A stretch of DNA of 64,000 nucleotides, taken from contig OY783205.1 in the NCBI GenBank assembly GCA_963678705.1, positions 7,874,001-7,938,000 on the forward strand, in the 5' to 3' direction. The first letter of the stretch is position 1. Each line of letters opens with the position of its first letter. Positions 1 through 64,000 of this stretch are shown in pieces. The stretch is from Panorpa germanica (Eukaryota; Arthropoda; Insecta; Mecoptera; Panorpidae). A program made the translations under genes and the position numbers. The notes beneath the pieces are model-generated. The model saw only the letters and a program-made list of their open reading frames with translations, was not told the DNA's origin and made no database searches.

Positions 1-569
1 CTCAGTCTAATATTAATCCAGTGCTCGCTGCGCAAAACAATTTATGGCGTTTCTATTTAAAAGAAAATTAATACTTTTTTATTCAAACTGTTGAATTTAT
101 GTGTTTTTATTCTAGTTAAAACACTTACGTCGTATTCAAAGTTCTCTGTATTGTTTATATAAATATATACAATCAGTATTTATATTTGTAATATGATATT
201 TAGGTTATATTTTCTTTACTGTTTACAGGGCTATATGCGTGAACAGTAAAATGAACAGATATAATGAACCTGAAAGAGAGATCATTATGTTACAAAGGAT
301 TATTCATAAACATGATGCAAGTTAGGAGAATTTGCGATTTAAGTTAGACGAAATATAGAACTCTCCGAGTAAAAATATTCCTTTAAATGCGGTTAAAGAA
401 ATAAAGACATCAAGTATTATTAATTCAGTGTTTAATTTAATATTACCCAACCCATATTTCCAATAGAAACTATAAAAGAATGTGTGAATTAAAAAAAATT
501 ACAAGTTAAAAGTTAAGTTAGTTGAAAAAAATTAAATATTGTAGAATTAAAAAAACAATTATTACACTC

Positions 570-770
570 ATTTTTAAGTACCTTTTGACAATCAGTTTTA
601 CCCAAAATATAAAAAAAAAAACTAGTTTATTTTTATAATTTTAGTTTATACTAATTTTTAATATAAATTAATTTTTAAATATCTTTTGACACCCAGCTTT
701 ACCCAAGATCTGAAAAGAAACCTAGTTTGTTTTTATAATTTTATATACTAATGTTTAATATAGATTAATT
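570..770. repeat. Two-copy tandem repeat, about 101 bp period
   Basis: The blocks starting at 570 and 671 both open with ATTTTTAA and share, in the same order, a CTTTTGACA-type core, a TTTACCCAA motif and a TTTTTATAATTTTA motif. They differ at many positions, so the duplication is old. Confidence 0.65.
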
Positions 771-1859
771 TATATTATTCAAATCTTTGTTACTTTTTAC
801 CGTTTGAAGAAACAGGGTAACATAAGGAGCACGTTTAATAATCTATTCAACGTTTCAAAGTCAGCGTACACTCGATGGACGAGGTTATGGGGCCCTGATG
901 CTATGCACAGCTGAAAAACGATGCGGTTTACTTGTGACAAAGGCTTGTCCGGTTGTGACAATGACAACAACAAGGGGTGCCTTTGGTAGACAAGAACAAC
1001 AGAGGTAATGTGCGTAAAGATGCTACAAAATGGCAAGGGGTTTTACGAAAGTCGCGGACAATTTTAGTTGTCACGATTTTATAACTGTGGCTAGGTTTCC
1101 AGAACTGGTCTTGTAGCTTTTTTTTAGTCTAAATCTTATTTATTAACTTACGAGTAACTTGACTTATTTATTTCAAGTATCCATAAATTACGTCGCACAA
1201 TTTTCATGAATTTTTGCTCTTTATCGACATTATTGCTTTATCGACAGTTGAAGATAAAACTATTTTTTTAAACTAATATTATTGAAATGTTTCTGTAGTC
1301 TTCTTACATACAAGTTATTTTATATGAGATTATCCAATATATTATCTATTGCATTTCATTTCAAAACAATATTAAATGTATTACTTTCAAATGAAGTATC
1401 TTTCTTTGCACGAATATCTGAGTCGGACCGATAGAATTACTAACTTTGGCGTTTCTTAGTATAATAACCTTAGTCTACTATATAAATAAAATTCAAATAG
1501 GATCCCTATTTCCTTACAGTTTGGAGACCCCTTTATCTCTCTCGCATGTACGTCGAATTGTTTGGGGTTTACGTTTCGTGAAAAAATACGCAAAAAATAA
1601 TAAATACAGCAGCTGTCAATTAATATTCTTAGTTATTGAATAAAGGACCGATTTCTTCTGTACTAATTCAAGCTCCTATTAAGTGACACACCTCTATAAA
1701 ATATAAACAATCAGAATCAGTGTCAGGAACTTAAGCTTCATCAAGGCGGGACAAAGACTATAAACTGCAGCACTTTTCAAAAATAACAACTATTAATTTT
1801 AGTTATTTTCAAGCACTGATTTATTTGTTCATTAATCATGTCAAATGTAATGAAGTTGT

Positions 1860-1872
1860 GGGGGGGGGGGGG
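1860..1872 (+). repeat. Poly-G tract (13 G)
   Basis: An uninterrupted run of 13 G stands out in a very AT-rich background. It may be a replication-slippage tract or an assembly-sensitive homopolymer. No function is implied. Confidence 0.9.
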
Positions 1873-3513
1873 TACTATAAGCTTCGTGATGCTAAATGAA
1901 AAAGGGAAGAAAAAGAATTAAAATCAAAATAAGACATACAATTTTTTTTAAGACTAATATTGTTAAATTTTCTAATTTAAAACACATTGGTCATGCTCAA
2001 ATATGTATAAATATCGTAAATACTTGTAGTATCTAACTCTATGCCAGTGTGCTTAATTTGCACTTTAATTTACCGCCCACTGAAGTTGCCGCTGGAACCA
2101 AGAACCCCGCCTTGACTCTCTGTTTTCAGGAATGGAATCACAAATAACAAAAATGCAAATGTATTTCAAAGATTTGCCGTATTGTTTTCTTCCCTCTATA
2201 CTGTGAAGTTATTTTACAGTAGGAGGCGTCGTCTTCTTTTTATAGTTTGGTGTTGTTGGCCCGATGCCTCTGGTCGGCCCTGATATTACGTCTTAGAAAA
2301 CAAGAAACATGGTCTTCATGGTTCATGCTATGAAGGTATCATGCAAAAGCTATTCAAATACAATACATCAGAGAAACAAATCATGTATGTGTTCCTGTTA
2401 CTTGGAGCGAAAATTCACATGCTGTCTTTTGTCATGCACTCTTTGTTTATATTTTACTTTATTAGAGCAACATGCTTATTAGTTAAAGTAGAAAATGTGC
2501 AAAGAATATGAATGTCAACATGCATTGTGACTTATGCGACTCTATTACTTAAAGTGAAGATATTTAACATTCAGTCTTGAATCCGGTTGCTGCAGATCCG
2601 GTAGTTAGTGAGTTAGTTAGCGGGTTAGTTAGAGAACGCGGGCGGATGTATAGTAAAACAAGAATACAAAATGGAGTTTTTTAACTCATTTTTTAGCAAC
2701 GCTATTTTAATTTTTGATTTAAATAAAGGTTATATTATATTACATATTTTTTTAAATAAACAAAAGTTGACAGAGATGCATACTATTAAATTTGAATTTC
2801 AGTGTTGCTGCATGCTTTAGCTCTGCATAAAATGTTACAGAAGAAATAAGTAATACAGATTAATTTTCCTTATTCACAACCATCACAATATAAAATTTCG
2901 TGGGATACACAACTAGCTGTTAGAAGTAAATGATGTATCGCACTAACTTCTCTGCTATTTAAAAGAGATGGCAAATTAGCGGATGTGAAGTACCATGCAG
3001 TAGTATTTTCAATAACGTTGACCATTTTAATTGTCCTAAAAATAGTCCTTTAAATTTTCTGAAATATAGCGAGTTATTAAAATTATTGAAAATAATAATA
3101 TATTAATAAAGGTATTTATTAACTTCAATCCATGTTCTATTTTAATTAAACCAAACACAGTAATATTTAACATTTTAAGGTGTTATTATATATTATGGTA
3201 TGGTCTTCTAAAGGCATTATAGTAATGACTATATAAAAACATGATTTGTATAAAAACATACAATTAAAAAATAACACTAAAAATTACAACAGCAGATAGA
3301 AATGATATTTAATACTTATTAAACTTGATATAAAACAATTGATTCAAAACAATCACTGTTACGAATAGTCGCGCATACTCGAATACTTGTGGAACAAGCA
3401 TTTTGAATGCTGTGTGGAGCGAACATGTATTACGTACAAATCGATATTGTTATTTTACTAGTTACTCGATAGATGTCTCTAGTTCTCGCAATATTTTTTG
3501 AATGTACTGTTGT

Positions 3514-4063
3514 TAGTCTAACATCTCGGCGTTTTTGAACGTTGTTAGCTCACTAACGCGGCTGAATTTTGATGTCACGGTACTCTGTAGCGGAATGTTT
3601 TTTATTGTCACTGGGTTATGATCCGAATCAGTTTGAGTTAATGTTATTGGTGTTTCCAGTATTTGTATTGCTTTCTAAGTCTGTTTAACTTGTGCCATGT
3701 TGTCAGCAAAGGGGTAATGTGTTGGTGTTGTGGAGAATAATTTTATGTATGTTGCCTAGGAGATATTTGTGCAGCGTATTGCCTCTTGTGATGCTGGTAG
3801 CACAGTTCCAGGATGCATATGTTTAGCGTTAAGGTCGTCCGGTATCATTACTTTATTATTCAGTTTTAACAATGTGTCTAGGTCTGCTTTCCTTATAACA
3901 GTGCTTGGTGTATTATAAATGGCTACTAGGGTGATTTGTACACATTGTAATTGCTGTTGCTTCAGTGCTATGTAGTGCCGGTAAATTAACGTAACGTAAC
4001 GTTTTATTGATATTTTTATCATGACTGCTGTGCCGGTTCTATATATTGTATATTTATCTAGAA
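3514..4063 (-). pseudogene. LINE endonuclease domain, C-terminal part (relic)
   Basis: On the minus strand the 3756-4063 frame reads as the second part of an APE-type endonuclease of a LINE ORF2. A DLNAKH motif (normally GDLNAKH, here DDLNAKH) follows an ITLVAIYNTPS strand. After a frame change, a TDSDHNPV motif near 3600 supplies the Ser-Asp-His signature at the end of the domain. Frames are broken and no RT follows, so the copy is dead and truncated at about 3514. Its N-terminal half lies at 5983-6110, beyond an inserted Helitron. Across that insertion the LINE frame is continuous. Confidence 0.75.
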
Positions 4064-4315
4064 CTAGCAAACCCGGCGAACTCCGTTTCGCCATCAGATG
4101 GCTTCGTTTTATGTAACATTTCGTTTGGTGATTAAAAGATGAAGAAATTTTTTTTTTTTGTTTTATATTTGAAAAGGAAAAATTTTATTTCATTTCACAA
4201 CAGTAATGAATTCATTTCGATTAGTGTTATTTAGTTGAACTTCTCTAAGTAAATGAAAGTGAATCCAAAGTAAATACTGAATCGAAGCGTTATACGTGTC
4301 CGCAAATTATCCGTT

Positions 4316-5455
4316 TCATTGAAGTGCTCTTTGGTAAACCACATTTTTTGTTTTTTGGTCTGACGTTAACACAAACAAAGCGGATGGTTTCCCAACTCGT
4401 GAACACACATCGTTTGTACGATGCGTCTCGTTTACACGATGCATGATATTGCTTCTTCGCTGAACGACAATGTCTCGCGATTTAGTTGGATCGCCAACAA
4501 TAATTGCAGCAACATCATTAACGGTGGGTGCATTGAATCTTCGCACATGTTCAGCTGTTGGGGTACAATCCGCTCTTATGACAAATTTGTGCGTATCCGA
4601 TGGCATTCGTTCCAATGCTGTTTTGAACATATTACCCACAGCATTATTAGCGTGAAAAAATGCTTGCAACTGTTCAATAATTCGTCTCTTTAACTGTTGT
4701 GTTCCCTGTATTTTGCACCGCACATTCAGCTGATCGACCATCGACGAAATGAAATATATTTGCAGAAATTGATGCGGTTCATCTGGTGTTGGCACCATTG
4801 AACCATGCAAATGATATATTTGTCCTTGTATCTGTAATTGCAAACAATCATTTGTTGAAGAATACGGTGTAACTTCTGATCGTGTGATGGTGTAGTGTGT
4901 GGTGTATATGTAGTTGTTATGTGTTGCAATTCATTGTGTTGGTGTAAGTGATTGGTTATGTGTGTTGTATCTTTTACCTTGCAAGTGGGCATGAAGCCGC
5001 CTTCTCGAATGATATTAGCTCCAAAGGAAGTCATGCGAAAGCAGTTATTGTATTCAAGGATGTGTTGAAGAAAATGGCTGGAATCGGGATCACTTCCATC
5101 GAACAATGGTTTCAGTGGCCGTGGTGGTGTAAGTAATGGATCCAGTTTGACTTTTCCACTTGCGCAGCACAATCCAGCCGTTTCTCTTTTGAACTTTAAC
5201 GCATTGCAATATCGGCATAGTCGTCGTTGGTCCAATATCTAAATTTTCATCATCACTGTAGTTCGCAGTGGGATCATATTGGAATGCCAAGCGATTGTAT
5301 GATGCCAATGATCTTCGTGTGCTCACGCGTTGTCTCAATCGGGCATTTTCTCTTATTATATTTTGTCTTTCTTCGCTTAAGTTCTGTGAATACACTTGTT
5401 GCTGGCTTGCATGTCTTGTGCGGCGGCCGATGTTCGCACGTCGTCCTCTAGGCAT
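4316..5455 (-). pseudogene. Internally deleted Helitron Rep/helicase gene
   Basis: The protein starts at 5455 with an MPRGRRANIGRRT N-terminus like that of the full-length copy at 14533. It continues through the Cys-rich CRYCNALKF...GLCCASGK region and the Helitron_like_N segment (IQGQIYHLHGS, NAPTVNDVAAIIVGDP). Near 4408 it jumps in frame to the extreme C-terminus of the helicase (CSRVGKPSALF...QRAL). The whole HUH nuclease and nearly all helicase motifs are therefore missing. There is a frameshift near 5230, and the best reading needs a 146-nt intron at 4832-4977. It could not mobilise itself; any movement would depend on a full-length relative. Confidence 0.8.
4832..4977 (-). other. Probable GT-AG intron in the deleted Helitron gene
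   Basis: On the minus strand exon 1 ends ...TGCAAG and the intron opens GTAAAAGATAC at 4977. It closes ...TTGCAATTACAG at 4832, and exon 2 resumes ATACAAGGACAAATA. Splicing gives K-IQGQIYH, which aligns without a gap to FKIQGQVYH in the copy at 14533. That copy has no intron here. Confidence 0.75.
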
Positions 5456-5982
5456 TTTGGACTATGGACAGGGTGGTGAATGAAACCTTAAATGCACGAT
5501 CCACATAATTTAAACAGATCAACTTACCACCTTAAAGACAAATGCCTGCTGTTGAAATTGAATAAAAATTTGCACAATACACGTGATTGATTTGATCGTT
5601 TCCAATTGAAATGTTAGGAAACGAATAACTTATTTTTTTAACTTTTTTTTCACAATTTCACAGTGAACACAATACCGGTTTGTCACATGAAATTAACTGA
5701 GCAGAGAACAATGAGTAGCTGTCAAACAATGTATCACGCACCGGCGCCATCTACTTAAAATATTGGTTTGTATCTATGCTATGTATCAGAGATGGCGCTG
5801 TATGTGAAAAAAGATTTTCCCGCTTTTCTGTTGAAATTTTTCCTGAATTCCTGAATTTTCTTTGCTATAAACCTCACGGAGCCCGAGACCTTTCCAACGA
5901 ATGCAAAACCGTGGAAATCGGTTCGTGCGTTCTGGAGTTATAACGTCAGGAAGGAAAACCCGACTTATTTTTATATAGTAGA

Positions 5983-6431
5983 TGAGTCGGTGCTGCGGTT
6001 TGAGCCATGTTTCACGTAGTAGTGCAACGTCTATGTCTTCGTTTTTCATTATGTTCAAGAGTTCTTGTGGGGTATTAAGCTGTGGCAGTTCCAATATATA
6101 GTACTTTTATGGTTAATCTAGTAGTGGTAGGAAGCAATTTAGTAGTATTTTTAGCTTTGTTTTCCTGTCTGGGGCTCTTTCTATATTAGTGCTGCAATCG
6201 GAGAGTGCTTGCATTGACGGCATGGTAAAATGTGCAGTATCAGTATCTTTATCTGTAGTGATGATTCATTTAATTGATTGTTGGCTGTTACTATATTTGC
6301 AAACGTCAACTTCAGGTCAACCGGTGCCTCCGGTCGAAAACGCGCCATATATAGTTGATGAACTATCGATAAATCAATGATTATAAATATTTGTCAATTT
6401 TTATTAACTTATATTATATACTAAATATATA
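5983..6431 (-). pseudogene. LINE endonuclease N-terminus and probable ORF1 tail
   Basis: Minus-strand 5983-6090 reads [31 protein letters not shown], typical of the start of a LINE endonuclease; the E of ETWL is a catalytic-domain landmark. Just upstream a WNCHSL stretch in another frame marks the domain start, so a frameshift lies near 6085. From 6110 to about 6390 the minus strand holds a broken, coding-like frame that may be the end of ORF1; this part is weak. The remainder up to 6431 is AT-rich and abuts a Helitron terminus. Confidence 0.6.
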
Positions 6432-6631
6432 TCTAATATATATAAATTACGTGTCACGTTGTTCGTTCGCGATGGACTCCTAAACTACTTAACCGATTTT
6501 AATCAAATTTGTACACCGTGTGCAGTTTGATCCAACTGGAAAGATAGGATAGCTTACATCTCAATTTATGATTGCAATATTATCTTATTGCAAATTATTT
6601 GTCTATTAATTATCTGTTAGCTCCAAACGAT

Positions 6632-6816
6632 TGTAGTATTTTTGACTACTTTGTTTATTAATTTAAATCAAGTTTATTCTTAACAGAATCCAAAAGTACA
6701 TCGTTTGTATTTTTAACAAGAGAATGATTACTTAAAAACAATTGCTTTATTTAAAACCTATGGTTGTCTGTTTTAACAACGTGTCGTTATTAAATCTAGT
6801 GGTCCGTACCGCCACA
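6632..6816 (-). repeat. Gypsy LTR (3' LTR in element orientation)
   Basis: The 185-bp repeat starts TGTAGTATTTTTGAC and ends CCGTACCGCCACA on the plus strand. It matches 11028-11212 except for four substitutions. It sits directly next to the polypurine tract. Confidence 0.93.
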
Positions 6817-6830
6817 TCCACTCCCCCCTT
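6817..6830 (-). promoter_or_regulatory. Polypurine tract of the gypsy element
   Basis: Minus strand AAGGGGGGAGTGGA lies immediately before the 3' LTR. This is the expected plus-strand DNA priming site of reverse transcription. Confidence 0.85.
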
Positions 6831-6838
6831 AGTGGTTT

Positions 6839-8078
6839 TCAAGGGGGAGTTTTGAAAGTCACTTTACGTTGATACGTGCGTACGGGTTTGTCCAGGTTTG
6901 AGGTCCATTGATGTGGCTGCATTGGCTGCGATATCGAGTTATCCTGGTGATCTGCATCTGTTTTGCTAGTGTAGCACGGTTTGAGTCTCTCGATTGAAAC
7001 ATTTTTTTCTTCTCCATTTATCAAAATTTTGTAGAGTCTGTCTGTGATTCGGTTGATGACTTTGTATGGGCCTTGATACGGTGGTTCTAGTGGCGATTTA
7101 ACATGGTCACAGCGTAACCAAACGTGCGTGCATGTATTTAAATCCTTGAGAATGAAAATCCTGTTTTTTGAATGATGAGCCGTCGGTGTAGGGCGAATTC
7201 CACGCATGAATTCACGATGTTTTTCTAAAAATATTTGGGGATCTGATGGTAAGTCTTCGGAGATAAAAAATTCGCCTGGTATGCGTAGTTGTGTTCCATA
7301 TAGCATTTCAGCCGGAGTAGCTTGAAGATCTTCCTTGAAAGAGGTCCTAAGGCCAAGTAAGACAGTTGGTAATATGTCTAACCATGGCTTAGGTGAACAC
7401 ATGAGAGCTGTTTTGAGTGTTCTGTGCAAGCGTTCGACTATGCCGTTCGATTGTGGATGGTATGGTGAAGTACGCGTTTTTTTAGTTCCTACAAGTTTAG
7501 TGAGAGCTTTAAATAATTCGGACTCAAATTGAGTGCCCTGGTCTGTTGTTAATGTGATAGGAGACCCATAATGTGAAATCCAGCTATCGAAAAGTGTTGT
7601 GGCTACTGTTTCTGCTGTCATGTCCTGGATTGGAACTGCTACTGGCCATCTTGAGAAACGATCAATGATAGTAAGACAGTATGAGTAGCCGCGGACTTTG
7701 GGCAGGAAGATGATGTCAAGGTGTATGTGATTGAATCTTGTATCTGGAACGTCAATATGGTTTGGTTTTAATCTTGTGTGGCGATGGACTTTCGACTCTT
7801 GGCATGCTAGGCATTCTCGTGACCATTGTTTAGCATCTTTTCGGATTCTTGGCCAAATAAATTTTTCTCTTAGTTGTTTAGAGGTGGTTCGACCGCTGGG
7901 ATGAGCAGTGTTGTGTACGATGTCAAATGCTGTCTTGCGAAGACTAGTTGGAATGTAAGGTTTTACAGTACCAGATGAAATGTCACAGTGTATTCTAATA
8001 CCTGGTTCAACTTCGAGTTCGTGCAGCTTCAGTGAGGAAGTGTTTTGTGCGATGTTTCTTAGTTCTTCATCGTTCGTT
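6839..8078 (-). pseudogene. Gypsy integrase region of pol
   Basis: From about 8078 to 6839 the minus strand is open without stops. It reads as integrase: a zinc-binding HHCC region (HNTAHPSGRTT ... CLACQ), then the DDE core with Asp in LDIIFLP, Asp in TDQGTQFES and Glu in GIVERLHR, then a chromodomain-free C-terminal tail. It has no start of its own and should be the C-terminal part of pol. The frame is shifted by one base relative to the RNase H part at about 8070-8077, consistent with a single-base deletion. All three catalytic residues remain. Confidence 0.88.
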
Positions 8079-9996
8079 GAGCTTGTTGTATTGTTTCTGG
8101 ACTTAGAACAGCTGGCATTGAGATAACGTTGATTCGTGACAAAGCGTCAGGGATAATATTGTCTTCACCTTTTACATAGTAGATATCGGTTGAGAATTGT
8201 GAAATGAAATCCAGGTGTCTGAGCTGTCGTTCTGAGGCTTTTTCCAGTTTTTGCTTGAATGCGTAAATGAGTGGCTTATGATCGGTTTTAATTTTGAAAG
8301 TTCTGCAATCTAAAAGGTGTTGAAAGAACTTGATGGACGAGTAAATTGCAATTAATTCGCGATCATAAGTACTGTAGCGTTGCTCAGTGACTGTTAGTTT
8401 TTTGGAGAAGAATCCAAGTGGTTGCCAAAGTTCATCGATGTGTTGTTCGAGTTTGGCACCTATTGCCGTGGATGAAGCGTCAGTGGTTAAAGTTAGGGGG
8501 GCTGTTTCTGAAGGATAAGTTAGTAATGTTACCTCGGATATCTTCTGTTTAATGTCAATAAACGCTTGGTTAGATTCTTCGGTCCATTGTATTTTAGTTT
8601 TGTCCTTCTTCTTTGAATGTTTCAAATAGTTGTTGAGTGTTGTCTGGGTGTGTGCTGCTTGTGGGATGCAGCGTCTGTAGTAATTTACAATGCCAAGGAA
8701 ACGTCTCAATTCTTCTATAGTTTCAGGTCTATTATAATTTGTAATGGCATCAACCCGTTTGTTGATGGGGACGTAGCCCTGGGAATTTAGCATATAGCCC
8801 AGAAATTCCACCTCAGTTTGGCCGAAAGAACATTTGTTGATGTTTAAACTCAGTGAGTGGGACTCCAGGCGTTCGAAAATGATGTGTAAATGTCTTTTAT
8901 GTTCCTGTTGACTCTTCGACATGACCAGAATGTCATCAATATAGATGAATATAAAATCCAGGTCTCTGAATATGGCGTCCATGAAGCGTTGGAAAGTCTG
9001 AGTTGCGTTTTTGAGGCCAAATGGCATTACCAGATATTCGTAGAGGCCCCAGGGAGTGATGATGGCCGTCTTTTGTATGTGTTCTGGGAGCATTGGCACT
9101 TGGTGGTAGGCTTTATCTAGATCTAGCTTCGAGTATATGCAGGTGTTAGGTAGACGAAGAAAGCAGTCTTGAATCAACGGTGGTGTGTAATTGTCTGCGA
9201 CAGTGTTCGCATTCAATTGACGGTAATCACCACAGAGTCTCCATTCGTTGTTCTTTTTTCTGACCATATGTATGGGGCTGGCATAAGGACTCTTCGATGG
9301 TCTCAAAGTGCCTTTTTGTAGCATGTCAGATATTTGTGCCTTTGCTGCTGTGGCCTTTTCTCCGGCTAGTTTACGAGCGCGTGTTGTTGTTGGAATGCCT
9401 TTTGTTTCCACATGATGTGCATATTCTAAGTTAGTCAAGTTCGGTTTATCAGTTGGTTTTCTTATTTCAATGTGTTTCTTCAGCATTTCCCCGTAAGGTG
9501 AGGGAATGGTATTGCTTACTGTGGAGACGTTGAATGTTGTTGTCGCAATAGTTTGTCCCTTTGTGGTGAGGTTGGTTAGTGGATCGATAAGACGTTGTTT
9601 TTTTAAATCTAGTAGTAGATTGTAGTGGATGATGAAGTCAGCTCCTAGTATTGCCGTCTGTATGTCGGCTACGATGAAGGTCCATTGGAAGCTTCTCCGA
9701 AGATTTAAATCCAGCTTTAGCACCTTGTTGCCGTATGTTTTGATGCAAGACCCGTTTGCTGCATGGAGAGTAAGATTGTGTGTCTCTGGTTTGCATCTCA
9801 GTGTGCCGACAGGTACAATTGATACTACGGAGCCAGAATCCACTAGAAATTTGATGTTCGTTGCCTTATCGATAACATGAAGCCGAAATTCGGAGGGCAG
9901 TTTGTTGCTATTGTCGTCACTAACTGCCTGAACTAGTAACAGCTTGATTAGTTTCCCTGATTCGCATTTTGGTTGAAGTTGCATGGGAGCGTGCAA
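8059..9996 (-). pseudogene. Gypsy pol: protease, reverse transcriptase, RNase H
   Basis: The 645-codon frame opens with no ATG of its own just after an in-frame TAA, overlapping the end of gag in the -1 frame. An aspartic protease with an FLVDSGS active site is followed by RT with LDLDKAYHQVPM and the YIDD catalytic box. RNase H follows with TTDASS, RELIAI and TDHKPL motifs. Synthesis most plausibly depends on a -1 ribosomal frameshift at 9951-9957. The frame stops at 8059 because of a one-base lesion; the integrase continues in another frame. Confidence 0.9.
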
Positions 9997-10940
9997 TTAT
10001 TGGCTTTATTACCCCATTTGTTGTGGTAAAAACAAAAACCATTTTGTCTCGGTGTGGACCTAGATCTTGATCGGTTCTGCTTCAGTTTTACTCGTTCCGA
10101 TTCATTTAGTCGCGTTATCAACTGCTGGTTAGTGGACTGCAGTTGTGCTATGTCACTTTGGCAGCGGTTTATACTCAGTTGCATTTCCTGTAGTTGACGT
10201 TCAACTGTAGTTGACCTTGTAGTTGCTACAGGGCTATTGGAACGGTTGTAGTTTGCGCTGTGGTTGTCTGATTTGTGGATAGCCATGACAGGTAGTACGT
10301 TGAATGTATCCATGAAACGATCTGCCATTTCTGCGAGCGCGTTCAGTCCTAGGCTTTCTGATATTATTAGAAGTGGATGGATTTTGTGGGGAAGTCGTTC
10401 AATCCATAGTTGATGCAGAACTTCGTCTGTGACGGAATTCTTTGCCAACACTCGCATTTCTCGAAGGAGTTGTGACGGTTTTTTGTCGCCAACAATTCGC
10501 TCATTTAGTAACTTTTGCAGTTGTTTTTTCCTGGATACCGAGAAACGCGTCAGTATTGCGTTTTTCAAAGTGGCGTATTTGTCCTTCAATGGTGGGTCGG
10601 TCACGATGTCTTGCAGTTGAACGATTACATTAAAATGGATTGCTTTCAATAGTTGCGCATATTTCTGCGCATCGTTTGTAATGCGATTTGCAGCAAAATC
10701 CGCTTCTACAATAGAGAACCAGAGATCCGGGGACTCGGCGTTGAACGTTGTCAGTTGTAGATTAATTGCGTGGACAAAGTCTGAAGCCATTTGTAACGAT
10801 CGCTGGTGAGCTGGATCGCTCGTAGGGTTTTGCAGAAGGTATGCCTGCGATTGGTTGTCGTTATTGAGAACACCGTCACAGTCTGGTAGACTGCTGTGCT
10901 CTTGCCGAGAGGGTACGTTTGATTCTGGCACGTGTTGCAT
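9948..10940 (-). CDS. gag: Gypsy gag polyprotein
   Basis: An intact 330-codon frame with ATG at 10938-10940. The N-terminal part is the helical capsid-like region of Ty3/gypsy gag (FNAESPDLWFSIVEADFAANRI, ALLKAIHFNVIVQLQDIV, RFSVSRKKQLQKLL). The tail is basic (KLKQNRSRSRS) and ends in a short Cys-poor region, with no clear CCHC knuckle. It packages element RNA in the cytoplasm. Its stop is directly preceded by the slippery heptamer. The frame has no visible lesions. Confidence 0.88.
   Translation of the reverse strand: MQHVPESNVPSRQEHSSLPDCDGVLNNDNQSQAYLLQNPTSDPAHQRSLQMASDFVHAINLQLTTFNAESPDLWFSIVEADFAANRITNDAQKYAQLLKAIHFNVIVQLQDIVTDPPLKDKYATLKNAILTRFSVSRKKQLQKLLNERIVGDKKPSQLLREMRVLAKNSVTDEVLHQLWIERLPHKIHPLLIISESLGLNALAEMADRFMDTFNVLPVMAIHKSDNHSANYNRSNSPVATTRSTTVERQLQEMQLSINRCQSDIAQLQSTNQQLITRLNESERVKLKQNRSRSRSTPRQNGFCFYHNKWGNKANNCTLPCNFNQNANQGN
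9951..9957 (-). promoter_or_regulatory. Probable -1 ribosomal frameshift site GGGAAAC
   Basis: In gag frame the minus strand reads G-GGA-AAC directly before the gag TAA. This fits the X-XXY-YYZ rule, and slipping back one base enters the pol frame exactly. A 7-bp inverted repeat (9922-9928 with 9896-9902) could form a downstream stem, but its 22-nt spacer is longer than usual. The shift window is bounded by an in-frame pol stop at about 9997-9999. Confidence 0.75.
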
Positions 10941-11008
10941 CTTTTTTTTTACCGTTGATGAATGTAATTTATCACGATTAAGACTTTGTAACGTGTTTTT
11001 TAAACTTG

Positions 11009-11026
11009 ATCACGTCGGGGTCACCA
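11009..11026 (-). promoter_or_regulatory. Primer-binding site, tRNA-Trp type
   Basis: Minus strand TGGTGACCCCGACGTGAT lies one base inside the 5' LTR. It is complementary to the conserved 3' end of eukaryotic tRNA-Trp (ATCACGTCGGGGTCA plus CCA), 18 of 18 as I recall that tRNA. A tRNA search would confirm it. Confidence 0.8.
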
Positions 11027-11027
11027 A

Positions 11028-11212
11028 TGTAGTATTTTTGACTACTATGTTTATTAATTTAAATCAAGTTTATTCTTAACAGAATCTAAAAGTACATCGT
11101 TTGTATTTTTAACAAGAGAATGATTACTTAAAAACAATTGCTATATTCAAAACCTATGGTTGTCTGTTTTAACAACGTGTCGTTATTAAATCTAGTGGTC
11201 CGTACCGCCACA
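11028..11212 (-). repeat. Gypsy LTR (5' LTR in element orientation)
   Basis: This 185-bp partner of 6632-6816 has four substitutions between the two. It would contain the element promoter on the minus strand. Confidence 0.93.
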
Positions 11213-11330
11213 CGATTTTAAAAGATGGCGACATCTGTTGACCAGATTGAGTAAATATTCAATAGATGGCGCTATGTAATGTAATATGACAAAAACGTTA
11301 GCCACAGCAACGCGTGGCCGGGACAGCTAG

Positions 11331-13395
11331 TATATTATAAATATACCATTTTAATGTCAATGTTAAATATCAATTTTGTTTTCTGTTACAAACTCGATGA
11401 CTCTTTTGGTACTTTTTTCTGATGTTAATTAATACAACACATTTACTGGAAAAAACACTTCACTTTTTAGATCTCGCATTAATTTGTCAATTTGATTTTT
11501 AATAAGTTTACATTCTAAAATCATATGATCTATTGTGCCTTCCTCTCCACAACGACAGTTTGGAGATCTTACCAATTTTATTTTATGTAGATGATATGGA
11601 CTTCTACAGTGGCCTGATTTTATTCTAGTAATAGTTGAAATAAATTTGCTAGAGTTTGATTTGTTGAACCATAAATTTGTTGATATTTTTGGATTATGCT
11701 TATAAAATTGTTTTCCGGTGTCAGTACTTCTTTCGTTATAGTACTTATTTCCTTAATATTTTGTAATTGTTATTGTTTTTGAAAGTATTGTTATTTATAG
11801 ATAAACAAACACTACGAGAGTCTGTGACGATTAATATATTCTTATTATCAGTGTTTTGTATTAAATCTAAAAGTTTCATAATAGCAGTCAATTCTGTATT
11901 ATAGGAATTTAAGGTGTTCTTGAGTTTATATTTGTATTGTTGTTCTGTATTATGGTTATAAATGCCTATTCCTCCAGTTTTATAATTTTTGTTCAAAGAT
12001 CCATCAGTAAACCATATACTCCAGTTTATATAATCTTTTGTTATGTATTCCATATATTTTTAATAAACTTTTTCATTACTTTCATTCTTATTAAAGTAAT
12101 TTACTTCTGTATCAATTTTTGTCAAACTTATCTCAAGCTGGAATTTAAAGAAAGGGATAATCTCATGTACCTCTATGTTTAATTTTTCATATCTGTCGAA
12201 ACTATTTAGGAGTGCCGGTTTTTTCTTATTTATCCAGTAGGAACTATTAAAAAGAACACGTAATTTTTCTATTCTTGTATTTAAGGAATACATGAATTAT
12301 GTATATTTTTACAATAAAAATTATCTGCGATTTGTTGTATTACGCTGACGCTGACTGGAAGGATATTGGTTAAGTAATTAAGAATTTGACATTGTGTTGA
12401 AATCATTGCCCCTAATATTATCCTTAAACATTTATTTTGTATAATTTCGATTTTTTTTAACCTGGAGTTATTTGCGGTGCAGATCATGGTGCTAAAGTAA
12501 TCAATATGAGGTCTAACTACTGCTTTATATATTTGTATTAATGTTGTTGGATGTGCGCCCCATTTATAACCAGCTATACATCTCATCAAATTAAATCCTT
12601 TTTGACATTTGGAAATGATATTGTGAAACTTCTTTCGCCCAAGTACTCTTTGTGTCAAAAAATATAGCCAGAAATTTGATGTTTGATCTAACCGTTATGT
12701 TCTTATTTCTAATGGTTATTTTTGGACTAGAGATAATTCTATGTCTTGTAAAGATAACAATTTGGTTTTCTTCTGAAGATATGTTTAATTTGATTTCTTT
12801 TAAAAGATCTTCTGGTTTTCTTAGTTTTGTTTGTAGTCTATTTTGCGCTATGTCTTGCGTATGACCCACACTGTAAATAACTATATCGTCTGCGTACATC
12901 ATAACTGTTGTATTATTATCTGATAATGATGTTATGTTTTCTGTATATATAGTGAATAGTAATGGAGATATTATGGAGCCTTGTGGAATTCCATGATTAC
13001 AAATAATAGGATCGTTTGTCTTGTTATTGTATCTAACTATTATCTCTCTATTTGAAAAGTAATTAGTAATCCAGTTGCACATTTTCGAAGATATACCTAT
13101 CTTTTCTAATTTCTCTTTTTAAGTATTCAGATTGACATTGTCATATGCAGCTTCTATGTCTATGAAAGCAGCTATCATATAGTTGTTCTTACTATATGTT
13201 TTTTGAATATCGATATTAAATATATTGAAATTGTGCTGCGTACTCCTTGTTTTTCTAAAAGCAAATTGTAGATTCGGTAATCTTTTATGATGTTCTAACA
13301 AGCATTCTATTCTGTTTTTGATAACTGCTTCCATGGTTTTGCCCATACATGATAACACAGTGATTGGTCTATATGATTCTTGTTTGTTTGGATCC
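11331..13395 (-). pseudogene. LINE ORF2: reverse transcriptase, RNase H, C-terminal zinc knuckle
   Basis: Reading leftwards on the minus strand: RPITVLSCMGKTMEAVIKNR (RT block near 13350), AAFIDIEAAYDNVN, GIPQGSIISPLLFTIY, then the catalytic MYADDIVIYS box near 12870. A post-RT region (12281-12658) follows, then RNase H (WFTDGS, ELTAI, IVTDSRS; 11745-12053) and a C-C-E-H-C zinc-knuckle-like segment near 11450-11560. RT plus RNase H plus this knuckle suggests the I/Loa group. Several frame changes show decay. The upstream half continues at 19374, because an LTR-like insert carrying a Helitron separates the two parts. Confidence 0.8.
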
Positions 13396-14009
13396 TGGTT
13401 GAGGAGTTTGGACCTTTTCTAGATCTATAGGCTGGCTAGAGCGTATTTGTGATTTGTCGGCGGTATCCAAGTTCTCGAGCGGCTCGAGGGCGCTCAGTTC
13501 CTTTCAATAGGGTGCGCACAATTCATTTATGCAGGACCTTTTTGTTATTAAGTTATTAATAACAATTTTTTATTTATATCAGAAGTAACAGCGAAACAAA
13601 AGAACTTTCCAGAATACATTTATTTTACAATTACACTATTGGATTACATGGATTGATTAAATATTTTAACTGATCAAATACTAGTTTCAACACTATGTTG
13701 ATGTAACTCGGTTTTAGTTATTTTATAATATTTGAAATTAATATTACTTTTGTTTATGCACCAAAGGTTAAAGCGAGCTGACTGCTTGATGGCTCAGTTA
13801 ATAATGATGAAATACGAACATAAATGTAGTGTCGATGCCTAGTAGAACTGTGGTCGTGACAGAAAGGCAGTTTGTATGAGCAAGGTTCGGTACCACTCAA
13901 AGGGAGCGTTGTATCTGAGTATAAAAACAAATACCCATAAAATATAAATGTTTAACAACAGAATTCTTAAAACTAACATTAATCAAAAAATAAAGGCAAG
14001 ATATTTATA
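13396..14009. mobile_element. LTR-like insert, left part (solo LTR?)
   Basis: The insert begins TGGTTGAGGAG right after GATCC (13391-13395), inside the LINE. Its other end is at 19373 (...GAACA) followed by GATCC (19374-19378). TG...CA ends and a 5-bp duplication fit a solo LTR of about 647 bp when the Helitron at 14010-19340 is removed. No coding is seen. Orientation and family are unknown. Confidence 0.6.
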
Positions 14010-14532
14010 TCTTAATATATATATTTCTTGTGTGCGTGTGTATGTGACTGAACTCCTCCTAAACGACTGGACCAATTTTGATGAAATTTTTTGTGTGTGT
14101 TCGTGGAGATTCGAGAATGGTTTAGATTTACAGTTTGGTCTACTGGAAAATGTTTTTTCAATTAATTTCTTATTTATAAGGAGTTGTTGATTTTGGAATG
14201 TTTTACATTAGATCCGGCGGACGGCGCTATCATCGCATTCAATATTATTCTATTTCAATTTTAGTTTGTCCCGACAGATGGTGCTACGATTAATTTGAAA
14301 AAAATTTTGTTATTCAATTCATGTGCTGATTAAAATATTAAATGTAATTATTTTTTAAAGAGTTTTGAAGTGTGTATAAATAATTTTGTGAATTCAGATG
14401 TTTTTTTAATTAATTTTTATTTGTAAGGAGTTTTTGATTTTGGAATGTTTTACAATTAATTAAAAATTCATTATCAATAAGTAACTCATATTAATTGTAT
14501 ATTATTTTGCAATATTTTATTTTTGTAGAAAA

Positions 14533-17500
14533 ATGCCACGTCTTCGTGGAAGAGCAAGAAATATTGGTCGACGTACTCAGCACGCGCAATTAGTTTATTA
14601 TCATCGATTGAATAGAACAGTAGAAGAACATTCTATGGATAATGTAAATTTAAGAGATCGAGCTGCATGTACACGTGCAAATGAAAATTTAGAGCAACGT
14701 GCTCAACGTCTTCGTGCTAATACATTAAGACAACGAGAGGCACGTCAACGAGCGACCAACGCACATAGAGAACGTAACCAACAGCGAGTACAAGATAATC
14801 GAGCATTGGCACGAGCATCACTTAATCGTCTCGCGTTTGAATATGATCCTGAAATAGATTATTCATCACATGCATTGATCACGATTGGTAGTATGGACAA
14901 AGAGTGTCAACATTGTCATGCTTTCAAGTACAAAGGTGAATCAGCTGGTTTATGTTGCGCATCTGGAAAAATATCACTGCCACCGCTAAAACCACCACCA
15001 GAACCTTTAAAAACGCTTTTAGCTGGAATCACATCTCAATCGAAATTATTTTTACGGAAAATTCGTAAATTAAATTCATGCTTCCAAATGACATCATTTG
15101 CAGCAACAAAAATTATTCATAATGAAGATGGCCGTAATTTTGAATCCACATTCAAAATTCAAGGCCAAGTATATCACCAAATTGGTTCGTTACTTCCAAT
15201 GCCTGATGCCGATCCAAAATTTTTACAAATTTATTTTATGGGGAATGAAGAGCAACAATCACATACACGCTGCGTTTACAACCATATAGAACAGATGGAG
15301 GAACGAGAAATTGTGGACATTTTGGAAAGGTTTTTGCAAAACCATAACCAATTAGTACAATTGTTCAAGACTCTTTCTAACAGACTGCAAAACGATAACT
15401 ATGTCATTGTTATTAAAGCAGACAAAGTACCCTATGGAGAGCACGCAGGCACATATAATGTTCCAACCATTAATGAAGTGGCAGTTGTTATGGCTGGTGA
15501 CCCATGTGAACGTAGAGACATTCGCATACAACGCAGAGATAATACGATGCAAATAATTCAAGACAATCATCGTTCTTACGATGCTTTGCAGTATCCGTTA
15601 ATATTTTGGGAAGGAGAAGACGGATATCATTTAAATATTAAACAACGGAATCCAACTACAGGTACAACTTATAGATTATCTTACAATTTTTTTTTTGAAT
15701 AAATAATTTTTGTTCATCTCATAATTATATTTATTTACAGGTGAAGAACTGACCAAGAAAGTTAGTGCCATGAATTTCTACGCATATCGGTTAATGATTC
15801 GTGCTAATGAAGATAATAATATTCTCCGCTGTAGACAGCTATTTCATCAGTACATCGTCGATATTTATGTAAAAATTGAAAGTGAAAGATTAAGGTATAT
15901 AAAATTCAATCAAGCAAAACTTCGAGCTGAAGAGTATATTCATTTGCGTGATGCAGTAATCGGTAATGTAGATGCAACAAACGTCATTAACAACATCGGT
16001 ACCACATATATTCTCCCATCATCATATATTGGTAGTCCGCGTCATATGCAAGAATATATTCAAGACGCTATGACATACGTACGTGCATACGGTCGACCAG
16101 ATCTTTTTCTCACATTTACATGTAATCCAAATTGGGATGAAATCAAAAACTTGCTGTTGTCAGGTCAAACATCGATGCATCGCCACGATATCACTGCGCG
16201 TGTCTTTAAACAAAAATTAAAATCTTTGATGAATTTGATCACACATTACTCGGTTTTTGGTGAAACACGTTGTTGGCTTTACTCTGTTGAGTGGCAAAAA
16301 CGAGGTTTACCTCATGCGCATATTTTGATTTGGTTGGTGGATAAAGTACGCCCAGAAGAAATTGACAAAATTATTTCAGCGGAAATTCCAGATCCGAATG
16401 TTGATCAAGAACTGTTTAACATTGTTACTACTAATATGATTCATGGTCCATGCGGTACTCTAAACATGATGTCACCATGCATGAATGATGGAAAATGTAC
16501 GAAACGTTTTCCAAAACCATGTCAAACTGATACTATCACCAATATTGACGGTTATCCATCTTACCGGCGCAGAGACGTAGATAATGGCGGTCAATCGTAT
16601 GAATTGCGACTGTCAAACGGTGTAAGAGTAGATATTGATAATCGGTGGGTGGTTCCATATTCGCCATTACTATGCAAAACCTATAAAGCGCACATAAACG
16701 TTGAACTGTGCAGTTCGGTGAAATCTATCAAATACATTTGTAAGTACGTTCACAAGGGCAGTGATAAAGCTATATTTGCTGTTCAAAATGTAAATGACAA
16801 TGACGAAATAACACGTTATCAAATGGGTCGATACATAAGTAGCAATGAAGCTGTCTGGCGCATTTTTACGTTTCCTATACATAAAAGGGATCCTGCAGTT
16901 ATACATTTGGCTGTGCATCTTGAAAACGGACAGCGTGTTTATTTTACAGAACAGACTGCACTACAACAAGCATTAACGGCTCCAAAAACAACTCTTACTG
17001 AATTTTTCAATCTTTGTAATCGACAAGATGTTGTTGGTCAATTCGCAAAAACATTAATGTATACTGATGTTCCTAAATTTTTTACATGGAATAAGCAATC
17101 GAAAAATTGGGAACCACGAAAACGAGGGATTCCAGTCCCAGGATTCGCCGACATATTTATGACAAATACTTTAGGTCGACTATATACAGTTCATCCTAAG
17201 CAACGCGAATGTTTTTTTTTGCGTTTGTTATTGGTTAATGTTCTTGGACCGACATCCTTCCAATATTTACGAAAAGTCAATGGTATTTTATACGACACTT
17301 TCTTCGATGCGTGTCGTGAGTTACATTTATTGGAGGATGATAACCATTGGGATCTTACACTTGCAGATGCAGCACTGAGCTCTTCTCCACAACAAATTCG
17401 TCAATTATTTTCAATAATATTAACAACGTGTTTTCCGTCTGAAGCATCTGCTCTCTGGAACAAATATAAAGACTCAATGAGTGAAGATATTTTGCATCGG

Positions 17501-19099
17501 ATTAGAATTACTAATCAAAATCCTGATATTCAATTCTCCGCAGAAATATACAATGAGGCTTTAATTATGATTGAGGATATTTGTATTCTTATTTCAAACA
17601 TGCCACTCATCCATTTTGGCATGCCGGCGCCGAACCGCCCAGCAGTAGATATCATCAACAGTGATGTTCAACGTGAACACCAGTTTGATAAGACTTCGTT
17701 GGCTACTTTTGTTGCTAATAATGAACAATTGCTTACAGCTGAACAACGAAATGTATATGATCAAATTAACGTATCAATTGCAGCACAACAAGGTGGATTC
17801 TTTTTTTTGGATGCACCAGGTGGCACTGGTAAAACCTTTCTCATCTCACTGATACTTGCGCGCATTCGATCACAAAATCATATTGCATTGGCCATTGCTT
17901 CATCAGGCATTGCAGCGACGTTACTTGATGGTGGACGGACTGCGCATTCAGCACTTAAGTTACCTTTGAATGTTCATACAAATCCCGAAGCAATGTGTAA
18001 CATAAAGAAGCATTCCGGCATGGCTGAAGTTTTGAGAAAATGCAAAATTATTATTTGGGATGAATGTACAATGGCCCACAAGCATTCGCTTGAAGCTCTC
18101 GACAGGTCCCTGAAGGATATCAAAGATAATACTAGGCTTTTCGGTGGTGCTCTACTGCTACTGTCTGGTGATTTCAGGCAAACATTGCCAGTAATTCCAC
18201 GTGCGACATATGCAGACGAAGTAAACGCATGTTTGAAGGAATCTTATCTATGGCGGAGTGTCAGTAAATTGAGCCTTACTATCAATATGCGCGTTCAACT
18301 ACAAAATGATCCATTAGCGTCAGGATTCTCTGAACAATTGTTAGACATTGGCAACGGTAAAATTCAACTGTATGAAGATACCCAATTTATTAAATTTCCA
18401 GAGAACTTTTGCAACATGGTGGCTACCAAAGATGAATTAATAAATAGTATCTTTCCAGATTTAAGATATAACTATACTAATCATGAATGGCTACGAGAGC
18501 GAGCTATTTTAGCTGCAAAAAATTTAGATGTAGACGCCATCAATTTTAAAATACAACAGTCATTGCCTGGTAATGAAATTACATTTAAATCAATTGACAC
18601 CGTTGTTGATCCTGACGAAGTGGTCAACTATCCAGTAGAATTTTTGAATTCTTTAGATTTACCTGGAATGCCACCACATAATTTGCGACTGAAGATTGGC
18701 TCACCTATAATTTTGCTTCGTAATTTAAATGCCCCGAGATTGTGTAATGGCACGCGATTAGTTATAAAAAAAATCATGGGCAACATTATTGAAGCGAATA
18801 TTTTATCTGGGAAATTCCAAGGTGAAATTGTACTTTTACCGCGGATCCCAATGATTCCTTCAGATTCACCTATACCATTTAAACGCTTACAATTTCCGAT
18901 CCGTTTGGCATATGCTATGACTATTAATAAGTCACAAGGTCAAACGATGACATTTTGTGGCTTTGATTTAGAAAATCCGTGTTTTTCTCACGGCCAATTG
19001 TACGTTGCGTGTTCCAGAGTTGGAAAACCATCGAGTTTGTTTGTTTATACTCCTCATGGACTAACTAAAAATATTGTACATCCAATGGCATTACGCTAA
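14533..19099 (+). CDS. Helitron Rep/helicase transposase (spliced)
   Basis: Exons 14533-15661 and 15741-19099 give 1495 residues with no stop. The N-terminus is basic and coiled (residues 1-110), followed by a Cys-rich CQHC...GLCC motif near 125-145 and Helitron_like_N. The HUH nuclease has FTCNPNW near 501-508, HAH at 568-570 and two candidate catalytic tyrosines in KYICKY (708, 712). The PIF1-like SF1B helicase has Walker A GGTGKT near 1070, Walker B WDECTM near 1150, GDFRQ, NMRV, TINKSQGQ and ACSRVGKPS at the end. It nicks and unwinds element DNA for rolling-circle transposition. A possible polyadenylation signal AATAAA lies at 19121. Confidence 0.93.
15662..15740 (+). other. 79-nt phase-1 intron in the Helitron gene
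   Basis: The intron begins GTACAACTT and ends TTATTTACAG. Joining the exons turns a frame that would end ...NFFFE into ...NPTTG-EELTKKVSAMNFYAYRL, the usual Helitron sequence at this place. The intron is AT-rich and has a T-rich 3' end. Confidence 0.9.
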
Positions 19100-19302
19100 A
19101 TTAAGTTTTTGTAAATTAAAAATAAATAAATATATATGTTATAAAATGTTTTGAGTGCAAGCTTTTTCACCTTTCATTAAAATGAGCTAAAGTTTTCATT
19201 TACGATGCTGTTATTTATTTAACAAAGTAATAACTTTTCAATAATAATTTTCATCAAAGCGGTCCAGATTGTTTCAGCTCATTAAAAAAAGTATGAAATT
19301 AA

Positions 19303-19340
19303 AGACGTGTGTACAGGACAACGTCTGTCGGGTCCGCTAG
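19303..19340 (+). terminator. Helitron 3' terminal hairpin and CTAG
   Basis: A stem AGACGT/ACGTCT with a 12-nt loop, a 10-nt spacer, then CTAG. This is the rolling-circle termination signal of canonical Helitrons. Confidence 0.85.
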
Positions 19341-19373
19341 TATAAATATAAATATTGAATGCGTTTATGAACA
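19341..19373. mobile_element. LTR-like insert, right part
   Basis: This is the 33-bp remainder of the LTR-like element begun at 13396. It ends GAACA and is followed by the GATCC duplication and then by LINE sequence. Confidence 0.55.
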
Positions 19374-20582
19374 GATCCTTACCTGGTTTTAAAATCGGAA
19401 CAACAATATGTTTTTTCCAATCTAATGGTATACAAGCAGTACTGAATGATAGATTAAATATATTTGTCAGGTGGTTTATTGCATTGACTGGAAGGTTTTG
19501 AATCATTTTGTAATTTATTCTATCGAATCCTGTGCTACTATTTTTATTATGTTTTAACGCAAAATTAACTTCTTTTATAGTTATAGAATTATCCAGGAAA
19601 TTTTCTTTAATGTAATTATGAGTTGTAATAATTAAGCTGTTAGTTTGTGAAAATCTATTTGTAACAAATTCTTCTATCAAATTTTCGTTATCACTTATTC
19701 TTTTAGTACTATAGTTTTTATTATTAATTTTTCTTATATTATTCCATACAATATTTAATAGTTGAGTTCGGATTTAAGCTCTCGCAGAAGTTCTGCCATT
19801 CTATTTTTTTCCGGGCTCTAAAATATCGTCTAGTTTTTGCTTGATGTTTTTTAAAATTTAAATAATTTGTCATTGTCATGTTTTTGTTAAATGTAGTTAG
19901 GGCTAATTTTCTTTGAGCTATCATTTTGTTGCACCATGATGGTTTAATTTTATTAGGAGCTATATTGTATATTTTGGTAAATGGAATATGTTTGTTAGCC
20001 GAATCGTTAATAATATCTCTAAACTGAATATATTTGTTTTCAACGTCATTAGGATCACCTGTGTTTCCGCTAGTACGAGGAGATGATATTCTATTTTCTA
20101 TTTCAATACTATATTTCTGCCAATCAGCTTTTTTAAAATTTCTCCTCATTATAAGTTCTGATGGAGAGAATCGGTCCTTCTTGTCATTAAAACAGAAAAA
20201 GATTGGTTAGTTTCATTAGCTAGTATTGCATTAGCACATTGAACGATTGCTCTATTTCTTCCCACTTTTTTAATTTCTATTATATTAGATTTATTGCTGA
20301 TTTTACAAATTATTTCTGCTAATTTAAGAGAACTAAAAAATGTATTTCCATCACTATTTTTTTTTAACTATCATTACTTTATACGAGTCATATTTTGTTT
20401 CTGTGTTGTATAAATTATTATATATTTTATTAACATTGTCACTATTGTTATTTAGGTTTTCTGTTATATCACTGGATGATTTTTCTGTAGGAAATGATTT
20501 GTTAGTCACAGAGTTGTTTTTATTGTTCGGATTTTTATCGGGAGGTTCAGTCTCCATATCCATTTTGTTAATTACCCAGTGA
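19374..20582 (-). pseudogene. LINE 5' half: ORF1 N-terminus joined to pre-RT ORF2
   Basis: The minus strand carries an acidic, Asn-rich ORF1 start (20354-20563) and a KKVGRNRAIVQCANA segment near 20200-20260 typical of LINE ORF1. It then passes abruptly, near 20160, to the segment between endonuclease and RT (KADWQKYS, PSWCNKMIAQRKLA; 19739-20149). RT block 1 follows (NKNSSTGFDRINYKMIQNL, WKKHIVVPILKPGKD). The rest of ORF1 and all of the endonuclease are deleted. The same LINE resumes at 13395. Confidence 0.75.
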
Positions 20583-20819
20583 TAATTAAATAGAAGTTAC
20601 TTCACTTCTTTGTAATATCACTTAATAATAATCTAAATTATAATTTAAATACAAATAAATCACGAAAAAGTATTATAATTTGCAAAGAAAGATCACTATT
20701 TATTTTATTGTTTTGTTTATTATAAACACGTGCGCTCACCAAGGAGTCTCTCTATAAACTGCCTAAAGTATTAATGTTATTATTTTTATGGTTACTATAG
20801 AAATTTTTTGTAAGTCTAA
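20583..20819. other. Short non-coding spacer
   Basis: AT-rich; no gene, repeat or terminus recognised between the LINE 5' end and the Helentron fragment. Confidence 0.5.
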
Positions 20820-20856
20820 TTACAAAAGTCTAACTACAAAGAGTTTAAGAATTATA

Positions 20857-21018
20857 ACTTTGCCTTTTGAACAACATAATGAAAATTTACCATCTGTCGG
20901 TTTTTCATTTTTAAAATGACTATGGGAAAGGGTTTGAAGGTTCCGAAATTGAAACTTTGCCTTTTGAACAACATAATGAAAATTTACCATCTGTCGGTTT
21001 TTCATTTTTAAAATGACT
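20857..21018 (-). repeat. 97-bp tandem duplication inside Helentron copy 2
   Basis: The segment encoding the FKNEKPTDGKFSLCCSKGKV stretch occurs twice, starting at 20857 and 20954. The main copy has it once (37150-37250). The duplication is therefore local. Confidence 0.85.
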
Positions 21019-22709
21019 TGCATTGCAAAATTGACAGATGATTCAGTTTTTTTTTAACCTTTTTTGGTTTTCGCCTGCAGTTTCTTTTTTGATATTATTT
21101 TTTTTCTCGAAATTTGCTTCTGTAATCGTTTATCTGTGTCTTGCTTACATTGAGACTATAATATTGTTTTCCTTCGTACACCTAAGTCTTTTTTCGCTTT
21201 TTTTAAGAGCCTTTTACTTACTCTTACATTTAATGTAGTTCTACGTTCGTGGCTTTTTTCATTTGATAATATTGTATCACTAACATCCACTAATTTATTT
21301 AATTCTAAATTATCACTTACTAAAATATCACTTACTATATTATCAGATATTTCACCAACACTAATGAAACTGTCACTTAACACACTAACTTTATTTGTAA
21401 CGCTTAAGTAAGAATATTGATATATTTCTGAGATGTTGATATTTCCTGCAAAGCTTCCTACAGTAATTGGATTAATTGTAAAAAGTGAAGAACCTCCAGA
21501 ATCTTGAAAATTGTATTTAATCAGATCGACTAAATCAGTTATGTATTTATAACATAGAAGTACCGCTTTGCCATTAGAATTCGAAATAGATTGTCCTTTA
21601 AAACCCCTAGAATGGGAATCAAAGGTCCAGAAAAAGCTGTCTTGTTTGAAGAGTGAAAAAATGTTTGACTGCAAGTAGTGAAGAGTCTATTATTATATTT
21701 TTTAAAGTATTTTTCTAAAAAATCTCCTGTTAATATATTAAGATTGCCTTCTACAGTGTTCATAAGTTCATGACTTATGACACATGTACCATTACAAATT
21801 GTCTCCTAGTATTAAAATATAATCTAATACTTGGGTGGTACAGTTATTTAAGGAAATTATTGCATGAAGAATTTTTAGGAAAACTTGGAAAAAATATCAG
21901 TTGCTTGATTAAAATTTGCTTGTACTATTTTATATGGTTCTGGCAATTTTAAATCAGTTACACCGTTTGGATAAGATTTGGATAATTATAAGTGGAAGTT
22001 GTAACGATTTCGTCAGTGTTTACACAGTTAGTAGAATTATTTATTTCTGTTAAAATACTTTTATCTGTAGTGCTTAATATACTAATAGGAGCAATAGAAA
22101 CTAGCAATAGCAATTTTACAGTTACTAAAATTAAATTTAATCAAATTTATGACATCAACAAAATCATTAAAACATAAGAGAACGGATTTTCCATTTTTTT
22201 CACAAACAATTTGTCCTTTAATACCTCTTGAATGTGAATCGAATACCCAAAATAAAGTAGATTCCTTAAAAATAACAAAAGTCTCATCATTAATTGTAAA
22301 TAATCATTTTTCTTGTTCTACGAAAAATGATTCTAGAAATGAAATTGTTAATTCTTTAATATCTGCCCTTGCATTTATAAAGTCGCTGCACAAGGTTTTC
22401 GATTTGTCACAACAATATACAACGTAAGTGTAATCATTTAAAGATATCTTTTGTTGTATTTCATCACCTAATAAAAAATTGCGTTGATTACCTTTACAAT
22501 TCTCTAAATAACACCGATCTCCTAATTTTAAAATGAAATCTAAAGTTTTTGAATGCCACGTATTTAATGCAGTGGTCTCGTTTACACATATTGCGACAAA
22601 GCAATTGAAAGTGCATTGCTTTCCAACTGACTTATTACAAAATCTTTTGTCAAATTGACTAAAGCTGCCTCTTACAATTGATATTGGATTGTTTAATTCA
22701 TTTAAATTA

Positions 22710-23363
22710 GGCCTGTCTCAGTATGGGACCGTATTTAAGCGTCGGCGTATTCGGACGTAAATCGGCGGTTTGAATGAGCTACAAAGCAAACCGCCTATGT
22801 GTGTTACAGATGTCTGTAGTCGTGTATTAGGGGGTGTATTGGAGTTCTTTAACACTTATATAATTTATCATGAGAGCAAACTTTAACTTTAATTTTTATC
22901 GATACACTACTGGTATTAAAGGGACTTTAGCATTTATTATATATCTGAGTTCTGGTGGGCGTGAATTTAAATTTAGTTCTATCCTATTGGTATGGGCATC
23001 CGTGCCCATGATTCACTGAAATACAAACATAATCTGCATGCAGAACATACCCATGTCGCCGATAGATTTCATTTGACCGCGTATTGCAGCGTAATAACAA
23101 GCAATGTTAGGTATCCCCTCCAGTCTGACGCAGCTGTTCGGATGGATATCGTTGTAGTAGTGGTAACGCTTTGATAAAATTCGCCTTTATTCGGTTCTAA
23201 TGTGCGAGGTAGTGCCGCCCGTATTCGGACTGCTTTGTAGCGTGCAGTTTGAGAGCTCCAGAGCGATCTCATTACATTTACTTGGTTCGGATAGGTAAAG
23301 CGTAGTAGCCCGAATACGTCCGGCAGAAATTGGCTTAAATACGGTGCCATACTGAGACAGGCC
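22710..23363. mobile_element. Harbinger-type MITE, 654 bp
   Basis: It starts GGCCTGTCTCAGTATGG at 22710 and ends with the matching inverted copy at 23363. TTA lies on both sides (22707-22709 and 23364-23366). TIR style and the 3-bp TTA duplication fit PIF/Harbinger. It has no transposase. It sits inside the peptidase-like region of Helentron copy 2; removing it and one TTA restores alignment with the main copy. Confidence 0.85.
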
Positions 23364-23399
23364 TTAGACCTTAAACTCGCAATACGAACAGAAGACACA

Positions 23400-23985
23400 T
23401 TAGTGCTATGTGTAGTGAATTATCTTCTATTGGTCTCCCGGATGTTGTTCTTACATTTTGTTTAGTCTTCCTGTTTTTTTTTAGCAAAACATTTTAAACT
23501 ATCGAATAGCTATCATAGCTATAAAGAAGAAATTCTCCAGTATTATTATCTCTTTTAAAGAAGTTGTCTTGCAGACCTACATTTTAAAAGAAAATTATGT
23601 TAAAATAAATAATTAATTTTTTCATTTGTTGCATAATGGTGAAACATATTTTTTCGATTTCCAGTAGGGGAATCAAACGTGGTTAACTTTTGTCTTTTTC
23701 CTCATTTATATTTTCCGTTGTTAAATATATTCCAGCAAATACTCCACAACTATTTTTAATATTTATAAAGAGTATTACAACTATGCTGTCGCTTATCTTG
23801 TAGTTAATATACAGTTAATAACAGTTTTTTTCAGTTCTAGTCCACTGAATATTTCTAAAACTCTATTTTCTACCTTACATCTGGTGCAACAGCGGCGTTA
23901 CAGGGTCTGGTCTTACGACTTGTTTCTCTTTCGTTTGATCAGATCTTGTCTAGTATTAAACAGCTTCGGATCAACAAAATTTATT
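23400..23985. other. Non-coding stretch
   Basis: AT-rich; beyond the first few bases (5' edge of Helentron copy 2) nothing is recognised. Confidence 0.5.
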
Positions 23986-24545
23986 GAATGGTTAACAGTT
24001 AAATGTTGTTATCCTTCCGACTTTCTCTTTGAATACCACCACATATCCATTTTTTATCAATAATACATCCACCATTAATTTACGGCGGCTTATTTTTAGC
24101 CTCTTTAATTTTTACAATGTTCTCACTCCACCCAATTTTGGAGAATAATCCTTCATGTATTTTGCGTACAGTTCTCTGGAATAAGAGAAACCAGTCGAAA
24201 ACCGTACCACTGGATACATTTAAATTTTTCATAATTAACCGTTTCTAGGTGCTGCAACAAACCATAAATAGGCAACGATGATTGCAATTTTTTCAATAGG
24301 ATAAGAAAAAGAACCAGTTTTCCATCCGCTGGTTTTTCGAAATACTGACGGTATTTCCTTTTACACCTAATCGTTAATGTTTGCCTGTGAAGCTGACAGG
24401 CCGTGTTACATTGAGGTTAATGCACACTATTTTTAAGAATATTATGTTTTACGAAAATTCTATCATTTCACTACGCTTATCTGCAAGCTGCAGTGCCTCG
24501 AGAAATGTGAATTCACAGCTTTTGCAGGAGTCCATTTTTTTCAAT
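23985..24545 (-). pseudogene. Merlin-like (IS1016-type) transposase relic
   Basis: Broken minus-strand frames recall Merlin transposases in order: MDSCKSCEFTFLEALQLADKR at the start (about 24540), KTGSFSYPIEKIAIIVAYLWF near 24280, VSSGTVFDWFLLFQRTVRKI near 24200, and INGGCIIDKKWICGGIQRES near 24050. The last resembles the region around the second catalytic residue. At least three frameshifts or stops are needed to join them. Assignment rests on pattern recognition only. Confidence 0.5.
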
Positions 24546-25081
24546 GTTGATGTGCACGCTTCTGCTAAAAGAACATTATTAATGCTTCTAATAGATAATA
24601 CACCCATTCTATTCATATTGGTTTATATATAGCCCTTCCATGGGATCATTGTCTTGACGACACCAATAGAAAGAAAGAATTTCGCTTTAAATGCTTTACA
24701 ATATCTTTAATATAAGGCCTAATAAATTTCTTATCAGTCATTTCAAAGCATCTTCAGGACCGGGGTCCTCAGAAGGTCGTAAAGTATAAAAAAAAGCATC
24801 TTCACAATGGTTGTACGTGCTCGATTTCCCTACTCGTAAATTTTTGTAAAATTTTCAGGAATAGTACTTTTGAGTAAATCGAGAGATTTTTACGCAAAAA
24901 AGAAAAGTTTACGTTTCGATTAGACAAAAGAATAGCGCCCCAGTTAGGAATTCGAGCACTTTTTTAATTTTTTCTGGATTGTCTAAAAGTATGTTATATA
25001 GTTGACCACTGATGCTGTGTTTTGTTCGTTTGGTTTGATGTTCGAGGCAGGTTACTAGAAGAAGATCGACTGTATGGACTG
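24546..25081. other. Non-coding stretch
   Basis: No domain-bearing frame, terminal repeat or RNA gene recognised. Confidence 0.5.
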
Positions 25082-25084
25082 TTA

Positions 25085-25395
25085 GGCCTGTCTCAGTGTG
25101 GCACCGTATTTAGGCGAATTTCTGCCGGACGTATTCGGGCTACTACGCTTTACCTATCCGAACCATGTAAATGTAATGAGGTCGCTCTGGAGCTCTCAGA
25201 CTGCACGCTACAAAGCAGTCCGAATACGGGCGGCACTACCTCGCACAGTAGAGCCGTATAAAGGCGAAATTTATCCAAGCGTTAGCACTACTACAACGAT
25301 ATCCTATCCGAACCTTTGTAAATGCAAATAGCCGCCTCAGACTGGTGGGGATACCTAACATCGCTTGTTATTACGCTGCAATACGGCGACATTGC
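25085..25395. mobile_element. Truncated second copy of the Harbinger-type MITE
   Basis: It starts GGCCTGTCTCAGTGTGG after TTA (25082-25084). It runs as the reverse complement of the right half of the MITE at 22710-23363, including the CGGACGTATTCGGGCTAC block. The match fades after about 25395; the second terminus is missing. Confidence 0.8.
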
Positions 25396-25934
25396 TTGTA
25401 TGAACATTAATAATAATTTAATAATTTAAGTTTTGGCCATCTATTTCAACGGATTGTATGATATCAAGTGCATCAACCTTTAAACAACTTTTAAGTAAAT
25501 GAAGCTTTTTCTGATTTTATAAATTAACTTGACTGGTGTATCAAGGTTATATAATTTAATTTAAGGCATTCCAACTTGTAATATCACCGTAGAATTAGGT
25601 ATCGAGATACGAGCTAATTCAATATCGTTATTAGTATGATTGCATTTACTACGAACTCAATATCTAAATATTTGTTGTATAGATCAGCACGTATATCTAT
25701 CTTCTATTCTTTTTATTTCAGAAGCATTATCAATACTTAGCTTCTGTATTGAAGTGCAAATTTCTTCAAATTCATCATAAAGACGAAAACATATATTTTA
25801 ACAATTAATTTAGTATGAATAGTAGATTGAAAGGAAGGAGAGGTTTTCTGAATACTGTCATGGTGATAATAAATATGATTGAATATTTAATTAAAACAGT
25901 AAACAAATTATTTATATACTTAAGTAATCAACTT
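25396..25934. other. Non-coding stretch
   Basis: AT-rich sequence. A short coding-like minus-strand frame near 25690-25790 was not recognised. Confidence 0.45.
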
Positions 25935-26185
25935 TGAGAAATTGAGGTATAAATGAATGAAATATATACGAAATGTTTAGATATAATTGAATTAAATATA
26001 CACCTATAAAATCAACTTGGTGGGGTTGAGGTATAAGTGAATGGAATATATACCAATGAAACCAACTTTGTGAGGTTGAGGTATAAATGAATTAAATATA
26101 TACCTATGAAATCAACTTTGTGAGGTTGAGGTATAAATCAATTAAATATATACCTATAACACCAACTTTCTGGGATTGAGGTATG
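25935..26185. repeat. 50-bp minisatellite
   Basis: The motif TTGAGGTATAAATGAATTAAATATATACC recurs with anchors at 26026, 26076, 26126 and 26176, exactly 50 bases apart. A diverged unit lies at 25942. Confidence 0.85.
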
Positions 26186-26369
26186 GTATCGACGTTTCTA
26201 TGAAAACGAATGTAACATATAATATTGAAAGTAATTATAATCACGATACAAATATGGTTAGTAATTATTTATCGGCTACATCAAAACTAGGTCTTCATTG
26301 CAATATTATTGTGTTCCAGATAATCAACGCACAGCAATATTGTTTAATATGCGAACTATAAATGAATCG

Positions 26370-27000
26370 TCCTTCCCGCTTCTCCTGTAAAAGCTACAGG
26401 TATAGGTGTTAATCCCATTCCACGTACGACGTGTAATAAAGTAGTAATGCTTTGCCAGAACCACTAGATCCATAAATAAAGAAGCTCTTCATTATCGTTG
26501 TTTATGTAAAGCATTATTTCATCAAACATGTTTTAAGATGCAAATTTCATTGATTACTAAATTAACCGCTTGGTCAAACTCCTTTGCTTGGTTAAATGTT
26601 TCCCTAACTAAAACTAAATTTACATTTTAATATTCCAGCAATCCAAAATCCGTATAATTGAAATTGTGTAATTTTAAAATTTGTTGATATCATTGATAGC
26701 TAACTGTTCGGCAGTTTCTTGATTATAAGTTAACTATAATCTATAAACTATAAGTTATTCTCGCATAAACTAACTTTATGATTATCCCATAATAAATAAG
26801 GATCGCAGGGTTCGTAAAAGCAAATAGTTGTCGTAACAGTTTTTTTTCATTTTACAAATCGAAGCATCATCTAAACAACGATCCCATATTGAGTAACATC
26901 ACTCAATAAACTTAAGTGTTTGTTCTTTCGTGGAAAGTGGAATATTCGATTCCATTGAGAGTTCGCAAGTCTTTGAAACATATAAGAACACAAAAATATT
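26370..27000 (-). pseudogene. Helentron helicase fragment (copy 3)
   Basis: The stretch is collinear with 34370-34995 of the main copy, covering the Walker A neighbourhood and the region before the helicase (the IEYSTF and FKDLRTLNG equivalents). Indels and stops break every frame. Both ends are abrupt. Confidence 0.75.
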
Positions 27001-27079
27001 AACATACACCTCTTGACATTATTAATGAGATGATATTTGTATGGAATTTTTTTTTTTTTTAATAACACATAAAATTTGA

Positions 27080-28074
27080 AAACATAATTATTTTAGATTC
27101 CAGGATTATTCCTTTCCCTAAGTAATTGTTTTAATAATTCATTTCTTTTCTGTTGAATTTGGGTGGATACTATTATACCTTCCGAAATGACTTCCAAAAT
27201 TTTTATTTGTTTTTTTGAAGTTCCATTTGTTCTTCTTTAAGTTAAGTTTTTTTACCAAATTTTTTTGTTTTGTTCCCGATGTACCTAGTAAATTATCATC
27301 TAGTGTGTCGGGGAATCGGAAACCAAATGATTTGTGGATGTCCTCGTCGATGGCCCTATTATATCGAAATTAGTTGCAGTAGGATGGGTAACTGGTAATT
27401 GAAATGACGAAATAGTACGCCCAAGGTTGACCGTACAGTCACTTTCGAATATATTTTCAAACATGTCAAAATGCTCCCAATTTACACGTCCTTTACCTGT
27501 GGAGGATTTCTTATTATTATCTATTATAGTTGTGTATGTTTTCTTTAGGTTTCTAAATTTCCTGTCCAGAATACCATCAGTGATGTTTTTGTAACCTTCT
27601 TTCTCAATAATTTTGCCAATTACTGCCCACAAATTTAATTTTTTTAATTTTGGGTCTCTGAATTTTGCATTCATAACCATATAAGAAGTGACTAATAATT
27701 TCGTTTTCATAGAATTCCACGTAAAACTTTCCGTTTTTGCAAATAAAAATAACTCTTAGTCGCAAAATATTAAAACTCATATTCGCTTTGAAATATATCG
27801 CAATCTAACCTTGTGGAATGATTTCTGCCTGTGGAGTACTTACTTCATCCTCAACATCAGGATTAGATATTTCTAAGGAATTTATGTGTTATTCGAAGTA
27901 ACCTTTCAAATATTCTGGATCTATTTGAAGCAGTGCCATTAGTAATTTAAAAAATTCATTCATATCATGTTATTGCTACTTGCCATTATGTAATTTTACA
28001 TGCACATCATGTGTGTCTGCTACAATGTATTCAACAGCATCCTTTATATAATTCGCAGAATATACTTCGTTCAT
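27080..28074 (-). pseudogene. Myb/SANT-like DNA-binding protein gene (relic)
   Basis: ATG at 28074 opens MNEVYSANYIKDAVEYIVADTHDVHV. After probable introns, 27735-27300 encodes the Myb/SANT trihelix-like domain, with KLLVTSY, FRDPKLKKLNLWAVIGKII, LDRKFRNLKKTY, DNNKKSSTGKGRVNWEHFDMF. A C-terminal coiled coil (LEVISEGIIVSTQIQQKRNELLKQLL) lies at 27100-27180 in a shifted frame. Proteins of this kind occur as Harbinger partners and as free insect gene families. In-frame stops (near 27890) and shifts indicate a pseudogene. An inverted-repeat cluster lies about 100 bp upstream of the ATG. Confidence 0.65.
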
Positions 28075-28169
28075 TTTTAAACAAACAAGTTTGAAATTAA
28101 ACCCCGGGTTAAGGTGTACTTACGGATCAGTACAGTAGCGACAATTTGTTTTGATGGAAAAAATGGCGA

Positions 28170-28267
28170 CCGCTCACCCAACATGTTTAGTGAGCGGACG
28201 TCTTTAGCGCGTTCGAGCGCTACATTTACTCAACAATTGTACAACTGTTGAGTGTCCAGAACGCGCT
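28170..28267. promoter_or_regulatory. Cluster of three perfect inverted repeats
   Basis: CCGCTCAC (28170-28177) pairs with GTGAGCGG (28190-28197). AGCGCGTTC (28206-28214) pairs with GAACGCGCT (28259-28267). Inside the latter, ACTCAACA (28228-28235) pairs with TGTTGAGT (28246-28253). The block is GC-rich for this window. It may be binding sites, a cruciform, or a terminus of a lost transposon. Confidence 0.6.
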
Positions 28268-28304
28268 CAATATCTGATCAAATCAAATCAAAATAAATCA
28301 AATG

Positions 28305-29770
28305 CAAGTTAACTGTTATAGTTTTTGATGTTATTCATGAAATAGGCAAAAAGAAGATGCATATTACTCATTAGTTCTATTAAGGGCTCTAAAAAGTGTT
28401 AAAAGGTTTCGGAATTGAAACTTTGCCAATTGACTTTCCATCTCTTTCACAATCAATTTGACTTTTAATACATCTTGAATGAGAATCAAATACTGCAAAT
28501 AAATTAGATATAAAAATGACAAAGGTCTGATCACTGTAAATAATCCATTTTTATTTTTATATAAGTATGACTCTAAAAAGGAGTTGTTAACCCTCTTATT
28601 TGCAGAAGAAGCTATATATATTATAAAATAAAATTTAAAGTATTACCTAAAATATTATTTTAAATAGGAATAAAGGATAAAAAGGAAATTGCAACTTTGA
28701 TCAATAATTCATATTAATATAAATATTTGTATAGATAAATATACTTAGCCTCTTAGAGGAATAAAGTTTCTAGGATATTGCAATTAATAGTTATATATTA
28801 TAAAAATGTGTAATCAATCGAGAAATGCAATCTTCTAAAATGAAAAAATCAATACGATAATGTATAACAAAGATAAATAACTGTTTGGCGTTTCTCTTTA
28901 AAATTTCTTCTTGTCTATTAAAGCTTGTTTTTTCAAGCGAATTTGCTTTAATTCATTAGTTCTCCTAATCAATTTCTTCATGAAAACAGTTTCTACTTTT
29001 TGTAGCCTCTCCTCCTTCTCATTTGGTGTTTCACTTTTAATTTTTTTTGAAATTGTTGCTGCCCGAATATGCACAAAACTAAACGCAAATAAAAACTTTC
29101 CCCTTCCTCAGGGCTAACACTATAAGGCCGAGCATTTATTTTAGAACCAGATCGTTTCCGCTGTGTCCGACATGTCTCTGTGACGAAATTTTCAGAAATT
29201 TCGGTGCAAAAATATTTTCTAGAATCTACTGAATGTAAATCATGCAATATGGTTTAATATTGCTAATTCTTCTTCACCAGGTGTGAAAAGTAAGTTTTGA
29301 TGATTTACCTTATGCACTGCTAAACAATAGATAGATTAAGTTTTAAATTGCATATGGAATGCAAATATGCACCATATGGCTTCTGGTGGACTAACGTAAC
29401 GTGCATCCAAATAAAAAGAAACTTCGTACTAATTTCGTTGGGTTTGTTCTTCCGTAGACATTTTAACATTTGCACAATCATGTTTATTGCCACATTTATA
29501 TGGCAATTTAATTTATACGATAAATATTTATTGTATGGAACTATCCAGCGGTTATCAACAGCGTATTTAAATTTACCGCTCTTTCAAAAAATGTAATTTT
29601 AGAATTGTTATCGCGACTCTTATATAATGGATGCCGTTAACATTATTTATTGTTTCTGCTTCAAATTCTTTCTGAAAACGCTTAGTACATTCGAAATTTT
29701 TCATACATGGCGATTTAGGATTGACTGTTCCACAGGGCCCACGTACGTTACTAGTTATTTTTAATAACAC
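28305..29770 (-). pseudogene. Rearranged Helentron debris (copy 4 mosaic)
   Basis: The pieces match the main copy out of order. 28305-28425 equals the start of the Rep part (37070-37185). 28430-28600 equals the first peptidase domain (39430-39600). 28615-28880 equals the 5' leader (40020-40341). 28900-29040 equals the basic repeats. 29050-29110 equals the YSVSPEEGE region of Rep. 29573-29770 equals the GPCG...CTKRF region. Adjacent pieces probably come from more than one insertion. Confidence 0.7.
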
Positions 29771-29781
29771 TATAAGTCTGA

Positions 29782-29900
29782 CTAGCTTTTACCCCGTCGC
29801 AAAGCGACGTCTGTTTAATATATATTATTTGAATTTCATAAAGTAATACGTAATTTCATTTCAAATTTTTCATATTAAAATTAGAAAAGCACTGTCGCTA
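29782..29900 (-). mobile_element. 3' end of a non-autonomous Helitron
   Basis: Minus-strand 3' end is CTAG at 29782-29785, followed by T, preceded by GGGGTAAAAG and the hairpin CGTCGC (29795-29800)/GCGACG (29804-29809). The same end occurs at 43459, 49310 and 49898. Similarity continues for about 100 bp; the 5' end was not found. Confidence 0.72.
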
Positions 29901-31600
29901 TTTTTTAGATATCATACTCGTACATGAAATAAATAAATATTTTAAAATGAAAATGTTGTATTTCATCTTATATGATCTACTACTTTAAAATTGCTTATTG
30001 GAACAAATATTCTACAGGATTTACTTATTATATCATATCAAAAAAAATTAAAATTCTAGTTTTATAATAATTTTTAAATGTTTCATAATTAAATTTAAAT
30101 ATTTCTGTTAAATATATTAAATATAGATTTATATATATCGTCTTCATTTTGCGTACACTTTAATATACATAATTATAATTATTTCTTCATTGACCAGTAA
30201 ACAGTATTCTTTGTATTTTTCATGTTGTTATCATTTTTGTTGTTTCTTCATAAACGTATAGCTATTAACGCACTGTCGTTTCAGATTGTGATGCCTTAAT
30301 CGGTGTGGATATAACATCTTCTGTGATAGTAGGACAGTAGTCTTCTGTGATGTTGGCGGTTATTATCTCATTACTATTCCAGGTTTAGCATTTAAATAGT
30401 AGCACTTTATTATTCCCCTCCTAAAAAAGCATTCTTAATAAATAAATAAATAAAATATACTGAATGCAAAATTATGCACTTACAGTTTGTACATGTGATG
30501 AACAGCACTAATATCTGCTTCATTGAATTGTTTATCAGAATAATAGATAATGAATTTCCCATAAGCCGGGTCTTTGTTGTATTTTATAAATATACACGAT
30601 CAGCTAAAATCTTCTTATTGCCACGGCCCTTTTTTCGCTCTGTAAATTACAATAACATTAATTTACATCGTACTTGCATGATCGTCTTAAACAACATGAA
30701 GAATATATTGTATTTATTTTTAATAAAAGGATAATATAGAATAGTAATAATATTTGTAGTAGTTATTTCACAAAAATTAAACACAAAAATAATGTTTTGC
30801 AACATCAAAAGCATTAATTCATTTGTTTAAAAATCTATTTAAAAAGCATAATACCTGAGAATGTTATGTTATTTTAAAGAATCTCAGCATAATGATATGA
30901 TTGTATCATCATGCTGATATATATAATTGTGTCGTAAAGGTATTTTAGGTTACTTTTTAACGTATTTTAGACAAATGATTCATCCATACTGGTAGGTCTA
31001 GACACACTTTATACACTTCTTAGTTGCAAAGACCTAAAACTTAATATGTAATATATTAATATTAATATTTAATGTTAATTATTTGTAATAGCAATATTCG
31101 TATTAATAATTAATAATATGAAAGCATAATTTATAATTTAAAAAGGAAATATTCTTTTTAGTTAATTTATCTGCAAACGTTGTAATAAAAATACTGATCT
31201 GATAACAGTTATTACACATTAGACTACACTTAAAAATGCGATTAATGATTTGTAAATAAGAGTATTTTTCTAAACGTTATCAAATAAATCATGCGACAAC
31301 ACCAGCGAGCAGGTAAAGAATATGAAACAAATTTTTAAAATATATTATTCATATGATAATGTAGCATGCATGTAGTTATGTAGAAGTTATTTCAATATGA
31401 ATATGACTGAATTTTATAAATTTGAAACTTCGTTGTCGAGAGAGGAGAGGACCAACATAGGATTATAAAAAGGAAAGAATTCATAAAAGGATATGTGGTA
31501 ATCTGAAAACAAATAAAATGCCAATAACATACAATATAATATATATAACACTTACATCTAAAAGTAAATAATAAAGTAATAATAAGTACTTAAATAATAA
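29901..31600. other. AT-rich non-coding stretch
   Basis: No gene, RNA or transposon terminus recognised. A 20-base stretch GGTAATCTGAAAACAAATAA near 31496 recurs in direct orientation near 40519, on the other side of the main Helentron. Confidence 0.5.
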
Positions 31601-33110
31601 ATTTCAATTATACCTATCAAAAAGCAATTAAATGATAATCTCACTCTCCCGACCAGAGTATTTGTTTAACAAATGACTGCTAAAAGAAAAATACGGAAAG
31701 AGAATTTAAAATTTAAGAACACTACTATTTGGTTTGAAAACAATGAAATATAACACTATTACATTTAAAACACGAAAAGCAGGTAAAATGGCAAAGAGTA
31801 CATCACTTCGTACGCACGATATAATATATATAACACTTTCATCTAAGGGTAAATAATAAAATAAAAATGAGAACTCAAATAATAAATCTCAATTATATCT
31901 ATCTAAAAGCAATTAAATGATAATCTCACTCTCCCGACCAGAGTATTTGTTTAACAAATGAAAGCCAATAGAAAAATACGTAAAAAGAATCTAAAATTTA
32001 AGAGTAAATAATAAAATAATAATAAGAACTTAAATAATAAATCTCAATTATACCTATCTAAAAGCAATCAAATGATAATCTCACTCTCCAGACCAGAGTA
32101 TTTGTTTAACAAATGAAAGCCAATAGAAAAATACGTAAAGAGAATCTAAAATTTAAGAGTAAATAATAAAATAATAATAAGAACTTAAATAATAAATCTC
32201 AATTATACCTATCTAAAAGCAATCAAATGATAATCTCACTCTCCCGACCAGAGTATTTGTTTAACAAATAAAAGCCAATAGAAAAATACGTAAAGAGAAT
32301 CTAAAACTTAAGAGTAAATAATAAAATAATAATAAGAACTTAAATAATAAATCTCAATTATACCTATCTAAAAGCAATCAAATGATAATCTCACTCTCCA
32401 GACCAGAGTATTTGTTTAACAAATGAAAGCCAATAGAAAAATACGTAAAGAGAATCTAAAATTTAAGAGTAAATAATAAAATAATAATAAGAACTTAAAT
32501 AATAAATCTCAATTATACCTATCTAAAAGCAATCAAATGATAATCTCACTCTCCAGACCAGAGTATTTGTTTAACAAATGAAAGCCAATAGAAAAATACG
32601 TAAAGAGAATCTAAAATTTAAGAGTAAATAATAAAATAATAATAAGAACTTAAATAATAAATCTCAATTATACCTATCTAAAAGCAATCAAATGATAATC
32701 TAACTCTCCCGACCAGAGTATTTGTTTAACAAATAAAAGCCAATAAAAAAATACGTAAAGAGAATCTAAAATTTAAAGCACTATTTGGGTTAAAAATGAT
32801 AAAATAAAACATCATCACTTATAAAACACGGAAAACAGGTGAAATCGCAAAGAGTAAATAATTTCGAACCGGAAAGACGATGGAAGGTTTTTAAGGTTAA
32901 TAGTTTAATTATGTAAAAATTAATGTGAACTATATAATAAAAAAATAATGATAACTTAAAAAATAAATCTCAATTATATCTATCTAGAAGCAATTAAATG
33001 ATAATCTCACTCTCCCGATCAGAGTATTTGTTTAACAAATGACTGCTAAAAGAAAAATACGTAAAGAGAATCTAAAATTTAAGGAGACTATTATTTGACT
33101 TGAACATGAT
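31600..33110. repeat. 155-bp tandem array with longer outer units
   Basis: The anchor GAGTATTTGTTTAACAAAT occurs at 31941, 32096, 32251, 32406, 32561 and 32716, exactly 155 bases apart. Outer anchors at 31656 and 33022 are spaced 285 and 306 bases, because those units carry an extra segment (AAACACG, GCAAAGAGTA). Each unit has a TTTGTT-T-AACAAA palindrome and ACTCT/AGAGT arms. The array lies directly 3' of the Helentron Rep/helicase. Tandem repeats of about 150 bp near one end are known from DINE-1/Helentron elements, so it is probably part of the element. Confidence 0.85.
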
Positions 33111-33176
33111 GAATTATAATATTATTACTTATAAAACTCGAATAGCAGATGAAATAGCAAAAGGTATTGGAGGTAT

Positions 33177-36100
33177 CTATTCTAATAGAAGTACATTTTT
33201 ATAAACAACATTGGATGTAAATATATCTTTTTTCGATTTAGTAACAGAAGTTAATGTTTCAATTTTTAAATTATTGGATGATTTAACCCTTGAAAACGCG
33301 ACATATAATTGGCCATGAGTAAAAACGGGTTCCCGTAATAAAACACCTACTTTTCAAAAGTTTGACCTTGTGATTTATTTATTGGCATAGCAAATGCTAA
33401 TCGAACAGGAAACTGAACTCTTTTAAGTATAAATGGAAGATTTATATCAGAAGGAGCTAAAACTATTTTAGGAATAAGAGCGCGATCACCAGTGTGACTT
33501 CCAGTAATTATTTCTGCATCTATTACAGATGTATACATATGTTTTACAATTAAACGGGTTCCATTACAAAGTCCACTATTAGCATTCATATTTCTTAAGA
33601 GCATTATAATTGCACCTATTTTTAAATTTAATTTATGTGGAGGCATACCCGATGGTGTCAAACTATTTAAAAATTCTACTGGGAAATGATTTTGTTCTGT
33701 ATCAGAATCAGTTGAAACAGAGTCATGACTTAAAGAGCAAATTTGTTCCCCATCCAATAAATTTAAAATTTTTTCATTAATCTGTAATGTGTCTTCATTT
33801 AATGGACATAAAATTACGCGAAATTTTAATTCATCAAGAGTAACTAAATTAATATCGCCGTATATTTCATCGACTAAAGGTTTGGCGGAAATGAATTTAT
33901 TTGGGATTTTAACCATGTTTACTACACTACCTGGACAATCATTTATTAGTCCATCTCCAAGTTGTAATAACCACGTTTTAAAATCGATTTCTTCTAGCGC
34001 AACTCTCATGTTAATTGTCAGATGCTTAATTTTGAAAAGTGACCATAACCTGCTATTTTGAATACACGTTGAAACTATATCTGCAACCGTTCCGCGTTTA
34101 ACAACAGAAAGACATTGTCGAAAATCTCCTCCTAGTAAAATGATTTTATTACCAAATGGCTTATTATTTTTCATTAAATCGCGAAGGCACATATCTACTA
34201 CATCTAAAGCAAAGTAAGGCGCCATTGTAACCTTGTCCCATATAATTAACTTAGCTGATTTTAATAACTTCCCATCAATAGAGTTGTGCCTTATGGATGA
34301 AGTTGAATTTCCATCTAGGGGAACCGGTATTTTAAACTGTGAATAAATTGTCCTCCCCGCTTTCAGTAAAGTCGCAGCTATCCCTGTCCAAGCCACAGGT
34401 ATAGCAGTTAATCCCATTCCACGTACGACGTGTAGTAAAGCAGTATAAAGAAATGTTTTCCCAGAACCACCCGACCCATGAATAAAGAAATATCTTTGCT
34501 CTTCATTATCATTGTTTATGCAAAGCATTATTTCATCAAATACGTTTTTCTGTTCCGAATTTAATTGATTACTAAAATTAACCACTTGCTCAAATTCTTC
34601 TGTTTGGTTAAATGTTTCCCTAACTAAAACTAAATTTACATTACGATATTCCAGAAATCCAAAATCAGTATAATTGAAATTATGTAATTTAAAAATATCA
34701 ATGATGTCATTGATAGCGAACTGTTCCGCAGTTTCTTGGTTATAAGTTAAACTATAATCCTCGCATAAAGTTACTTTATGATTATCCCATAATAAATTAG
34801 GATCGCAGGGTTCGCAAAAAATACAAATAAAAGCAAATAGATGTCGTAGCTGTTTGGGCATTTTACAAATTGAAGCATCATCTAAACAACGATCCCATTG
34901 AGTAGCATCATTCAATAAACCTAATTGTTTTGCTGTTTCGTGGAAAGTGGAATATTCGATTCCATTGAGAGTTCGCAAGTCTTTGAAACATGTAGCGCCG
35001 CGTACATGAAGCAACAATAACCTTAAATAAAACCTTTCACCTTCTTTAGGACTAACACTATACATTCTCGGAATTATCAAATGACTTATGCGCTGTCTTA
35101 AAGTCCATGTCTTTTTGCGATCAAAAATGTAATGTTCGGGTATTTCCGTATACAAATAAGTTTTAGCCTCTACCGATGTTGAATTTAATTTAAACCAAGC
35201 CGTTAATGTAGTTTCTGAAGACTTTGCTAATGCAGATTCTTCATTTCCTTCAGTAAATAAAATATTTTGTTGGTTTTCTAAATGAACTGCCAACCTATAT
35301 ATAGTGTGTGTTTTATATTGCAGATCGAATGCAAATATTCTCCACATGGCTTCCGGTGGTGATACATATCGCGCGTCTAAATAAAATGAAACTTCATCCC
35401 AGTCTAATTGTGCTTGTCCTTCAGATGTTATTTTAACATTGGCACAATCATGGCCCTTATATATATATTTAAATAAATATTTTACGCTTTTAACCGAAGC
35501 GCAAATTTCAACATTAATGTGGCATCTATATTTCAAGGAAAGGAATCTATTGTACGGTACAACCCATCTATTATCTACTGTATGTTTTATAGTGCCTTTT
35601 GCCGTGTAAAAATCAATTTTTAAATTATTATCCCGACGTCTGTACAAAGGATACCCGTTACTGTTATTTACAGTGGAAGCTTGAAATGATTTCGGAAAAT
35701 CTTTACTGCATTTATTGTCTTTCATGCATGGAGCATTTATATTATATGGTCCACATGGACCGTGAATCATACATTTTTTGACCACATCAAATAAAATGGG
35801 ATGAGTTTCACTATCTGGAATTTCTGCAGATACAACTTTATCAATAAGTTCCGTGTTTCGAATTTTATTTTGATTATTTAAAATTATTAGAATGTGAATG
35901 TGAGGTAAACCGCGTTTTTGAAATTCAATAACAGAAACGATAGCTGTTACCTTACCGAAAATATGACTTTTCAATAGATCGTCAAAGAGTTCTTTCACTT
36001 TTAATTGAAATACTCTAACAACTAAATCGGGACGATTTTCGGTTCGTTGATTATTAAGTAAATTACTTTTAATTTCTGGCCACTCGGGATTACATGTCAT

Positions 36101-37381
36101 TTTAATAAACAAATCCGGTGAACCATATTTACAAATAATTCCCATAGCATCAAGATAATGTTGTGACATGCTACGTGGACTTCCGACAAATGTACTTGGT
36201 AAAATAACCATTCTGCCAGGTATAATTCCTTCATTAATGGATTTATTTTTGACGTAATCCATCAACCCTTTATACATTTCTGACCGCAATTTCTTTTGTG
36301 TATTTGCGTTCCGAATGAAATTAAGTCTATTACCTTCGATTTTGGAATACGCGTCAACAATATACTGTTGAGTAAGTTTTCCGGCACTAAGAAATGGATT
36401 AAAAGAGCCCGTGCATCTAAGTTTATAAGAATAAAATTGACGATGAGAAATTCTTCTTGCTAATGAAACATTTAGTAAATGTTCCGAATGGCCGAGTTCA
36501 CCGGTTGGACATAACAACGGATAAGTCATTGGATCGCAATTTTCATTAAGAATATTTATGTTACGTAGATTACCATCTTTTTGATAGACACAAATGTCTC
36601 TATCAGAAGGTGGTAATCCATCTTTGCTTGTAAAAATTAAAGCTACTTCATTAGTAGACGGCACGTTGTATCGCCGTGGATCTTTTGTGAGCTGCTGAAC
36701 AATATTCATCTGCATATCAAAAGGATTTCTACCTTCTAAATTAGCTTTTGCAATCTCCTCTCTTTCTACTTCAGCCATCATTTTATATGCAGCAGCGTAT
36801 GGATTTACTTTTCTTATTAAAGAATCCAATTGCTCAAATAATTGTCTCTTGCATTTACGGTTAACATCGCCTTGCATTCTTTTACATATGGCCTCATCAG
36901 GATCTAGAATATACAGCTGACCATATTGTGACTGTTTTCCTTCTGTAGGGTGTGCCGATGATATTCTATGGTAAACCTGACCACATATCCTGAAACAGTA
37001 CGGCCCACGTGTGCCTGGACGGTGATCAATATGTGCTCCAAATGAAGCAAATGCAAGCGAACTATTGTAATTTCTGATGTTATCCATAAAATTGGCAGAA
37101 AGGGGATGCATATTAGTCATTAGTTCTATTAACAGCTCTGGAAAAGGGTTAGAAGGGTTCGAAATTGAAACTTTGTTTTTTGAACAGCATAATGAAAATT
37201 TTCCATCTGTCGGTGTTTCATTTTTGAAATGATTTGCGTTGCAAAATTGACAGATGACATTCATAGATCCACAGTAATGTTGTATTACAAATGTTTCATC
37301 GTTTATTTCTTGAATTGCTGTACTTAGTATTTGTTGCGGTAAGATGGGCGCTTTATTCTGTGTTTCCTTTTCTCTTTGTGT
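33177..37381 (-). pseudogene. Helentron Rep/helicase half
   Basis: Frame 37264-33347 (1305 codons) is open upstream to 37381, giving QHYCGSMNVICQFCNANHF, so the ATG at 37264 is probably internal. It has a Cys-rich motif, Helitron_like_N, MTCNPEWPEI, HIH of the HUH nuclease, KYLFKY tyrosines, GSGGSGKT Walker A, GGDFRQ, NMRV and INKSQGQ. Walker B reads WDKVTM where WDE is expected, losing the catalytic Glu. A one-base deletion near 33346 ends the frame early; the normal tail (LLREPVFTHGQLYVAFSRVKSS) continues in another frame to a stop at 33177. Confidence 0.88.
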
Positions 37382-40008
37382 TTAAAGTTCTGATGCTTTA
37401 TCTAATGTTCTTTGCTTTTGTAAGGCTATTTTCTGTAATCTGATTTGTTTTGCATCTTCCTTTTCATTGGCTAACCTAATTCTTTTGCGAAATAACAATA
37501 TATTTTTACTTCTGTCTTTTTCATTTATATTTTGTTGTAGTAATCGCTTTTTGTTTATTAAATTCTGCTTCTTTAGGCGAACTTGTCTCGCAATTTTTGT
37601 TTTCAAACTTAATTTTTTCTTTAAATCTGCTTTCATTTTCTGTAGTCTTCTTCGCCTTTCGTCCGGTGTTTCATCTCTAAATTTCTTGCTATCTCTTACT
37701 GCCTGTTCTTTTAAGCGAATTTGTTTTAATTGACTTGTTTCTCTAACTAATTTCTTCTTAAAATTTGCTTTCAGTTTCTCTAGTCTTGTTCTTCTATTAT
37801 CGGGCGTTTCTCTTTTGAATCTCTTACTACTTCTCACCGCCTGTTTTCTTGAGGGAATTTGTTTTAATACATTTGTTTCCTTAAATGAATTCTTCTTAAA
37901 ATCTGCTTTCATTTGCTCCAGTCTTTTTTGCCTTTCATCCGGTGTTTCTTTTCTGAATCTTTTGCTATTTCTCACTGCCTGTTTGTTTAAGCGAATTTGT
38001 TTTAATTCACTTGTTTCCTCAAATAAATTCTTCATAAAATTTGCTTTCTTTTGCTCCAGTCTTTTTTGCCTTTCATCAGGTGTTTCTTCTCTGAATCTCT
38101 TGCTATTTCTCAATGCCTGTTTTTTTAAGCGAATTTGTTTTAATTCACTTGTTTCATTTTCTAACTTCTTTTCCAAATATAACTTTAGTTTGTTTAACCT
38201 TTTTTGCCTTCCACCTGTAGTTTCTTTTTTGAAATTATTCTTATTTCTGAAAATCTGTTTTTGTAAGCGTTTATCTTTATCCTGCTTAGGTTGAGACTGT
38301 AATATTGTTTTTCTTCGTACACGTTTGTTTTGTTTCGTCTTTTTTAGCAGCCTTTTACTTACTCTTACTTTCAATGTAGTACTACGTTCATGGCATTTTT
38401 CTTTTGATAATACTGTATCACGAACTTTTTCTGATTCATTTAATTGCACATTATCACTTACTAAAATTCTTGTATCACTTACTATATTATCACATATTAC
38501 ACTAACACTGTCACTTATTGTATTAACTTCATTTGTAAAGCTTAAGTATGAATATTCATATATTTCTGAGATGTTAATATTTCCTGTAATACTTTCTACA
38601 GTAATTGTAAGAATTGTAAAAAGTAAAGAACCTCCAGAATCCCGAAAATTATATTTAATTAGATCGACTAAATCCGTTACGTATTTATAACATAAAAGTA
38701 CTGCTTTGCCATTAGAGTTCGAAATAGATTGTCCCTTGTTACCCCTGGAATGGGAATCAAAGACCCAGAAAAGGCTGTCGTGTTTGAACAGTGAAAATGT
38801 TTGACTGCAAGTAGTGAATAGTCCGTTTTTATATTTTTTTAAATATTTTTCTAAGAAATCTCCTGTTAATATATTAAGATGACCTTGAGCAGTGTCCATA
38901 AGATCATAATTAATTTTACATAAACCATTACCAATCGATAAATTTGGAATAATCTCCTCAATTAGTAGGAATGGGTGACAACCGGGTTTTAAACTTTTTC
39001 GATAACAATTGTCTCCTAGTATTAAAATATAATCTAATACTTGGGTCGTCCAGCTATTGAATGTAATTAATTCTTGCATACATATACTAAATGTAGCTAT
39101 TGCCGTACATTGAGAATTTTTAGGTAAATTTCGAAAAACATCACTTGCTTGATTAAAATTTGCTTGTAAAATTGTATAAGGTTCCGGCAATTTAAATACA
39201 GTTACACCTTTTTCGGAGACATTAACGTTAGGATAATTATAAATGGAACTTGTTATAATTTCATCAATGTTTACAGAAGTAGAAGAATTATTTATTTCTT
39301 TTAATGTACTATTATCTATAGTGCTTAATATACTAATAGGAGCAATAGAAAATTCTGTGGTTTTACAGCTACTAAAATTAAATTTAATCAAATTTATGAC
39401 ATCAAGAAGATTTTTAAAGCTTTCCATCTCTCTCACAAACAATTTGTCCTTTAATACCTCTTGGATGTGAATCAAATACCCAAAATACATCAGATTCTTT
39501 GAAAATGACAAAAGTCTGATCACTAACTGTAAATAATCCATTTTTATGTTTATCGAAAAATGACTCTAAAAAGAGAATTGATAACTCTCTTATTTTTGTA
39601 TTTGCATTTCTAATGTCGCCCCAGCGGGTTTTTGCGTTATCATAATATACGACGTATGTGTTTTCTTTTAAGGAGATGTTTTTTTTTAACTTTATCCGCT
39701 AATAAGAATCGGTGTTCGTTACCTAAACAATTGTCTAAGTAACACTGATCTCCAAGTATTAAAATAAAATCCAAAGTATCTGAATTCCATGAATTTAACG
39801 GAGTAGTTTCGTTAACACATATTGCAGCAACACTGCAACTACTACATTGACCACGTGTTGATTTACAAAATCTTTTGTCAAATTGATTAAAAGTACCTCT
39901 GACAATTGATAATGGCTTTTTTAATTTATTTGAATTGGACCTTAAAATCTTAATATGATCAGACGAAATCCGTTTTTTCCTACCACAGCCAAATAATGAT
40001 TTAAACAT
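37382..40008 (-). pseudogene. Tandem UL36-like cysteine-peptidase domains plus basic repeats
   Basis: ATG at 40008. Domain 1 has FNQFDKRF, a GQC motif (Cys 39844-39846), W...LDFILILGD, and FDSHPRG (Asp 39471-39473, His 39465-39467). Domain 2 has SQC (Cys 39107-39109), W...LDYILILGD and FDSHSRG near 38758. A Cys after Gln plus Asp-x-His matches the layout of UL36/M48 deubiquitinases (MEROPS C76). Then come an acidic Ser/Asp linker and basic 46-residue repeats up to TAA at 37382-37384. Frameshifts lie near 39675 (A run) and 39420. The next 39 codons to the Rep ATG are open in the same frame, so it was probably one polyprotein. Confidence 0.72.
37604..38155 (-). repeat. Four 46-residue (138-bp) basic repeats
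   Basis: Units starting at E463, E509, E555 and E601 of the 37382-39541 frame share ET-x2-LKQI-x3-KQA-x-R-S-KRF-x2-ETPD-x-R-x2-RL-x4-A. Degenerate half-units flank them. They are rich in Lys, Arg and Glu and likely form a long charged helix. ETP-x-R-x2-RL repeats are common near the start of invertebrate Helitron proteins. Confidence 0.85.
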
Positions 40009-40341
40009 GTTGTAGTAGAAGTAAATAAATAAGCTATATATATTATAAAATAAAAACGAAAGTATTACCTAAACTATTATTATAAATAGGTGTAAAGCAT
40101 AAAAAAGAAATTGCAATTTTGATTAATAATTCATATTAATATAAATATTTGTATAGATAAATATACTTAGCTCCTTAGAAGATCTCTGTGATGTAACATA
40201 TGCCACAGAGGAATACTCCAGTATATTGTAATATATAGCTGTATATTATATAAATATGTAACCAATGCAGAGATTTGCAGACCTCTAAAATAAAAAAATC
40301 AATACGATAATGTATAACAAAGATAAATAACTAATACTACT
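40009..40341 (-). other. Helentron 5' leader
   Basis: This segment is about 80% alike by eye to 28615-28880, including ATAAATATTTGTATAGATAA and AAATCAATACGATAATG. Both stop at AAAGATAAATAACT. It is the probable promoter-bearing end of the element. Confidence 0.6.
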
Positions 40342-41389
40342 TATACTATATACTAAATAACTAAGAGTACTTATGGCAGAAATTTAAGGTTACATAAAGA
40401 AATTTTTAAAATATGTATAGAAAAAATTAAAATGAAAAGAACAAACCAGTATTGACAATCGATGTCGTCTTTCTCAATTAGAACATTAGTATTATACTAA
40501 GTACAACACTAATAATTCGGTAATCTGAAAACAAATAAAGAATAATATACAAAAAAACAAATTTGGCCTCACATAAGTTATAAATATCAGTAAATTACTA
40601 CAAATAATATTAATTCGTAATAAAGATTCCAAGTTTTTAGCAGAATCAGACATCCGCAGGCCCTAAAAACGGTTTTAATATAGCAAATAGTTATTACCTA
40701 TTTGATAAACATCATTTACTCGTCTTTCAGATTAATAATAAGATTCAGAAGATATTGCATAAAAACAGTTTTGGTAGTCATTTTTTTTACGTGCTGATTC
40801 CGCGGATGGCCGATGATGGAAAAAACTTGAAAGTTTTGTTCGAAATATAAACGTTAAAACATATTCAAAAACTTTAAGTACGGGACACATTGTAAGGTAA
40901 ATAATTTTTCTTCTGCTACTATAACAAAAGTATACAAATCGTTTTAATTATGTAATGACAGTACTAAGTAAAGCAAAAAATCTTGCTAAATACATTGTTG
41001 TCAAGACATAACCAAAATAAAGCAACAGTTAATACACTGATATTTTCATATATTTCACAATTTTTTAGATATAGTAAACAGATAATTTATAATACTCATA
41101 TGTAGCTACTTCATCGAAAAACTTCAACATTTTGCAGAATACATAATAGTATTTTTGTATACAACATACCTATAAATGTAACAACATATAAATATAAATA
41201 AATAAATGTATTAGATTAAATTAGTAAAAAGCTCACCTTATATATCAAAAGTAGTTTTAATTCACAAATAAATTATTATTCAACACTTAACAACAGAAAT
41301 TCTTATATTTATAATTTGATATAAATCAAACAACAATCAATATATTGACTTTGCAGACGTTAAGAACTCATGTCATAGACACTCAGCAG
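40342..41389. other. AT-rich non-coding stretch
   Basis: No gene or terminal repeat recognised. Confidence 0.5.
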
Positions 41390-41660
41390 GGGGTACTATC
41401 TGAGCTATAGTTCCGTGCAGTTCAGTGATACCACATATTAAAACATAATATTTTTTACTTTTACAATTTCTGTTGGTAGAAATATATTTGAGTTTATTAT
41501 TTCTTTTTCAATACTATTTGTTACATTTTTAATATCAGTAGATATATGCAATTATTTTCATTCAATATAAATGTGTTTTTAAAATTTTAATAACAGTAAA
41601 AAATATTATGTTTCAATATGTGGTATCACTGAACTTTAGCTCAGTGCACTCCCTTCACCC
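41390..41660. mobile_element. MITE-like inverted-repeat element
   Basis: Arms GTTCAGTGATACCACATATT (about 41422) and its inverted copy (ending about 41636) continue inward through ACATAATATTTTTTACT. Weaker homology extends outward through CTGAGCTA. The loop of about 130 bp is AT-rich and non-coding. No clear target duplication. Confidence 0.6.
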
Positions 41661-42689
41661 TTCATTCCCTTCAAATGTTGAGACGCCGAGCATTTTAGTT
41701 CACTATTCCAAAATTGGCGCCTAAAGCGAACATGTTGAATACAGTCGATGAATCGTTTGGCTGTAAATTTTTCAAAGCAGCCAATATAAAAATGAAAAAA
41801 GAAACTTTAATATTTATTCTAGAACATTCTTCCTGCCGGGTTCACACATGTTCAAATACTAATGGGTAAAGAGAATATACTGCTTACGTATATATTGCTC
41901 ACAGTGCAAATATTCGTGCTCACAGGGATAACGTTCTGTATTCGTACACGAAAATAAACATTTTCATCATAGTAGCAAAAACTTTCATGGTTCACATATA
42001 CTTATATTCACTTTAACCATTCGTACACCATCACGCATGTGTGAACCCGGCATCAGAATTTCAAAGCGGAATTCTTCTTCTTCTTCGGAATGTACATGAG
42101 AAATTAAATATATATACCAGCTCAAAAAAAATAAATATAAATGTTAAAATCGTTACGAAATAATAACATTTCAGGCTGGTTCTAAATGTTAGCCTGTAAT
42201 ACATAATAATATTTGTTTCATTAAAGATATCTATGGTAATGCAAAAATTGTATATTACAATCAGAACCAATATTATTTCTTATTTATATAAAAAATATAT
42301 GAGCTATATATATATGAAATATGTATGAACTGATATTTTAGGTCAATTTTTTAATTTTTTATTGAAATATGTTATATTAATCAATATTTCAATAAAAATT
42401 TGCGTTTTTATTTTATTGAATATTTAAAAAATGACCGATATAATCTATTTAACGTTTGAATTTTATTTTAATGCGTAATACGTTGTTATCCTAGTAGTTA
42501 ATAATGGCAACAACAGTTCCTATTGCTGTGACATTTCTGTATCTCATTTGCACTTCTCTTGTTTTATCACGATAACAATGGTTGGCAAATAAAAGTGGAG
42601 AGGAAGGTGAGGAAGGAATGACGTCAAGTGATCTGTCATTTCTTTAAATTTTTACCTCTTTTTTTTAATTATAAAAGAGAGCGTAACCT
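41661..42689. other. Non-coding stretch
   Basis: Nothing recognised. Confidence 0.5.
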
Positions 42690-43458
42690 TCTTTTTCCAT
42701 ATTTAATTTAAATTCTATTAAATAATTCGTAATTTCATTTCAAATTTTCGTTCCATTTTTAAATTGAAATATTAAACTCGTTCTATATAAATTTTACTCA
42801 CTAAAAAATATATTTTTTTCAACAAAATAAAAAATATTTTCAATTTATTCGTTATTTGACCAACTTTTTTTCAAAATTTGGGATTTTTTTTTTCGATTCG
42901 TAAATAAGTTACCAAGGTTAGCCTATATACAAAATTTCAACTTTCTAGCACAATTTTTACTCTCGGCAAATACTGCCCCCCGTGCCCCCAAATAAAGTTT
43001 TGAAATTTTGAATTTTTTTTTATTAATAATATATTTAATTATTCTAGAATCCAGAATATGAACTTTCTCCAAAGTTCCCTACCGGGCCCCCGAATTTCTT
43101 CAACCCTCCCTTTTTCAATTTTTGAACTTCAAATTTTTGAGAAATGTCAGCATTAAATAGCTTAATACACATGCAAAATTTCAACTTTCTATCTTTTACT
43201 ACTTAAAAGTAATACAGCAAAAAAAGGATCACTTTTTTTTACAGTTTTTCCAAAATTACGGGTTTCCAGAAAATTCAGGGAAAAATCCGAGGACGCCAAA
43301 AGTCTTAGAATTTTTTTCTCTACGAAATAGGAAATTTTTAAAAACTTCCCTGGAGCCGTTTTCGAGATGCCATACAAAATTCGAACCAAACATATAAACA
43401 CATAAACATAGAAACTTATAAGAATATAAATAAACACTTGGAACATTATAATATAGGA
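42690..43458 (-). mobile_element. Non-autonomous Helitron, 3'-truncated
   Basis: The minus-strand 5' end TCCTATATTATAATGTTCC starts at 43458. Leftwards it shows blocks shared with 46800-47057, 49440-49890 and 49950-50280 (an ACGGCTCC-type motif, CTACGAAAT, ATTTCATTTCAAATTT). The 3' hairpin and CTAG are missing near 42690. The frames at 43189-43480 are not genes. Confidence 0.65.
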
Positions 43459-43569
43459 CTAGCGCTTCGCCCCGTCGCAAAGCGACGTGTATTTAATATT
43501 TGTGAATAAATAAAAGTTATTTGATAAATAGAAAATAATCCTGAAATATTGTTTATTGTTCGCCTTTCG

Positions 43570-44825
43570 GCTTTACAATCTACATTCTTAATACATTTCA
43601 TATACTTAAACTTACAATTAAATTTACATTATTCTCTACTAACTTATTTATTCTTCTGTTTTTCCTTTCCTTCCACCTCTTTCCTTCACTGCCTTCCTTT
43701 AATAGCTGGCCAATATTCGTTTCGCTAGCTACTTTTTCCTTACACTCAAACTTAATGTGCTCCAGTGTTTCGTCCTCCGCTCCGCACACTCTATACTTTC
43801 TTTCCTAACTCTTTTCCCAGTATCTGTTTCCTTTTTCCTCATTTCCCAATCCAAACCTTGCTGTTCTTTTTATGTGTCTTATGTCTTTTTCTATAAGGTA
43901 CTGAGGCACAGTATTTTCTTATAACATTTTATATCTTTTATTGTTGTTACTTTTTTCTATTTTTCCCATTCTCTCCTGCTGTTGTATCTTCTTATCCCTT
44001 CTCCTTAACTCCTCTTCTACACTTGCGCCCCCTTCTCTTCTCCTCTCTGCCTCCTTGATCGCCATTCCATTCCTTTCAAAGTACTATTTTGTCTTTTTTG
44101 TACCTCCTCCCCACCATTCTTCATGCTATCCTCTCTTATTTTCTTTCAAATTTTGCTTTCCGCTCTGTTCAATTTCTCCTCGTATTTTACTGCTCTTTCC
44201 CCTGTTTTAATTTGTATCTTATCCCATTTTAGCTCCTCCGTATAAATGTATCCTGGCGTGCACCTGTCTAGCCTTAGTAACCATTTATTATATCTCACCT
44301 GTATTCTTTCCAACTTTTCTTGCTCCTTCCACCCCCAAACCTCTGCTCCATACAACATCATACTGGCTATCAGTCTATCAAACATCCATATTCTCTTTTG
44401 TATGTCCCCCCCAAATACATTTTCCCCTAGTCACTATACCCGTCGCATTGCTAGCTCCGCCTTCTTTGCTACCTCCCTTATCCGAGCCTCTTCTCCATTG
44501 TTCTTTTTAAAAGTGTAGCCCAGATATTTAAATTCTTCTACTTCCTCAATGTCCTCTGTCTTATATTTCTACCTTTTATGTCTTCTTTTTCCACCCCCTT
44601 TTTTAAATACCATAATTTTTGTCTTTTCCACATTTAACTCTAGTCCTTTCCTGTCTATATATCTCCCTAGCCGGTGAGCCATTTCCTGCAGCTCTCCTTT
44701 CCTTTTTGCCAACAGGACTATATCGTCAGCGTATGCTAAAGTCCATATCTTGTAGTGTCTTCCTATTAGCATTCCCCCATCTTGTCCTCTTACCATTACC
44801 CCCTCCAAGTCTGTTGTATATATCG
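43570..44825 (-). pseudogene. LINE ORF2 remnant inside the Helitron
   Basis: From right to left on the minus strand: RT catalytic box AYADDIVLLAKR with LNVEKTKIMVF (44569-44808), thumb/post-RT LYGAEVWGWKEQEKLERIQ (44146-44385), and a C-terminal MCGAEDETLEHIKFEC zinc-knuckle-like motif (43598-43789). Frames are broken between them and the upstream half is absent. It is a different family from the LINE at 11.3-20.6 kb. Confidence 0.75.
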
Positions 44826-44875
44826 CAAATAAAATACAAAATATTATTTTGTTATAATTCCTTTATTTACAGTAA

Positions 44876-45320
44876 TTAAGCACTGTATTGACCAGTCTTC
44901 AGTGCCCCCGCCCATAAGCCCCAATCATCACCTCTTGGCTTCATGCTCTCTTACGTTTCCGAACTTTTAATTTGATTCCTATAAACTTCTGCCATGAAGC
45001 GCCTCCTACTTTTAGCACTCTGCATCGCTTTTTCCCTGAGCATCGTCGGTCCTTAGAGAACTTTCACAGCGCCCCCGCTGCGTAAAATTATTATTTACCA
45101 TAATGAAGCACAGTATTAAACAATGTCCACTGCCCCGCCCCTAAACATCAATCACCTCTTGGCTCCATGCTCTGTATCGTTCTCGCACTTTTAATTGTAA
45201 TCATCTGCACCTTTGCCATAATGCGCCCACTTGCAACACTACAGCTTAACTAAACATCATCGCTTATTAGGGCACTTTCCTATACCCCCCGTTTAGCGCA
45301 ATTATTAAATAATCCTGCGC
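44876..45320. repeat. Diverged tandem repeat, about 225 bp, two copies
   Basis: AAGCACTGTATTGA...CACCTCTTGGCTTCATGCTC (44879 on) recurs as AAGCACAGTATTAA...CACCTCTTGGCTCCATGCTC (45105 on). Confidence 0.7.
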
Positions 45321-45650
45321 TTCCACCCCCTGCGTACTAATCTCTTAACAATTAGTTATCCAAATTAATACTTTACTGGCAACCTGCATACTAAATTTCA
45401 TCCTTAGAAGTACATTATTTTTTAATAATTATTCGATAAGATAAATCTTTGATAAAATTTTCACTAATTTCAATGTAAATCTACTAATTACATCAATTCA
45501 TTTATGTTTTTAAGAAAGCCTAGCAGTTCGCTCCCAATAATCTCATCTCTAGGCCTTTTCCTTCCCGTTATTGCATAAATATATAATAAAAAAATACATA
45601 ACCTTAGTTTTAATATTATTTTTTCAATATTAAATTTTAATTTAAATTAA

Positions 45651-46803
45651 ATTTTTTTACTGTCTGAACTCCCGCCGCTACTGGAAATTTAGGGCTGTTT
45701 ATTTTTTTCATTAATTACTGTCCACAAGGAGCCTACATATTAAAATTTGAACGTCCTTACTCTATTCCAACATTGCTCCCAGAAATTCGCGCCGCTACTG
45801 AACTTAAGTTTCTAGTCTCCAAGTATTGGCAAATGTGCACATTTATGATCTACACATACCAAATACACATACCAAATTTCAGTTTTCTATCTTTTCTAGT
45901 TCGTCAGATATTTACAAAAGTATTTTTTCGAATTTTCCAGTTTTGTTCATTTTAGCATTAGAGCCTCTCACATATCTCCGCTACTGAATTAAAGTCCAAA
46001 TATGTACCTCTTTATAGTTCTTATCATCAGTTTATTACCTCTGCCCTAATGTTGAACTAAAGAAAATGTATTTTTTTTTATATTTTCGTAATAAATATGT
46101 CAATCTATATCTGCATACTAAATTTCAGCTTTGTATTTATATTTCAGCATTAGTACCCTGCACAAACCTCCGCTACTGAACAAGTTTGTTAAAGTTTAGC
46201 ACGGGGATCTATTTTATTTGTATCTAAGAACATATATTCTAAACAATAGCCTTTTATCTCTATATATTTCATATTTCTGGTTTTTGGCCCCCAGCGCCCG
46301 CCGCCTCTGGAAAGTTGCAAATTTCTATAGTGTGTCTTTAATAACACTCTATATATTGCCCCCGTTCCAAATTTTAACGTTCTAGCTCTGTTGCGACATT
46401 GCCCCCAAAAAATCACGCCGCTACTGAATTAAAATTTTGGTAATCCAATTATTGGCAAAGATGCACAATTAGTGTCTTAATACATACCCAAAGTTTTAAT
46501 ACTTCTTTTTCAATATTTCTGGCTTTTATTGTCTCAACTCCCGCCGCCACTGGAAATTTGGGGCTGTTTATTTTTTTTCATTAATTACTGTCTACAGCGA
46601 GCCTACATATTAAATTTGAACGTCTTAACTCTATTCTAACATTGCCCCCAGAAATTCGCGCCGCTACTGAACTTAAATTTTAAATTTCCAACTATGGGAA
46701 AATGTGCACAATTATGATCTCAATACACATACCAAATTTCAGTTTTCTATCTTTTCTAGTTCGTCAGATATTAGCAAAAGTATTTTTTCGAATTTTCCAG
46801 TTT
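45651..46803. repeat. Pair of 300-bp direct repeats
   Basis: 45651-45957 and 46519-46803 share CTCCCGCCGC-ACTGGAAATTT, GGGCTGTTTATTTTTTT, GAGCCTACATATTAAA, AGAAATTCGCGCCGCTACTG and AGTTTTCTATCTTTTCTAGT in order. They lie within the 3.6-kb Helitron. Confidence 0.8.
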
Positions 46804-47057
46804 TTCCAGTATAAGTTTTTCCACGGAAATTCAGGGGAAAATTCAGGGACGTAGAAAGTCTTAGAAATTCGTCCTTTACATCGTACCAAAATTTAAAGAA
46901 CTTTGTAGGCGCCGTTTAGAAGATACCATATACGATTTTGTTACCGGATATATAAATATATATCCATATATCCATATATATATATATATAAATATCTATG
47001 AGTTCTTATGGGTTTTCCATGTTAAATTGGAACATTACGAACATTATAATAAGTAGA

Positions 47058-48280
47058 TTCCGTTTCAATATTTGATATTTCGGTACTTATTATTTTATCA
47101 ATAGCTTCGCAATTTCTGCTTTTATACTCGCTGGTTAAAATAATTAAAATATGAATATGGGGCAACCTACGTTTTTGAAATTTGACTATAAACATCATAG
47201 CTGCTACTTTTCCAAAAATGTTTATTTTTCCGTTTATAATTCCGTTATTCCCACCCTAGCAACTAAATCGGGACGATGCTCCACATTTTGATTTTCGTTT
47301 AAATTATTTTTAATATCAGGCCATTCCGGATTGCAAGTCATTGTGATAAATAAATCAGGAGAACCGAATGTTTGAACTATAGACATTGCGAGTATTTCCA
47401 ACATAAGTAGATGGTAAAATAACCATACGACCTACAGTCATACCCTCATTACTTGTTTTATTTTGTACGTAATCCAGCAAGCCACTGTATAGTTCTAAAC
47501 GTAATTCTTTCTGACTATTCCTATTTCTAATAACATTTAACCGATTGCTTTCTATTTTTGAATAAGCATCAACGATATATTGCTGAGTTAATTTACCAGC
47601 ACATAAATACGGATTAAATCAATTTGTGCATCTTGACCGAAAACTATAACATTGTCTATGTGTTACTATTTTAAACTTAGTAACATTTAACAGGTTTTCC
47701 GAACAATCCTTTTCACCGGTTGGACACGGGAGAGGATAGATCATTGGATCTCAGTTTTCATTTAAATTATTGATTGTATACAGATTACTGCCTCTAGGAT
47801 AGATACTGATATCATAGAAAATGTTTTGCACAATCCGCATTTCGACTGCTAAATATCTCTTCTCTAAACTGGCCTTTCGTTGTTCTGCTTCTTCCACTTT
47901 CCTCATCATTTTATACGAATTGGCTTAAGGATTAACATTTTTTAAAAAGTGTATCTATATCGTTAAATAATTGTTCATTGCATTCTTTATTTGCATCTAT
48001 GGCCATTCCATTGATAATAGCTTCATCCGGATCTAATATTTTACGATTTTTTGCGGTCATTTTCCATCTGCCGGTCTTGCTGTTGGTGTTCTATGATAAA
48101 TTTGCCCACAGGTTCCTAATGTTGTTAATACAATTTTTAGATTGAGGGTGTGTGCCAGACATTAAAGTTTGCAGTAACGATGGAAATTCAATACAAGCAG
48201 ATACTCCTTTAGTGCTGCATATAGAAAAAAATTTATCTGATGTTCGCTCATCTTTAAAATGATTTGTAAAATTGGTATAA
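47058..48280 (-). pseudogene. Helentron Rep N-terminal fragment (another copy)
   Basis: Collinear with 35810-37250 of the main copy. It includes the LPHIHIL-equivalent region, the CNPEWP-equivalent (ATTCCGGATTGCAAGTCATT on the plus strand) and the first Cys-rich part near 48250. Many indels. Its left end is cut at the Helitron junction at 47057. Confidence 0.75.
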
Positions 48281-48499
48281 CTGGTCCATTAATCCACATA
48301 TGTGTTGCGATATATCTGCAGTTTTGAAATTTTAATAAGCCAAACCTAATACAGATGTTGCTGTTTCATTAGTGTGATAATCGTGTCTTTCTTTAGTATT
48401 GGCTATAATATTTCTGGTTTTCTATTTTTCTTTGTTATAAGTTTATTTTAATTCTGCTGTCCTCTTGGCGTTTATTTTCAACAGATAATATGAGAAACT

Positions 48500-49060
48500 G
48501 TCTTCCATTATTCCTATTCCGCTTTAATGGTTAGTTTTATTGACTCGCAGTTATACCAATCCATTGTATTTTGCAAGAAAAATTTTAACATCTTGTTTTT
48601 GTCTTCGTATATCTCGAACCTATGGCACTCTTTTTCAAAGTTTTTTATCCATTGATTTGCGTTTGTTTTGGTATGATTAAAATTTTCAAGTATAAATTCT
48701 TGTGTGATCCTTTTTATGTTCCTGCATAATTTGTTTTGACTGCATTTTTTCTAGGTAGTAGTCACTAAATTGTACAATATTTCCTCATCCAGATACACTG
48801 CAGTTAGTTTTTCTGTCAGAATAATCCAAATTTCCAAAGTTGATGCCTCTTCTTCAAGGCTTGGGTCTTTGAATGTACTGCATGTTGGGTAGCTAGCTGA
48901 AGTTCTTCTGGCAGTAAATATGTTCGGCCATCCACTGTGCCGATTGAGGTTATATAGATCACATTAGATTTGCCATCCACTGTTGCTTTTAACACAAAAT
49001 CGAATCTTAACTTACCTATGATTGTAGGGATGTAGAAAGGTTGTATTTAAACAAATTTCT
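48500..49060 (-). pseudogene. Retrotransposon gag-like relic
   Basis: Minus strand reads NHTKTNANQWIKNFEKECHRFEIYEDKNKMLKFFLQNTMDWY near 48560-48690, a pattern seen in capsid regions of insect LTR elements. A second stretch (KATVDGKSNVIYITSIGTVDGRTYLLPEEL) lies near 48900-49030. Frames are broken and no pol follows, so the family is not assigned. Confidence 0.45.
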
Positions 49061-49309
49061 TGTTTTATAATGTGTGAATTGATTGCATCAACCATTTGAA
49101 ATCGACTAATAATTAAAAACACAACGGTTGCTAAAATAAAACACGGATACTACTTTTTATCATGGGTTACACTAAATTATATAGTATGACAAGTATCGGC
49201 AGAAATTGTGAACAGCCGGTTCAATTAAAAAATGTATATAGGTGTCCATGTGAAAAGTCAGCAAATGGGAACCTTGTAAACAAATATGTTTATTTCTTTA
49301 TAATTTTTA

Positions 49310-49897
49310 CTAGATTTTACCCCCGTCGCAAGCGACGTCTGTGTGAATTAAATATCATTTCAAATTTTAATTCCATTTTTAAATTGAAATATTTAACTCG
49401 TTCTATATAAATTTCACATATAAGAACAAATAATTTTTCATATAAACCGACTAAAAAAATACATTTTATTCAACAAACCTTTTTTTTCTAAATTTGGGAT
49501 TTTTTTTTCGATTTGTATTACACATCGACCATATTACACAATTTAAAATTTGAGCTTTCCCCAAAGTTTCGTACCAGGTCCCCTAATTTTCTCAAAGGCC
49601 CTTTTATTAAATTTTGAATTTTTATGTTTTTGAAGTACGTTCGCATTTAATAAAGTAATATACATGCAAAATTTCACTTTTTGCGATTCTCTTTTACGAA
49701 TACAAAGTTATACAACAAAGAAAAGCCCACTTTTTTTTTCCAGTTTTTCTAAATTTACAAATTTTCAGGAAATTCGGGAAAAATCGGAGGACCCCAAACG
49801 TCTTAGAATTTTTTTCTCTACGAAATAAGAAATTTTGAAAAAATCCTCTGCCTTCGTTTTTGAGCTACCATACGAATCGCGTAAACATATAAACAAA
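49310..49897 (-). mobile_element. Non-autonomous Helitron, 5'-truncated
   Basis: 3' end CTAG at 49310-49313, followed by T on the minus strand, with hairpin CGTCGC (49324-49329)/GCGACG (49332-49337). The body matches the other members of this short family. Its 5' end is cut by the next copy at 49898 within the GTTTATATGTTT region. Confidence 0.72.
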
Positions 49898-50283
49898 CTA
49901 GCTTTTACCCCGTCGCAATCGACGTTTATTTAGTCTATATTATTTGAATTCAATAAAGTAATTTGTAATTTCATTTTTAAATTAAAATATCTGGTTTAAA
50001 TATAATTATAATAATTTAACTAACTATTATTAAAAATACCGTAATATATTTGCAAAACTTCAACATTCTATCTTTTCTGGCCTAACAGTTCTATAGCGAA
50101 AAGTGTTCATTTTTTCCACAATTTCTGCAAAATAACGGGTTTCCCGGAAATTAAGTGAAAAATCCAAGAACGACAAGAGTCTTTTAAATTTCTTCCTCTA
50201 CGAAATGTACAATTTTTGCACTACCATGCAAACGTCAGAAACAAAATTTCAAACATATAAAAACAAATCTGGACAAACATACA
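49898..50283 (-). mobile_element. Non-autonomous Helitron copy
   Basis: 3' end CTAG at 49898-49901 with an imperfect CGTCG/CGACG hairpin. The body aligns with 49310-49897. The 5' TC end is not clear; homology fades near AACATATAAAAACAAAT at 50260-50275. Confidence 0.65.
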
Positions 50284-50461
50284 GGCCCGGATTTAAGAGA
50301 GGGCAGGCGGGGCCTCCACAAAAAGGGGGCTTCCACAATAGGGATAAAAGCAATAAATTTTTGAAAGACTTGACTGAAAAGAATTGTTCTTTTTATATGG
50401 AAAATAATAGGGACCTCTACTCCTTCGTTGATCCAGGGCCTCCGCACCTCCAAATCCGGCC
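50284..50461. repeat. Repeat fragment with short inverted ends
   Basis: GGCCCGGATTT at 50284 and AAATCCGGCC ending at 50461 are imperfect inverted arms around a GC-richer core. This resembles termini of common insect DNA-transposon repeats. The frames over it are not genes. Confidence 0.4.
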
Positions 50462-50712
50462 ATGGCTTTTTGCACGGGTTCACTTTTAGGTGTAATACAT
50501 TTAAATTTTCAGTATCATTGTTCAATTTTCAGTCATATATATTTTGCTTTTGAGAGTGTGTAGTTGTTTATATTTTACTCGTGTAGTGTTTATTTAATAT
50601 AAAGTTAAGTGAAAAATGGGTAAGGGTAAAATAAAATTGTTGCATAAATTAAACAAATATTAATTAATATTACAAATATTATTAATTAATTTTAAAATTA
50701 ATAATTTGCCAG

Positions 50713-51359
50713 TAATCTATTCTTACTGGGAGATTCGTTTATGGTAAGATTCGGAGACAGAATGTTAGGAAAAATGAAATACCGTGAAAGAACAAATGGA
50801 CGGTAGATCTAGCAGTTGGTGGAAGAAAATCGAGACAGTTAGCTAATCATTTCAATAGGATATATCCAACACTTAGGATGAGAAATGTATTAGTTATGAT
50901 TGGAATAAATGATCTTCTTCGTGTACGTATTTTATTTACATTTCTATTTCTAGTTCTAGTTCTTAACTCTTGAACATATAACTTATTTATAAAAACTTGT
51001 TTATTATTGAAAAGTATATTTTTATATTCTTTAGGGTATTCCAGTACAGCAGTTTAGGCTAAACTGCTACAATATAGCTAAAAAACTTAGTGGGAATAAT
51101 GTCATTTGGCTGACAATTCCGCTAACGCCGAAAACCGTTAATAAAAAAACGTTAACAAATGACTACAATACATCAATATTAACCTTAAATAATAGTAAAT
51201 ATTAATTTAAATTTATTATAAATTTTTTACTTATATACTTTTATTAACTTGTTAAAATATTCCTTAAACAGTAAAACAGTTCCTTAAATTAGAGTGATAG
51301 ATGTACGTCATCTTTTCATTAGAAGAAATATTATTAGAACAGATATGTTTGAGTGGTAA
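50713..51359 (+). pseudogene. SGNH-hydrolase-like gene, three exons (damaged)
   Basis: Exon A (50713-50922) has LFLLGDSFMVRFGDRM (block I Ser 50735-50737), then after a one-base shift near 50803 DLAVGGRKSRQLANHF and VLVMIGINDLLR (Gly and Asn-Asp of blocks II and III). GTACGT at 50923 and TTCTTTAG at 51034 bound an intron. Exon B (51035-51194) reads GIPVQQFRLNCYNIAKKLSGNNVIWLTIPLTPK. A third piece near 51294 reads VIDVRHLFIRRNIIRTDMFEW, with DVRH as block V Asp-x-x-His. All four catalytic blocks are present in order. The exon A shift and the last junction, off by one base, argue for a pseudogene. Host gene or transposon cargo is undecided. Confidence 0.6.
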
Positions 51360-51709
51360 AGATAATAATACCATAAGTAATGAACTATAATGCACGTTGG
51401 TTTAAATATATATCAATTTTGCCTCAGAGGTATATATATCATAAAGAATATAAAGTTTTGATACTCTTATGTATTGATTATGATATACCATTATACTTAA
51501 TGTTTAATAAGTCAAGGGCACTGAAATATGGCATTAATAGATATGTAATTCATTACCTAGAAAACATTGTAATCAACAAAAAAACATCAACAAATCGTAA
51601 CATTTCCTTCGAGAAACAGCCTTTGTGATAAGTAATAAAATATAAAATATATATGCTCGCTTTTTATAATTGACGGCAATAAGGAAGTGAAACTAAAGTA
51701 AATTGTTAT
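51360..51709. other. Non-coding spacer
   Basis: The plus-strand frame at 51380-51628 has no domain and is probably chance. Confidence 0.45.
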
Positions 51710-53382
51710 TATAACAGAACTTTTTAATAAACTACATTGTATGTAAATGCACTGTTATGTGATTGTCGACCTTTTGGATTGGGTATTTCTATTTTAAGAT
51801 TATTCGATGATATTACTCGCAAAAGGGCTACATATAATTGACTATGTGCAAACGCTGGTTCTCTTAATAAAACGCTAACCGTTTCAAATGTTTGTCTCTG
51901 CGATTTATTTATTGTCATGGCAAAAGCAAGACTAATAGAAAACTGTATTCTTTTGAGAGTAAATGGAAGATTTATATCGAAAGAAGGTAAAATAATTTTT
52001 GGTATAAAAGCGCGGTTACCTAAATTACTTCCACTAATTATTTCATCAACTATAACCGAACAATAAAGTTTTTTTTACTATTAGTCTCATTCCATTTCAA
52101 AGACCATTTTTAGGACTCATGTTTCTCGAAAGATTTATTATTGGTACGAATTTTAAATTAAGTTTATGATAAGGCATGCCAGCTGGCGTTAAACTATTCA
52201 AAAATTCTGTTGGAAAATTATTTTGCTCACCGTCCGAATCAACTAAAACAGAATCACTACTAAGATAAGTAATAGTCTCGCTATTTAAGATATTTATTTA
52301 AAACTTCTTCATTTATTTCTAACGAATGCTCATTTAATGGACATAATAATATTTTAGTAATATCAATTAAATTAGTATCTTCATATATTTCGTCTACTAA
52401 CGATTTATTAGCAATAAAATTTTAACCCACCCTTGTAAGACTATCTAGAAGATCTGATACTAATCTATCGTCAATTTTAAGTAGCCATGCAATAAACTCA
52501 TTTTCTTCTTCCGAAACCCTCATATTGATTGTTAAATGTTGCACGCTAAAAGCAGACCATAAACTACTATTTTGAATGCAAGATGCAAGTACGTCTTGAA
52601 CTGAACCTCGTTTTACTACAGGTAGACATTGTTGAAAGTCTCCCCCATATGGTTCGTTACTATTCATTAAATCGGGGAGGCATATATCGATTATATCTAA
52701 AGCAAAATAAGGTGCCATTGTAACTTCCCATATAATTAATATGGCTTCTTTGGTAATTTACCATCAACTGAATTGTGCCTTATTGATGAAGTTGAGTCTA
52801 CATTTAAAGGAACTGGTAATTTAAATAGGGAATGTTCAGTACGCACTCCTTTTAATAAAGTAGCAGCAATACCAGTCCATGCTACTGATACAGCTGTTAT
52901 TTCCAAACCACGTGCAACATGTTACAAAGTAGTGTTACAAAAAAGTTTTACCACTACCGCCTGGACCGTCAATAAAATAACATTTCTGCTTTTCATTATC
53001 ATTATTAATACTAAACATAATATTGTGGAAAATATTACGCTGTTCCAAATTTAATTGACTATTATAGTTAAGACATATTCTGTTTGCTGTTTGTCTGAGT
53101 CATTATTAATTTCAACATTAACAGTTCGTTTTACCGGTAAACCAAAATTTTAAATAGTTACAATAGTAACTAAAATGTCAATAATGTCATTAATAGCAAG
53201 TTGCTCTGCATTTTCTCTGTTTAGCTTAGTTTCTAACCTTAGTTAGTTTCCTGTCTTAGATTTTTTACCAAAAGTGGAATAAAGTGTGCCACTAACAGTA
53301 CGTATACTAATGCAAACGCAAGTTAAAACGTTCTCCTTCCTTAGGACTGACACTATACAGCCGAGCAATTATATTCGAACCG
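51710..53382 (-). pseudogene. Helentron helicase half (copy split by Harbinger), left part
   Basis: Collinear with 33170-35060 of the main copy. It includes the C-terminal LLREPAFAHSQLYVAL, TINKSQ, the MAPYFALDIIDICLPDL segment with a damaged Walker B (WEVTM), and the Walker A region near 52960. Stops and shifts throughout. It breaks at 53382 in the YSVSP region and resumes at 55458. Confidence 0.8.
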
Positions 53383-53400
53383 GGGGCTCTATTCCTGACT

Positions 53401-53555
53401 TTTGCGAGCAATGTGATCGATCGAACATCGATTATTATCACAATGAACTAATTTATCACAATAAAAAATTAGAACTTCTAGAGACAAAAAATTAACTTTT
53501 AGAAATGCAAGTAGAAGCAATAAATAAAATTACGGATAGGCTGTGCAAACCATAA
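53401..53555 (+). pseudogene. C-terminal tail of the Harbinger Myb-like partner
   Basis: The plus strand reads NELIYHNKKLELLE, one stop, then LLEMQVEAINKITDRLCKP and TAA at 53553-53555. A heptad-like Leu/Ile spacing suggests a coiled coil, as at the end of Harbinger Myb-like proteins. The DNA-binding part is deleted. It resembles the tail of the Myb gene relic at 27.1 kb only in type. Confidence 0.5.
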
Positions 53556-53799
53556 AATTCGCATATTATTATAATTTTTGTTATACATATTTTGTTATAT
53601 ATATATATATATATTTATTTAATTCATTATAATTAATAATTATTAAATATTATTACAATAAATGTATTTAGTGTTATTATAAAGTTTTCATAAAGTACAA
53701 TTTAATTATTAAAAATAGTTCTAATTAATTTCTTTTGGCATTGTTTTGTCTCTGACAGTAATCTACTATTTATGCTACTGAGAGGACCATCACTTCTGT

Positions 53800-55115
53800 G
53801 TGATCTTTACTAATTTTACTAAAAGATTTACTAATAGGTTATCCATAGGATTATCGTCTGACGACACCGGCACATCTTGTTCGTTGTTGCCAATGCAAAG
53901 ATTATGTAAAATACAGTATGTATTTATTATTTCTGAAGCTATGTCTGGGCAATAGTGTAGTGCTCGGTATTTTAAACAGCATCTAAAACGCATCTTCCAT
54001 TCACTTGTTCGATTATACTGCGTGTATATGAATGCTTAGGATTATTTCGGGTCTCCGGAAAATTTGGTTCAGCAACTTGAAGCGGCGTGTACATCAATGG
54101 TCGAAGCGCATATCCAGAATCATCTGAAACAAATGTTATTTAATAACTAATTATTCATTATTAATATATTTATTATTTACTATCACAGTACCTAGTAAAT
54201 AGTAGCAGTTGGGTTTACTTTGATGTAGCTATTTCATCAGGGACTGCTCACTACACTTATTCCAGAATTGCGAATCATGTATACTGCCAGGAAATTTTGC
54301 GTTAACACTAATCATTTTCTTGTTTGCATCACAAATCTAGAAATTTGAGTTAGTAAATACGATAGATATTCAATAATTGAATTACTGTAAAGCATTGTTT
54401 TATACAAATTGCACATTGATTAAATGATATCCTATTCTATTGTCAAACATATACTCTGGACATACTGGATCATTTGATGGTGATGGAAAAATGGCTACAT
54501 GAGTGTAAACAATGCAGCCCACAACTACAGAACCTATATTTTTCGTAAAATCTGTAAAATGGTATTTTAACAATATGATTTATTATATTAAAATAACATA
54601 TTAAGCTATAATATTAAAACAACTTACTCAAACCGGTTTTTATTTAATTTTTCTAGTGTATTTGGAAACTGTATATATGTTTCTAACATTCCGCTTTCGT
54701 GTACTGCATTAACTACCTCATTAATGCTACGGCTTACCGACTAATGGTAGTGTACCTATTTTCCCCATGTCTTGTTGGTAACTTACAAAGAACCGTAGTG
54801 CAGCTAATATTTTTGATAGAATAATTATGATTAATAAAGAAAAGAGTACTTTGTATATTTGCATGTAAGAATATATTTTACCTATATTTTAGGATCTAAT
54901 GAAGATCTTGTCTTTGGTTTCATAAGTGGTATTAGTTTCTTATTCAGGTCTTCTACAATACTTTTGGTTAGACGTAAAAGCTTGACAAATTTTCTCTCCG
55001 TCAACTCAAAAGCATCGTTATAAGTTCTAAACTGAATTTCTTCGTCAATCATATGCCATTCTGCTTCTTCTATAGAAGCAACACCGTTTAATGCCATACT
55101 CGTTAAATTAGCCAT
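53800..55115 (-). pseudogene. Harbinger (HARBI1-like) DDE transposase, multi-exon relic
   Basis: Exon 1 (55115 to about 54890) has FELTERKFVKLLRLTKSIVEDLNKKLIPLM. The next exons read ALRFFVSYQQDMGKIG and SRSINEVVNAVHESGM (about 54830-54650), then GCIVYTHVAIFPSP...INVQ (54560-54430), ICDANKKMISVNAKFPGSIHDSQFWNKC (54337-54240), and DSGYALRPLMYTPL...IIEQVNG followed by MRFRCCLKYRALHYCPDIASEIINTYCILHNLCI (54124-53800). The first catalytic Asp of the usual GCIDGTH is Val here; Asp of DSGY and Glu of IIEQ remain. Frameshifts lie near 54738 and 54000. Inactive. Confidence 0.75.
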
Positions 55116-55457
55116 TACAATATTTATATTATGTGTAATATTAATATTATATATTTATTTATATAAATTATATTATATAGTGTAATGTCACTACTGACGT
55201 TTATAATACATAATTAAATAAGTTATATTTAAGAAATACTCTGGGAAATAGTCCCAGCCAATCAGAATCACTGAATTTATCGTTCGAATGAAATTCGTTT
55301 GATAAATAGCAACCGGGCAAATATTCCATTTTTTTTATAATCACATATTCCGATATTATTACAATAATTTTCAGGAATACCATTTATGACTATATCGAAT
55401 GATTTTAGCGGAAAAGTGAACGATATTCGATTCGATCAAACTCAGGAATAGAGCCCC

Positions 55458-56053
55458 ATATCGTTTCCGCTGTTAATTCTTTTACGATTAAATACGATAT
55501 GTTCCGGAATTTCAGTGCAAAAATATTTTTTAAAATCTACTGAAGTTAAATTTAACATGATTTAATATTGCCGATTCTTCCTCACCAGGTGTAAAAAGTA
55601 TGCTTTGATGATTCTCCATATGCACTGCTAAACTATATATAGAGTGTGTTTCAAATTGCATATCGTATCCAAATATACGCCATATGACTTCTGGCGCACT
55701 AACGCAGCATAAAAAGAAACTTCGTCTCAATTTAGTTGGTTTTGTCTTTCCGTAGACACATCAACATTGGACCCAACCATGCCCCTAATAAATATATTTA
55801 AATAGATATTTAATGCTTTTAACCGAAACGCCAATTTCCACATATATATGGCAATTATATTTATACGATAAATATTTATTGTATGGAACTATACAGCGGT
55901 TATCAACAGCGTCAAACAGCGTATTTAAATTTACCACTTCTTTCAAAAAATGCAATTTTAGAATTATTCTCGTGACGCCTGTATAACGGATAGCCGTTAA
56001 TATTATTTATTATTTCGGGTTCAAATTCTTTCGGTAAGCGCTTAGTACATTCT
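55458..56053 (-). pseudogene. Helentron Rep half (copy split by Harbinger), right part
   Basis: Continues the copy ending at 53382. Equivalents of SPPEAMWRIFAFDLQ...LAVHLENQQNILFT lie at 55530-55700, and of GYPLYRRRDNNLKI and CSKDFPKSF at 55920-56050. Broken frames; ends abruptly at the first 44-bp direct repeat. Confidence 0.75.
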
Positions 56054-56502
56054 GTTCTGTATTGAACATAAGTTCCAGCGTCCTTTTCAACCAAGCACCC
56101 AATCAATGGCATTGGGTGACTTCCCGAGCCGCCATGGGCCAACTCAAAACGCCGGTACACGTGTCGGTTACAATATGGATGTAACTCTAAACACACTGAA
56201 TACACTCGCGGTTACTTTACGGATGAAGGACCAACTTCGCATGTACGAAATAAAGCGTTGTAGCACCCAATCAATGGCATTGGGTGACTTCCCGAGCCGC
56301 TGTGGGCAAACTCAAGACGCCGTACACGTTGTAGCACCCAATCAATGGCATTAAGTGACATCTTTACCAAACCCAGAATATACATTTCTGGTGCGGGGAT
56401 CAGAATGCGCTGTCAATGTAAAATATATTAAAATATATTAATATATTTTTATTTTTATGTTCTGTATTGAACATAAGTTCCAGCGTCCTTTTCAACCAAG
56501 CA
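56054..56502. repeat. 44-bp direct repeats flanking hairpin-bearing repeats
   Basis: 56054-56097 and 56459-56502 are identical (start GTTCTGTATTGAACATAAG). Between them CACCCAAT-CAATGGC-ATTGGGTG, an 8-bp hairpin, occurs at about 56096 and 56267 and, with a changed right arm, at about 56337. Each is followed by GACTTCCCGAGCCGC or a variant. No function recognised. Confidence 0.8.
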
Positions 56503-56958
56503 AATAAATGATGGCAATATTAAAAGGCAAGTTTTATCTACTGGTGGTAATTTTTATAAGTCCACTTCTCTTCCACTTGACAACACTGCTTCCCTAAGTA
56601 GAACTTGGATAAGTAGTGACATCTTTGCAAATAATTCAGAAAGTAGTAGTGCTTACCACAACGTTTTATGAGCGAATAATAAACCTGTTGTCAATGCCAT
56701 TTCTAATGAGAAGCAAGGTGTTAGTGAGAATTCCTTGCAAAATAATGACGCTGTCAATGTAAAATATCTTGAAGACGTTCAAGTAATGCTAGTTGTTTAT
56801 CGAGACAAAAATGTAAACACGACGGTGTATATAGTTAAGCCAGAAGAAATTCACAAACCGGCGGGAAGAATAGTCAATTTGAAAGATCAGCGGAATCTTT
56901 TAATTCAGTTGCAGTCAGAAGAATGTCTACAAACCCAGCGACATACCACGAAATAAAT
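56476..56958 (+). pseudogene. Unrecognised coding-like relic
   Basis: One plus frame reads PASFSTKQINDGNIKRQVLSTGG, then LSRTWISSDIFANNSESSSAYHN. After one TGA it continues to TAA at 56956-56958 with VQVMLVVYRDKNVNTTVYIVKPEEIHKPAGRIVNLKDQRNLL. Composition is that of real protein (mixed, not low-complexity). The family was not recognised. Short blocks of it (GTGACATCTTT, GCTGTCAATGTAAAATAT) recur at 56352-56430, suggesting a partial duplicate. Confidence 0.4.
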
Positions 56959-58061
56959 GATATTTTCAGTGATAATATGACAATTGCAAGAATATTTATA
57001 AAACAAATAACAAATATAAATCTTTTATGAAGTAATAATAATACTCTTACAAGAAATACTTATTTCTTTAAAATGTGATATTCTTTTCAAAAAATATTTT
57101 GAATTAAGTTATTAGGAAACTTAGCTTTTATTTTAGTTTTATTGAAAGCGGATTTATTTTTTATTGTTAATTAGTTTTAAAAAACCGACACAAATTATTT
57201 TTTTTTTAAATAAATTTTTTTTATAAGTTTTCATAACTGAGGTTTAATTTTACTAATCAATTAACCACCTAAAAATTAGAGACACATTTTATTATACTTA
57301 ATATTATTATGGATCTTCTAAAGGACAGAAGTTGTAGTACCTTTTCTTTAGTTCCTTCTCTTTCAATGAAATACCGTTTGGTTTTATTTTTTGAATTTAG
57401 AATTAAACTTAGAATTATCAATTTAGAATTGATGTTGTTTATTCAGCGCACGAAACTAGAATGATACTCATTTTAGAAATAGAATGAAGTGAGTTAAGTA
57501 AGCCTCATTCCTCCTCACTGAGTTTTAGTGTAAATTTAAAGTTTTAACCCAAAATGTAAGTTTCAGATTATTATTATTATTTAAAAATTAAATTTCTGCG
57601 TTTCGCTAAATTTTCAGTCATTCTTAGACGTCATGGATATGTATACGCTCTATTGGTAATTCTTGAAAAGAACAATTATGTAAGAATTACTGTTTTAATT
57701 TTTAATATCTTCAAAAATAGTGAGCTATTAAAGTATAATTGGATATTTGAGATTCTGATATCTAGTACAGTTTTATAGAAAATAAGAAGTGATTATATTC
57801 CACAATACTCCAATTTATACATTACAGAGGTGTTTGCTATTGTTTTTGAACGAAAAATTACACACTGGAAAGCAACAACAAGAATAACCTAAAAGAATAA
57901 TTAAAAAAAGGAAATCATAAAGTTGCATGAACAATTTAACAAATGTATCGTAAAAGGTAAAGTATTAATTATATTATTTAACAACAAACAAACATTTAAA
58001 AACAAACTGCTTAAACAAATTGCTTGATATTGTTATAAAGGAACTTAACCTGAAAAATAAT
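56959..58061. other. AT-rich non-coding stretch
   Basis: No gene or repeat recognised; it may include the 5' flank of the zinc-finger pseudogene. Confidence 0.5.
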
Positions 58062-59079
58062 ATGATGGACATGGATAATTCAGACAACAAAACTCGTATG
58101 AATGGACAGCCAATAAAAACAAATATTAAAATTGAAGAAAATGACTTTATAAATGATGACACTCCACTTCAGTATGATTTCGAATTCGTCAAAATAGACA
58201 TAGAACCATACATAGAATTTCAAAGCTTAACTTCCAATGATGAAGAATCTATGAGAAGAAAACAAATAATTGTACAAGATACTGTTAAACGTATTGAAAG
58301 ATCTAAAATATTCTCTTGCCAGGAATGTCACCTAGAATTAAATTCAAAAGCAGCTTTAAAAATCCATTTAAGAGTACACGCTAGACTTCATGACGTTCAT
58401 GTTTGTGAGATTTGTAAACAGATGTTCAGTCAACAAAGCGACTTGAAGAAACACAGTAGCATACATACTGGAATTAAACCATACTCTTGTGAGCACTGTG
58501 GTTAAGAATTTACGCGTTCTGCAGATATAAAACGACATATATTACGCCTTCATACAGGTGATGTGAAACCACACTACTGTGCACAATGTGGTAAAATGTT
58601 TAAAATTGCATCTGACTTAAAACTGCACAAAAAAAACATGAATCTGTAAAACCTTTTAGCTGTGATATTTGCCATAAAACATTTACTCAAATATTTTATT
58701 TAAAATTACATGTTCTTCAACACTCTGGTAAAAACCCATTTAAATGTACATTATGTCCAAAGTCGTTTTCTTCTCATCCTTCTGGTTTAAGAATCATGAA
58801 TTTAGTCACACAGGGATAAGACCGTATGTGTGTACCATTTGTGAAAAGACATTTAGTAATCCAAATACTTTAAAATCACATAAAAGAATACTCTCAGATA
58901 AAAAACGTTTTAAATGTGGTCAATGTGAAGTTGCCTTTAATCACTCAGGAGATCTTAAGAAGCATACGAGAATTCATTTATGGATCAAGCCGTATGTTTG
59001 CTGCCATTGCAATAGAGCCTTTTTACACGTTCCTCGGATGTTACGAGACATATAAAAAGAAAACATACTGCTAAATAGT
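58062..59079 (+). pseudogene. C2H2 zinc-finger protein pseudogene, nine fingers
   Basis: ATG at 58062. An acidic N-terminus of about 85 residues (no ZAD or BTB domain seen) is followed by fingers beginning FSCQECHLEL, HVCEICKQMF, YSCEHCG, HYCAQCGKMF, FSCDICHKTF, FKCTLCPKSF, YVCTICEKTF, FKCGQCEVAF and YVCCHCNRAF. Linkers are TGIKP-like. Lesions: TAA at 58503-58505 inside finger 3, a one-base loss in an A run near 58636, a shift in finger 6 and one in finger 9. The original stop is TAG 59077-59079. No introns are seen, so it may be a processed copy. The intact protein would be a nuclear DNA-binding regulator. Confidence 0.8.
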
Positions 59080-59239
59080 CCCCCCGACTTGAATAAGAGA
59101 TGTCGTATTCAAAAAAAAGGACTTCGATTGCACACTAAGTACGATTTTGCAATTACACTTTCTAAAAAATTCAAAATGAAATGGACAAAAGAACTGCGCA
59201 GTTACAAGTTAGATATTTATAAAATGGTTAACTGGGAAT

Positions 59240-59800
59240 TAATGGGAATAAAAGTGCCAAATATCATCTCCAACGAGTAATTGGTACACGACCACTTACA
59301 TTTGAAGAACTCACAACAATTTTTGCCAGAATAGAAGCAATTATGAACAGTCGCCCTTTAGTAAATTTGCCTGTATCACCAGATGATCCACATTCCTTAT
59401 CTCCTAGTCACTTTCTTATTGGTTCTTCATTATGTCTTCCTCCTGAGGTAACTCTGTTAAATAGAAACCCAAATCATTTACTGCGTTGGGAATTAATCAA
59501 ACAAATTAGACAGGATTTTGCAAATAGATGGATCCGACAATATCTCAATACTCTACACCAACGATACAAATGACAATCCGTCTCTGATAATTTGAAATTG
59601 GATGACCTTGTATGGATAAAAGATAAAGATATTGTATGGATAAGATATTTCACCATTCGAATGGCAATTGGCACAAATCCAGGAAACTCATTCAGGTCCT
59701 GCCGGTCATGTTCGTGTTGTTACATTAAAATCCGCTTATGGTATTTATAAACGGCCAGTATCGAAGCTAATCAATCTAAATTTTGAAATGCTTGCATAAT
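59240..59800 (+). pseudogene. BEL/Pao integrase C-terminal fragment
   Basis: Plus frames read AKYHLQRVIGTRPLTFEELTTIFARIEAIMNSRPLV, then SLSPSHFLIGSSL and LLRWELIKQIRQDFANRWIRQYL, after a stop DNLKLDDLVWIKD, and finally SGPAGHVRVVTLKSAYGIYKRPVSKL. This is the usual end of BEL/Pao pol. The DDE core is missing. A GTCGGGGGG tract at 59840-59848 may be its polypurine tract. Confidence 0.8.
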
Positions 59801-59850
59801 GTATAGTTCAAATTATATTTTGACATATTATGAAAAATAGTCGGGGGGTA

Positions 59851-60694
59851 TCCCAGTAAACATTTTGGAGTAAATTCTACTTAATTTCTATTACATATCA
59901 TGAATTTTTTGTCTGGAACGTGTTCGTTTTCTATTCAGTCGTTCATAGGAAAGGCCCTTTTTATGAGCTACAGGCATTGCAACGACGGTTCACTGCTGAA
60001 TTAAAAGCGGAGTAGGTTTATGATTTATGACCGGAGTTATAAACTTGAAAGTAGCAGGGGTATAAAACCTAATTGATTTCTACATTTTAGAGTCTGCAAA
60101 ATATAAATATTTAAATGAAGAAATAAATAGATGTAATCTTTAGTATGGATCGTGATTTTTTTAATGAATATTATTCATCTTCAACAATACTCGTTATATT
60201 AGTTTTTTACATTGTTTTGGTGATTCAAAAATCCACGATCGGCAGGTCTGCGTTAGGTTTAAAACCTCTGTCTTACCATCGCTAAGTACTATCTTCGTTT
60301 ATATACATTCTATTCGGGGATTGAGGGAGATAGCGTCTGTCTTTTACCGTTAAAGAAATATTTGTTGAAAAAGGATAGCATATACCTTAAACATCTGTAC
60401 AGAACGAAATATTATACAAGTGTAACGGTGAAAAATATATTTTACTTGTCTAACGCATCTCGTTTCTCTCTCACTTTTGAATAAATGAAATGAATGTGAA
60501 TTTAAAAAAAATATATCCATGTGGGAAAGAAGCAGAAATACTTAATGAATGATGTTGGAAAAAGAAAGAATATTATTATGAAAAACTAACACAAAATCTG
60601 TGACAGGTAGAGAACTTGTAAAGCGTTAGAATAGAATTGTACGAGTGACTCGAACTTCACCAAATAGGGCACTTCACCAAATTGTTTACTGGGA
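59851..60694. mobile_element. 844-bp element with 18-bp terminal inverted repeats
   Basis: TCCCAGTAAACATTTTGG at 59851-59868 and CCAAATTGTTTACTGGGA at 60677-60694 match inverted at 17 of 18 positions. The interior is non-coding. No target duplication is visible. It lies right after the BEL polypurine-like tract, and sequence beginning TGTTAAG follows at 60695. Confidence 0.65.
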
Positions 60695-61380
60695 TGTTAA
60701 GTATCAAATCCGAAATAACTAAAAAGAAAAAAGAAAAGAAAATAATAATTTAATTAAATTAATTTTTCATAAGGAAAAAATATATAATAAATAATAAAAT
60801 TGTTTCAAATTCTTGAATAGAATTTTTTTCATAAATTAATAGTTCTCACAAACACAATATTCGTTCATGTGTATAAATTGGCTTTATTCAATTTGTTTTC
60901 CCCTTATGTTTTATTCAAAAAATAGATTGTGGACTTTTGTTTGTTGATGTTTTATTGTTTATTGTTTTTGTGTTTGTTTGAATTGTTTATTTTGTGTGTT
61001 TTGGGTGTGAATGAAAAAATGTTCGTATTTGAATTAAGTCTTGGCTTAGTGAGCATATTTATTGTTGAAATAAAACAATTTTCGTATTTGAATAAGTAAA
61101 GTCTTGGTTTAGCGAGAGCTAAAAAATCGCATTTTTAGATTAGATCACATTATTCAGTGCGCTTCAAGTTAATAATTAATATCAAATATATACAGAATAA
61201 TAATATTATTACAGTTTAACAAAATATACAGTCCATTGCAATCTAAGTTTAAGCAACCAAAAACTTCAGTGCTTCAAATAGGCACGAACGTCGTGTACAT
61301 TTGGTCCTTTGAGCCGGATAAAATATCATCTACAAATAATTGGTTGATAGCCGCAGCGGCAGCGAGCGGGTAGTGAGTTC
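60695..61380 (+). other. Possible BEL/Pao LTR and leader
   Basis: TTTGGTCCTTTGAGCCGGATA at 61300-61320 resembles the start of gag in insect BEL/Pao elements. The upstream 600 bp begins TGTTAAG and holds a diverged duplication (TTCGTATTTGAATTAAGTCTTGG near 61022 and near 61080). This could be an LTR plus leader; boundaries are uncertain. Confidence 0.35.
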
Positions 61381-61385
61381 CCTCA

Positions 61386-62463
61386 TCAAGAATTAGTTAG
61401 TGAATAGTGCGGAGTGCTTAACAAGGGACTGGATGTTAATCCATACGTTACTGTAGACAATTGATATTCTTTAACTGTTTGTGCATTATCTGGACACCAA
61501 AGAATATGCTGGAATTGTCTATCCTCTGGACGAATGTTTATCATACGATAACTATGTGATACGTCGCATACAATAGGGATGCGGCTAAGACGGAATTTAG
61601 AGGTTACATCAGAGATGTCTTTTTGTAGTTTTGGTCCTGCATACAAATACTGGTTCAGTGTATTTTCTGTGCTTGTGTTAGCACTTCCATTGAATACTAC
61701 TCGAAGTTTCATGCTACGCCCAGAGTCCTTTATAACAGCATGATGAGGAATATAATATTTTCCGGTATTTATTGCTACTTCTCGCATATGGCCCATAGAT
61801 TCATATACTGCCATAAATTCCTTGTACCAATCGGAAAGAGACGAAGATCTAGATAGACGACGCTGGACGGACATTAATCTGAATGTAGGTAAACTTCTCG
61901 AAGAACCTAAACTATGGATATCTGGTTTTGTCAGCAGAGGGACAACATATTGTCCTGATGGATCTCGTGTATAACAATTTTGATACGGAAGTTCAGCAAT
62001 GCCATCGTCCGGCTTTGCTACAGGACTATTTTCTATTTCCTCAGTTTTCCAAACCTTTTGAGAGCATCATCAATGCTACAATTTTTGCATACTAATGAAG
62101 TGATACAACTTAGTGCATTTGTATCAACTTTAGATAGGTTTGATGTTATTTGAGTAGATGTTGTGGTGACGGGTCCCATTAGGATCCAGCCAAAAACTGA
62201 GTTCCATGCGGTAGGCGTTCCTAATCCTGGTGAAAACGTTTCACCATTGACAATTGCGTTAAAGATATCTAGGCCATCTTATTAGAGATGTCTATTTGTT
62301 TAGGGAAATCAAAGGTAGGATCAGCAAGGTTTAAATGTAGATAATTCAGACGAGTTGACTTGGGCAACTGAACGGCAGGTTGTGGTCCAGTTATTTCAAG
62401 TAACACAATGGCTGATGTTTGTAGCATATTACCGTTAGATGCAAGTGTAATAATAATACTCAA
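61386..62463 (-). pseudogene. BEL/Pao protease and reverse transcriptase fragment
   Basis: On the minus strand 62463-62150 reads QPAVQLPKSTRLNYLHLNLADPTFDFPKQIDI, the BEL/Pao protease-adjacent region. After stops, 61874-61386 reads HHAVIKDSGRSMKLRVVFNGSANT, LNQYLYAGPKLQKDI, VCDVSHSYRMINIRPEDRQFQHILW and STVTYGLTSSP, the first RT blocks with their Asp. The YxDD box is lost at the 61386 break. It is opposite in strand to the BEL fragment at 59.2 kb, so probably a separate insertion. Confidence 0.78.
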
Positions 62464-62538
62464 GATTCACTTCTACAAGCTTTAATCAGATATAATTTGA
62501 CTAGTGATATTTTGTTTTTGTATCATAATAATGAAATC

Positions 62539-62622
62539 TAATACTACTAGATTTCAGACATACTACTACAATCATTACATTAATACTACTAGATTTCAGA
62601 CATACTACTAGAATCATTACAT
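62539..62622. repeat. 42-bp tandem duplication
   Basis: TAATACTACTAGATTTCAGA...ATCATTACAT occurs twice, at 62539 and 62581, nearly identical. Confidence 0.85.
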
Positions 62623-62743
62623 TCTTCCAGCCTCTTTAGTGTTGTACGTAGTCTGCAAGATGGGGCGGTGGACGTCTGTTTCGCTCGGGAGGTTTCTTTA
62701 CAATGTGTATGTCATCGTTAGAAGGATTGGTAACAGGTTCTTG

Positions 62744-64000
62744 TCAAAAATCTTCTATCGGTGTAGTTTCTGGTGGGTGTAGCGTTATATTTCCTTCGTC
62801 TTCTTCATCAGACATTTGAAGATTAGATTTTTCTGACAATATGTCCCTTCCTCGAGGAGCCAAATGGCGAACTGATATTGTACTCTCTCTTCCATCTGCT
62901 AATTTAACATGAGCATATTCTGAATTAGCTTCAGTTAATTCCACTTCTTCTACCAATGGATCATATTTGCTGTTTCGCACCATCTTTTTCATAAGAACAG
63001 TGCCTGGAATGGTTAGCCAAGTCGGTATAGAAATACCACTTAACGATTTACGTTGATGAGTAAACATACGTTCGTGTGGAGTTGCATTGGTAGCAGTACA
63101 TAATAGAGATCGTATGGAATGTAAAGCTGTGTTGAGTACTGTTTCCCATTGCGTAATTGTATTGCGTAATTCCCATTGAGTAACAATAATGTTACCGCTT
63201 TCCAAATAATGCCATTATATCGTTCAACTTGTCCATTCCCTTGAGGGTTGTAGGGAGTAGTATTGCTAGTAGCAATTCCTCTGGCATATAAGTAGACTTT
63301 TAAACCCTGTGACATGAAGGAAGATCTTTTATCTGAATGTATAAAGGAAGGCATGCCAAAGATATCAAATACGTTTTGAAGGCATTTTTTCACAGTAGAT
63401 GACGTCATATCAGAACATGGAAAAGCAAAGGGAAATCTAGAATATTCGTCTATAATTGTTAGCATGTATTTGTTTCTTGTAGCTGATGGTATTGGCCCTT
63501 TAAAGTCTATGCTTAGTCGTTCGAAAGGGGAAGTAGCTTTAATAAGTTTCCCTGAATCATTTTTATGAAATCTGGGTTTCAGTTCTGCACATACTTTACA
63601 TGAAGCTGTCATTTTTTTTAATTTCCTCTACAGAGTAAGGTAGATTTCGGCATCGTATGTAATGCGCCATCCTTGTAACTCCAGGATGACATAGATTTTC
63701 ATGTAGATTGATTAGTGTATCGTTTGGTGTAGTAGTACCACAGTACCTTGAGAAATTTTGATATCCTGAGGTAAAGCCACATATTCTGGAAAAAGTATCA
63801 GCTGCTAGATTATCTTTTCCTGGACGGTAAATTATTTCGTAGTTGTAACATGATAACTCAAGTCGCCATCTCATTATTTTGTCATTTTTAATTTTACCAG
63901 CCCTTTTATTATTAAACATAAATGATACTGACTTTTGGTCTGTAACTAATTGAAATCGATTTCCTATAAGATAATGTCTCCATTTCCTTAATGATTCAAC
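62744..64000 (-). pseudogene. Ty3/gypsy pol fragment: RNase H end and integrase (runs off window)
   Basis: Minus strand from the window edge: RNase H tail with RPGKDNLAADTFSRI (63596-63919), then integrase with LHENLCHPGVTRMAHYIR and CKVCAELK (zinc finger). The catalytic core has IDFKGP (Asp), HSDKRSSF (Asp) and GNGQVERYN (Glu), and a long C-terminal tail ends at 62744. Frameshifts lie in an A run near 63610 and near 63205. It is a different lineage from the gypsy at 6.6-11.2 kb. No LTR is seen downstream. Confidence 0.82.

Follow-up and report, generated by a model that had tools for sequence, protein, structure and literature searches.

Two similar blocks on the minus strand, lying between positions 37,382 and 40,008 of the window (the whole stretch of 64,000 nucleotides of Panorpa germanica DNA that was analyzed), raise the questions of which peptidase family they belong to, what kind of transposon carries them and what a pair of such domains may do there. 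An earlier note had read the blocks as a duplicated herpesvirus-type cysteine peptidase in a Helentron-like transposon. With fairly good confidence, the locus as a whole is best explained as a broken copy of a canonical Helitron with twin viral tegument-like deubiquitinase (VTD) domains that probably protect its RepHel. The features of this copy are listed in Table 1.

Table 1. Features of the Helitron copy in the window, given in window positions.
Feature	Position	Strand	Description
Whole canonical Helitron	29782..43458	-	13,677 bp; 5' TC at 43458; 3' CTAG at 29785-29782, then T
VTD1 (block 1)	39302..40008	-	First deubiquitinase-like domain; split over three frames in the window copy
VTD2 (block 2)	38552..39211	-	Second deubiquitinase-like domain; open, Gln-Cys and Asp-x-His present
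STPR repeats	37600..38260 (approximate limits)	-	Basic; 46-aa period = 2 x 23 aa
Open frame with VTD2 and STPR, 719 aa	39541-37382	-	In-frame stop before RepHel
RepHel (HUH Rep nuclease and PIF1 helicase, Helraiser-type)	33347..37264	-	PF14214 E 9e-56; PF05970 E 5e-54
RepHel C-terminal end, other frame	33177..33344 (approximate limits)	-	Ends VVYKNVLLLE, stop
155-bp tandem repeat	31844..32776	-	3' non-coding part of the element
3' terminal hairpin GTCGC-TTT-GCGAC, 10 nt, CTAG end	29782..29808	-	

Both window blocks contain the motifs Gln-Cys, W..LD-[FY]-ILILGD and W-V-FDSH-[PS]-RG on the minus strand, as first described, and the spacing from the Cys to the Asp of Asp-x-His is 117 residues in the window VTD2 and 123 residues in the VTD1 of L009, one of the related copies. 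A profile of VTD1 built from seven open copies matched the zebrafish Helitron VTD 8ADD with an E value of 2.7e-11, and the VTD2 profile matched it with an E value of 2.1e-7. The top structural matches of the fold predicted for the window's own VTD2 were the papain-like structures 8ADD, 2J7Q, 8ADC and 8ADB, with the greatest likeness to M48 and DrT1-VTD2, the model being modest (mean pLDDT of 60.5; 38.1 to 60.5 across five models; 3 sequences). The structure model covers VTD2, and VTD1 was assigned by its sequence profile only. The cut-off of 25 bits for PF04843 (Herpes_teg_N) was not reached by VTD1 (18.2 bits in L009 and 13.6 bits in L022), and VTD2 of L009 and L020 gave no match to this model. 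The OTU peptidase model PF02338 gave no match in the window or in the L009 and L022 frames. Together, the 8ADD profile matches and the VTD2 model uphold the assignment to C76/UL36-type peptidases made in the earlier note: both domains very likely belong to the VTD (UL36/M48-type) family, and VTD2 is likely to be an active deubiquitinase.

The proposed duplication of the protease was borne out as well. VTD1 and VTD2 of L022 matched each other in BLASTP (E 3e-53), as did the VTD1 and VTD2 profiles in hhalign (E 8e-42); as judged from these alignments, the two blocks are homologous and not alike by chance. The window VTD2 was 33-39% identical to the VTD1 of five relatives, and the second block is therefore no assembly duplication; the pair also recurs in other copies. 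A tree of 36 rows placed VTD1 (17 rows) and VTD2 (16 rows) on opposite sides of a starred branch (98/96); the two groups jointly parted from the proteins P0001 and P0002 and from 8ADD with 95/92. The VTD1/VTD2 duplication is older than the subfamilies of the P. germanica genome. It looks separate from that of the zebrafish element because VTD1 and VTD2 join before 8ADD, in a tree with long branches and without DrT1-VTD1.

Other copies were sought in the 464-Mb genome (249 contigs). The 719-aa frame of the window as the query gave at least 158 matches, with the VTD pair on many contigs; copies are undercounted because 62 of 1,236 candidates were scored. Twenty loci were fetched, picked for long frames, a choice that favours intact domains. 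In 18 of the 20 loci, VTD1, VTD2, STPR and RepHel share a single open frame that, counted from the first Met used, is 2,189-2,399 aa long; in the other 2, the frame is split. In these 18 long open copies, the catalytic Gln, Cys, Asp and His of VTD2 were each present in 18/18, and VTD1 had Gln, Cys and Asp in 18/18 and His in 17/18, with Tyr instead in L027. Walker A was found in 18/18, HUH in 17/18 and the two-Tyr motif in 17/18, and 15/18 had the usual C-terminus NVVYKNVLLLE, 3/18 stopping earlier. Narrow motif scans of L001-L008 detected VTD2 Gln-Cys in 8/8, VTD2 Asp-x-His in 7/8 and VTD1 Asp-x-His in 6/8, a seventh VTD1 Asp-x-His match (L008) probably belonging to VTD2. VTD1 Gln-Cys was detected in 0/8, with a pattern that does not fit the QCSSCS form seen in the window and in L022. 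The frames of L020 and L021, on two contigs, were identical (0/7,197 differences), and 7 of the 153 pairs among the 18 frames were less than 1% different. Such near-identical copies fit recent movement; segmental duplication is also possible.

The window element is a broken copy of this family, which has long open copies elsewhere in the genome. Its VTD1 was recovered with a relative's VTD1 as three tblastn pieces (40008-39667, 39692-39420 and 39418-39302; 93-96% identity) separated by two frame changes. The stop at 37382 parts the VTD/STPR frame from RepHel, which has a frame change near its end and contains the HUH, two-Tyr and Walker A motifs. The window STPR passed the PF21107 cut-off of 27 bits with 77.7 bits in 6 stretches (E 9.4e-22), compared with 103.6 bits in L009 and 73.5 bits in L022, and is underlain by a 138-bp tandem array at 37610-38233. 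An assembly artefact or a chance likeness, for which the broken frames of the window copy might speak, was rejected and has a negligible probability: the pair occurs on many contigs, both domains share one frame in nearly all fetched loci, and VTD1 and VTD2 form separate starred groups.

The 3' limit of the element was set with the window and three further copies, and the 5' limit by comparison with L029 (upstream of L022), L031, L033, L036 and L037. Three downstream extensions all diverge from the window at 29764-29768. In the window and L035-L037 (4/4), the 3' end reads GTCGC-TTT-GCGAC-GGGGTAAAAG-CTAG, followed by T and then by differing sequence; a CTRR-type 3' end preceded at about 11 bp by a hairpin, which is a mark of canonical Helitrons, was thus found in 4/4 copies. 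The hairpin motif occurs once in the window (29808-29782) and was absent from 100 shuffles. A 5' TC was found in the window copy and in L031, and the window TC at 43458 directly abuts the CTAG of another related element. Among 11 occurrences of the 5' motif, 6 read TC[AC]TATAT (the window, L031, two in L033 and two in L036) and the remaining 5 have TATAT right after a CTAG-like end (two in L037 and one each in L036, L029 and L033). The length of the element given in Table 1 therefore follows from TC at 43458 and CTAG at 29782. At the insertion flanks, T follows CTAG in 4/4 copies, and A precedes TC in L031, where the window has the G of the other element's CTAG.

RepHel aligned with Helraiser (7LCC) in one stretch (1317 bits), residues 1-1304 of the query lying on residues 121-1435 of the chain. 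No AP endonuclease family was found in the window or in the L009 and L022 frames. A Helentron has a RepHel with a C-terminally fused AP endonuclease and a canonical Helitron is without it, as defined in PMC4067079. Subterminal inverted repeats and a preference for insertion between T and T are further marks of Helentrons. From the ends, the Helraiser-type RepHel and the lack of a detected endonuclease, the element is therefore a canonical Helitron by those definitions, with the rule of insertion between A and T checked in part. The label 'Helentron-like' in the earlier note was accordingly dropped.

The window contains several neighbouring elements. A further VTD1-VTD2-STPR module, this one degraded, lies at 22717-20850 (-), with a short fragment of the Rep N-terminus after it; the VTD1 of this module is 86% identical to that of L020, and its VTD2 is frame-broken. 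Fragments of related Helitrons, from STPR, VTD1, Rep and helicase, lie at 29071-28428, 29746-29074, 27015-26362, 48264-47016, 53221-51712 and 56097-55478, making the locus a nest. Head-to-tail arrangements, in which the CTAG of one related element abuts the next 5' end, were seen from window position 43459 upward and in L036 and L037. Beside some copies, there are arrays of about 800-bp units that resemble the 5' region of the element and end in its 3' hairpin. A different Helitron at 14485-19099 (+) has a RepHel that is about 40% identical; VTD was not found in it, and a frame change sets its N-terminal 405 aa apart. Retrotransposon pol remnants (RT, RNase H and integrase), probably Gypsy-like, lie at 11009-6839 (-), and upstream of them there is a frame with DUF7041.

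Tandem VTDs in a Helitron are already published and not new in kind: zebrafish DrT1 has two active VTDs in one Helitron (Erven et al. 2022; PMC9741609), so that the earlier note's statement that no such tandem had been described no longer stands. The same source assigns VTD Helitrons to the Helentron subclass, describes an AP endonuclease at their C-terminus and counts 121 that carry OTU as well. Its data statement labels 8ADD as DrT1-VTD1, and its text and table label it as DrT1-VTD2. As far as that source goes, DrT1 resembles the P. germanica element in having two VTDs per Helitron protein with the same fold and catalytic residues but differs in that VTD Helitrons are Helentrons with an AP endonuclease, whereas the P. 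germanica element is canonical and none was detected in it. In the P. germanica element, STPR repeats follow the VTDs. Compared with Helraiser, RepHel is collinear, but of the 1,496 aa of Helraiser at most 120 precede the match, whereas about 920 residues (VTD-VTD-STPR) precede it in P. germanica. OTU-bearing Helitrons and Helentrons likewise have a deubiquitinase-type cysteine peptidase joined to RepHel, but of another peptidase family, PF02338 not being found in the P. germanica element.

The protein search with RepHel gave 1,127 proteins, and domains were counted in the 120 matches listed. Precomputed domains among these 120 were PF04843 in 1 (P0093), PF02338 in 4, PF21107 in 6 and the endonuclease PF14529 in 1. 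A VTD model from the P. germanica family, applied to 124 proteins (the 120 of 1,127 matches listed and P0001-P0004), detected one domain each in P0001, P0002 and P0093, and no tandem VTDs were found among these 124. P0001 (VTD-STPR-DUF6570-Helitron_like_N) shares the order VTD, STPR, Rep but has a single VTD and a DUF6570 before Rep, with 24% identity over 60% of the query. In P0093, a VTD precedes a RepHel of the same kind, and no endonuclease is listed; unlike the P. germanica element, it has a single VTD, and the predicted protein starts after the Gln-Cys part. Literature searches covering mostly papers outside subscription found no canonical Helitron with a VTD pair. Among the papers listed there, PMC9741609 was the one that deals, by title and terms, with VTDs in Helitrons, and no paper was found that joins STPR with Helitrons. 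The novelty lies in the setting in a canonical Helitron, in the layout with linked STPR that selection has preserved across many copies, in the altered charge of VTD1 and in the mosaic history.

The dN/dS ratio, summed over 153 non-independent pairs of 18 frames picked for being open (a bias towards constraint), was 0.346 for VTD1, 0.176 for VTD2 and 1.004 for the linker between them. It was 0.450 for the linker to STPR, 0.244 for STPR, 0.230 for the Rep N-terminal part, 0.078 for Rep and 0.170 for the helicase. The median for the VTD1-VTD2 linker was 0.815 (122 pairs with dS over 0.05), and this 52-residue linker showed no constraint in the same copies despite the choice of open frames. Among four representatives of the subfamilies (6 pairs), the ratio spanned 0.31-0.41 for VTD1, 0.69-3.62 for the linker and 0.12-0.26 for VTD2. 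The low ratios therefore indicate that selection preserves both VTD1 and VTD2, with a stronger hold on VTD2.

The two domains differ at the site where ubiquitin is held. In zebrafish VTD2, the ubiquitin C-terminus is held by Asp376 and Glu377; the change Glu377Ala stops cleavage of the peptide altogether and sharply lowers that of chains (PMC9741609). With the register taken from alignments, the position of this acidic pair is Glu-Glu in VTD2 (18/18) and Asp-Glu (7/18) or Asp-Lys (11/18) in VTD1. The Lys at the Glu377 position suggests an altered recognition by VTD1. It could also mean that VTD2 alone works and that VTD1 is a duplicate in decay or one that serves for binding only. This is rather unlikely: it is in line with the Lys in 11/18 copies, the Tyr for His in one copy, the dN/dS twice that of VTD2 and the crippling effect of Glu377Ala on zebrafish VTD2 (PMC9741609), but VTD1 has kept Cys, Asp and Gln in 18/18 copies, and its dN/dS is clearly under 1. 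In the main reading of the locus, VTD2 is probably the principal enzyme, with VTD1 as a modified version.

The product of an open copy would be one polypeptide with the order VTD1, VTD2, STPR, a zinc-finger-like motif, Rep and helicase. Zebrafish VTDs cleave K48, K63 and K11 chains, and ubiquitin stripping from the transposase or host factors, the role suggested in the earlier note, is also proposed there (PMC9741609). The P. germanica VTDs would most likely remove ubiquitin chains from RepHel itself or from nearby proteins, and the RepHel transposase may thereby escape the proteasome, which would benefit transposition. The basic STPR repeats probably keep the protein on DNA; silkworm FMBP-1 binds DNA through its STPR domain (PMC4821344). 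Protection of RepHel can be taken, tentatively, as the main role of the VTDs.

Two other roles were considered. The VTDs may deubiquitinate chromatin or defence proteins of the host germ line, favouring transposition rather than RepHel stability. This possibility, which is unlikely, agrees with VTD1 having twice the dN/dS of VTD2 and with the testis-only expression of related insect genes noted by Erven et al. (PMC9741609), who speculate that a limit on transposon inheritance is thereby overcome; the domain-average dN/dS, however, is well below 1. Alternatively, the VTDs may be polyprotein proteases that cleave the long chain at points between its domains and so set RepHel free. All domains do lie on one chain of the length given above, and the zebrafish domain also cleaves the short RLRGG peptide (PMC9741609). 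This role is nevertheless very improbable, as none of the Gly-Gly pairs in the 18 chains was found in an LRGG-like site. These pairs were SGGS at the VTD2 end (9 copies), QGGC (7) or TGGR (1) before or in STPR, and the rest inside the helicase, and the sites vary between subfamilies.

The VTDs and RepHel have not diverged alike. Median dS was 0.25 for VTD1, 0.50 for VTD2 and 1.01 for STPR (a value affected by repeat alignment), compared with 0.20 for the Rep N-terminal part, 0.07 for Rep and 0.08 for the helicase. The VTDs were more diverged than Rep and helicase in 106 of 153 pairs (binomial p < 1e-6) and the reverse was found in 0, which one shared history at a single rate for VTDs and RepHel does not explain. 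Between L009 and L015, divergence shifted at about residues 810-910, near the STPR-RepHel junction, and elsewhere in other pairs. The mosaic may be explained by recombination between elements or by conversion homogenising RepHel. It is conceivable, but doubtful, that VTD1-VTD2-STPR is an exchangeable cassette that recombines between RepHel backbones under its own selection, with VTD2 as a general ubiquitin-chain cutter and VTD1, with reversed charge at the ubiquitin-tail site in many copies, directed to another modifier or partner. If so, this would be a second, independent VTD doubling in rolling-circle transposons.

Helitrons and herpesviruses both retain tegument-type deubiquitinases. The presence of twin VTDs under purifying selection in many canonical copies, some of them near-identical, indicates that this enzyme is not confined to the Helentron branch. 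The natural pairs, with Glu or Lys at the ubiquitin-tail site, offer material for dissecting the role of each domain.
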